In this document: positions 1 through 28,514 of the stretch, piece by piece | Numbering within the stretch: the first letter of the stretch is position 1 | Layout: each line of letters opens with the position of its first letter | Virus record (IMG/VR): IMGVR_UViG_3300015263_001359 | Span: 1 to 28,514 of that record | Reading direction: 5' to 3' (one strand) | DNA from: a virus | DNA length: 28,514 bases | Notes under the pieces: model-generated | Told to the model about the DNA's origin: nothing | Seen by the model: only the letters and a program-made list of their open reading frames with translations | Database searches by the model: none | Translations under genes and position numbers: made by a program

Positions 1-268
1 TAACACTAAGGCAAGTATTGTGGATGAGGTATTCAAGTACCTAAAGGACAACTATAAATACCTAAGATTGTACATGGATACAGAAACCTCTATGATATTC
101 ATGAATTGGGATGATGGGAAAAGGTACTGTGAACAAAAGGGCATAGAGGTAAAGTTACCTGATGTTGTAACGACAGACCTTTGGGATGAAGTAGAGGAAG
201 TATTAAGGCTAAAGTCAGAAGTAACCAAGGCACAAGAGAAATTAAATAATTATATAAACAGTTTATAA
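1..268 (+). CDS. Hypothetical protein, 5'-truncated by window edge
   Basis: The frame is open from base 2 through to the stop at 268, so the gene most likely begins left of the window. A GTG at 20 would be the only internal start near the edge, giving 82 aa. The visible part is acidic and mostly helical, ending in a predicted helix and the residues YINSL. The gene at 2725-2976 ends in the near-identical FINSL, which hints at distant paralogy but is weak evidence. The next gene starts 2 bp downstream, so they are probably cotranscribed. I do not recognise the family. Confidence 0.7.
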   Translation, partial: NTKASIVDEVFKYLKDNYKYLRLYMDTETSMIFMNWDDGKRYCEQKGIEVKLPDVVTTDLWDEVEEVLRLKSEVTKAQEKLNNYINSL

Positions 269-270
269 CA

Positions 271-480
271 ATGGCAAGATTTAAAGTAACACCGATTTAC
301 ATTAAGACTGGAGCAACTGCACCGTCTTCAATACATGACTTTGACGAGAGCAAGGACATACAAGACCAAGCAGATAATTCATGTCATTTGGTAAGTAGAT
401 TCCCAAGTGCTTGGGTAACCTCTACAACTAAGTTAAATCCATGTAAGGTGGATATGCAAAGAGGATATAGTAATGACTAG
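271..480 (+). CDS. Small hypothetical protein (69 aa)
   Basis: ATG at 271 follows the previous stop by 2 bp, and the 3' end overlaps the HNH gene at 473 by 8 bp. That is typical of a translationally coupled phage operon. The product starts MARFKVTPIYIKTG and has no transmembrane segment or recognisable motif. It has a single Cys near residue 38 and another at 58. Function unknown. Confidence 0.65.
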   Translation: MARFKVTPIYIKTGATAPSSIHDFDESKDIQDQADNSCHLVSRFPSAWVTSTTKLNPCKVDMQRGYSND

Positions 481-802
481 ATTCAAGGATATTGACATAG
501 CCAAAAGGCTAATGAGAACGGAGCAGTCTGCAAACAAGAGAGGTATTGAGTTTGACCTCTCATTTGCTAGACTCAAGAAAGTATTGAATGCAAAGACATG
601 CTTTTTCACGGGAAATCAATTGACATACGATGACCCTGAGGATGACAACTACCTTACATTGGACAGAATAGATGCCTCTAGGGGTTATGTGGATGACAAT
701 GTGGTGGCATGTGGTAGGGCATTCAATCTTAGGAAAGGAGACCTTACGGTTGAAGATATGAAGATATTACTTAAAGCATTCAGAAAGAAAAAATTAATTT
801 AA
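473..802 (+). CDS. HNH-like endonuclease, small phage type
   Basis: The 109-aa product has the core of a compact HNH/endonuclease VII-like fold: CFFTG near residue 44, then LDRIDASRGY and NVVACGRAFNLRKGD. In this family the usual first His of the motif lies in the DRID-x-GY segment and the NVV-x-C-x3-N-x2-K segment forms the second half of the beta-beta-alpha-metal site. Only one Cys is present where many relatives have CxxC, so the zinc site may be reduced. It probably nicks or cuts DNA during phage replication or host takeover. It overlaps the previous gene by 8 bp. The fold is likely; the substrate is inferred. Confidence 0.7.
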   Translation: MTRFKDIDIAKRLMRTEQSANKRGIEFDLSFARLKKVLNAKTCFFTGNQLTYDDPEDDNYLTLDRIDASRGYVDDNVVACGRAFNLRKGDLTVEDMKILLKAFRKKKLI

Positions 803-812
803 ATTATATAAT

Positions 813-1034
813 ATGGCACGTAGAAAAAACACAAAGACCGAGAAACATGAATTAGCTAATGCAAAGAAAATGCATAAGAAAGAGCAGAGACTTAATCCTG
901 CATGGTTCGAGGCACAGAGAGTTGATTTAGCCTCTGAGATTTTCCAAGCAGTTGTTAAGCAACCACCAAGATGGGGAGCATTCACTTTCAAGTTCAAACA
1001 ACAAGGTCAGCCGATGACCATAATCAAAGTGTAA
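813..1034 (+). CDS. Small basic hypothetical protein (73 aa)
   Basis: ATG 813 sits directly behind the 13-nt leader TAAATTATATAAT (800-812), whose first TAA is the stop of the HNH gene. The N-terminal 30 residues are very rich in Lys/Arg and could bind nucleic acid. Codons 14-16 (Leu-Ala-Asn) fall inside a copy of the palindrome ATTAGCTAAT at 851-860. The stop shares a base with the next start (TAATG). Function unknown. Confidence 0.7.
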   Translation: MARRKNTKTEKHELANAKKMHKKEQRLNPAWFEAQRVDLASEIFQAVVKQPPRWGAFTFKFKQQGQPMTIIKV

Positions 1035-1198
1035 TGGACGAGAAGGAGTACAATAAGAGAGCAGAGGAGATACTAAAGGTAGTTCCACCTCAGTATAGAG
1101 AAGGATGTAAGAAGTATGCATGGATGGAAGGACACGCAAACGGTTACAGTGAAGTATTCATAGTTCTACAAGATGTAGTAGACACAATTTTTAGTTAA
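1034..1198 (+). CDS. Small acidic hypothetical protein (54 aa)
   Basis: I chose ATG 1034, which overlaps the upstream stop as TAATG. An alternative start at 971 would lie wholly inside the preceding gene. The 54-aa product (MDEKEYNKRAEEILKVV onward) looks helical and soluble, with no Cys cluster or membrane segment. The following secreted beta-barrel gene begins 1 bp after its stop. Function unknown. Confidence 0.6.
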   Translation: MDEKEYNKRAEEILKVVPPQYREGCKKYAWMEGHANGYSEVFIVLQDVVDTIFS

Positions 1199-1199
1199 G

Positions 1200-1727
1200 A
1201 TGAGAAAAGTGATTTTAATATTAGCATTGATGTTGGGAGTAACATTATTTGCACAGAACAGTAAAGGAGAGAGTAATAACATTAGCTTATTCACAGCCCC
1301 TGGGACTTACATAGATTTGGGAGATTGGATTCAACCAAACTATTCGGGTGATGGATTTAACTTTGGTGTACAGTACGAGTATCAAAATAGGACTATATAT
1401 GTCAGTCCTCAGATATTTGTCTTTCCTGACCTAAATGGTTACGATTATATCCATGTCATAGGTAGGTTCGGGTTTAATAAGGAATGGGGGTTCTATAACA
1501 AGTTCAGAGTGTTCGCAGGAGGTCGGGCAGGACGTATATACAGAGAGACCGCAGGCTTTAACTATGCACTACTTGGTGCAGAGATAGGGTGTCAGTACAC
1601 GTTCAATGGGGGATTGTTCTTTCAGATTACGGGAAGCACCAACTCAAAGACAGATAGCAAGCTTTGGGGTAGTGATGACAGCCATACGGTAAACAGCGTG
1701 GACATTGGAGTAGGAATCAGATTTTAA
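1200..1727 (+). CDS. Exported outer-membrane beta-barrel-like protein
   Basis: The 175-aa product begins with a clear signal peptide (MRKVILILALMLGVTLFA, cleavage probably before QNS). The rest alternates polar and hydrophobic residues rich in Gly, Tyr and Phe, as in small outer-membrane barrels (for example YISPQIFVF-like strands). It ends VDIGVGIRF, and a C-terminal Phe is the usual BAM-recognition signature. There is no lipobox Cys. It lies in an otherwise cytoplasmic early-type operon, 1 bp after the previous stop. It would insert in the host outer membrane, perhaps altering receptor access; that role is inference. Specific family not recognised. Confidence 0.7.
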   Translation: MRKVILILALMLGVTLFAQNSKGESNNISLFTAPGTYIDLGDWIQPNYSGDGFNFGVQYEYQNRTIYVSPQIFVFPDLNGYDYIHVIGRFGFNKEWGFYNKFRVFAGGRAGRIYRETAGFNYALLGAEIGCQYTFNGGLFFQITGSTNSKTDSKLWGSDDSHTVNSVDIGVGIRF

Positions 1728-1737
1728 ATTAGGTAAT

Positions 1738-2106
1738 ATGTACGATGAATTAAAGATGCCAGTAGGTAGACCAATGGAGTTTAGCCTACCTCAACAAGAC
1801 CTCAAAGGTTATATAGTAAGTGCAAAGTTCAGAAGAAAAGTAATGGCGTTCTTCGAGTTTTGGGATAAGGTGGTAATCACAAAATCACATGGAGATAATT
1901 TCTATGTGGCGAACATGGAGAATTTCTTTGGGGAGATTTTGGATAAGTTCGAGGAGGTTCCCTCAACTAGACACAAGGAATTACTTAATTCAAAAGAACC
2001 TTTTAGGATGTTAAGTGAATTAACTAATTTAAGATTACCTACGGTGTTCCCAAAGAAAGAGGACAATGATGATTTCATAGAGATATTTTTATCTCATAAA
2101 TTTTAG
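1738..2106 (+). CDS. Hypothetical protein (122 aa)
   Basis: ATG 1738 directly follows the leader TAAATTAGGTAAT (1725-1737), whose first three bases are the upstream stop. The product is soluble and mixed alpha/beta, with aromatic residues clustered around MAFFEFWDKVV and a C-terminal EIFLSHKF. No motif or membrane segment is visible. Function unknown. Confidence 0.7.
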   Translation: MYDELKMPVGRPMEFSLPQQDLKGYIVSAKFRRKVMAFFEFWDKVVITKSHGDNFYVANMENFFGEILDKFEEVPSTRHKELLNSKEPFRMLSELTNLRLPTVFPKKEDNDDFIEIFLSHKF

Positions 2107-2112
2107 AGATAT

Positions 2113-2286
2113 ATGTTAAAAATAGTATTATACCCAAAGATAAAATATAAATTAAAGATAACTTTTTGGAGTACATTCTTCTACATATTACCAAGTTATA
2201 AATTTATTAAAAAGACATATAGTAATTCAAAATATTGCTTTATGTGGTTAACTATTGGAATTGTAATTGAAGAACCTAACAACTAA
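2113..2286 (+). CDS. Small Lys/aromatic-rich hypothetical protein (57 aa)
   Basis: An ATG at 2113 opens 57 codons ending with TAA at 2284-2286, filling most of the gap between its neighbours. The N-terminal half is basic (MLKIVLYPKIKYKLKI) and is followed by hydrophobic TFFYILPSY and CFMWLTIGIVIEEP stretches, so membrane association is possible. It was found by direct translation; the base composition is more AT-rich than its neighbours. Function unknown. Confidence 0.5.
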   Translation: MLKIVLYPKIKYKLKITFWSTFFYILPSYKFIKKTYSNSKYCFMWLTIGIVIEEPNN

Positions 2287-2297
2287 AACAATAGAAC

Positions 2298-2567
2298 ATG
2301 GAAATAAATGTAGATAAATTAACTAGGTTAGAAATAATCAACCATGCAGGAACATCAGAACATCTACATTTTGGTAGAGTATTCTCAGCACATGAAATGC
2401 TCAATGACTTTAAGAAGCTTACTTTCTCTGTACAAGATGGAGGAAAGACTTTAAAGATATTTTTGGATGGTGAAGCTGAGGAATGTGAACACGAATGGAT
2501 AAGCCTCAAGAATGAGGTTATAGAAGATGGAGAGATGTGCAAGAAATGTTATAAACTAAAGAAATGA
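2298..2567 (+). CDS. Hypothetical protein with C-terminal zinc-ribbon-like motif
   Basis: The 89-aa product ends with a Cys/His cluster (ECEHEW, 15 residues, MCKKCYKL), i.e. C-x-H-x(n)-C-x2-C, which would suit a small zinc finger. The first 60 residues are mixed and carry VQDGGKTLKIFLDG, likely a beta hairpin. The next gene's ATG overlaps its TGA stop (ATGA at 2564), indicating translational coupling. It may bind nucleic acid or protein through the zinc site; that is inference from the motif only. Confidence 0.65.
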   Translation: MEINVDKLTRLEIINHAGTSEHLHFGRVFSAHEMLNDFKKLTFSVQDGGKTLKIFLDGEAEECEHEWISLKNEVIEDGEMCKKCYKLKK

Positions 2568-2713
2568 CAGTAGAAAGCATAATTAATAATGACCCAACAT
2601 TAAAAAAGTTTATAGAATCACCAATAGACTATAAACATTTTGATTGGCACATTAAATTGAAAAGTATTGCTATAAGGATAGCAATCAAAAAGTATTTAGA
2701 TTACAATTATTAA
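2564..2713 (+). CDS. Small hypothetical protein (49 aa)
   Basis: The ATG at 2564 overlaps the upstream stop as ATGA, and the frame runs 49 codons to TAA at 2711-2713. The product starts MTVESIINNDPTLKKF and is basic toward the C terminus (LKSIAIRIAIKKYLDYNY), probably helical. The start overlap and the exact fit between neighbours are the main support. Function unknown. Confidence 0.55.
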   Translation: MTVESIINNDPTLKKFIESPIDYKHFDWHIKLKSIAIRIAIKKYLDYNY

Positions 2714-2724
2714 AACACTAGGTA

Positions 2725-2976
2725 ATGTTGAAATTAGGATTAAATTCAGATGGGGTTAAAGCTTTAAATGACCCATTTAAAATGAAGCATATAACAAGCG
2801 TAAGGTTGGTATATAGAAAAGTTATGTTTGAAACATATTTCTCTTGGAAGGCTACTATTGATTTCAGGAATGGGAATACTGAGGGAAGTCAGAACTTTGA
2901 AGTAACTGATATTGAATCGGCTGATGCTTTTAAGGAGATAACACAGAAAGTACAGAATTTTATAAACTCGTTATAA
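2725..2976 (+). CDS. Hypothetical protein (83 aa)
   Basis: ATG 2725 follows CTAGGTA, a version of the A/T leader seen before other starts here. The product is a mixed alpha/beta protein with a beta-rich middle (MFETYFSWKATIDFRNGN) and a C-terminal helix ending FINSL, like the truncated gene at the left edge. The stop overlaps the next ATG (TAATG). Function unknown. Confidence 0.65.
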   Translation: MLKLGLNSDGVKALNDPFKMKHITSVRLVYRKVMFETYFSWKATIDFRNGNTEGSQNFEVTDIESADAFKEITQKVQNFINSL

Positions 2977-3164
2977 TGGAAATACCTAAAGTGACACCGT
3001 TAGAGGATTTAAGGAAGTCCGATTTAAGACATTACGAGGAAGCAACCAAGTTAATTTATTGTTGGCATAGTGCTGTTCCAAGGGCGATAAACTTTTATTA
3101 TGATTATAAACAAATGTCGCTCTGGCAAAAGATTAAACTAGCCTTTAACAATAAAAGGTATTAA
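2976..3164 (+). CDS. Small hypothetical protein (62 aa)
   Basis: The start overlaps the previous stop as TAATG. The product, MEIPKVTPLEDLRKSDL onward, has a hydrophobic aromatic centre (LIYCWHSAVPRAINFYYDY) and a basic tail (KIKLAFNNKRY). No family is recognised. The overlap supports expression from the same operon. Confidence 0.6.
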   Translation: MEIPKVTPLEDLRKSDLRHYEEATKLIYCWHSAVPRAINFYYDYKQMSLWQKIKLAFNNKRY

Positions 3165-3174
3165 ATATTAGTTA

Positions 3175-3279
3175 ATGGATTTGCTTATTATATTTTTAAT
3201 AACTATATTTGTCGTTACTTTTAAATTTAAGTACGTTTTCAATGATAGTTATTACGAACATAAAGGCAGCCGATATTGA
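3175..3279 (+). CDS. Single-pass membrane micro-protein (34 aa)
   Basis: ATG 3175 opens 34 codons ending at TGA 3277-3279. Residues 3-14 (LLIIFLITIFVV) form one hydrophobic segment and the rest is polar and basic. A 25-aa frame at 3242-3319 in another phase overlaps its end and could be an alternative or additional product. The unit ends at the strong terminator 3349-3376. Short length limits confidence. Confidence 0.45.
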   Translation: MDLLIIFLITIFVVTFKFKYVFNDSYYEHKGSRY

Positions 3280-3348
3280 TGGGAGAAACACCCAATGGGA
3301 GGTCTATGCTTCGAAATAACTGAGTTTTATCTAAGTTAATTTTGAAGA

Positions 3349-3376
3349 ATCCTCCTAAGTTTAGGGGGATTTTTTT
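3349..3376 (+). terminator. Rho-independent terminator of the left operon
   Basis: A 9-bp stem (3349-3357 with 3362-3370, one T-G pair) closes on the loop AGTT and is followed by a T run at 3370-3376. It ends transcription of the rightward genes at 1-3319. Its T run also supplies the -33 TTTG of the next promoter. Confidence 0.85.
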
Positions 3377-3405
3377 GTTTATTAACTAAATAAATTGTAA
3401 ATTTG
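3374..3405 (+). promoter_or_regulatory. Bacteroidota-type promoter P3398
   Basis: TTTG at 3374-3377 and TAAATTTG at 3398-3405, with a 20-bp spacer, match the Bacteroidota primary sigma consensus. An ATG lies only 4 nt after the -7 box. The promoter faces into tRNA-Ala and the downstream RNA island. Confidence 0.8.
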
Positions 3406-3409
3406 CATT

Positions 3410-3532
3410 ATGGTAGGATATAGTCACACAACAATAGAGTATCTAACAAGGCAAGAAGTGTTGGATAAGTATGGTTATATGCTTACGGATAAACAGAGAG
3501 ATATAATTAGGGGGATTAGCTCAGATGGCTAG
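3410..3532 (+). CDS. Possible leaderless small ORF running into tRNA-Ala
   Basis: ATG 3410 lies 4 nt after the -7 box, so the transcript would be nearly leaderless. The 40-codon frame (MVGYSHTTIEYLTRQEVLDK onward) reads like a genuine helical protein until RDIIRG. It then enters the tRNA-Ala gene and stops at TAG 3530-3532. The same promoter-to-ATG spacing occurs at the minus-strand gene starting at 16163, which supports it. It may be a leader peptide, a real micro-protein, or chance. Overlap with a tRNA is the main argument against. Confidence 0.35.
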   Translation: MVGYSHTTIEYLTRQEVLDKYGYMLTDKQRDIIRGISSDG

Positions 3533-3583
3533 AGCATCTGCCTTGCACGTAGAAGGTCGTGGGTTCGAGTCCCACATCCTCCA
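3510..3583 (+). tRNA. tRNA-Ala(TGC)
   Basis: A full cloverleaf is visible: acceptor GGGGGAT with ATCCTCC, anticodon stem TCTGC/GTAGA, loop CTTGCAC with anticodon TGC at 3544-3546, and T loop TTCGAGT. It has the G3-U70 wobble needed by alanyl-tRNA synthetase. Discriminator A; CCA is not encoded. First tRNA of the island, behind promoter P3398. Confidence 0.95.
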
Positions 3584-3598
3584 CTTAAATTAGATAAG

Positions 3599-3796
3599 AT
3601 GGATTTGACAACAGAAGAAAAAAGGACAATAGCAAGAAACTATCTGAGAAAAGTAGGTATAAATGAATCACACCGAATCTTTGAAACCTATGTAACGGTA
3701 TTCGTATCGGGAATGGTAGAAGCTGAGAGTATAATTAACACAGAGAGATTGAACGAAATAAATTTAAAATTAGCCCAAATGAACGGGGATTTATAA
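3599..3796 (+). CDS. Small hypothetical protein (65 aa)
   Basis: ATG 3599 directly follows TAAATTAGATAAG (3586-3598), the recurrent leader, 15 nt after tRNA-Ala. The product begins MDLTTEEKRTIARNYLRKVG and appears all helical. The stop overlaps the next ATG (TAATG at 3796). It is probably processed out of a mixed tRNA/mRNA transcript. Function unknown. Confidence 0.65.
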   Translation: MDLTTEEKRTIARNYLRKVGINESHRIFETYVTVFVSGMVEAESIINTERLNEINLKLAQMNGDL

Positions 3797-3915
3797 TGAA
3801 AGAGGATTTAAGAGAATTTATAGAAGCAAGAGGTATAAAGTATCAACGAAGACCCAATTTTTGGGAAACAATAAAAGAAATGATTGTACACGTAGCAAAT
3901 AAGAAGAAACAGTAG
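3796..3915 (+). CDS. Basic micro-protein (39 aa)
   Basis: The start overlaps the upstream stop as TAATG, and the frame runs to TAG 3913-3915. The product is MKEDLREFIEARGIKYQRR onward, with a Lys-rich C terminus. Coupling to the upstream gene is the main support. Function unknown. Confidence 0.55.
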   Translation: MKEDLREFIEARGIKYQRRPNFWETIKEMIVHVANKKKQ

Positions 3916-3918
3916 TTA

Positions 3919-3937
3919 CCCCTATCAAGTATAGGGG
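3919..3937 (+). other. Hairpin next to tRNA-Lys that mimics its acceptor stem
   Basis: CCCCTAT (3919-3925) pairs with ATAGGGG (3931-3937) over loop CAAGT. The 5' arm matches the start and the 3' arm matches the end of the tRNA-Lys acceptor that begins 6 nt later. There is no T run, so it is not an obvious terminator. Confidence 0.6.
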
Positions 3938-3942
3938 CAGAA

Positions 3943-4017
3943 TCCCCTATAGCTCAGATGGCAGGTAGCTACACGCTTTTAACGTGGAGGTCGGAGGTTC
4001 GAGTCCTCCTAGGGGAA
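3943..4017 (+). tRNA. tRNA-Lys(TTT)
   Basis: Acceptor TCCCCTA/TAGGGGA is perfect, T arm GGAGG/CCTCC with TTCGAGT is perfect, and the loop CTTTTAA has anticodon TTT at 3978-3980. The outer anticodon pair is A-G, and the D stem has one mismatch, so the body is weaker than usual. Discriminator A, no CCA. Confidence 0.92.
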
Positions 4018-4037
4018 CTAAATTAGATAATATAAAT

Positions 4038-4553
4038 ATGAAGATTTTTAAAGCTATAATTGAATTTTTTAAAAACCTATTCAAGAAAAAAGAAAAGGTA
4101 GTTCCCGTTCCAGTGAACAATTTCGATGAGTGGAATGCTATGGAGAAAAATATAGCAACATTCATGAACATAATCAGGGAGGAGAGTAAACCTCTATCGC
4201 TGATTAAAAGAATAGGAGGAGTATTTTATTCCCCTTTGAATGTGATACCTGACTTAATTCCGAATAAGCTACTTTGGGAAGAGGCAAGAAAGAGATGTGT
4301 TGCTCAATTCGGTAGGGAGAAGATTTCACATGATGGCGTAGGAGTGGCTTTCAAGGTAATTTTAGATGCAGGGTATTTAGCCCCTGGCGAAATATTGGCT
4401 TACGGGTATTCAACCGCAGAATCAGTTTTAGAGGCTTGGTATAATAGCTTGAGCCATAAGAAAGTTATGTTAAGGTCTTCATATAAGTATTATGGAGTTG
4501 CGTATGTAGAGAATAACGGTAAAAAATATTATTGTGTCCTTTTTTGTAAATAA
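4038..4553 (+). CDS. CAP/SCP-superfamily domain protein
   Basis: I chose ATG 4038, because the longer frame would start inside tRNA-Lys; the leader TAAATTAGATAAT lies at 4019-4031. The 171-aa product has a basic amphipathic N terminus (MKIFKAIIEFFKNLFKKKEK). Its C-terminal region (ESVLEAWYNSLSHKK, then YKYYGVAYV) matches the CAP/PR-1 family pattern of a W-x-N-S-x2-H helix followed by the GVA strand. CAP proteins are usually secreted and Ca-dependent, but no cleavable signal is obvious here. It is an unusual phage gene. The domain call rests on that C-terminal motif; the molecular role is unknown. Confidence 0.6.
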   Translation: MKIFKAIIEFFKNLFKKKEKVVPVPVNNFDEWNAMEKNIATFMNIIREESKPLSLIKRIGGVFYSPLNVIPDLIPNKLLWEEARKRCVAQFGREKISHDGVGVAFKVILDAGYLAPGEILAYGYSTAESVLEAWYNSLSHKKVMLRSSYKYYGVAYVENNGKKYYCVLFCK

Positions 4554-4686
4554 AGAAAAACCATTTATAATCCCACCTAAATTTTTTAGGGATACCTACT
4601 ACCAAAGATTGTTCGAGGAGAACAAAGAGGAGTGGAACAGAGAGGTAATGGAATGTAAAGAAAGATATAGCAAGCAAAATAAATAG
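4534..4686 (+). CDS. Small charged hypothetical protein (50 aa), GTG start
   Basis: The frame opens after a stop at 4507 and the only usual start is GTG 4534, inside the end of the CAP gene (20-nt overlap). The product SFFVNKEKPFIIPPKFF onward has a charged helical C terminus (EENKEEWNREVMECKERY). Its TAG ends inside the first two bases of tRNA-Ile, a tight mRNA-tRNA packing. Composition looks coding; the start is uncertain. Confidence 0.5.
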   Translation: MSFFVNKEKPFIIPPKFFRDTYYQRLFEENKEEWNREVMECKERYSKQNK

Positions 4687-4762
4687 GCAAGTAGCTCAGT
4701 TGGTCAGTAGCACCTCGCTGATACCGAGGAGGTCGGTGGTTCGAGTCCACCTTTGTCTACCA
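4685..4762 (+). tRNA. tRNA-Ile(GAT), CCA encoded
   Basis: Acceptor AGGCAAG pairs with TTTGTCT using wobble pairs; anticodon stem CCTCG/CGAGG is perfect with GAT at 4720-4722; T arm GGTGG/CCACC with TTCGAGT. Discriminator A is followed by genomic CCA (4760-4762), the only clear encoded CCA in this island. It overlaps the preceding stop codon by 2 nt. Confidence 0.93.
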
Positions 4763-4850
4763 TAAGTGCAGTGCGGTTAAAGGAGAGCATCGACCTGCCC
4801 TTAAGTGGGAGAAAACTTTAGATGTAAAGCTAGGAGGGCACGTCCTAGCA
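4763..4850 (+). pseudogene. Decayed tRNA-Leu(TAA)-like element
   Basis: CTGCC/GGGAG (4795-4799, 4807-4811; one G-G mismatch) encloses loop CTTAAGT with anticodon TAA at 4802-4804. It is followed by a class II-like variable arm (CTTTA-GATG-TAAAG). Then comes a 7-bp hairpin (4829-4835 with 4843-4849) where the T arm should be. The loop of that hairpin is GGGCACG, not TTCRANY, and no acceptor stem pairs. It looks like a tRNA-Leu remnant or a derived RNA. Confidence 0.4.
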
Positions 4851-4853
4851 AAT

Positions 4854-4928
4854 GCGATATTAGTGTTCAATGGTTAAGCACGTGACCCTTCCAAGGTTGA
4901 AGTATCAGTTCGAATCTGATATGTCGCT
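4854..4928 (+). tRNA. tRNA-Gly(TCC)
   Basis: Acceptor GCGATAT/ATGTCGC, anticodon loop CTTCCAA with TCC at 4890-4892, T arm ATCAG/CTGAT with TTCGAAT. Discriminator is T, as expected for bacterial tRNA-Gly. The next coding gene starts 18 nt downstream. Confidence 0.93.
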
Positions 4929-4945
4929 CTTATGGAATCAAAAAT

Positions 4946-5572
4946 ATGTTACAGAGGATATTGCTCATCATTTTATTATTTTTTCAGTTAGGGCACTCTC
5001 AGGTGACCCTCAGGAAGAACGTAAATCCTGATGCAAAGGAATTGAAACAAGATTTGAATAAGACAAAGGATACATTGATATTGTCAAGTGAGTTCAAGAT
5101 TTCAAAGGTAGAGATATTAAACGGGGAATTTAGGCAGTACACATATCCCAATAGTGGATTAGCTAATGTACATATAGGAAGATTACCTGAGGGAAGGAAC
5201 AATGTCTATGTGTACGTAAATAAAAAGATAATAGCTTTAAATATTATAATAGATAATATAGTTAGACCAACAGAGGTAAAAAAGGACTCTGTTAAGAAAA
5301 CGCAGGTAAATTTGATTAAAAATGACCCTCGTATTAAGGCTTATTGGGTGGTATATGAAGTGAATGATAACTTTGGAAGCCATGGTAGTTCTTTTATAGC
5401 TGATAGAAAAAGGGTGGATTATCTAATCCGAAAAAATATGGCAGACCTTAATACCTGCACAGGATACAGGAACACCCTTACTGTAATTGGTATAAATGAT
5501 TTGGATAGATTTAGGTATCTAAAATCATTTGGTAGAATAGAAGGAATACCGATATATAAAACAAAACGTTAA
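4946..5572 (+). CDS. Exported hypothetical protein (208 aa)
   Basis: The product starts with a signal peptide (MLQRILLIILLFFQLGHSQ, cleavage probably after HSQ or LGHS) and has no lipobox. Residues about 20-110 look beta-rich (FRQYTYPNSG, IGRLPEGRNNVYVYVN), like a small Ig or carbohydrate-binding type module. Residues 125-208 form an alpha/beta domain with WVVYEVNDNFGSHGSS and TLTVIGINDLDRF. Codons for Leu-Ala-Asn lie in an ATTAGCTAAT copy at 5158-5167. Transcribed between tRNA-Gly and the promoter at 5587. Likely periplasmic or surface; family not recognised. Confidence 0.65.
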   Translation: MLQRILLIILLFFQLGHSQVTLRKNVNPDAKELKQDLNKTKDTLILSSEFKISKVEILNGEFRQYTYPNSGLANVHIGRLPEGRNNVYVYVNKKIIALNIIIDNIVRPTEVKKDSVKKTQVNLIKNDPRIKAYWVVYEVNDNFGSHGSSFIADRKRVDYLIRKNMADLNTCTGYRNTLTVIGINDLDRFRYLKSFGRIEGIPIYKTKR

Positions 5573-5585
5573 ATATTTGTTAACG
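5567..5585 (+). promoter_or_regulatory. Inverted repeat adjacent to promoter P5611
   Basis: CGTTAA (5567-5572) and TTAACG (5580-5585) form a perfect 6-bp inverted repeat over ATATTTG, covering the stop of the upstream gene and ending 1 bp before the -33 TTTG. It could be an operator or a weak terminator; no T run follows. Confidence 0.45.
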
Positions 5586-5586
5586 A

Positions 5587-5618
5587 TTTGTGTAGTAAAT
5601 AAAAAAGTTATATATTTG
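5587..5618 (+). promoter_or_regulatory. Bacteroidota-type promoter P5611
   Basis: TTTG (5587-5590), a 20-bp spacer and TATATTTG (5611-5618) match the consensus. It drives the membrane micro-gene at 5636 and then the structured RNA and tRNA stretch. Confidence 0.85.
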
Positions 5619-5635
5619 CATCAACAAATTAAGAT

Positions 5636-5734
5636 ATGGAAAAATTATTGTTAATTATACTGGTAATATGTGCATCCCCATTTTTTGCGGTGCATTGGTT
5701 ACTTAGAAAGTTTGAAGAAACATTTTTTGAATAA
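5636..5734 (+). CDS. Single-pass membrane micro-protein (32 aa)
   Basis: The first ATG after promoter P5611 opens a 32-codon frame ending at TAA 5732-5734. Residues 3-23 (KLLLIILVICASPFFAVHW) form one transmembrane helix, followed by a charged tail (RKFEETFFE). It is the only coding sequence before about 540 bases of apparent noncoding RNA. Function unknown; it may be a membrane micro-protein in its own right or a translated leader of the RNA transcript. Confidence 0.6.
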   Translation: MEKLLLIILVICASPFFAVHWLLRKFEETFFE

Positions 5735-5755
5735 AAAAATAGAAGTTCATTGAAA

Positions 5756-6270
5756 TATTAGAATACGGTTAGCTTGATAACCGACTGGTCTTTGACCGAT
5801 AAGGATATAATTCTCGCAAGGGAATTGAAAGGGTGCAGTCTCACACTGCCTCGCTCTATGAGTCCATTTAAGCAAGCAACGCTTTACTGCCAGTAATTTC
5901 TCCTGGTAGCTATCTTGTCCAACCAAGGTAGATAAGAGGTAAGCCGATTGCAGTTAGTTTCCTTGTTGAGAGCAGGGATATAGAGTCTGGGGCAACGCTG
6001 AGGACGAAAGATGGTAGAGGTACCAATCACTAACAGCACACCAAAATTGGAAGAATCTGAATTAAGTAAGTTGTAGAATATGAGTTCGAACCCCACTAAG
6101 GTAAGGGCAAGTATTCAGTACAAGAGATGACGAGGGCAAAAAATCCTCAGGTAGTCTTGAAGTACCGCACAGTAGGGCTAGTAACCCGAAACGCAAGAGG
6201 CGTGTCGTATTCTGTAGACCAAAAGTTTATGGAGCGACTGTTAGGGCACGTCTCTGTGAGTTTAACCACT
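5756..6270 (+). ncRNA. Candidate large structured noncoding RNA, segment A
   Basis: No plausible coding frame fills these 515 bases. Consecutive perfect hairpins are visible: 5766-5771/5778-5783; 5809-5815/5820-5826 closed by a GCAA tetraloop; 5835-5839/5845-5849; CTGCCAG 5887-5893 with CTGGTAG 5903-5909; CTATCTT 5910-5916 with AAGGTAG 5925-5931. Composition is more GC-rich than the genes. It lies downstream of promoter P5611 and directly before a tRNA. Giant phage RNAs such as GOLLD and ROOL are known next to phage tRNAs; membership is not shown. Confidence 0.55.
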
Positions 6271-6274
6271 TTAA

Positions 6275-6348
6275 GTGGGAGTAGCTCAGTTGGTTAGAGC
6301 ATCAGATAGTAACTCTGAAGGTCGCAGGTTCAAATCCTGTCTTCTACA
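6275..6348 (+). tRNA. tRNA with GTA anticodon, unusual A33 (Tyr-like)
   Basis: Acceptor GTGGGAG/CTTCTAC, D arm GCTC/GAGC, anticodon stem TCAGA/TCTGA and T arm GCAGG/CCTGT with TTCAAAT all form. The loop is TAGTAAC, placing GTA at 6309-6311 but A instead of the near-universal U at position 33. It also has a short variable loop, whereas bacterial tRNA-Tyr is class II. A canonical tRNA-Tyr exists at 13672. Confidence 0.8.
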
Positions 6349-6720
6349 TCATAAACTAGATGTAAAAAACGCAAAGACCCTAACAGGTTTGAGATTAAAA
6401 TTACCTAATCCCATTGTCTTCGGATAATATGGGGTCACAGAGGCTCGCAAGGCGGATGTGATTTGATTGGAAACTGCACTTTATCAAGCGTTAAGAGCGT
6501 AGACACAACTCGCAAGGTTGGGGGAATGTTGATAGTCGAGTAGTTTCAAACCGATGAGAGAAATGCTACTCTCTAAAAAAAGCGGTAATGTCGGCAGACT
6601 AGACTGTACCTTCGGGTAGGTTTGGTGGATAAGAAATTAATCTTTGGGATAAGCACCCATTGAGTACGGTTTCAAAGGTGTCGTCAACGGAGGGTGTAGT
6701 CTCAGCCCGATGAAAAAAAT
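6349..6720 (+). ncRNA. Candidate structured noncoding RNA, segment B
   Basis: About 370 bases between two tRNAs with no credible gene. A 9-bp helix (CCCA plus TTGTC at 6410-6418 with GATAA and TGGG at 6423-6433, TA bulge) is capped by a TTCG tetraloop, and a second stem TACC-TTCG-GGTA lies at 6607-6618. A further stem with a Gly-Cys-Ala-Ala type GCAA turn is near 6505-6517. It may belong to the same RNA as segment A with the tRNA embedded. Confidence 0.5.
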
Positions 6721-6724
6721 ATAT

Positions 6725-6798
6725 TGCAATGTAGAGCAGTTGGTCAGCTCGCTTGGCTCATAACCAAGAGGTCGGGAGTTCGAATCTCCCCATTGCTA
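6725..6798 (+). tRNA. tRNA-Met or Ile2 (CAT)
   Basis: Anticodon stem CTTGG/CCAAG with loop CTCATAA places CAT at 6759-6761; T arm GGGAG/CTCCC with TTCGAAT; D arm GAGC/GCTC. The acceptor pairs except for a T-T mismatch at position 1-72. The anticodon stem lacks the three G-C pairs of initiators. A second CAT tRNA is at 8811; one of the two may be lysidine-modified Ile2. Confidence 0.88.
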
Positions 6799-6856
6799 CT
6801 AAGTCTCCTGCCGAGCATCCTAGGCAATGTGAGGAATTACAGGGGCTTATCTACTA

Positions 6857-6942
6857 TAGAGAGTAACGGGAAAACCAGTAAGTACCAGCAGAAGCAGTCA
6901 TTCTAGACATAACTGTGAAGGGTTCAAATCTTACCTCTCTAC
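6857..6942 (+). other. tRNA-like element with perfect acceptor stem
   Basis: TAGAGAG (6857-6863) pairs perfectly with CTCTCTA (6935-6941), and a TTCAAAT T-loop sits at the right distance. However, the T stem has only three good pairs and no ordinary anticodon stem-loop can be drawn. An ATTCTAG segment could hold TCT. It is a degenerate or divergent tRNA, or part of a larger RNA. Confidence 0.4.
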
Positions 6943-6944
6943 TT

Positions 6945-7022
6945 GGTCTCATGTGTCCGATTGGCATGCGGAATTTAGCCTGTCACGCTTCAAAAACGAG
7001 AGTTCGAATCTCTCTGGGACCG
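6945..7022 (+). tRNA. tRNA-Asp(GTC), weak anticodon stem
   Basis: Acceptor GGTCTCA/TGGGACC and T arm GAGAG/CTCTC with TTCGAAT are perfect. Loop CTGTCAC gives anticodon GTC at 6982-6984 and the discriminator is G, both proper for Asp. Only the inner three anticodon-stem pairs form and the D stem has about three, so folding may need help. Confidence 0.75.
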
Positions 7023-7030
7023 CAATAAAC

Positions 7031-7595
7031 GGACTGTCCCAAGTTTGACGAAACAAGGGGTTTAACAGATAGTACATACGAGAGATGAGTATAAAGCAAC
7101 TTGCTTCCGTTGACGTTCTTTGATAAAAATATGGGCTCGCCAGGCTTTGACAAGTTAGGCGGATTTATAATGTTCAGCACAGAGAGATAACTGTTTAAAA
7201 CTAAGGTGAAATTTGATAACTGGAAACAGACAAATTGAAGCAAACATGAGAGTTGTTCACTCAATCTTGAACGGTAGTGATGCTATCGTTGGAGACAACG
7301 CACAAGTTGAGTTAGCTTACGCTGCTTAACAACCATTGGTGAAAAAGGGATTGCAATAACCACAGTAATTTCCTATCCTCAGAATCCCTGAAAGACCCGA
7401 AGCTCAAAAGAGTAGTGAAGCTGTAGGGATAGGAAGACAATTACCTTCTTGTTGGTATAGGTCAAAACAAGTGGTGGAGCGGTGGAATTTGATTCGACCC
7501 CGATTCCCTAACATGTGGAATTCAAATACATGTAAGCTGTATAAAACGTTATAATGATGATAGTTTGGACGAGGGTTCGATTCCCTCCGAGTCCA
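7031..7595 (+). ncRNA. ssrA: Phage transfer-messenger RNA (tmRNA) candidate
   Basis: The 3' end carries GTTTGGACGAGGGTTCGATT, the tmRNA pattern before and through the T loop (stem 7571-7575/7583-7587). The 5' end GGACT pairs with AGTCC (7590-7594) and is followed by TTTGACGAAAC, resembling the tmRNA D-like region. A tag frame GDNAQVELAYAA (7291-7326) ends in TAA followed by CAACC, like bacterial ssrA tags ending in LAA. A 9-bp helix (TTCCTATCC near 7370 with GGATAGGAA near 7427) fits a pseudoknot arm. At about 565 nt it is longer than the usual 350-400, with the excess before the tag. The third acceptor pair is A-T, not the G-U needed for alanine charging. Confidence 0.7.
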
Positions 7596-7597
7596 CA

Positions 7598-7717
7598 AAG
7601 GGATGTAGCACCTTTCGCTAAATTGGGGTTAGGGGATGTGAAAAGCAAATGAACCTATTAATAGCTTATTCCTAGGCAAGACTAAACCGATTCGTAAGAC
7701 ATGAGGCTTGCCAGATT
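7598..7717 (+). other. Noncoding spacer with hairpins
   Basis: No gene is seen. GGCAAG (7675-7680) can pair with CTTGCC (7708-7713), and AAAGG/CCTTT forms just after the tmRNA end. It is probably a processing or structured spacer between tmRNA and tRNA-Thr. Confidence 0.35.
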
Positions 7718-7790
7718 GCCTGAATAGCTCAGTTGGTAGAGCAGCTGATTTGTAATCAGCAGGTCGTCAGTTCGAGTCTGACTTTAGGCT
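7718..7790 (+). tRNA. tRNA-Thr(TGT)
   Basis: Acceptor GCCTGAA/TTTAGGC, anticodon stem GCTGA/TCAGC with loop TTTGTAA and anticodon TGT at 7751-7753, T arm GTCAG/CTGAC with TTCGAGT. All helices are intact; discriminator T. Confidence 0.96.
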
Positions 7791-7985
7791 CACGTGTCCC
7801 TACCAAGGACTAATACAATCCTGTATGATGAGAAATAGTTTGGTAACTATATGGATTGCTACCACTCAGCACGTGTTGTGGTATTAGCAGAGTAGAAGAG
7901 GACTAAGCCCCTATTGAGGGTTATATGGTGTTAAGACCTTTATCTGTTAGCCCTAACCCAAACGGGGACAGCTTCTGTTGGGCGA
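7791..7985 (+). ncRNA. Candidate structured noncoding RNA, segment C
   Basis: About 195 noncoding bases between tRNA-Thr and tRNA-Val carry ATAGTT-TGGT-AACTAT, TACCAC paired with GTGGTA around 7859-7884, CCC-AAAC-GGG and ACAG-CTT-CTGT. An outer GCCC/GGGC pair encloses the last two hairpins (about 7950-7982). This density of perfect stems is unlikely in an inert spacer. Confidence 0.45.
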
Positions 7986-7991
7986 AAATTT

Positions 7992-8065
7992 ACTCCGATA
8001 ACTCAGCTGGTTAGAGTGCCACTCTTACATAGTGGAAGTCCTTGGTTCGAATCCAAGTTGGAGTA
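7992..8065 (+). tRNA. tRNA-Val(TAC)
   Basis: Acceptor ACTCCGA/TTGGAGT, anticodon stem CCACT/AGTGG with loop CTTACAT and anticodon TAC at 8026-8028, T arm CTTGG/CCAAG with TTCGAAT. Discriminator A, no CCA. Confidence 0.95.
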
Positions 8066-8079
8066 CTAATAATTTAATA

Positions 8080-8460
8080 ATGAGTAATTGTAAACATTGT
8101 AGTAAAGTTTTAACTAAAAAAGCAAATAAATATTGTAATAAAGATTGTTACTTTAATGCTACGTTTCAGTTATCCATAGAAAAATTCTATAAAGGATTAA
8201 TTTGTGATAATAAAACCATAAAGAAAATATTAATATTTATAAATGGGGAAAGGTGTGTTGAATGTACGCAAGGAAATGAATGGAATGGGTTACCCTTAAC
8301 ATTAGAAGTAGACCATATAGATGGTAATTCAGATAATAATGACCCTAACAATGTAAGGTTACTTTGCCCTAACTGCCACAGTCAGACTCCTACTTCAAGA
8401 GGTAAAAATGAAAGGAAGAATACAAAGAGGAATAAGTATTTAAGGAATTATAAATCATAA
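8080..8460 (+). CDS. HNH endonuclease inside the tRNA island
   Basis: I use ATG 8080, since the longer frame would begin inside tRNA-Val. The 126-aa product has an N-terminal zinc knuckle (MSNCKHCSK, then YCNKDC). A classical HNH domain follows: CVECTQGNEWNGLPL, LEVDHIDGNSDNN and RLLCPNCHSQT, with the catalytic DH pair and CxxC zinc ligands. It resembles the small free-standing HNH nucleases common in phages. The gene is more AT-rich than its neighbours and sits alone between tRNA-Val and micro-genes, consistent with a mobile homing-type insertion. Target site unknown. Confidence 0.85.
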   Translation: MSNCKHCSKVLTKKANKYCNKDCYFNATFQLSIEKFYKGLICDNKTIKKILIFINGERCVECTQGNEWNGLPLTLEVDHIDGNSDNNDPNNVRLLCPNCHSQTPTSRGKNERKNTKRNKYLRNYKS

Positions 8461-8464
8461 TATC

Positions 8465-8593
8465 ATGCCCTATAAAAAAATAACAACAGGTAAGAACAAA
8501 GGTAAGTACAAAGTTACTGGAGGCAAGATGAAAGGTAGAGTAATCAAAAAATCTCAAATGCAAGCCATAGAGATTAATAAACACAAAAAGTAA
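8465..8593 (+). CDS. Highly basic micro-protein (42 aa)
   Basis: ATG 8465 follows the HNH stop by 4 nt and opens 42 codons: MPYKKITTGKNKGKYKVTGG onward, ending INKHKK. Lys and Gly dominate, and Asp and Glu are nearly absent, suggesting DNA or RNA binding. It resembles the KYKKGGKCKK micro-protein at 13425 in composition. Function unknown. Confidence 0.55.
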   Translation: MPYKKITTGKNKGKYKVTGGKMKGRVIKKSQMQAIEINKHKK

Positions 8594-8594
8594 T

Positions 8595-8729
8595 ATGGCA
8601 ACAGACCCAAAGAAAAGGAAAGAGACTCCATCGTTAAAGGAACAGATTGATGCAATTGACAGGAAACTGCCAAGGCGTATGCGTAAGCCACAACTGATAC
8701 CTAACAAAAATAAGTCTAGGCTAGCCTAA
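8595..8729 (+). CDS. Basic micro-protein (44 aa)
   Basis: ATG 8595 lies 1 nt after the previous stop. The frame MATDPKKRKETPSLKEQIDA continues to a basic RRMRKPQ segment and ends SRLA, with TAA at 8727-8729, 3 nt before tRNA-Arg. Probably helical; function unknown. Confidence 0.55.
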   Translation: MATDPKKRKETPSLKEQIDAIDRKLPRRMRKPQLIPNKNKSRLA

Positions 8730-8732
8730 ATT

Positions 8733-8806
8733 AGTTCCGTAGTTCAGTTGGATAGAACGTCTCCCTTCTAAGGAGAATGTCAGGGGTTCGAATCCTCTCG
8801 GAACTA
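8733..8806 (+). tRNA. tRNA-Arg(TCT)
   Basis: Acceptor AGTTCCG/CGGAACT is perfect; anticodon stem TCTCC/GGAGA with loop CTTCTAA and anticodon TCT at 8767-8769; T arm AGGGG/CCTCT with TTCGAAT. Discriminator A, no CCA. It reads AGA, a codon used heavily in this window. Confidence 0.95.
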
Positions 8807-8810
8807 CTAT

Positions 8811-8884
8811 GGTCTCATAGCTCAGTTGGTTAGAGCACCTGACTCATAATCAGGGGGTCGGAGGTTCAAGCCCTTCTGGGACCA
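8811..8884 (+). tRNA. tRNA-Met or Ile2 (CAT), second copy
   Basis: Acceptor GGTCTCA/TGGGACC, anticodon stem CCTGA/TCAGG with loop CTCATAA and anticodon CAT at 8845-8847, T arm GGAGG/CCTTC with loop TTCAAGC. All helices are intact; discriminator A. The acceptor stem is the same as that of tRNA-Asp at 6945. Confidence 0.94.
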
Positions 8885-8905
8885 CAAATTACCTAATTCA
8901 GATAC

Positions 8906-9082
8906 ATGTACAAAACAAAACTTCTAAAAAGAGATATATCCCAAATAGACAAGCTTAACAAAGAGATAGAGGAGCATGAGGCTCTTGGCTATGTAGCCGA
9001 CCAAATACAGTTCATCCCCTTTGATTCCAAGGTTACGGTTGTGGCAGTAATGCAAAGGGATTTCACCCCAGGTTTAAATTAA
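8906..9082 (+). CDS. Small hypothetical protein (58 aa)
   Basis: ATG 8906 opens 58 codons ending at TAA 9080-9082. Residues 1-27 form a charged helix (MYKTKLLKRDISQIDKLNKE), suggesting a short coiled coil, followed by a beta-like region (KVTVVAVMQRDF). The stop lies in the leader TAAATTAAATAAT that abuts the next start. Function unknown. Confidence 0.6.
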   Translation: MYKTKLLKRDISQIDKLNKEIEEHEALGYVADQIQFIPFDSKVTVVAVMQRDFTPGLN

Positions 9083-9087
9083 ATAAT

Positions 9088-9615
9088 ATGGCTACAGAAT
9101 TTTCTAGGTTAAAGATTAGATTAAATAAGTTCACCTCAATAATGGGTGGACTTTTGTTTTTGATGCCCCTTATACTATGGATGATAGATGGGCAGATTAG
9201 GATTTCCATAAGCAACTACGCATATATGGAAAACAACGAGTGGTATATAGCCCTTATGACCATGGCAGGGGCTGTATTCATAATGGATGGGTCCATATGG
9301 AACAGACGATGGTACAATATAATACTTGGATGTTCTCTTATAGGTATAGCAACGACTCCACATCTTGATGGTCCGATAACAACAGCTTTACATTATATCT
9401 TCGCAGCGATTTTCTTCGCAGGCAGTGTCACTTCAATGATTGTATTCAGTAGTAAAGAACAGCGGTCATTAAAGATTTTTTTAGCTATGGCGGTAGCTGT
9501 AGCCATGTCCTTAAATGCCATTATTCCTAATAACGGGCTCTTCTGGGCTGAGTGGATTGGGATGATTCCAATATGCTTTCACTTTATGGGTGAAGTGTAC
9601 GGAAAGTTGGATTAA
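9088..9615 (+). CDS. Six-TM integral membrane protein (175 aa)
   Basis: ATG 9088 directly follows TAAATTAAATAAT (9075-9087). About six hydrophobic segments are visible, near residues 17-35, 50-68, 74-92, 99-120, 128-146 and 150-170, joined by short loops. A conserved-looking acidic residue lies in a loop (PHLDGPITTALH). There is no signal peptide. It would reside in the host inner membrane. I cannot assign a family; roles such as superinfection exclusion or lysis control are only possibilities. Confidence 0.7.
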   Translation: MATEFSRLKIRLNKFTSIMGGLLFLMPLILWMIDGQIRISISNYAYMENNEWYIALMTMAGAVFIMDGSIWNRRWYNIILGCSLIGIATTPHLDGPITTALHYIFAAIFFAGSVTSMIVFSSKEQRSLKIFLAMAVAVAMSLNAIIPNNGLFWAEWIGMIPICFHFMGEVYGKLD

Positions 9616-9679
9616 CTGTTTTAAAAAATTATTTTTTTGTAAATTTTATCGACGAAAGGTAAAATATTAGTATAGGTTT

Positions 9680-9711
9680 TTGGTCATGTGGATTAATCTC
9701 CATATATTTGC
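9680..9711 (+). promoter_or_regulatory. Promoter of the lipoprotein operon, P9704
   Basis: TTTG (9680-9683), 20-bp spacer, TATATTTG (9704-9711). The first ATG is 20 nt downstream at 9732. An imperfect 8-bp inverted repeat (9643-9650 with 9658-9665) lies just upstream but lacks a T run. Confidence 0.85.
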
Positions 9712-9731
9712 AACTACTTAAAACCTTAGAA

Positions 9732-11078
9732 ATGAAAAGACTATTATTATTACTATTCGTACTTATCTTTATTGGGTGCCAAACGGAACCAATTGAAGTA
9801 CTACAAGAAGCCCCGTTGCAAAAAGCTGACTTTAAGAAATCATTGCCAGCCAAAGCCGACTCTATCCAGATTGCAAAAAATGTATTCAAAAAGGTACATG
9901 CAAATGGTGTAGTTGAGGTAACCCACTACGATGATGTAGATGAACTACAGGAAAAAACAACCTACAATAGGGAAACAACAGACTACTATGCATCTGCATC
10001 CGTATCCCCTTCGATAACTGTAGGAACCCACAAAGAAACCGTTGTTATAACTGGAGGACCTTTCCCTGCTGAGCCAGGATGGGTTGGATTTGGTAATGGA
10101 CAGCGTAAAGTAAGAAGCGAGATTGTATCTTGGACTACTGACCGAATAGAGGTTATAGTGCCTGCAGGAGCTTACTCAGGGGTAGTTAACATTTACGACA
10201 TATCAGACAACACTACAATTGTGGCACAGACTACCAATTCACTTACTGTGAAATATGGTATATACGCTGCAAATATTTATGATTCTTCTACTCAGACATC
10301 TACTTGGGAGCGTATAGCTTTTGACGGACCAGATGTTGTGTGGCATCCTGAAATAGGACAATATGATTCTAGTATTCTTAGTTTAGTTCAAGAGGCTTTT
10401 GATGCTTGGACCCAAGTTAGCGGTATGAACTGGAGTATTGGAGACCCCGTAGCTATTGATGCCAATAGTTCAGCTTCCGAAGGTAACTTCGTATTTGGAT
10501 TTGGACCCTCCCCAGGAGCAGCACATAATTCTATGGCTTATACTCCTTGTGGTGATGGAACTTTTTATATATCTGGTGGTAGGGTAGTATTCGATGAGAA
10601 AAGAGATTGGGTAGCTGCTTTACATGAATTTGGTCACGCTATAGGGCTTCCCCATAGCAATAATTCAGGAAGTTGTATGGTCCCAACTGGGGGAAGAAGT
10701 ATATCAACTTGGGATGCTGAAGGTGCTTCAGATAAAGTAGATTGGTCTGTAGCCAATACACCTTCTTGTGCAACTCCATTTGAAACAGGTACTTATGTAC
10801 CAACTTACACATATTACAGAGATGCCGATGGTGACGGGTATGGTAACCCAAACAATATTACATCTACTACAGATACAACAGCACCATCTGGATATGTATC
10901 AGATAATACAGACTGCGATGACAATGATGCTTCTGTAAACCCAGGGATGACTGAAATCCCAGGAAATGGTAAAGACGATGACTGTAACCCTAGAACAAAA
11001 GATAGGGTTAAAGGCGGAGGCTCTGGAGGGGGCGGAGGCGGAAACGGTAACGGTCATGGTCCAAAGAAAAATAATTAA
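9732..11078 (+). CDS. Lipoprotein metzincin metalloprotease with TIG and MopE-like domains
   Basis: I start at ATG 9732, 20 nt after the promoter. The 448-aa product has a lipoprotein signal ([16 protein letters not shown], lipid Cys16). Residues about 85-165 look like an IPT/TIG Ig-like domain ([28 protein letters not shown]). A catalytic domain follows with [11 protein letters not shown] at 298-308, the metzincin HExxHxxGxxH zinc site with Glu299 as base, and Met316 as the likely Met-turn. Residues 361-425 are a Ca-binding MopE/thrombospondin-3-like tail ([27 protein letters not shown]), then a Gly-rich linker. It should be an envelope-anchored protease, likely on the cell surface. Few phages carry such a gene. 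Substrate unknown. Confidence 0.85.
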
Positions 11079-11103
11079 ATTAACTAATCTAAAAAAATAA
11101 ATT

Positions 11104-11970
11104 ATGAAAAAATTATTATTATTTTTATCAATCTTATTGGTGTTTGGATGTTCAACAGATGAAGCTGTACAATCTCCAGCAGAAGCAGAGCTTCAGACTG
11201 CAAGTATGAGACTTTTACAACCAAGATTACCAAAAAGGACCAACATTATCCTTAGACCTACAGCTGTGAACAACAATCCAGTCGGTAGATACATGGAAAC
11301 CCCAATACCTTATGATGGTATATTGGAGGTAATTCCAAGCGATGGGCTTGTGGACTGGGATAATGACGGTGATTTGGATTTGATTACACAAGAGTACGGA
11401 TGTGAGACAGCGTTCAGACAATACGTATTCTATGTATCAATAGACCAAGACCCTAACCAAAAAGTGGCAATCTGCTACACAGCTTCAAGAGCTACTATCT
11501 TAGGCTTTGAGGACGTAAACGGTGACGGGTACCAAGATGTCCTTCTATATGGAGGTAAAACAAGAGCTTACAACGCTGAGCTTGACATTTATGGGAACTA
11601 CACTATTGAGAACAACAGTTATGTATTTGAACCTGTAAGCTATTTTAACGTAGGTATCAACACTGAGGGGCAATACCCACTCTCTACAACAGAGATATTA
11701 GCTAGTATGGAAGTATCTGAGGTAGAAAACGGACAACCTAACAACTTGGTCTGGGACCTAAGTGCTTATGGATATCATGCTTACACATTCTATGTTGATT
11801 TCTGGGAAGGTCAGAATATTGGAGACGGACAGTACTATGGTCAGACTTGGACCTATGGATTCTGGGGATTCTATTTCAATGACAGACTTGCAAGGAATCA
11901 GGAATATACTATAAGTTTTAGATACATGGACAATTGTGACAGACTAAATGTAACCTTTATAAACAACTAA
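11104..11970 (+). CDS. Lipoprotein with FG-GAP-like calcium repeats
   Basis: The 288-aa product has a lipoprotein signal (MKKLLLFLSILLVFGC, Cys16) and then STDEAV. Two Ca-binding loops of the FG-GAP/VCBS integrin type are clear: DWDNDGDLDLIT (residues 84-95) and FEDVNGDGYQDVLLYG (135-150). The C-terminal part (YTFYVDFWEGQN, TWTYGFWGFYFND) is aromatic and beta-rich. It is the second gene of the P9704 operon, 25 nt after the metzincin. Probably a surface protein for binding sugars or proteins; the precise role is unknown. Confidence 0.75.
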   Translation: MKKLLLFLSILLVFGCSTDEAVQSPAEAELQTASMRLLQPRLPKRTNIILRPTAVNNNPVGRYMETPIPYDGILEVIPSDGLVDWDNDGDLDLITQEYGCETAFRQYVFYVSIDQDPNQKVAICYTASRATILGFEDVNGDGYQDVLLYGGKTRAYNAELDIYGNYTIENNSYVFEPVSYFNVGINTEGQYPLSTTEILASMEVSEVENGQPNNLVWDLSAYGYHAYTFYVDFWEGQNIGDGQYYGQTWTYGFWGFYFNDRLARNQEYTISFRYMDNCDRLNVTFINN

Positions 11971-11974
11971 AACG

Positions 11975-12562
11975 ATGAAGAAAATTCTATTAACACTTTT
12001 ATTATCATTTGGTTTTTTGGCATGCACCAATGAGGCTGTGACCAATGATATCACCACAGAGGACCTTAAATCCCCTACAACAGCAGCCAAACAAGGATTA
12101 ACTGACGGAACAAAAGGAGTGGATTGTGATGCATTCGTATTACCCCCTTCTGACCAATTTTACACTTACTACAACAATGCAGGAACAGTAAGTTTATTGG
12201 AGTTTAGATTAAACGAACTAAACAACAATGTGTATTTTAGGTTCTATCCAAAAAATGGAAAGTTCCAAGAAGTTCTTACTGCTTCTAGGTTAACAGGTAA
12301 TATTTTATATGCTGTTCGTGATGCAGATGGAAACCTACTTGAACCATATAATTCAGGAGAAGATATCTTCAGAATTAGAATAGTTGGTATCAATGGAACT
12401 AATTATGACCAAACAGTTTGCTTTAACCCTACAAGTTATGTAAGTGCAATTTATTTAAAAGGTAAACAAGCATTGCCTGAGGGCGATTTTGAAGTGGAAT
12501 TTATAGACTATACACAATTTGGTGTAGCTAAAAAATATTTTAGTAACCCTTATACCTTTTAA
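11975..12562 (+). CDS. Lipoprotein, unknown family (195 aa)
   Basis: Signal MKKILLTLLLSFGFLAC places the lipid Cys at 17, followed by TNEAVTND. The mature part is beta-rich (YNNAGTVSLLEFRLNEL, VYFRFYPKNG) and has two further Cys (near residues 50 and 133) that could form a disulfide. It starts 4 nt after the FG-GAP gene, so it is in the same operon. It shares with the other three lipoproteins the acidic residue at Cys+3 and Leu-Lys/Gln at Cys+14. Function unknown. Confidence 0.7.
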   Translation: MKKILLTLLLSFGFLACTNEAVTNDITTEDLKSPTTAAKQGLTDGTKGVDCDAFVLPPSDQFYTYYNNAGTVSLLEFRLNELNNNVYFRFYPKNGKFQEVLTASRLTGNILYAVRDADGNLLEPYNSGEDIFRIRIVGINGTNYDQTVCFNPTSYVSAIYLKGKQALPEGDFEVEFIDYTQFGVAKKYFSNPYTF

Positions 12563-12565
12563 ATT

Positions 12566-13183
12566 ATGAAAAAGATAATATACGTTTTTTTAGCGAGCTT
12601 TGTCATATCAATGATATATTATGCTTGTACAGTAGAGCCAGTTCAGGCAACCGTTACAACTGCAAACCTGCAATCAAAGGGTGGTCCTAACAAACCACAA
12701 TACATTACATTGGAAGAAGCTCAGGTCTTAATAGATGAGGCAGTGAAAGCTGCGGTTGACCAAGTATATATCCATGATTTTGGCAGTGAGACGGGAAATA
12801 TGGAATTTAGAAATATATTTTATGGAAGAAGACAAACTGCACCAAGTCAAGAAGGTATTTATTTTCTAGAAGAATTAAATGATAGAGATTGGGAGATTGA
12901 TATTGCTGGTGCTGGTGGATTTACTAGTATATGGTTAGATGGAAATGGCGGTGATAGTGATAACAATATAACATTATCTACCGATGGTAGAGGTAATTTT
13001 AGCAAATATTGGCAAACCCAAAACTGGATTATGTTTACACAATATAAAGGTATCTATAATTTCCAATACCTAAAAACATTTAACACTAATGACGAGGCAA
13101 AAGCTTATTTTAGTAGTGCTGGATTTAGCAGAGTTGGCAGTATTTATAAGACACCAGACGGTACTTTAAAAGTCACTTATTAA
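12566..13183 (+). CDS. Lipoprotein, unknown family (205 aa)
   Basis: Signal MKKIIYVFLASFVISMIYYAC places the lipid Cys at 21, followed by TVEPVQATV. After a Gly/Pro linker (SKGGPNKPQYI) comes a short helix (LEEAQVLIDEAVKAAVDQVY), then a beta-rich domain (FTSIWLDGNGGDSDNN). It ends the operon, 3 nt after the previous stop. The 3' half is more AT-rich than the first three genes. Membrane-anchored on the outer side; function unknown. Confidence 0.7.
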   Translation: MKKIIYVFLASFVISMIYYACTVEPVQATVTTANLQSKGGPNKPQYITLEEAQVLIDEAVKAAVDQVYIHDFGSETGNMEFRNIFYGRRQTAPSQEGIYFLEELNDRDWEIDIAGAGGFTSIWLDGNGGDSDNNITLSTDGRGNFSKYWQTQNWIMFTQYKGIYNFQYLKTFNTNDEAKAYFSSAGFSRVGSIYKTPDGTLKVTY

Positions 13184-13198
13184 ATTTTTGTTAATAAA

Positions 13199-13230
13199 TT
13201 TGCATATCTCGCAAAATAATACTACTTTTG
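13199..13230 (+). promoter_or_regulatory. Promoter of the micro-protein operon, P13223
   Basis: TTTG (13199-13202), 20-bp spacer, TACTTTTG (13223-13230), first ATG 20 nt later. An AAATTT repeat lies on each side of the stretch just upstream (13185-13201). Confidence 0.8.
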
Positions 13231-13250
13231 CTTTTTAAACTTATATTACC

Positions 13251-13340
13251 ATGAAAGAAGATAATAAAGTAAATAACGTAGAATTCCCTAAACCACCTGA
13301 AAATACTTTAGGTCAAGGGGACGATAATCAAGTAGAATAA
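13251..13340 (+). CDS. Acidic micro-protein 1 (29 aa)
   Basis: The first frame behind promoter P13223: MKEDNKVNNVEFPKPPENT onward, ending DDNQVE. It is acidic, Asn/Pro-rich and probably disordered. The next start follows its stop by 1 nt. A strong promoter, tight spacing and a terminator after four such frames argue that it is translated. No family recognised. Confidence 0.6.
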   Translation: MKEDNKVNNVEFPKPPENTLGQGDDNQVE

Positions 13341-13341
13341 C

Positions 13342-13422
13342 ATGAGACTATCAACAAAACCTATGAAAACTCCTCCAGAATTAGAGGATGATGATGAAGA
13401 TGATAATAACGTTATCGAGTAA
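13342..13422 (+). CDS. Acidic micro-protein 2 (26 aa)
   Basis: MRLSTKPMKTPPELEDDDED continues to NNVIE. Nine of the last 14 residues or so are Asp/Glu, giving a basic head and a strongly acidic tail. Spacing is 1 nt upstream and 2 nt downstream. Could act as a nucleic-acid mimic or inhibitor; that is speculative. Confidence 0.55.
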   Translation: MRLSTKPMKTPPELEDDDEDDNNVIE

Positions 13423-13424
13423 TC

Positions 13425-13502
13425 ATGAAAACAAGAATTAAAGCAAAGAAAACAACACCTAAGGTACCTAAGTACAAAAAAGGTGGTAAATGTAAAAAAT
13501 AA
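13425..13502 (+). CDS. Basic micro-protein 3 (25 aa)
   Basis: MKTRIKAKKTTPKVPKYKKG continues to GKCKK. About half the residues are Lys/Arg, with one Cys, so nucleic-acid binding is likely. It is opposite in charge to its two upstream neighbours. The next ATG starts 1 nt after the stop. Confidence 0.55.
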   Translation: MKTRIKAKKTTPKVPKYKKGGKCKK

Positions 13503-13503
13503 A

Positions 13504-13605
13504 ATGACAACATTAATAAATACATATTGGTCTTATAGTAATTGTTCGTTTAGTAACGAATCAGGACAGGTATGTAGAAAAATTAATGATACAAATGATG
13601 GATAA
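13504..13605 (+). CDS. Micro-protein 4 (33 aa)
   Basis: MTTLINTYWSYSNCSFSNES continues to GQVCRKINDTNDG. It is neutral, Ser/Asn-rich, with two Cys that could pair. It is the last gene before the terminator at 13632. Function unknown. Confidence 0.5.
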   Translation: MTTLINTYWSYSNCSFSNESGQVCRKINDTNDG

Positions 13606-13631
13606 CCATTAAATTAGATAATTTGAACTAT

Positions 13632-13661
13632 AGCCCTGTCAGAAATGATGGGGCTTTTTTT
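13632..13661 (+). terminator. Rho-independent terminator of the micro-protein operon
   Basis: A 10-bp stem (13632-13641 with 13646-13655) closed by a GAAA tetraloop is followed by seven T (13655-13661). It separates the micro-protein unit from the second tRNA block. Confidence 0.88.
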
Positions 13662-13671
13662 ATGTCTAAAA

Positions 13672-13757
13672 GGGAGTGAGTTCACTATTGGTTTGTGGAG
13701 GCGGTCTGTAAAACCGTAGCCCCGACATGGGTGTTGGTTCGATTCCAACGACTCCCA
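13672..13757 (+). tRNA. tRNA-Tyr(GTA), class II
   Basis: Acceptor GGGAGTG pairs with GACTCCC except for a G-G mismatch at 7-66. Anticodon stem GCGGT/ACCGT with loop CTGTAAA gives GTA at 13708-13710. A long variable arm (CCC-GACA-TGGG) is present, as in bacterial tRNA-Tyr. T arm GTTGG/CCAAC with TTCGATT; discriminator A. Confidence 0.93.
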
Positions 13758-13889
13758 CGGAGGTTAAGATAGGTCAGCGTTAACCCTAGGATAGTTGCGT
13801 TGATGGCTCGTTAAAAACGAAAGACTATCGGTGAGCCGACATTCAAACAAACGCTCATGAGACCGCTCATGAGACCGTACATGATGAAA
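13758..13889 (+). other. Structured noncoding spacer with direct repeat
   Basis: No gene is seen. GATAGT (13792-13797) can pair with ACTATC, GGCTC with GAGCC, and TCGTT with AACGA over AAA. The 12-mer GCTCATGAGACC occurs twice in tandem (about 13851-13876). It may be a derived RNA or a processing spacer. Confidence 0.4.
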
Positions 13890-13973
13890 GGAAGGAGTCT
13901 GGCTGGACGAAGAGCCTGTCTTGAAAACAGGTAGCATGTAACAGTGTTGGGGGTTCGAGTCCCTCTCCTTCCG
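13890..13973 (+). tRNA. tRNA-Ser(TGA)
   Basis: Acceptor GGAAGGA/TCCTTCC, anticodon stem CCTGT/ACAGG with loop CTTGAAA and anticodon TGA at 13922-13924, T arm GGGGG/CCCTC with TTCGAGT. The variable region is extended but pairs poorly. Discriminator G suits Ser. Confidence 0.93.
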
Positions 13974-13977
13974 CAAT

Positions 13978-14034
13978 AAGTAAGTGTTCAATGGCTGATA
14001 ACCATAGCAGGGCTGAAAACCCAAGGCTTACTTA
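13978..14034 (+). other. 57-nt miniature tRNA-like element
   Basis: AAGTAAG (13978-13984) pairs perfectly with CTTACTT (14027-14033), like a 7-bp acceptor, followed by A. Inside are two hairpins with anticodon-like 7-nt loops: ATGG-CTGATAA-CCAT and GGG-CTGAAAA-CCC. No T arm is present. It lies exactly between two Ser tRNAs. Confidence 0.45.
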
Positions 14035-14037
14035 AAT

Positions 14038-14123
14038 AGAAAGGTGCCAGAGTGGTTTATTGGGCAGCCCTGCTAAGGCTGTGGGGTTAATAGCCCCCGT
14101 GGGTTCGAATCCCACCCTTTCTG
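14038..14123 (+). tRNA. tRNA-Ser(GCT)
   Basis: Acceptor AGAAAGG/CCTTTCT, anticodon stem CAGCC/GGCTG with loop CTGCTAA and anticodon GCT at 14072-14074, a class II variable arm (GGGG/CCCC), and T arm GTGGG/CCCAC with TTCGAAT. Discriminator G. Confidence 0.95.
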
Positions 14124-14164
14124 CACGGTAGGCTAGTAAGTGTTCAGCACGCTAGGCTAGTAAA

Positions 14165-14211
14165 CGGACAAGATATCGGACAAGATATCGGACAAGATAT
14201 CGCATATTGCG
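14165..14211 (+). repeat. Three tandem 12-bp repeats plus hairpin
   Basis: CGGACAAGATAT occurs three times without interruption (14165-14200) and is followed by the hairpin CGCA-TAT-TGCG (14201-14211). A near-repeat GGCTAGTAA flanks it on the left at about 14131 and 14155. Confidence 0.85.
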
Positions 14212-14222
14212 ATTTGGAATAT

Positions 14223-14294
14223 TCCTCAGTAGCTCAGCGGTAGAGCAATCGGCTGTTAACCGATAGGTCGTAGGTTCAAATCCTACCTGGGGAG
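14223..14294 (+). tRNA. tRNA-Asn(GTT)
   Basis: Acceptor TCCTCAG/CTGGGGA, anticodon stem ATCGG/CCGAT with loop CTGTTAA and anticodon GTT at 14255-14257, T arm GTAGG/CCTAC with TTCAAAT. Discriminator G, normal for Asn. Confidence 0.96.
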
Positions 14295-14295
14295 C

Positions 14296-14359
14296 AAGAA
14301 AAATAGGTGCAAACCGAGAAAAATAGGCGGAAAATAGATATTTACGAGAAAAATAGGCG
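14296..14359 (+). repeat. Three spaced copies of GAGAAAAATAGGCG
   Basis: A 14-mer occurs at 14296-14309 (AAGAAAAATAGGTG), 14316-14329 and 14346-14359; the last two are identical. It fills the spacer between tRNA-Asn and tRNA-Trp. Confidence 0.8.
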
Positions 14360-14371
14360 TAAATACACATC

Positions 14372-14444
14372 ACTGGTCTGGTGTAATTGGCTAACATGGC
14401 GGTCTCCAAAACCGTTGCTACGGGTTCGAGTCCCGTGACGAGTG
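14372..14444 (+). tRNA. tRNA-Trp(CCA)
   Basis: Anticodon stem GCGGT/ACCGT with loop CTCCAAA gives CCA at 14406-14408. T arm ACGGG/CCCGT with TTCGAGT. Acceptor ACTGGTC pairs with GACGAGT except for a G-G mismatch at 4-69. Discriminator G suits Trp. Confidence 0.92.
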
Positions 14445-14446
14445 CT

Positions 14447-14590
14447 ATATGTTAATGCATATAAAAGTATACATTAACCTAGTTTTTATACGTTAATGCA
14501 TATAATTACTTGCATTAAATATCATACCTTAACGGGTATAAATTGACATAATGAATGAGATATCATACCTGAAAGGGTATATTAGCTAAT
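14447..14590 (+). repeat. Degenerate 41-bp tandem repeats with palindromes
   Basis: GTTAATGCATATAA occurs at 14451 and 14492, and ATATCATACCT at 14519 and 14560; both pairs are 41 bp apart. The second pair forms hairpins ATACCT-TAAC-GGGTAT and ATACCT-GAAA-GGGTAT. The block ends with ATTAGCTAAT (14581-14590). It is AT-rich and noncoding, near the point where transcription converges. Confidence 0.75.
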
Positions 14591-14606
14591 TTAAGTAAGG
14601 GTGGGT

Positions 14607-14618
14607 CCAGATATCTGG
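14607..14618. promoter_or_regulatory. 12-bp perfect palindrome
   Basis: CCAGATATCTGG is a perfect 12-bp palindrome in the noncoding stretch between the 41-bp repeats and tRNA-Phe. It could be a protein binding site. Nothing else is identified within 14591-14646. Confidence 0.5.
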
Positions 14619-14646
14619 GAGGTATTTTATACGGGAAATTTAATAA

Positions 14647-14717
14647 GGAGATGTAGCTCAGGAGTAGAGCAGTGGGTTGAAGCCCCATGGTCGGGGGTGC
14701 GACTCCCTCCATCTCCT
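14647..14717 (+). tRNA. tRNA-Phe(GAA), altered T loop
   Basis: Acceptor GGAGATG/CATCTCC is perfect; anticodon stem GTGGG/CCCAT with loop TTGAAGC gives GAA at 14679-14681. T stem GGGGG/CCCTC encloses TGCGACT, where the second base is G in place of the almost invariant T55. Discriminator is T rather than the usual A. Assignment to Phe rests on the anticodon. Confidence 0.82.
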
Positions 14718-14777
14718 CTTTTATAATAGTATATATTTATATTTTGTACCTAAATTTAAGACTATAGGCTTATAAAT

Positions 14778-14848
14778 GCTACCATGACCGAGTGGCTAGG
14801 TGGGGGTCTGCAAAACCCCTTACGTTGGTTCGAATCCAACTGGTAGCT
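14778..14848 (+). tRNA. tRNA-Cys(GCA)
   Basis: Acceptor GCTACCA/TGGTAGC, anticodon stem GGGGT/ACCCC with loop CTGCAAA and anticodon GCA at 14810-14812, T arm GTTGG/CCAAC with TTCGAAT. Discriminator T, as in bacterial tRNA-Cys. Last rightward gene; the leftward arm ends 4 bp further on. Confidence 0.96.
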
Positions 14849-14851
14849 CAA

Positions 14852-15346
14852 TTAGTTAAGTCTCTTTACTGTTGTATCTATAAGTTTTAGGTCTCCCATA
14901 TCGTCAACCTCGTTGATTAGGTTCTGTAGGACTCTGTCAGAAGCTAGTTGTACACGCACCTCAATGGTCTCAAGTTTTACCTTTAGGTTGTCTATTTCTT
15001 GGTCAATTACATCATTATGTGCTTTTACTTCCTCAATTCTTTGTAGTAGTGCTTCTGGAAGCTCCATAAGGTCAATAACAGGGAGTTTTACATATCTTTC
15101 CTTCTCCCAACCCATTCTGTCACCAGATAGCCAATTCTCACCCTCTTTTGCAGATAAGGCTTTAGCCCTTATAGCTTCTAATATTTGTTCCTGGGACTTT
15201 AATTTTAGTGTTCCCTGCATAATAGCTTGGAACAGATAAGTTGACCTGTTTGGGTATTCCCACTTGGTCTTTTTCAGAGCCTCAATTTTCTCTTTGGTCT
15301 TTTGCTGTATCCTTTCAATAAGGAACTTTCTCTGTGTTTGATTCAT
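14852..15346 (-). CDS. Coiled-coil hypothetical protein (164 aa)
   Basis: The last gene of the leftward arm, ending 4 bp from tRNA-Cys on the other strand. Its start is preceded on the minus strand by CTAGATA, like other starts here. The N-terminal 30 residues are basic and helical (RKFLIERIQQKTKEKIEALK), and residues 110-145 look like a coiled coil (NDVIDQEIDNLKVKLETIEV). No catalytic motif seen. Function unknown. Confidence 0.7.
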   Translation of the reverse strand: MNQTQRKFLIERIQQKTKEKIEALKKTKWEYPNRSTYLFQAIMQGTLKLKSQEQILEAIRAKALSAKEGENWLSGDRMGWEKERYVKLPVIDLMELPEALLQRIEEVKAHNDVIDQEIDNLKVKLETIEVRVQLASDRVLQNLINEVDDMGDLKLIDTTVKRLN

Positions 15347-15349
15347 TAT

Positions 15350-15898
15350 CTAGTTTTTACTTGTTAATTTTTCCCATTCTTCGTCATCCAATATCTGACG
15401 TTTTATAATTATGTTCTTTTTAAGGAATTCATCTTCCTCCCAATTCATTAACCCCAATTGGGTAATAGCATCGTTCTTTACTTTATCTTCAGGTACTTTC
15501 CATTCCATGAACTGCTCCATAAGAAGCTTATCGCCTTTATTACCTTTAAAGAACATCTGGTGTCTAACCTTTGTAGTTGGTTTACTCATTTCCCCTATGA
15601 TTTTCATCTTCTGTGCCAGTACCCAAGTTCCTCCCTGGGATTCTGGTCTATCATAAAGCTCGTAATCCTCTACCTCAACCTCTACCCATACCCTTTGTAC
15701 ATCGTTCTTTGGGTTTTCTGCTAGGTGTGGTGCCACTGGTTCAAGTGTACAGTGCCATCCCTGCCTTCCTGCGAATCCCTTTGTAGGGTGATATTCAGAT
15801 TCTAACCACTCTCCTACAGGTATTCTTGATTTTTTGTTTATGAATAGAGGCGAATAACTGCCATCCTTCATTTTTCTAATTAATTTGTATGCTTTCAT
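15350..15898 (-). CDS. Conserved phage hypothetical protein (182 aa)
   Basis: The product (MKAYKLIRKMKDGSYSPLF onward) contains GFAGRQGWHCTLEPVAPHL and, further on, YELYDRPESQGGTWVLAQ. The GWHC...RP-x-S-x-GGTW pattern is one I associate with widespread small phage proteins of unknown function. It follows the 15900 gene with a 1-bp gap; its start lies next to an ATTAGCTAAT copy (15899-15908). Probably cytoplasmic. Whether it is enzymatic is unknown. Confidence 0.65.
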   Translation of the reverse strand: MKAYKLIRKMKDGSYSPLFINKKSRIPVGEWLESEYHPTKGFAGRQGWHCTLEPVAPHLAENPKNDVQRVWVEVEVEDYELYDRPESQGGTWVLAQKMKIIGEMSKPTTKVRHQMFFKGNKGDKLLMEQFMEWKVPEDKVKNDAITQLGLMNWEEDEFLKKNIIIKRQILDDEEWEKLTSKN

Positions 15899-15899
15899 A

Positions 15900-16163
15900 T
15901 TAGCTAATTTGCTTTAAGAATTCACTTCTACCCCATACATCTTTTTTGAAATATCTGATGACATAACAATATGTCTTGATTATAAAAGCAAACGGTACTT
16001 CATCATCAATCCAGAAGGGTTGGTGATGCCATATGATACCAGACCATACCTCTTCGTTGTTTACGTCAAGAAGCTCTCCGCAATGAGCTCTTCCCCAATA
16101 CATACCAAGTAAATGGTAAGTCTTGTTGTTTATCCTTATTATTCTAAAATTTTCTCTATCCAT
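15900..16163 (-). CDS. Small hypothetical protein (87 aa)
   Basis: It is the first gene after promoter P16168, whose -7 box ends only 4 nt before the ATG, so its mRNA should be almost leaderless. The product is aromatic and mixed (YWGRAHCGELLDV, IIWHHQPFWIDDEVPFAF) with two His near Cys but no clear motif. The last two codons and stop form half of an ATTAGCTAAT copy. Function unknown. Confidence 0.65.
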   Translation of the reverse strand: MDRENFRIIRINNKTYHLLGMYWGRAHCGELLDVNNEEVWSGIIWHHQPFWIDDEVPFAFIIKTYCYVIRYFKKDVWGRSEFLKQIS

Positions 16164-16167
16164 AAGG

Positions 16168-16199
16168 CAAATATATGAATAAAAAAAGAGCCCTGCAAA
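16168..16199 (-). promoter_or_regulatory. Bacteroidota-type promoter P16168 (minus strand)
   Basis: On the minus strand TTTG (16199-16196), a 20-bp spacer and TATATTTG (16175-16168). The -33 element is the loop of the upstream terminator hairpin, and the start codon of the 16163 gene follows after 4 nt. Confidence 0.85.
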
Positions 16200-16210
16200 T
16201 CAGGACTCTT
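16181..16210 (-). terminator. Rho-independent terminator (minus strand)
   Basis: A 10-bp stem (16186-16195 with 16201-16210, one G-T pair) with loop ATTTG is followed on the minus strand by seven T (16187-16181). It ends transcription of the genes from 18105 to 16209 and overlaps the last codon of the 16209 gene. Confidence 0.88.
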
Positions 16211-16532
16211 AAAGTTTTGTTAATTCCGCCAGGACCTCGTATCTCTCGTATTCCTCCAGCTGTTCTACCATGACCTCAGGTAAGGTCCTTGTGGAAAACC
16301 CATCCTTCAGCCTCTTAAATATAAACCAAGCTTCTGTATATTTTTTGATTCTAAAGTTCTCTACTTCATCGGATGGTATTCTTCTTATGTAGTTTGTCAG
16401 GAAAATCAAGGTCTCCATCTCCTTGTCGGTAAACAAATCGTAGGAGATATCCTTGAGAAGTCTGTCTATGTTCTTGGCATTGCTTTTATATTTATTGGTT
16501 TTTACCGATTTTGATTGTTGTGAATTTTCCAT
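16209..16532 (-). CDS. Hypothetical protein (107 aa)
   Basis: The gene overlaps the metallophosphoesterase 3' end by 41 bp in another frame; the true start could be a later Met (for example METLIFL), but the basic N terminus (SVKTNKYKSNAKNIDRLL) looks plausible. The rest is helical (KKYTEAWFIFKRLKDGF). It is followed at once by the terminator. Function unknown. Confidence 0.6.
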   Translation of the reverse strand: MENSQQSKSVKTNKYKSNAKNIDRLLKDISYDLFTDKEMETLIFLTNYIRRIPSDEVENFRIKKYTEAWFIFKRLKDGFSTRTLPEVMVEQLEEYERYEVLAELTKL

Positions 16533-18105
16533 CTATAAAATGTAGGTGTTGGGCTTTGCCATTTGGGTAAATGACAACATTACTTTGCATCCACGCACTC
16601 ATACCTTCATTATAATCTAATTTAAGGTGCGTAAGTGTACCTGCGGATAAATGTCCATCTATTCTTGTTGGGACATGTGTGTGCCCCGTTACTGTTTTTA
16701 CATTTAGGTTCTTGAACTGTGTAGCCCCACCGATGCTTCCATGAGCCCCTCTGTGACCATGTACCCCAAGTTCCCAACCAAGTACGTTGTAAGAGTCGTC
16801 TATTCCAAGAGTCCTTACCTCTCCCTTGAATTCCTTGTCTATTATATAAGGTATAATCCCTTTAGGAGCCTCACCATGAGCCAATATGCTTGCGTATTTT
16901 AAATAAAGTAATTTATCTGGTAGTTTTCTCCAATCCTCCATCAGGAACCTATCGAAGAATATATCATGGTTACCCCTTACTATTACCAGATTATGGTGTT
17001 TGTACTTTCTGCACCAATCAAGCATAGAGTCTATTTCATCCTGTAATGTTACACCACTCTCCTCTTGTTTAAGTACAGCAAAGGGGTCCTTTTTCCTTGA
17101 ATGGGGATTTACTCTCTTCCCATCATACAAATCATGTACCATAGTGTGGTTTGGCTGTAGGATGTCCATAAGCTGTGCTGTTGCCTCCATAGCCTCTGGG
17201 TCAGTGTCCATGTCATGGATATCACCAAGCACTATAGCTTCAATACCTTTCTTGTTTATCCTTACCTTACCGTTCTTGACGAAATATATCAAATCATAGA
17301 ACGAGCCATCATCTGTAGCTGTGACCTGCCTTACATGGAATGCATCTCCATCAAGCTCCACTACAACAAATCCCAATTGGTGGTGGAATTCTCCCTTCTT
17401 ACCTGCCTTTGTGTCGGTATAATTTTCAACAGTACATGCCCCAGTGGTAAGCAACAGCTTACTTGGATAAGCATCTAAAACTGGAAGAGAGCTCAAATGA
17501 ACCCTCGGATGCCCAATTATACAACTTTCCATGCCCGTGATTCCATTGAAACCACTTAATGGTGTAGCTGCTGTAGGCTGTACCTTTACATCAGATAAAA
17601 TCTGTAACAAAGGATGTATGTTATGTCTGTTAGCATCCAAATAAGGTAATATACGTTCATCCCATTGGAATTTTTTGAACATAGCCTCCTTAAGTTGTAT
17701 GTTATTGCTGGAATCTAAAGATGTAGGGTTTTTGTACCTACCTGCTATGACATGCACACCAGCTTTTCTTTCCTTGGCATATGCTAACATGTTATTAACA
17801 AATTTTTCATGTATTGAGGTCTTGTTTTGTCCCCAAGTTATGAAAAATACTTTCTTTCTCTTATCGAACTGCTTTTTAGCAGCTGTCTGGAACTCCTTGG
17901 AGTCCTCTATACGTTTTAGGTTATTTGTGTAACCTCTTTTACGCATTATAGCTCTGAATCTCCTTCCCATGGTCTCATTGTATTTAAGACCAAACTCCTT
18001 GCACATCAGCTCTGTAGCAGGTGTAACTTTCATAGGGCTAATGTCCCTAGTAACCAATTCAGCTACAAACTTAATCTGTTCTTCAGTATATTTCTTTTTC
18101 GACAT
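16492..18105 (-). CDS. Calcineurin-like metallophosphoesterase, phage type (537 aa)
   Basis: The C-terminal half has the metallophosphoesterase blocks in order: GDIHD (Asp295, His297), RGNHD (Asn379, His380) and GHTHVP (His475, His477). These bind two metal ions. The N-terminal 85 residues are basic and look like a helix-turn-helix region (TPATELMCKEFGLKYN), followed by a domain of about 150 residues of unknown fold. Phage T5 A1, a pre-early protein in host DNA breakdown, also contains a metallophosphoesterase domain and is of similar length; I infer a nuclease role by analogy. It is led by promoter P18122 with a palindromic operator candidate. Confidence 0.8.
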   Translation of the reverse strand: MSKKKYTEEQIKFVAELVTRDISPMKVTPATELMCKEFGLKYNETMGRRFRAIMRKRGYTNNLKRIEDSKEFQTAAKKQFDKRKKVFFITWGQNKTSIHEKFVNNMLAYAKERKAGVHVIAGRYKNPTSLDSSNNIQLKEAMFKKFQWDERILPYLDANRHNIHPLLQILSDVKVQPTAATPLSGFNGITGMESCIIGHPRVHLSSLPVLDAYPSKLLLTTGACTVENYTDTKAGKKGEFHHQLGFVVVELDGDAFHVRQVTATDDGSFYDLIYFVKNGKVRINKKGIEAIVLGDIHDMDTDPEAMEATAQLMDILQPNHTMVHDLYDGKRVNPHSRKKDPFAVLKQEESGVTLQDEIDSMLDWCRKYKHHNLVIVRGNHDIFFDRFLMEDWRKLPDKLLYLKYASILAHGEAPKGIIPYIIDKEFKGEVRTLGIDDSYNVLGWELGVHGHRGAHGSIGGATQFKNLNVKTVTGHTHVPTRIDGHLSAGTLTHLKLDYNEGMSAWMQSNVVIYPNGKAQHLHFIDGKFTTIKIGKNQ

Positions 18106-18121
18106 TTCGTTAATTTTATGG

Positions 18122-18153
18122 CAAATGTAGGTAATATCTTTAACATATTCAAA
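18122..18153 (-). promoter_or_regulatory. Bacteroidota-type promoter P18122 (minus strand)
   Basis: On the minus strand TTTG (18153-18150), a 20-bp spacer and TACATTTG (18129-18122), 16 nt before the metallophosphoesterase ATG. Confidence 0.85.
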
Positions 18154-18160
18154 TATGTTA
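18141..18160. promoter_or_regulatory. Perfect 9-bp inverted repeat over the -33 box (operator candidate)
   Basis: TAACATATT, CA, AATATGTTA is a perfect inverted repeat whose centre is the -33 element of P18122 and whose right end is the stop codon of the upstream primase gene. A dimeric repressor or activator could bind here; no T run follows, so termination is less likely. Confidence 0.6.
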
Positions 18161-19126
18161 ATTCTTAGATAATTCCTTAACTGCCTGTTGAGGTGTTAAA
18201 TTATTTGTAATACAATACACTTCAAAAGGACCAAAACTGGACTTTTGACTTATATCGAATAACGTATTTGGGGAAAATACATGGAACACTCCAGTATCTG
18301 CGTAGATACGTCCACTGTACCCTGATTTTGACCCCATTCTAAGCACTTTTATATTTCCGCTTCGCTCTGTGTCCACATATGTAAACATACCCGTGGATTC
18401 CAACATAGCTAATGTCTTCGAACCACTGCCTTCATCATTAAATCTCCTTATACATCCAAAATCTTCAGGTTCACCAGTATACACTGGCTTTGCTTGGTAT
18501 AGGTAATCCAAAGAGTACGCCACATTGTTGAGCATCTCTACTTCATCCAACGTGAATTCCTTGATTTCCTTTCCATATAACCTAGTGTAATCGGGATGTG
18601 CTATAACAGCATAGCTTCCCTTGCTCCTTGTCTCTATAACTACCTCATAAGGATTGCGTAGAATCAATTCTGAGGCTTCCTGAGGGGTTTTACCCATTGA
18701 TGTAAGCTCATTGTAGCGTGACATAAGTTCTGGTATTGTAGAGGCTCTACGGGTCAAATGGGTGGACTTATATTCGTAGTCTGTCCTTACCCAAATATGC
18801 TTACCACCGTTCTTGGTCTCATTGACCAAAAACTTCCCCTTTATATGGTTTGGTAGCTTCTCCGTGAATTCCTTCCAGTAGTCCTGTGTAGGAAGCTGGT
18901 ATTTCAAATCAAAGTCCATACAGTACAATCTGGATATTTTACCAGTGATTGCAGCTACTCCACCACATGACCTGAAATATTTATCTATCTCAAAGTCAGC
19001 CATGAGCCTATCTTGGTAGATTGACCATTTTATAGAGGGTAGTTTGGACCCATCTGTTCTTAACGGAACTACAGATATGCCTATATCCTTTAATTTTTTA
19101 GCTGTTTTTCTGTAGTCTATTTCCAT
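18158..19126 (-). CDS. AEP-superfamily primase-polymerase-like protein (322 aa)
   Basis: The N-terminal domain matches bifunctional primase-polymerase (Prim-Pol) proteins: ISVVPLRTDGSKLPSIKW at the start, a catalytic DFD (Asp71, Asp73) after GVAAITGKISRLY, and GGKHIW with His110. These correspond to the DxD and xH motifs of the archaeo-eukaryotic primase fold. Residues 160-190 (YEVVIETRSKGSYAVIAHPD) fit the third acidic strand region. The C-terminal about 120 residues are unassigned. It would make primers for the phage fork. Start overlaps the previous stop (TAATG). Confidence 0.8.
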   Translation of the reverse strand: MEIDYRKTAKKLKDIGISVVPLRTDGSKLPSIKWSIYQDRLMADFEIDKYFRSCGGVAAITGKISRLYCMDFDLKYQLPTQDYWKEFTEKLPNHIKGKFLVNETKNGGKHIWVRTDYEYKSTHLTRRASTIPELMSRYNELTSMGKTPQEASELILRNPYEVVIETRSKGSYAVIAHPDYTRLYGKEIKEFTLDEVEMLNNVAYSLDYLYQAKPVYTGEPEDFGCIRRFNDEGSGSKTLAMLESTGMFTYVDTERSGNIKVLRMGSKSGYSGRIYADTGVFHVFSPNTLFDISQKSSFGPFEVYCITNNLTPQQAVKELSKN

Positions 19127-19269
19127 TACCTGTATTTAACTATTATCCTTAGGTCATTCTTTCCCATTGTCATTGCCACTACCTCAACATCCTCCTTATA
19201 GGTTGCCATTGAGTTTAAAGAATCCTCGCAATCTTTGGAAGACCCTTCCAGTATCTTAAATTTAGCCAT
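19126..19269 (-). CDS. Small hypothetical protein (47 aa)
   Basis: ATG at 19269 opens MAKFKILEGSSKDCEDSLNS onward, ending IIVKYR, and its TAA overlaps the primase start as TAATG. Composition resembles a beta-rich phage protein of unknown role. Coding is supported by its exact fit between the exonuclease and primase genes. Confidence 0.65.
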   Translation of the reverse strand: MAKFKILEGSSKDCEDSLNSMATYKEDVEVVAMTMGKNDLRIIVKYR

Positions 19270-19273
19270 CTTT

Positions 19274-19921
19274 TTATAAATTAGGTGATATATGTATTGT
19301 CCCATCTATAACATCTACAGCGGTATTTCGTATACCTTCGTGTATGATTATAGGTGGATTCTTAATAGAATTGTATATTCTACTACAATATTCAATCTGC
19401 AATTTACAATCTACAATTGGATTATGCAAATCCTTACCATCTTTTTTTGCCTGTTCAGTACATTCACCCTTGATATCTGGGTTAAACGACACTAAAGTTC
19501 GGACATCTCGCTCTTTTGAATATTTCCAAAGTGGTCTATCGGTTACTTTTTTTATGTAGGGTATCAGAATTCCCATGTCAAATCTATTGGAATTGCCCCA
19601 TACATGAACCTCAGGAGAATATACGTATTCAAAATGAGCTACTAACTCGCTCATAACTGCTTGTACAGTAGATAAGGATTCAGTGCCTTTAGGTATGGTT
19701 ATGTTTTCCTTAAGGACTGCAGGGTCTTGCTCCAGCCACCATCTAAGGGTTGCAGGGTTTATTTCAAACCCATGTTTTACACTATCCTCTAATTGTATCT
19801 TTGAATAGAATTCTTTACCAGTCTTACCTGTTTCCAAATCAAATTCTACAGCAGCGATTGATAGTATCACTGCACCTGGGTCTCTGCCTAGGGTTTCTAT
19901 GTCTAACATTAAGTGTTCCAT
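19274..19921 (-). CDS. DnaQ-fold 3'-5' exonuclease, DexA/Rv2179c-like
   Basis: The 215-aa product has the DEDDh exonuclease motifs: DIET (Asp7, Glu9), NRFDMGIL with Asp115, and HNPIVD with His166 and Asp171. The spacing and the WWLEQDP segment are those of the phage DexA and Rv2179c-type exonucleases rather than DnaQ proofreading subunits. It would degrade DNA or RNA 3' ends in the host cytoplasm during infection. It lies in the replication operon, overlapping the upstream stop (TAATG). Confidence 0.85.
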   Translation of the reverse strand: MEHLMLDIETLGRDPGAVILSIAAVEFDLETGKTGKEFYSKIQLEDSVKHGFEINPATLRWWLEQDPAVLKENITIPKGTESLSTVQAVMSELVAHFEYVYSPEVHVWGNSNRFDMGILIPYIKKVTDRPLWKYSKERDVRTLVSFNPDIKGECTEQAKKDGKDLHNPIVDCKLQIEYCSRIYNSIKNPPIIIHEGIRNTAVDVIDGTIHISPNL

Positions 19922-20226
19922 TATTCTTTTATTTTATTTAATAACTCTTTAATCTCGGTTGGATACAAAGCTCTTCCATCACCATCATTGTACCTGAGAT
20001 GTATGTAATCTATGGCACCACGTCTAGCCCTGCTGGTATACCTCTGGAAGTAAATATATACATGTACCCCATCCTCACTATAGAAATTTCCCCTCCAATA
20101 GTAGTATCCCTTCGTAGGTATATGCTCATTGTATGACTTTTTTGTCCATTTCTCTTTTATCAGATTAGCTAATTCAGCTTTGTGTTTAAGAATAGCTGGT
20201 TTTTTAGCTCTTTTTTGTCTTGGCAT
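19921..20226 (-). CDS. Basic hypothetical protein (101 aa)
   Basis: The N-terminal 30 residues are very basic (MPRQKRAKKPAILKHKAELA), followed by a beta-rich domain (GYYYWRGNFYSEDGVHVYIY) and a C-terminal helix. Leu-Ala-Asn codons coincide with ATTAGCTAAT at 20164-20173. A nucleic-acid-binding role is possible. Its stop overlaps the exonuclease start. Confidence 0.65.
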   Translation of the reverse strand: MPRQKRAKKPAILKHKAELANLIKEKWTKKSYNEHIPTKGYYYWRGNFYSEDGVHVYIYFQRYTSRARRGAIDYIHLRYNDGDGRALYPTEIKELLNKIKE

Positions 20227-20229
20227 TGT

Positions 20230-20487
20230 TTATTCTTTTAATAATTTATCAAAATCCTTCCAAAATGTTCCTATCCCTTCTATTTTACTTGGCAGACATC
20301 CCATTAATAACAATTCATCTTTTGTGACAAAAGCTCTCTCTTCTGTAATACCACAACTTTCACATTTATAATTAACGTGATAAGATGTTGAAGAAAACAT
20401 AAATTTCCACACACCTATTGGTTTAAAGTTGTGTCTTACAACTCTGGTTTTAAATATCCACCAGCCTACTGTTTTTATACATTCCAT
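20230..20487 (-). CDS. Small hypothetical protein with CxxC (85 aa)
   Basis: The product contains one CESC pair in a short beta hairpin (NYKCESCGITEERAFV), half of a zinc ribbon; a further Cys lies near residue 64. It is rich in aromatic residues at the N terminus (VGWWIFKTRVV). It follows the 42-aa gene by 5 bp. Function unknown. Confidence 0.6.
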   Translation of the reverse strand: MECIKTVGWWIFKTRVVRHNFKPIGVWKFMFSSTSYHVNYKCESCGITEERAFVTKDELLLMGCLPSKIEGIGTFWKDFDKLLKE

Positions 20488-20492
20488 GGTTA

Positions 20493-20621
20493 TTATTTTA
20501 TTTGTTCTCCTTCTCTATACTTTTCTTGCAACCACTTCTCATATCTCTTAACTTGGGCTGCATATTTTTTAGCGTGTTCTGGATTTCCCATTTTCAAGGG
20601 TTCATATTTCGGTGGTTTCAT
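20493..20621 (-). CDS. Charged micro-protein (42 aa)
   Basis: ATG at 20621, 2 bp after the stop of the 253-aa primase-like gene, opens MKPPKYEPLKMGNPEHAKKY onward, ending EGEQIK. It is helical and charged. It fills the gap exactly, which supports it. Function unknown. Confidence 0.6.
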   Translation of the reverse strand: MKPPKYEPLKMGNPEHAKKYAAQVKRYEKWLQEKYREGEQIK

Positions 20622-20623
20622 AA

Positions 20624-21385
20624 TTAATCTATTATTTCAAATGGTGTAAATTCTGATTGTACACATCCTGGAATTGGTAACATACCATCTCCGTTGTTCA
20701 TATCCACGAAGAACTCTTTTATTGAAAGCATTTCTGTATGTGTTGTACCCAATACTATATTGTTGTACCAAGATTTCTTATAAGTGTCATTTACCTTAGC
20801 TAGTTCAATAAGTAGATGATACCCTCCTCTAGTCCTTATAAGCCTATAGGCATCACTATTTACCTTCCCCTGAAGCCATGTCTTTAAGGTGTTCTCTTCT
20901 ACAAATCTATCTTCTGCAAAATCAATGTCAATATTGAAATAGATTTTCTTCCCGTGTACCTGAATCATGCTTAAAGCCTCTGACTGTGGATTGTCTATAG
21001 TTTGACCATCTACAATCTGCCCCACAAGTTTCTTTACAAGTGCCCCAGCAGCTTTGTGCATGTCCCTTGGATTGGCTGATATATAGACCACTAAAGATAG
21101 TTGGTTGACAACCACCTCAGCTTCCCCTTCTTTACCCTGAAAGACATATGTTCCCAATGGTACCTCCATCTGCCTAAGCTTTTGGATGATTCTATCCTTG
21201 GATGCCACACACCTTTTCAATTGACATTTATCTGAGGTAAGACCTTGTGTACCACCATATTTCTTTCTTGCAAATAAGCTAATGTAATACTTATAGTTCT
21301 CCCCTAAATCTGGAAGGCTATCAACATATCTCTGTAGTTCCTTATAATCTCTTATGATTGTGTAAACTTGTGTTTTGTAACTCAT
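20624..21385 (-). CDS. Second AEP-like (primase-fold) protein (253 aa)
   Basis: The middle holds FNIDIDF (Asp153, Asp155) and, 35 residues on, RTRGGYHLLIEL (His190). This D-x-D then sGxH pattern is that of the archaeo-eukaryotic primase catalytic core. The first 130 residues are unassigned and contain LFARKKYGG and a Cys pair (CQLKRC). The protein is smaller than typical primases and lacks a visible helicase domain. The start overlaps the nucleotidyltransferase stop (ATGA). It may be a second primase, or a repurposed nucleotidyltransferase acting with its neighbour. Confidence 0.6.
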   Translation of the reverse strand: MSYKTQVYTIIRDYKELQRYVDSLPDLGENYKYYISLFARKKYGGTQGLTSDKCQLKRCVASKDRIIQKLRQMEVPLGTYVFQGKEGEAEVVVNQLSLVVYISANPRDMHKAAGALVKKLVGQIVDGQTIDNPQSEALSMIQVHGKKIYFNIDIDFAEDRFVEENTLKTWLQGKVNSDAYRLIRTRGGYHLLIELAKVNDTYKKSWYNNIVLGTTHTEMLSIKEFFVDMNNGDGMLPIPGCVQSEFTPFEIID

Positions 21386-22482
21386 TTTCTTGCTCTTAAA
21401 TTATATTCCAATTCTTCTATGAACTCTCTGGAGGTCTCCTCTGGAAGAGTTGACTCTGCCTTTAGGTTCTTTATGTTCTCTGCCCTTTCGGTATAGTGGT
21501 TGAACACTGGTTCCAAATCCACATCTCCTTTTTTTATTCTAAGAAGCTCTTCTCTGTACTCCGACATATCAAGATTGATTATACCTGTCTTGTGGAACTC
21601 CTCAAGGGTTATTATAAGTCTAGCTGTATGCATGATGTTCTTGCCATCATAACGCTTACCCTCTCGGCTCTCACGGTATCTAGTCTGGTTTCGGTTGTTT
21701 TCCCATTCCTTATAGGATTTATAGTCCCTGCAATGTGTGGAATAGGCTTCTTTATTGAAATAAAGGATACCTTCCCAAAGTTGCCCCATCTCTTTAGGTA
21801 CAACTGATGTCCTTACCTGATTATATTTAGGGTCTATGATGCCTTCTGTTACCTCAAGTATGTACTCCTCCTGAGAGGGCTGTCCTACGATTCCACGATA
21901 TATTGGAACGGAGCTTACATAAACCTTATATAAATCCCTGAATCCATCCAGACTGGTAAGTCCTATCCAATCCTGGGGGTAACCGTTGTTTCTAAGCCAT
22001 GCTTTTGCAGAGTAGTATTCTCCAAATTCTCTATCTAAAATCTTACAAAAGTCAAGCACGTCTTTACGTTCTACCCTTGATTCTTCCCAATTGAATTTTT
22101 TGTTCAGACCATGTGCCTTCCTAAGCTGGTTGACTGCATATCCACCAAAACTATCATAAAGCTTTTGTGTCATGAACATTGTCCTGTATTTTTGTATAAG
22201 CTCAAATTCAGGAGTGGTCTGCAGAACACATTCCTTTGGACTGAAAAGTAATTCTATTGCTGTTGGGTTCCCTACGGATAGAAGGGTTAGGAAGTTTCGT
22301 AGTTCATAATAGAACTCATCTTTGTTTACCTCAATGTGTGGGGTATATCTGTCCATGACAAGAAACTCCTTGGCATCCTGCATGTACACACCCTTTATAT
22401 CGGTATCCGATGTCTCTGTAGCCAAACCATAGGCTTGACTGCCAACTATAGCTTGGAATATTACTCTTGGTTCGTACTTCAT
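21382..22482 (-). CDS. RlaP/YcgL-like nucleotidyltransferase (366 aa)
   Basis: The N terminus carries the polymerase-beta-type signature GSQAYGLATETSDTDIKG, with Gly14-Ser15 and Asp26/Asp28 as nucleotide and metal ligands. The length and the PTAIELLFSP segment fit the family of predicted nucleotidyltransferases called RlaP (RNA ligase-associated protein), known in large phages. No RNA ligase gene is in the window. It may act on RNA ends, which would fit a phage with many tRNAs; that is inference. Transcribed from the promoter at 22500. Confidence 0.8.
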   Translation of the reverse strand: MKYEPRVIFQAIVGSQAYGLATETSDTDIKGVYMQDAKEFLVMDRYTPHIEVNKDEFYYELRNFLTLLSVGNPTAIELLFSPKECVLQTTPEFELIQKYRTMFMTQKLYDSFGGYAVNQLRKAHGLNKKFNWEESRVERKDVLDFCKILDREFGEYYSAKAWLRNNGYPQDWIGLTSLDGFRDLYKVYVSSVPIYRGIVGQPSQEEYILEVTEGIIDPKYNQVRTSVVPKEMGQLWEGILYFNKEAYSTHCRDYKSYKEWENNRNQTRYRESREGKRYDGKNIMHTARLIITLEEFHKTGIINLDMSEYREELLRIKKGDVDLEPVFNHYTERAENIKNLKAESTLPEETSREFIEELEYNLRARK

Positions 22483-22499
22483 CTTATTGTTTTAAAGTT

Positions 22500-22531
22500 C
22501 AAAGATAGTTATTTCAAACGTTTCTCGCAAT
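22500..22531 (-). promoter_or_regulatory. Probable promoter upstream of the nucleotidyltransferase
   Basis: On the minus strand TATCTTTG (22507-22500) matches the -7 box, and 20 bp upstream lies ATTG (22531-22528), three of four bases of the -33 consensus. It overlaps the end of the 22509 reading frame. Confidence 0.6.
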
Positions 22532-22718
22532 TTTTTAACGCTTTTTTAACAATCTCTATCGCATCTTCTGCGTTTTTCCAATAAAAGTAGAACTTTCTAC
22601 AGAGCATTTTTTCAATATTTAACTTATTTTTGTGTAGTATCTGTGATTCTTTAACTTTTGTCACCATTCCGTCTTTGGTGACGTAAAGTAGTCCTGCATA
22701 TTCTGGTACATCATCCAC
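22509..22718 (-). CDS. C-terminal half of a frameshifted MmcB-like protein
   Basis: From Met at 22718 the frame reads MDDVPEYAGLLYVTKDG and ends with a basic helix. The same frame is open upstream to about 22754 and reads SGPEGLITVDDVPEY. PEGL(I)-x(n)-VPEYAGL is a segment I expect within MmcB-like nucleases after the EIK core, not at a protein start. So this is probably the downstream part of the 23053 gene, separated by a -1 shift near the AAAA run at 22745-22748. It could also be expressed separately. Confidence 0.6.
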   Translation of the reverse strand: MDDVPEYAGLLYVTKDGMVTKVKESQILHKNKLNIEKMLCRKFYFYWKNAEDAIEIVKKALKNCEKRLK

Positions 22719-22720
22719 TG

Positions 22721-23053
22721 TTATGAGCCCCTCTGGTCCGCTACTTTTATCAGTCTACCTGCAGGAAACTTTTTTCTTTTACCTTTGACCATCTTATAGG
22801 TATTGTGCTTTGCTTTGTATCCTCCTTGCTCCAGTATATCGTGCTTCTCTGTCTTTTTGAAATCTGCCTTGAAATCAGATACAGACACCTTTATCTCTAT
22901 ATCATAACAATATCTGTTGTTGGTCTTTACTATAAGCAGGTCTGTTTCTTGGTATTTATTGTGAAAAGCATAAATGTTGGATACCATATACAGAGCCTGA
23001 TTTTCATAGTAGTTCCTCAGTGCTGTATCAATGAATTTTGCGTTGTATTTCAT
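22721..23053 (-). CDS. MmcB-like PD-(D/E)xK nuclease, N-terminal part
   Basis: I start at ATG 23053, which overlaps the upstream stop (ATGA). The 110-aa frame has ETDLLIV with Asp49, then YDIEIKVSVSDFKADF and KH, the E-x-K plus S-DF-x-D-x(n)-KH pattern of MmcB-like restriction-fold nucleases. It stops shortly after KKFPAGRLIKVADQRGS, and the expected C-terminal part continues in another frame (22509-22718). The frame change falls at an AAAA run. It may be a broken gene, a sequencing indel, or programmed frameshifting. Confidence 0.65.
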   Translation of the reverse strand: MKYNAKFIDTALRNYYENQALYMVSNIYAFHNKYQETDLLIVKTNNRYCYDIEIKVSVSDFKADFKKTEKHDILEQGGYKAKHNTYKMVKGKRKKFPAGRLIKVADQRGS

Positions 23054-23298
23054 ACTATTAGTTTTATATAAAATGATTCTTTCCAAAATTTCAGGAAGTC
23101 TGTGTATTTTCCTGACAACCCTACTCCCTGTTTATTGAATTTACCTCTATAGTTTATATTAGCTGATTTCTTAAAGTACTCGTCAACTATAATAATCGGG
23201 TCATCGTCTGAAAACCATGCACACCATATCTCCTTCGGCTTATGCTTCTCCACATATGCTGTAAATTCATGTTGGTTTTCGAAAAATATTACTGCCAT
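23050..23298 (-). CDS. Hypothetical protein (82 aa)
   Basis: ATG 23298 lies 1 bp after the HNH gene's stop; a longer frame would start inside the HNH gene and is less likely. The product is MAVIFFENQHEFTAYVEKHK onward, with acidic FSDDDPIIIVDEYF in the middle. Function unknown. It may have been adjacent to the polymerase gene before the HNH gene arrived. Confidence 0.65.
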   Translation of the reverse strand: MAVIFFENQHEFTAYVEKHKPKEIWCAWFSDDDPIIIVDEYFKKSANINYRGKFNKQGVGLSGKYTDFLKFWKESFYIKLIV

Positions 23299-23299
23299 T

Positions 23300-23911
23300 T
23301 TAATCTTCTTTATTTTTATTAAACTCCCAATAAAAACCACCAGCAAATTCTCTTTCCCCACGACAAACTTTTCCTATATTACTTCTTTGTATTCCCGTTT
23401 CCCTAGCTGCTTCACAAATAGAACCATATGTTTTTATAAATACATTATTATAATATTGCTTTACAGGAATACTTTGGGGATGTTCAAATCCTTTTTTGTT
23501 TTCTGGTATTAACCCATTTTCTCTTGCGTGTTTTTGATTTTCAGAATTATTACACCATTCTAAATTCTCAAAATAATTATCATCCTTAACCCCATTTTTA
23601 TGGTTAATTTGATTTTTACCTTTAGGTGGTATTGGTAAAAATGATTCTCCTACTAGTCTATGTAGCAATACTCTTTTCCTTTTAATAACACCATTTACAG
23701 ACCTAGATAATGTATTATGAATATATCCTTTATGATTATAATGGCTTTTCAAAATACATTCTTTATGGAATACTTTATCATCAATATACCCTGCTCTCTT
23801 TCGATGGGAGTACCCAGCTAATCTTTTTAATCTACCATATGATGAAATCTCATATAGGTCCTCAAACCCTATAACTGGTCTCCATACTTCTATTTCCCTA
23901 CTTTCTTCCAT
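23300..23911 (-). CDS. NUMOD4-HNH homing-type endonuclease (203 aa)
   Basis: Domains in order: NUMOD4 (EVWRPVIGFEDLYEISSYGR, residues 8-28), an HNH core (NQINHKNGVKDDNYFENLEW, then CNNSENQ-x-HA), and a C-terminal DNA-binding module of the NUMOD1/IENR type (CEAARETGIQRSNIGKVCRG). This is the layout of free-standing and intron-borne phage homing endonucleases. It sits 6 bp after the DNA polymerase gene and is clearly more AT-rich than its neighbours, indicating recent arrival. It would cut an allele lacking it, perhaps in or near the polymerase gene. Confidence 0.9.
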   Translation of the reverse strand: MEESREIEVWRPVIGFEDLYEISSYGRLKRLAGYSHRKRAGYIDDKVFHKECILKSHYNHKGYIHNTLSRSVNGVIKRKRVLLHRLVGESFLPIPPKGKNQINHKNGVKDDNYFENLEWCNNSENQKHARENGLIPENKKGFEHPQSIPVKQYYNNVFIKTYGSICEAARETGIQRSNIGKVCRGEREFAGGFYWEFNKNKED

Positions 23912-23917
23912 ATATTA

Positions 23918-26215
23918 TTAATGTTCCCATTCCTTGGCTGCTCCACCTGCTGTCTCAAACTTAACATTAGGGCAGAAATACTCGGCAGCCACTTTCATGT
24001 ACTTACCTTGTATGATTGCTATATCTTTGGCATATTTATCTGGACCTTCCGATACTACCTCATCGTGTAACAACAGACATATCTGCCAATCCAATTCTGG
24101 GTGGTTTATACTGTGTTTTCTCATGTTTATCTGAGCTACCTTAGACTGCTTGGCTGAGGTCCCCTGTATCTTAAGGTTACATCCTCTATTAGCTAATCTG
24201 GAATTCATGATACCTACATCCGTGAACCACTCCTTTATATGGGGCTTCTCCTCATATAAATTTGACTTATAGGCAGCTCTCTGTGCCTTGTTCATTTTTT
24301 TGTAATTGTCATTGAAAAAATAACTCTTACACTCAGCTTCTTTTTCCTTAATTTCCTTATAGTCCTTTTGTATGAATATAGCCCCAAACATCGGTTCAAA
24401 CAGCACATATCCAGTCTTAAGTGCATCTGACTGTGATTTCTTAAGGAATTCATGCAGGTCTCTAAAGGTCTCAAAGTAACTATCTATAAGTTCTGTAGCT
24501 TCTGGAAGGGATATACCCAACTGTTTTGATAAAGCTATTGCTGTGATGCCATACGCAAGCCCAAAGTTTACAGCCTTTGTATCCTGTCTAATCTTACCCA
24601 TCTCCTTTGTAAAGTCTGGATGCCTATCATTGGTCCCAGGAATTTCCTTTGGAACTATCTTCAATGTGGATTCAGGGTTACGCACCTTATGTACAAGGGC
24701 ACTGGTGTAGGAATGGAAGTCATCCCCAAATACCTCATGTCCGTTGTTGAAGAACCCAATAAGCAGTTCGTCCTTACTCTTTGCAGCGATTACCCTAGAT
24801 TCCTGTGATGAATAATCATTTACCACAAGGCTTCTGTCACTACCCTCTGTTGTAAATGCTTTTCTATGGCTCCCTGGGATTGCAAGTAAGTTAGGACTTG
24901 TTGTAGCTGTACGTCCCGATATAAGGTGCAACCTGTAATTAGGGTGTACCCTACCAGTAGTGGGGTGTATGTACTTTAGGAACTCCTCTCCATAAGTGGT
25001 GATATTCATTTGGGTCTTTCTTAAAAGTAGATAAGCTAATTTAAGTGACTCAACATCCACAATATCCTGCCACATATCCTTACCGTAGTAGTCTTTGAAG
25101 TCGTTAGAAAGAGTAGGTAGCATAGCCTTGGATGATACTGACCATTCCATCTTTTTGGTACTCTTGGATTTCTCCATAGGACATGCATCCAGGTGCCTGA
25201 ATAAAGCTATCACCGATTTTGGTGATTTCCAATCCACCAGACATTCTGGACCAAATAGAGTTGGTGTCATAAACCTAGGGATGTTATCAATTACATAATT
25301 GTTTAACAGCTCTAACCTCTCTTTGTATTTTAAGGAATTTTCATCATGTAGTTTTTGCCAAATCTCTCTAGAGAAAGGCAAACCATTATACTCCATATCA
25401 GCCCCTACTTGGGTGTATAGAGATTCTAATTTTATGTTCTTTGGATTGTGGAATTTGAAACCAAGTAATTCATGACCCTCATCCTGCTTCTGCTTGATAA
25501 GAAGAGGGTATATAACGTCATCCACACCATAGTTAAGCTGGTCGAATGTGAATGGCTCATCGGTCATGGTAACGAACTGCATACGGATAGACTTGTCCAT
25601 CTCCTCTGTAAGTTCCACCTCAAAAGGGGTTATAAAGAAAGCTTCCTTATCATCAAGACCTCCCGAATTAGCTAATCTATCTTCCATGGTCACCCTACTT
25701 GGTGCCATATCGAATAGAGTAGGTGTAGTGTTCTTTAACTTAATACCAAGGTATTTTTCTGAGAGTGCAGCCAAGGACAGGCTTCCAGTCACACCATTGT
25801 AAAGGGAAATTTCGGCTAACATGGTATCGTATACCTCCATCAGCCTTATACCATAGTTATGTCTAAGGTGCTTGCCCTCAAACTTTAGGTTCTGTCCAAC
25901 AAATAATATGTCTTTTCTCCAGTGAAGTAAATCTATGATAGGTTTCAACTCTTCTTTTGTAAAGTCCCTTACGTCAATTGCGTACTGTCTTTCCAAATCC
26001 CCAATCTGTAACATCAGTACTCTGGATAGATACGGGTCAAGACCTCCCTTATAGACATCCGTTTCATGGTCGCCCAACTCAGGATGCCTTGAGGTCTCGA
26101 TATCCAGACCCAACTCCTTAATCTCTTCACAGTAATCAGCACACTCTTGAGGGGTCGCATAATTTTCAACACCCTCTACTTTGTACTTACTTACAAAATA
26201 TAGGTTTCTACTCAT
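23918..26215 (-). CDS. Family A DNA polymerase with 3'-5' exonuclease domain (765 aa)
   Basis: The N-terminal part is a DEDDy exonuclease: DIET (Asp38, Glu40), GQNLKFE (Asn109; Glu113 where Asp is usual), and YGVDD before IYPLLI. The C-terminal polymerase domain has motif A DYSSQESR (Asp467), motif B RQDTKAVNFGLAYG (Arg543, Lys547) and motif C HDE (717-719). No 5' nuclease domain is present. This is the replicative polymerase of the phage. It overlaps the upstream gene by 8 bp. Two Leu-Ala-Asn sites coincide with ATTAGCTAAT copies. Confidence 0.97.
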   Translation of the reverse strand: MSRNLYFVSKYKVEGVENYATPQECADYCEEIKELGLDIETSRHPELGDHETDVYKGGLDPYLSRVLMLQIGDLERQYAIDVRDFTKEELKPIIDLLHWRKDILFVGQNLKFEGKHLRHNYGIRLMEVYDTMLAEISLYNGVTGSLSLAALSEKYLGIKLKNTTPTLFDMAPSRVTMEDRLANSGGLDDKEAFFITPFEVELTEEMDKSIRMQFVTMTDEPFTFDQLNYGVDDVIYPLLIKQKQDEGHELLGFKFHNPKNIKLESLYTQVGADMEYNGLPFSREIWQKLHDENSLKYKERLELLNNYVIDNIPRFMTPTLFGPECLVDWKSPKSVIALFRHLDACPMEKSKSTKKMEWSVSSKAMLPTLSNDFKDYYGKDMWQDIVDVESLKLAYLLLRKTQMNITTYGEEFLKYIHPTTGRVHPNYRLHLISGRTATTSPNLLAIPGSHRKAFTTEGSDRSLVVNDYSSQESRVIAAKSKDELLIGFFNNGHEVFGDDFHSYTSALVHKVRNPESTLKIVPKEIPGTNDRHPDFTKEMGKIRQDTKAVNFGLAYGITAIALSKQLGISLPEATELIDSYFETFRDLHEFLKKSQSDALKTGYVLFEPMFGAIFIQKDYKEIKEKEAECKSYFFNDNYKKMNKAQRAAYKSNLYEEKPHIKEWFTDVGIMNSRLANRGCNLKIQGTSAKQSKVAQINMRKHSINHPELDWQICLLLHDEVVSEGPDKYAKDIAIIQGKYMKVAAEYFCPNVKFETAGGAAKEWEH

Positions 26216-26432
26216 ACCAATCTAAATAATCTTCTTCCGATAGCTCCATAATATTGCTTATCACAACATTTGCTTTTGAGAAATCCTGTCCTGATGCCCC
26301 TTCCTTTATAAGCCTCTCGGTGTGTTTTCTGTTTATAAATGCACCATCATCCATCATTATGGATAGCATACCCATAAATATGTGGTTCTCTGGTGTAACC
26401 GCCTGATAATGCACTAAAAAATATCGTCTCAT
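26208..26432 (-). CDS. Small hypothetical protein (74 aa)
   Basis: The product MRRYFLVHYQAVTPENHIF onward ends with an acidic helix (ELSEEDYLDWYE). Its stop overlaps the polymerase start by 8 bp and its start abuts the coiled-coil micro-gene. Co-expression with replication genes suggests an accessory role, not established. Confidence 0.65.
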   Translation of the reverse strand: MRRYFLVHYQAVTPENHIFMGMLSIMMDDGAFINRKHTERLIKEGASGQDFSKANVVISNIMELSEEDYLDWYE

Positions 26433-26600
26433 CTAAAATAATTTTTCCTGTTGGGTCTCTTTGATTTCCTCCCAATGTTTTAGCTTTTCCTTTTCATCGG
26501 ATAACCTTCTGTTTATCCTTGATTTCTGTCTGGTAAGCTCGTCTATGTTCTTCTGGTGCAGGATTATCCTATCGTCCAGTTCTTTGGCAGTGTATTGCAT
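26433..26600 (-). CDS. Coiled-coil micro-protein (55 aa)
   Basis: ATG at 26600 opens MQYTAKELDDRIILHQKNID onward to a TAG that abuts the next gene's ATG. It is one long charged helix with heptad spacing of Leu/Ile, so a small dimeric coiled coil is likely. It sits between helicase and polymerase genes. Confidence 0.65.
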   Translation of the reverse strand: MQYTAKELDDRIILHQKNIDELTRQKSRINRRLSDEKEKLKHWEEIKETQQEKLF

Positions 26601-26603
26601 ATC

Positions 26604-27662
26604 TTAAAATTTATCTTCTCCTTCAAAATCAAGGTCATCAAAATCATTACTGTCATCATCCTCAGCCTTGGTAATGTCTATTTTCTCTGTCCTATACATC
26701 TCAAGGTTCTCGGATTCTATCTTCTCTATATAGATATCCCTGAACACAACCTCTCCCTCACGTATTTTCAGTACATGGAAGAAAATGTTCCCAAATGTAT
26801 TGAACGATACCTTCTCGCTTACCCCCTCGCTATCCGTAAAGAATTCTGCAAGGTGTGGGTAGTGGTCTGGATTCACCTTTAAATATTGGTTTATTCCCAA
26901 TCTATGTGGGTTGTGTACCACTATAAGGTAATCTGCAATGTGGAACATAGTATCCGATTGGAACACGTCCCCTCTGTTCGGCATTGCATTTATATCCCTG
27001 TCTTTTATCCTAGCTAATATGCTTCGGTTAAGCTGTGTCAACAGAATGAATATCGCATTTGGAAATCTCTTTTTCAGTACGTTTATATCCTCCACCACCT
27101 CATCAATGGTAGCTTTCTTTCCATCCTTATTGTTCTTAAACAGTGCCATGTGGTCAACTGCCACAAACACAGATTTCTTGTCCTGATGTTCTGAAAGGAA
27201 CAATGAAGCAGAGGTTAAAAACTGCTCTGGTGTGAGTGGTTCCTCTTCTATATAGAACCTATCATCCATAAGGGTATCTATGTACCTATTGGCTAGGCTC
27301 TTCTCAAAATCAGAGAACTCCTCAAGTAATATCTTGTGCTTGGATTTATTTAAGGTCTTGTGAAGACCCCTTAAAATCAAATTAAATAATTTCATTTCAA
27401 AAGAATAGTCAAGAAAAGCATATTCGTGTGCATACTCATTGATTTGGGGATTCATTATGTTTTCCCTTATGGTCTGCAACTCGAAAGTCTTACCTGACCC
27501 AGAGGCTCCACCTATAACAACTATATCCCCAGGAAGAAGTCCCGACAATGTAGCATCTAGATGTTGCCTTCCAGTATGAACAATCTTAATCTTACCTGAT
27601 TGATAAGCCTTAAGCCTTGCTCGTTCCCTTGCTATTCTTGTTTTGGTTTGCTGTATAGCCAT
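26604..27662 (-). CDS. SF4 DnaB-like replicative helicase (352 aa)
   Basis: The RecA-type core has Walker A GGASGSGKT (51-59), a DYSFEM segment (85-90) corresponding to DnaB SLEM, Walker B VFVAVD with Asp170, and ILLTQLNRS (207-214), the DnaB motif 3. An N-terminal primase-interaction domain is absent, and the C terminus is a highly acidic tail (DDDSNDFDDLDFEGED) that may bind a partner or mimic DNA. It would unwind the phage fork. Its start overlaps the upstream gene by 53 bp. Confidence 0.92.
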   Translation of the reverse strand: MAIQQTKTRIARERARLKAYQSGKIKIVHTGRQHLDATLSGLLPGDIVVIGGASGSGKTFELQTIRENIMNPQINEYAHEYAFLDYSFEMKLFNLILRGLHKTLNKSKHKILLEEFSDFEKSLANRYIDTLMDDRFYIEEEPLTPEQFLTSASLFLSEHQDKKSVFVAVDHMALFKNNKDGKKATIDEVVEDINVLKKRFPNAIFILLTQLNRSILARIKDRDINAMPNRGDVFQSDTMFHIADYLIVVHNPHRLGINQYLKVNPDHYPHLAEFFTDSEGVSEKVSFNTFGNIFFHVLKIREGEVVFRDIYIEKIESENLEMYRTEKIDITKAEDDDSNDFDDLDFEGEDKF

Positions 27663-28233
27663 TAAGTTCTTTTTTGTTTTCTTGAATAAATTGGTATAAT
27701 CTACTATCCGCCAATGTCCATTTAGTAGAGAATACGTTGTCTGATTTCCATAATAGGTTCTCTAGGGTAGGTATGTACTTGACCTTGTTTTCCTCCTGAT
27801 GTTTCAAAAGAAAATACTTAACAGCAAAGTACAGCATCTTTCTTGAATATTGGTTCTCTACCCTGAACCAAGCCAACAGTCCTTTTGTCTTTACATCATT
27901 ACCTACTGGTTTGTCAAGTTTCGCATATAAATTAGCTAATGCATCGAACAGCTTTTCATCAGCTTCCGTGTAATCCACTATCTGTGCGTTCTTGAATACC
28001 ATATTACCTTTCTTGGATAACCTCAGCCTTGTAAAGTCATGGTCTGTCTTTCTCTTTGCATTGACTATCTTCAGCATATCCAATGCATGTAACCTTTTGA
28101 GGCTCTCATCTGTCATATGTAGGATAAGCTCTTCATGAATCTGTGGGTCCGTATTCTGTGCTATGAGCTGCAGTACCGTATAATCATAGTACGATAATCC
28201 TTTTTCCATTAGGTAATTTATGTTTACTGCCAT
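27610..28233 (-). CDS. Hypothetical replication-module protein (207 aa)
   Basis: The N-terminal about 80 residues resemble a winged-helix domain (YYDYTVLQLIAQNTD, LKRLHALDMLKIV, RLRLSKKG). The rest is helical with an aromatic segment (RKMLYFAVKYFLLKHQ) and a disordered tail. It overlaps the helicase start by 53 bp, so the two are likely coupled. Position suggests a helicase loader or initiator, which the sequence alone cannot confirm. Leu-Ala-Asn codons coincide with ATTAGCTAAT at 27931-27940. Confidence 0.65.
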   Translation of the reverse strand: MAVNINYLMEKGLSYYDYTVLQLIAQNTDPQIHEELILHMTDESLKRLHALDMLKIVNAKRKTDHDFTRLRLSKKGNMVFKNAQIVDYTEADEKLFDALANLYAKLDKPVGNDVKTKGLLAWFRVENQYSRKMLYFAVKYFLLKHQEENKVKYIPTLENLLWKSDNVFSTKWTLADSRLYQFIQENKKELNGYTANQNKNSKGTSKA

Positions 28234-28244
28234 CTCTTTGTATT

Positions 28245-28514
28245 TTATAAATATTCTTTAAATATCTTATTCATCCAAGGGTAGTTATATTCTCCACCAT
28301 AATCATGTATCCTAAGGAATGAACCTGACACATCTCCTCCTATCAAACCATCTATATCATAGAACTGCCCATCTATCTTGGTTATAACATGCTCCCCATT
28401 ATAATACCCCACAGCATCTTTAAATACGTACTTTAATATCAGGTGGAATTTATAACATCCCCCACTGTAATCCTCGTACCTTCCAAATGTTTTACGGATT
28501 AGTATTATAAAATC
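28245..28514 (-). CDS. Partial gene, papain-like-fold candidate
   Basis: The frame is open to the right edge, so only the C-terminal 89 residues are seen. SGGCYKFHLIL places a Cys at a helix start after Gly-Gly, and about 25 residues on GEHVITKIDGQFYDIDG places a His in a strand followed by YD-x-DG. This Cys...His-x(n)-DG-x-YD-x-G layout is that of small papain-like hydrolase domains. The tail GEYNYPWMNKIFKEYL follows. Function is a hypothesis from the motif. Confidence 0.6.
   Translation of the reverse strand, partial: DFIILIRKTFGRYEDYSGGCYKFHLILKYVFKDAVGYYNGEHVITKIDGQFYDIDGLIGGDVSGSFLRIHDYGGEYNYPWMNKIFKEYL

What the first reader, a model, noticed from the sequence alone, without database searches (positions are those of the whole stretch)
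9680..13183. Four-gene lipoprotein cassette with a shared post-cysteine module
All four consecutive products are lipoproteins and share a pattern despite unrelated mature domains: an acidic residue at Cys+3 and Leu-(Gln/Lys) at Cys+13 or +14 (LQK, LQT, LKS, LQS). This looks like a common sorting or assembly signal. A phage operon that decorates the host surface with a metzincin, an FG-GAP protein and two unknowns could change receptor exposure, adhesion or predation, and may act as one system.
Basis: partly seen in the sequence, partly recalled or inferred. Interest (0 to 1): 0.8.

Follow-up and report, generated by a model that had tools for sequence, protein, structure and literature searches.

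The report
Phage operon of four host-anchored lipoproteins
A virus of Flavobacteria carries, inserted in its tRNA array, one operon for four proteins built to be lipid-anchored in the infected cell's outer membrane, one of them a protease, probably to change the cell's surface against further phages.

Summary
Four consecutive genes (9732-13183) encode predicted lipoproteins with acid at Cys+3 and Leu-(Gln/Lys) at Cys+13/14. Three meet the standard lipobox rule; the fourth (IYYA|C) narrowly fails. Acid at +3 fits the known Bacteroidota lipoprotein export signal and occurs in 31% of 170 flavobacterial lipoproteins. Leu-(Gln/Lys) at +13/14 occurs in 1 of 170, sits on otherwise unrelated bodies, and could not be tested in homologues.

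The genes look like one transcription unit: a Bacteroidota promoter (9679-9710), gaps of 25, 4 and 3 bp, no internal promoter, then a terminator (13632-13655). The block lies between tRNA-Met and tRNA-Tyr of an array collinear with Cellulophaga phage phi4:1, where that gap is 213 bp and gene-free: an accessory insertion. Protein 1 is an IPT-matrixin with intact zinc site, related to flavobacterial T9SS-secreted proteases but with a lipid anchor instead; Maribacter phages Molly and Colly carry a different lipidated matrixin. No close relatives of proteins 2-4 were found.

Best reading: lipoproteins made during infection that alter the host surface, most likely excluding other phages or preventing re-adsorption. 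Function is inferred. A new variant of a known kind.

The parts
9679..9710 (+). Bacteroidota-type promoter TTTG-N20-TATATTTG, directly upstream of P1
   Evidence: 8 such sites in the window against 0.92 expected, 0 of 100 shuffles reach 8; none lies between 9711 and 13198; consensus from PMC6847099
9732..11078 (+). P1: lipoprotein with IPT/TIG-like domain, matrixin (M10) protease domain, MopE metal-binding motif and Gly-rich tail, 448 aa
9777..9824 (+). P1 lipidated Cys and shared N-terminal stretch [16 protein letters not shown]
9993..10250 (+). P1 IPT/TIG-like domain (approximate, by alignment to the TIG domain of a flavobacterial T9SS protease)
   Evidence: not found by Pfam in P1 itself
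10293..10688 (+). P1 matrixin catalytic domain; zinc site [11 protein letters not shown] (10623-10655) and Met-turn SCMVP
   Evidence: PF00413, 7.6e-7, above cut-off; collagenase 3, 3.6e-5 over residues 188-319
10911..10997 (+). P1 MopE putative metal-binding motif
   Evidence: PF11617, 3.9e-9
11104..11970 (+). P2: lipoprotein, 288 aa, with one calcium-loop repeat of FG-GAP/XAC2610 type (about 11500-11547)
   Evidence: all below curated cut-offs
11149..11199 (+). P2 lipidated Cys and shared N-terminal stretch CSTDEAVQSPAEAELQT
11975..12562 (+). P3: lipoprotein of unknown family, 195 aa, possibly all-beta
   Evidence: structure model of low confidence
12023..12073 (+). P3 lipidated Cys and shared N-terminal stretch CTNEAVTNDITTEDLKS
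12566..13183 (+). P4: predicted lipoprotein (borderline lipobox IYYA|C), unknown family, 205 aa
12626..12676 (+). P4 Cys and shared N-terminal stretch CTVEPVQATVTTANLQS
13199..13230 (+). next promoter TTTG-N20-TACTTTTG, just after the last cassette gene
13632..13655 (+). terminator-like hairpin with T run, before tRNA-Tyr
8886..13671 (+). accessory insertion between tRNA-Met (8811-8885) and tRNA-Tyr (13672-13758): DUF7103 membrane protein (9088-9615), the lipoprotein operon and short ORFs
   Evidence: the same tRNA neighbours in phi4:1 are 213 bp apart with no annotated gene between; for DUF7103

Best explanation
This is an accessory ('moron') operon of a phi4:1-like phage of Flavobacteriia, inserted in the tRNA array and read from its own host-type promoter. 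Its four products are exported by the host's Sec and lipoprotein pathways, lipidated at Cys, sent to the outer membrane and, through an acidic export signal at Cys+3, largely flipped to the cell surface. There the anchored matrixin protease (P1) trims host surface proteins, while P2-P4 bind or cover outer-membrane proteins. The net effect I think most likely is loss of usable phage receptors on the infected cell: exclusion of competing phages and no loss of progeny to the dying cell or its fragments. Shown here by sequence: gene order, lipoprotein features, promoter and terminator matches, insertion site, zinc site, N-terminal resemblance. Inferred: transcription as one mRNA, surface side of the membrane, protease activity, targets and the exclusion effect.
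For: Operon and insertion: (collinear tRNA order in phi4:1; 213 bp against 4786 bp at the Met-Tyr gap). Phage identity: A1-like protein 54% and DnaB 41% identical to phi4:1/phi17:2. Lipoprotein features. Acid near Cys matches the export signal shown to be sufficient for surface display in Capnocytophaga, with working versions from Flavobacterium and Bacteroides (PMC5080379). Intact matrixin site. The best cellular relative found is a T9SS-secreted IPT-matrixin, so P1 carries a lipid anchor where its relative carries a secretion domain. A different lipidated matrixin occurs in Maribacter phages. Phage lipoproteins that block receptors are known: T5 Llp on FhuA (PMC9586334); a surface S-layer lipoprotein makes Bacteroides phage-resistant (PMC12548429).
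Against: No experiment and no expression data. P1, P3 and P4 lack the adjacent acidic pair of the minimal Capnocytophaga signal, so surface exposure is uncertain for them. Llp works from the periplasmic side and is small, unlike these 195-448 aa proteins. P2-P4 have no known fold, and single-sequence models of P3 and P4 were of low confidence. No second phage with the cassette was found, so there is no evidence of conserved co-occurrence.
Confidence: 0.45

Rival explanations
1. The protease is the working part: P1 on the host surface (or on vesicles and debris after lysis) digests extracellular matrix or neighbouring cell-surface proteins so that progeny escape or spread; P2-P4 are carriers or unrelated.
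For: Intact matrixin site. The authors of the Molly phage study proposed matrix digestion for its lipidated matrixin (PMC8776804). The MopE motif suggests metal binding outside the cytoplasm.
Against: A lipid anchor keeps the enzyme on the producing cell; secreted host relatives use T9SS instead. Does not explain three further lipoproteins in the same operon.
Confidence: 0.2
2. Four independent accessory genes collected in a permissive gap; the common N-terminus reflects the host's export signal and some exchange or duplication of the leader region, with no joint function.
For: Acid at +3 is common in flavobacterial lipoproteins (31%). Bodies unrelated. The tRNA array holds other unrelated inserts (CAP protein, HNH-like protein, GOLLD, tmRNA).
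Against: One promoter, gaps of 3-25 bp. Four adjacent lipoproteins are unusual: 83 loci (1.41 Mb) of related phages gave 13 candidates and no run of neighbours. Leu-(Gln/Lys) at +13/14 in all four.
Confidence: 0.22
3. Inner-leaflet lipoproteins that face the periplasm and inhibit periplasmic enzymes or incoming phage tails, with P2 like the XAC2610 group.
For: P2 matches NCBIfam XAC2610-related (7e-4, below cut-off) and PDB 4qtq weakly (E about 0.5). T5 Llp is periplasmic.
Against: The match covers about 40 residues round a calcium loop and overlaps an FG-GAP match. Acid at +3 argues for surface export.
Confidence: 0.08
4. Virion components: proteins of the particle, or lipoproteins that travel with virions.
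For: phi4:1 gp165, a Band-7 lipoprotein, carries a note 'part of structural' in its record.
Against: No PHROG structural family matches P1-P4. The operon is in the tRNA array, not in a structural block. Signal peptides send the products out of the cytoplasm, where tailed phages assemble.
Confidence: 0.05

Closest known systems
Lipidated matrixin of Maribacter phages Molly and Colly (Colly1_9)
   Same: Flavobacterial phage, lipobox, acid at Cys+3, matrixin zinc site
   Different: 199 aa with no IPT or MopE part, single gene not in a lipoprotein operon, similarity limited to the zinc-site stretch, no Leu-Gln at +13/14
T5 Llp / T1-type Cor superinfection-exclusion lipoproteins
   Same: Phage-encoded outer-membrane lipoproteins made in infection that affect the host surface (PMC9586334)
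   Different: Small, single, periplasmic, jam a TonB-dependent receptor; no sequence comparison was made
Flavobacteriales T9SS-secreted IPT-matrixin proteases (L119, L101)
   Same: TIG plus matrixin order; alignment over P1 residues 63-340, pairwise E 2e-11
   Different: Secreted with a T9SS C-terminal sorting domain and no lipobox; P1 has a lipobox and a MopE/Gly-rich tail instead
Bacteroidota surface lipoproteins with lipoprotein export signal
   Same: Acid close to Cys (Cys+3 when Cys is 0, position +4 in the papers' numbering), polar residues before it (PMC5080379)
   Different: Only P2 has the acidic pair; the Leu-(Gln/Lys) at +13/14 is not part of the described signal
Bacteroides thetaiotaomicron S-layer lipoprotein BT1927
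   Same: A surface lipoprotein that lowers phage infection (PMC12548429)
   Different: Host gene, phase-variable, about 100 kDa; no sequence comparison was made

Membership tests
Bacterial lipoproteins (signal peptidase II substrates) | Positive N-terminus, hydrophobic core, lipobox with invariant Cys | tested here: met
   P1-P3 meet the PS51257 rule; P4 misses it by Tyr at -3 only and is borderline
Bacteroidota surface lipoproteins (export signal) | Acidic residues preceded by a polar or basic residue at about Cys+3/+4 (Cys = 0) | tested here: inconclusive
   One acid at +3 in 4/4, adjacent acidic pair only in P2
Bacteroidota surface lipoproteins (export signal) | Proven surface exposure | not testable with these tools
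   needs cell labelling or protease shaving
Matrixin (M10) metalloproteases, for P1 | HExxHxxGxxH zinc site and Met-turn in a matrixin-like domain | tested here: met
   [11 protein letters not shown] and SCMVP; PF00413 above cut-off; collagenase-3 match over the catalytic domain
FG-GAP / integrin-type propeller, for P2 | Several FG-GAP repeats above curated cut-off | tested here: not met
   one repeat at 16.4 bits against a cut-off of 22.1
XAC2610 group, for P2 | NCBIfam NF047539 above cut-off | tested here: not met
   20 bits against 35
Llp/Cor superinfection-exclusion lipoproteins | Small lipoprotein that binds the phage receptor and blocks adsorption | not testable with these tools
   size differs (195-448 aa); binding and exclusion need experiments
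phi4:1-like (Lightbulbvirus-related) flavobacterial phages, the carrier | Shared core genes and tRNA array order | tested here: met
   A1-like 54%, DnaB 41%, collinear tRNA order with phi4:1; membership of the genus itself is not claimed
Known anti-phage defence systems | Match to a PADLOC model | tested here: not met
   no match for P1-P4

The most novel reading that the evidence does not exclude
The four lipoproteins form one phage-made complex on the host surface, brought together by the common acidic/Leu-Gln leader, which remodels the envelope of infected Flavobacteria (receptor shaving plus masking). It would be a multi-component counterpart of single-protein exclusion lipoproteins such as Llp, and the leader a new assembly or sorting tag.
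Probability: 0.13. Interest if true: 0.75.

Novelty: new variant of a known kind. Interest (0 to 1): 0.5.

Why it matters
Phage lipoproteins that change the host surface are known mainly as small single proteins of coliphages. A flavobacterial phage with a whole operon of large outer-membrane lipoproteins, including a lipid-anchored relative of secreted host proteases, suggests that phages of Bacteroidota use the phylum's own surface-lipoprotein export route. If so, the cassette gives ready substrates for studying that still unknown export machinery and for testing how phages protect an infected cell from rivals.

Tried and rejected
Search for the cassette or its proteins in other phages: P1-P4 gave no match in IMG/VR (this search finds close relatives only), none in 50,697 phage records by translated search, and P1 none in 45 related virus records. 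Search in Flavobacteriaceae/Flavobacteriales genomes: P2 only FG-GAP-type repeats, P3 one marginal hit, P4 none. Most P1 hits in genomes are MopE motifs only. A crAss-like origin suggested by DNA polymerase hits was dropped: A1-like and DnaB point to phi4:1. PADLOC gave nothing. Single-sequence AlphaFold2 of P3 and P4 gave mean pLDDT 41 and 36, too low for fold searches, which were therefore not run. Duplication of whole genes was rejected: the bodies are not alike.

Full report
WHAT THE WINDOW IS. The window is a complete IMG/VR virus record of 28,514 bases, most likely a fragment of a larger phage. The right part carries replication genes on the minus strand: DnaB, DNA polymerase, primase, exonuclease and an A1-like DNA transfer protein. 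The closest isolated phages found are Cellulophaga phages phi4:1 and phi17:2 (Lightbulbvirus, 145 kb): A1-like protein 54% and DnaB 41% identical. The left part holds an array of 18 tRNAs with other genes between them.

OBSERVATION. Four consecutive plus-strand genes at 9732-11078, 11104-11970, 11975-12562 and 12566-13183 encode predicted lipoproteins. P1-P3 meet the PS51257 lipobox rule (pattern from memory); P4 narrowly misses it through Tyr at -3.

IS IT MORE THAN CHANCE. I collected 170 lipoproteins from 1.94 Mb of Flavobacteriales genome stretches. Acid at +3 occurs in 31%, the highest acidic share of positions +1 to +7, as expected from the Bacteroidota export signal. L-(Q/K) at +13/14 occurs in 1 of 170. 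Local alignment of the first 40 mature residues puts P3-P4 above all background comparisons and P1-P2 above all but 1.2%, while P1-P3 is ordinary and the other pairs are weak; beyond residue 22, P1-P2, P2-P3 and P3-P4 are no more alike than shuffled sequence. So the common N-terminus is real but uneven: two resembling pairs plus a general acid signal. Leader exchange or duplication within the operon is the simplest origin (inference).

OPERON. The Bacteroidota promoter consensus TTTG/TAnnTTTG (PMC6847099) occurs 8 times in the window against 0.92 expected. One copy ends 21 bases before the P1 start codon; none lies inside the cassette; the next follows P4 at 13199-13230. Gaps between the genes are 25, 4 and 3 bases, and a strong terminator-like hairpin is at 13632-13655. 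One transcript is inferred.

INSERTION. The tRNA order Ala-Lys-Ile-Gly-Met-Asp-Thr-Val-Arg-Met-Tyr-Ser-Asn-Trp-Phe is the same in phi4:1, apart from tRNAs called in the window alone (a Tyr inside the GOLLD RNA, a second Ser, Cys). In phi4:1 tRNA-Met and tRNA-Tyr are 213 bases apart with nothing annotated between; here they are 4,786 bases apart and hold a DUF7103 membrane protein, the operon and short ORFs. The DUF7103 protein is shared with Flavobacterium psychrophilum phages (42-46%). The block is therefore an accessory insertion, or less likely was lost from phi4:1.

PROTEINS. P1 has an intact matrixin site (PF00413 7.6e-7; collagenase 3 at 3.6e-5 over residues 188-319) and a MopE motif. 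Its best cellular relative found is a Flavobacteriales protein with TIG, matrixin and T9SS sorting domains, aligned over P1 residues 63-340 with pairwise E 2e-11. P1 lacks the sorting domain and has a lipobox, so the protease appears re-routed from T9SS secretion to a lipid anchor (inference). Maribacter phages Molly and Colly carry a different, shorter lipidated matrixin (PMC8776804) similar to P1 only round the zinc site. P2 has one calcium loop of FG-GAP/XAC2610 type below curated cut-offs. P3 and P4 have no family; single-sequence models are of low confidence.

LIPOPROTEINS IN RELATED PHAGES. A scan of 83 related virus loci (1.41 Mb) gave 13 candidates, some of them evidently false or duplicates, and no run of neighbours. 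Complete Colly_1 has three convincing lipoproteins, all with acid at Cys+3; the scanned part of phi4:1 (9000-145865) has three candidates, with their first acid at +2 or +4. Neither genome has an adjacent pair or the Leu-(Gln/Lys) position. Thus acid near Cys is general and four lipoprotein genes in a row is unusual.

MECHANISM. The export signal of surface lipoproteins in this phylum was shown to be acidic residues shortly after Cys, sufficient for surface display, with working versions from Flavobacterium and Bacteroides (PMC5080379). The flippase was still described as unknown in 2025 (PMC12578637). On that basis P2 is the best candidate for surface display, and P1, P3 and P4 are plausible ones. 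Known precedents for effect are T5 Llp, which blocks the receptor FhuA (PMC9586334), and the Bacteroides S-layer lipoprotein BT1927, which gives phage resistance (PMC12548429). I therefore favour receptor removal or masking on the infected cell, at 0.45; matrix digestion by P1 and unlinked accessory genes are the main rivals.

VERDICT. Observation confirmed; interpretation partly supported; new variant of a known kind; interest 0.5.

Noticed in passing
window 6195-6708 (+): GOLLD RNA (Rfam RF02032, 176 bits, E 3e-48) with a tRNA-Tyr gene at 6275-6348 inside it; no GOLLD was found in the matching tRNA array of phi4:1.
   Followed up: partly
window 7133-7598 (+): tmRNA by Rfam (RF00023, 61 bits) between tRNA-Asp and tRNA-Thr; ARAGORN did not call it, and the tag peptide was not determined.
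   Followed up: no
window 1200-1727 (+) and 4946-5572 (+): Two further proteins with signal peptides by eye and no family; the first ends in a beta-signal-like '...VDIGVGIRF' and may be a small outer-membrane barrel, so the phage may put more than lipoproteins into the host envelope.
   Followed up: partly
window 4029-4553 (+): CAP-domain protein (PF00188, 2.4e-7) between tRNA-Lys and tRNA-Ile, another insert in the tRNA array.
   Followed up: no
window 8032-8460 (+): HNH-type protein by eye (zinc-finger and HNH-like motifs) between tRNA-Val and tRNA-Arg; a possible agent of gene insertion in the array.
   Followed up: no
L305:27809-28588 (phi4:1 gp165) and L211:1598-2482: Band-7/SPFH lipoproteins in phi4:1 and a related virus contig; the phi4:1 protein is noted in its record as part of the structural proteins.
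   Followed up: partly
L307:6923-8929 (Colly_1): A protein annotated as tail fiber begins with a clear lipoprotein signal (CSIDKDP) and has DUF7151 and collagen repeats; it may be a surface lipoprotein rather than a tail fiber. An annotated OmpA-family protein follows.
   Followed up: partly
window 13251-13500 (+): Several very short ORFs rich in acidic or basic residues after the cassette, behind their own promoter (13199-13230).
   Followed up: no
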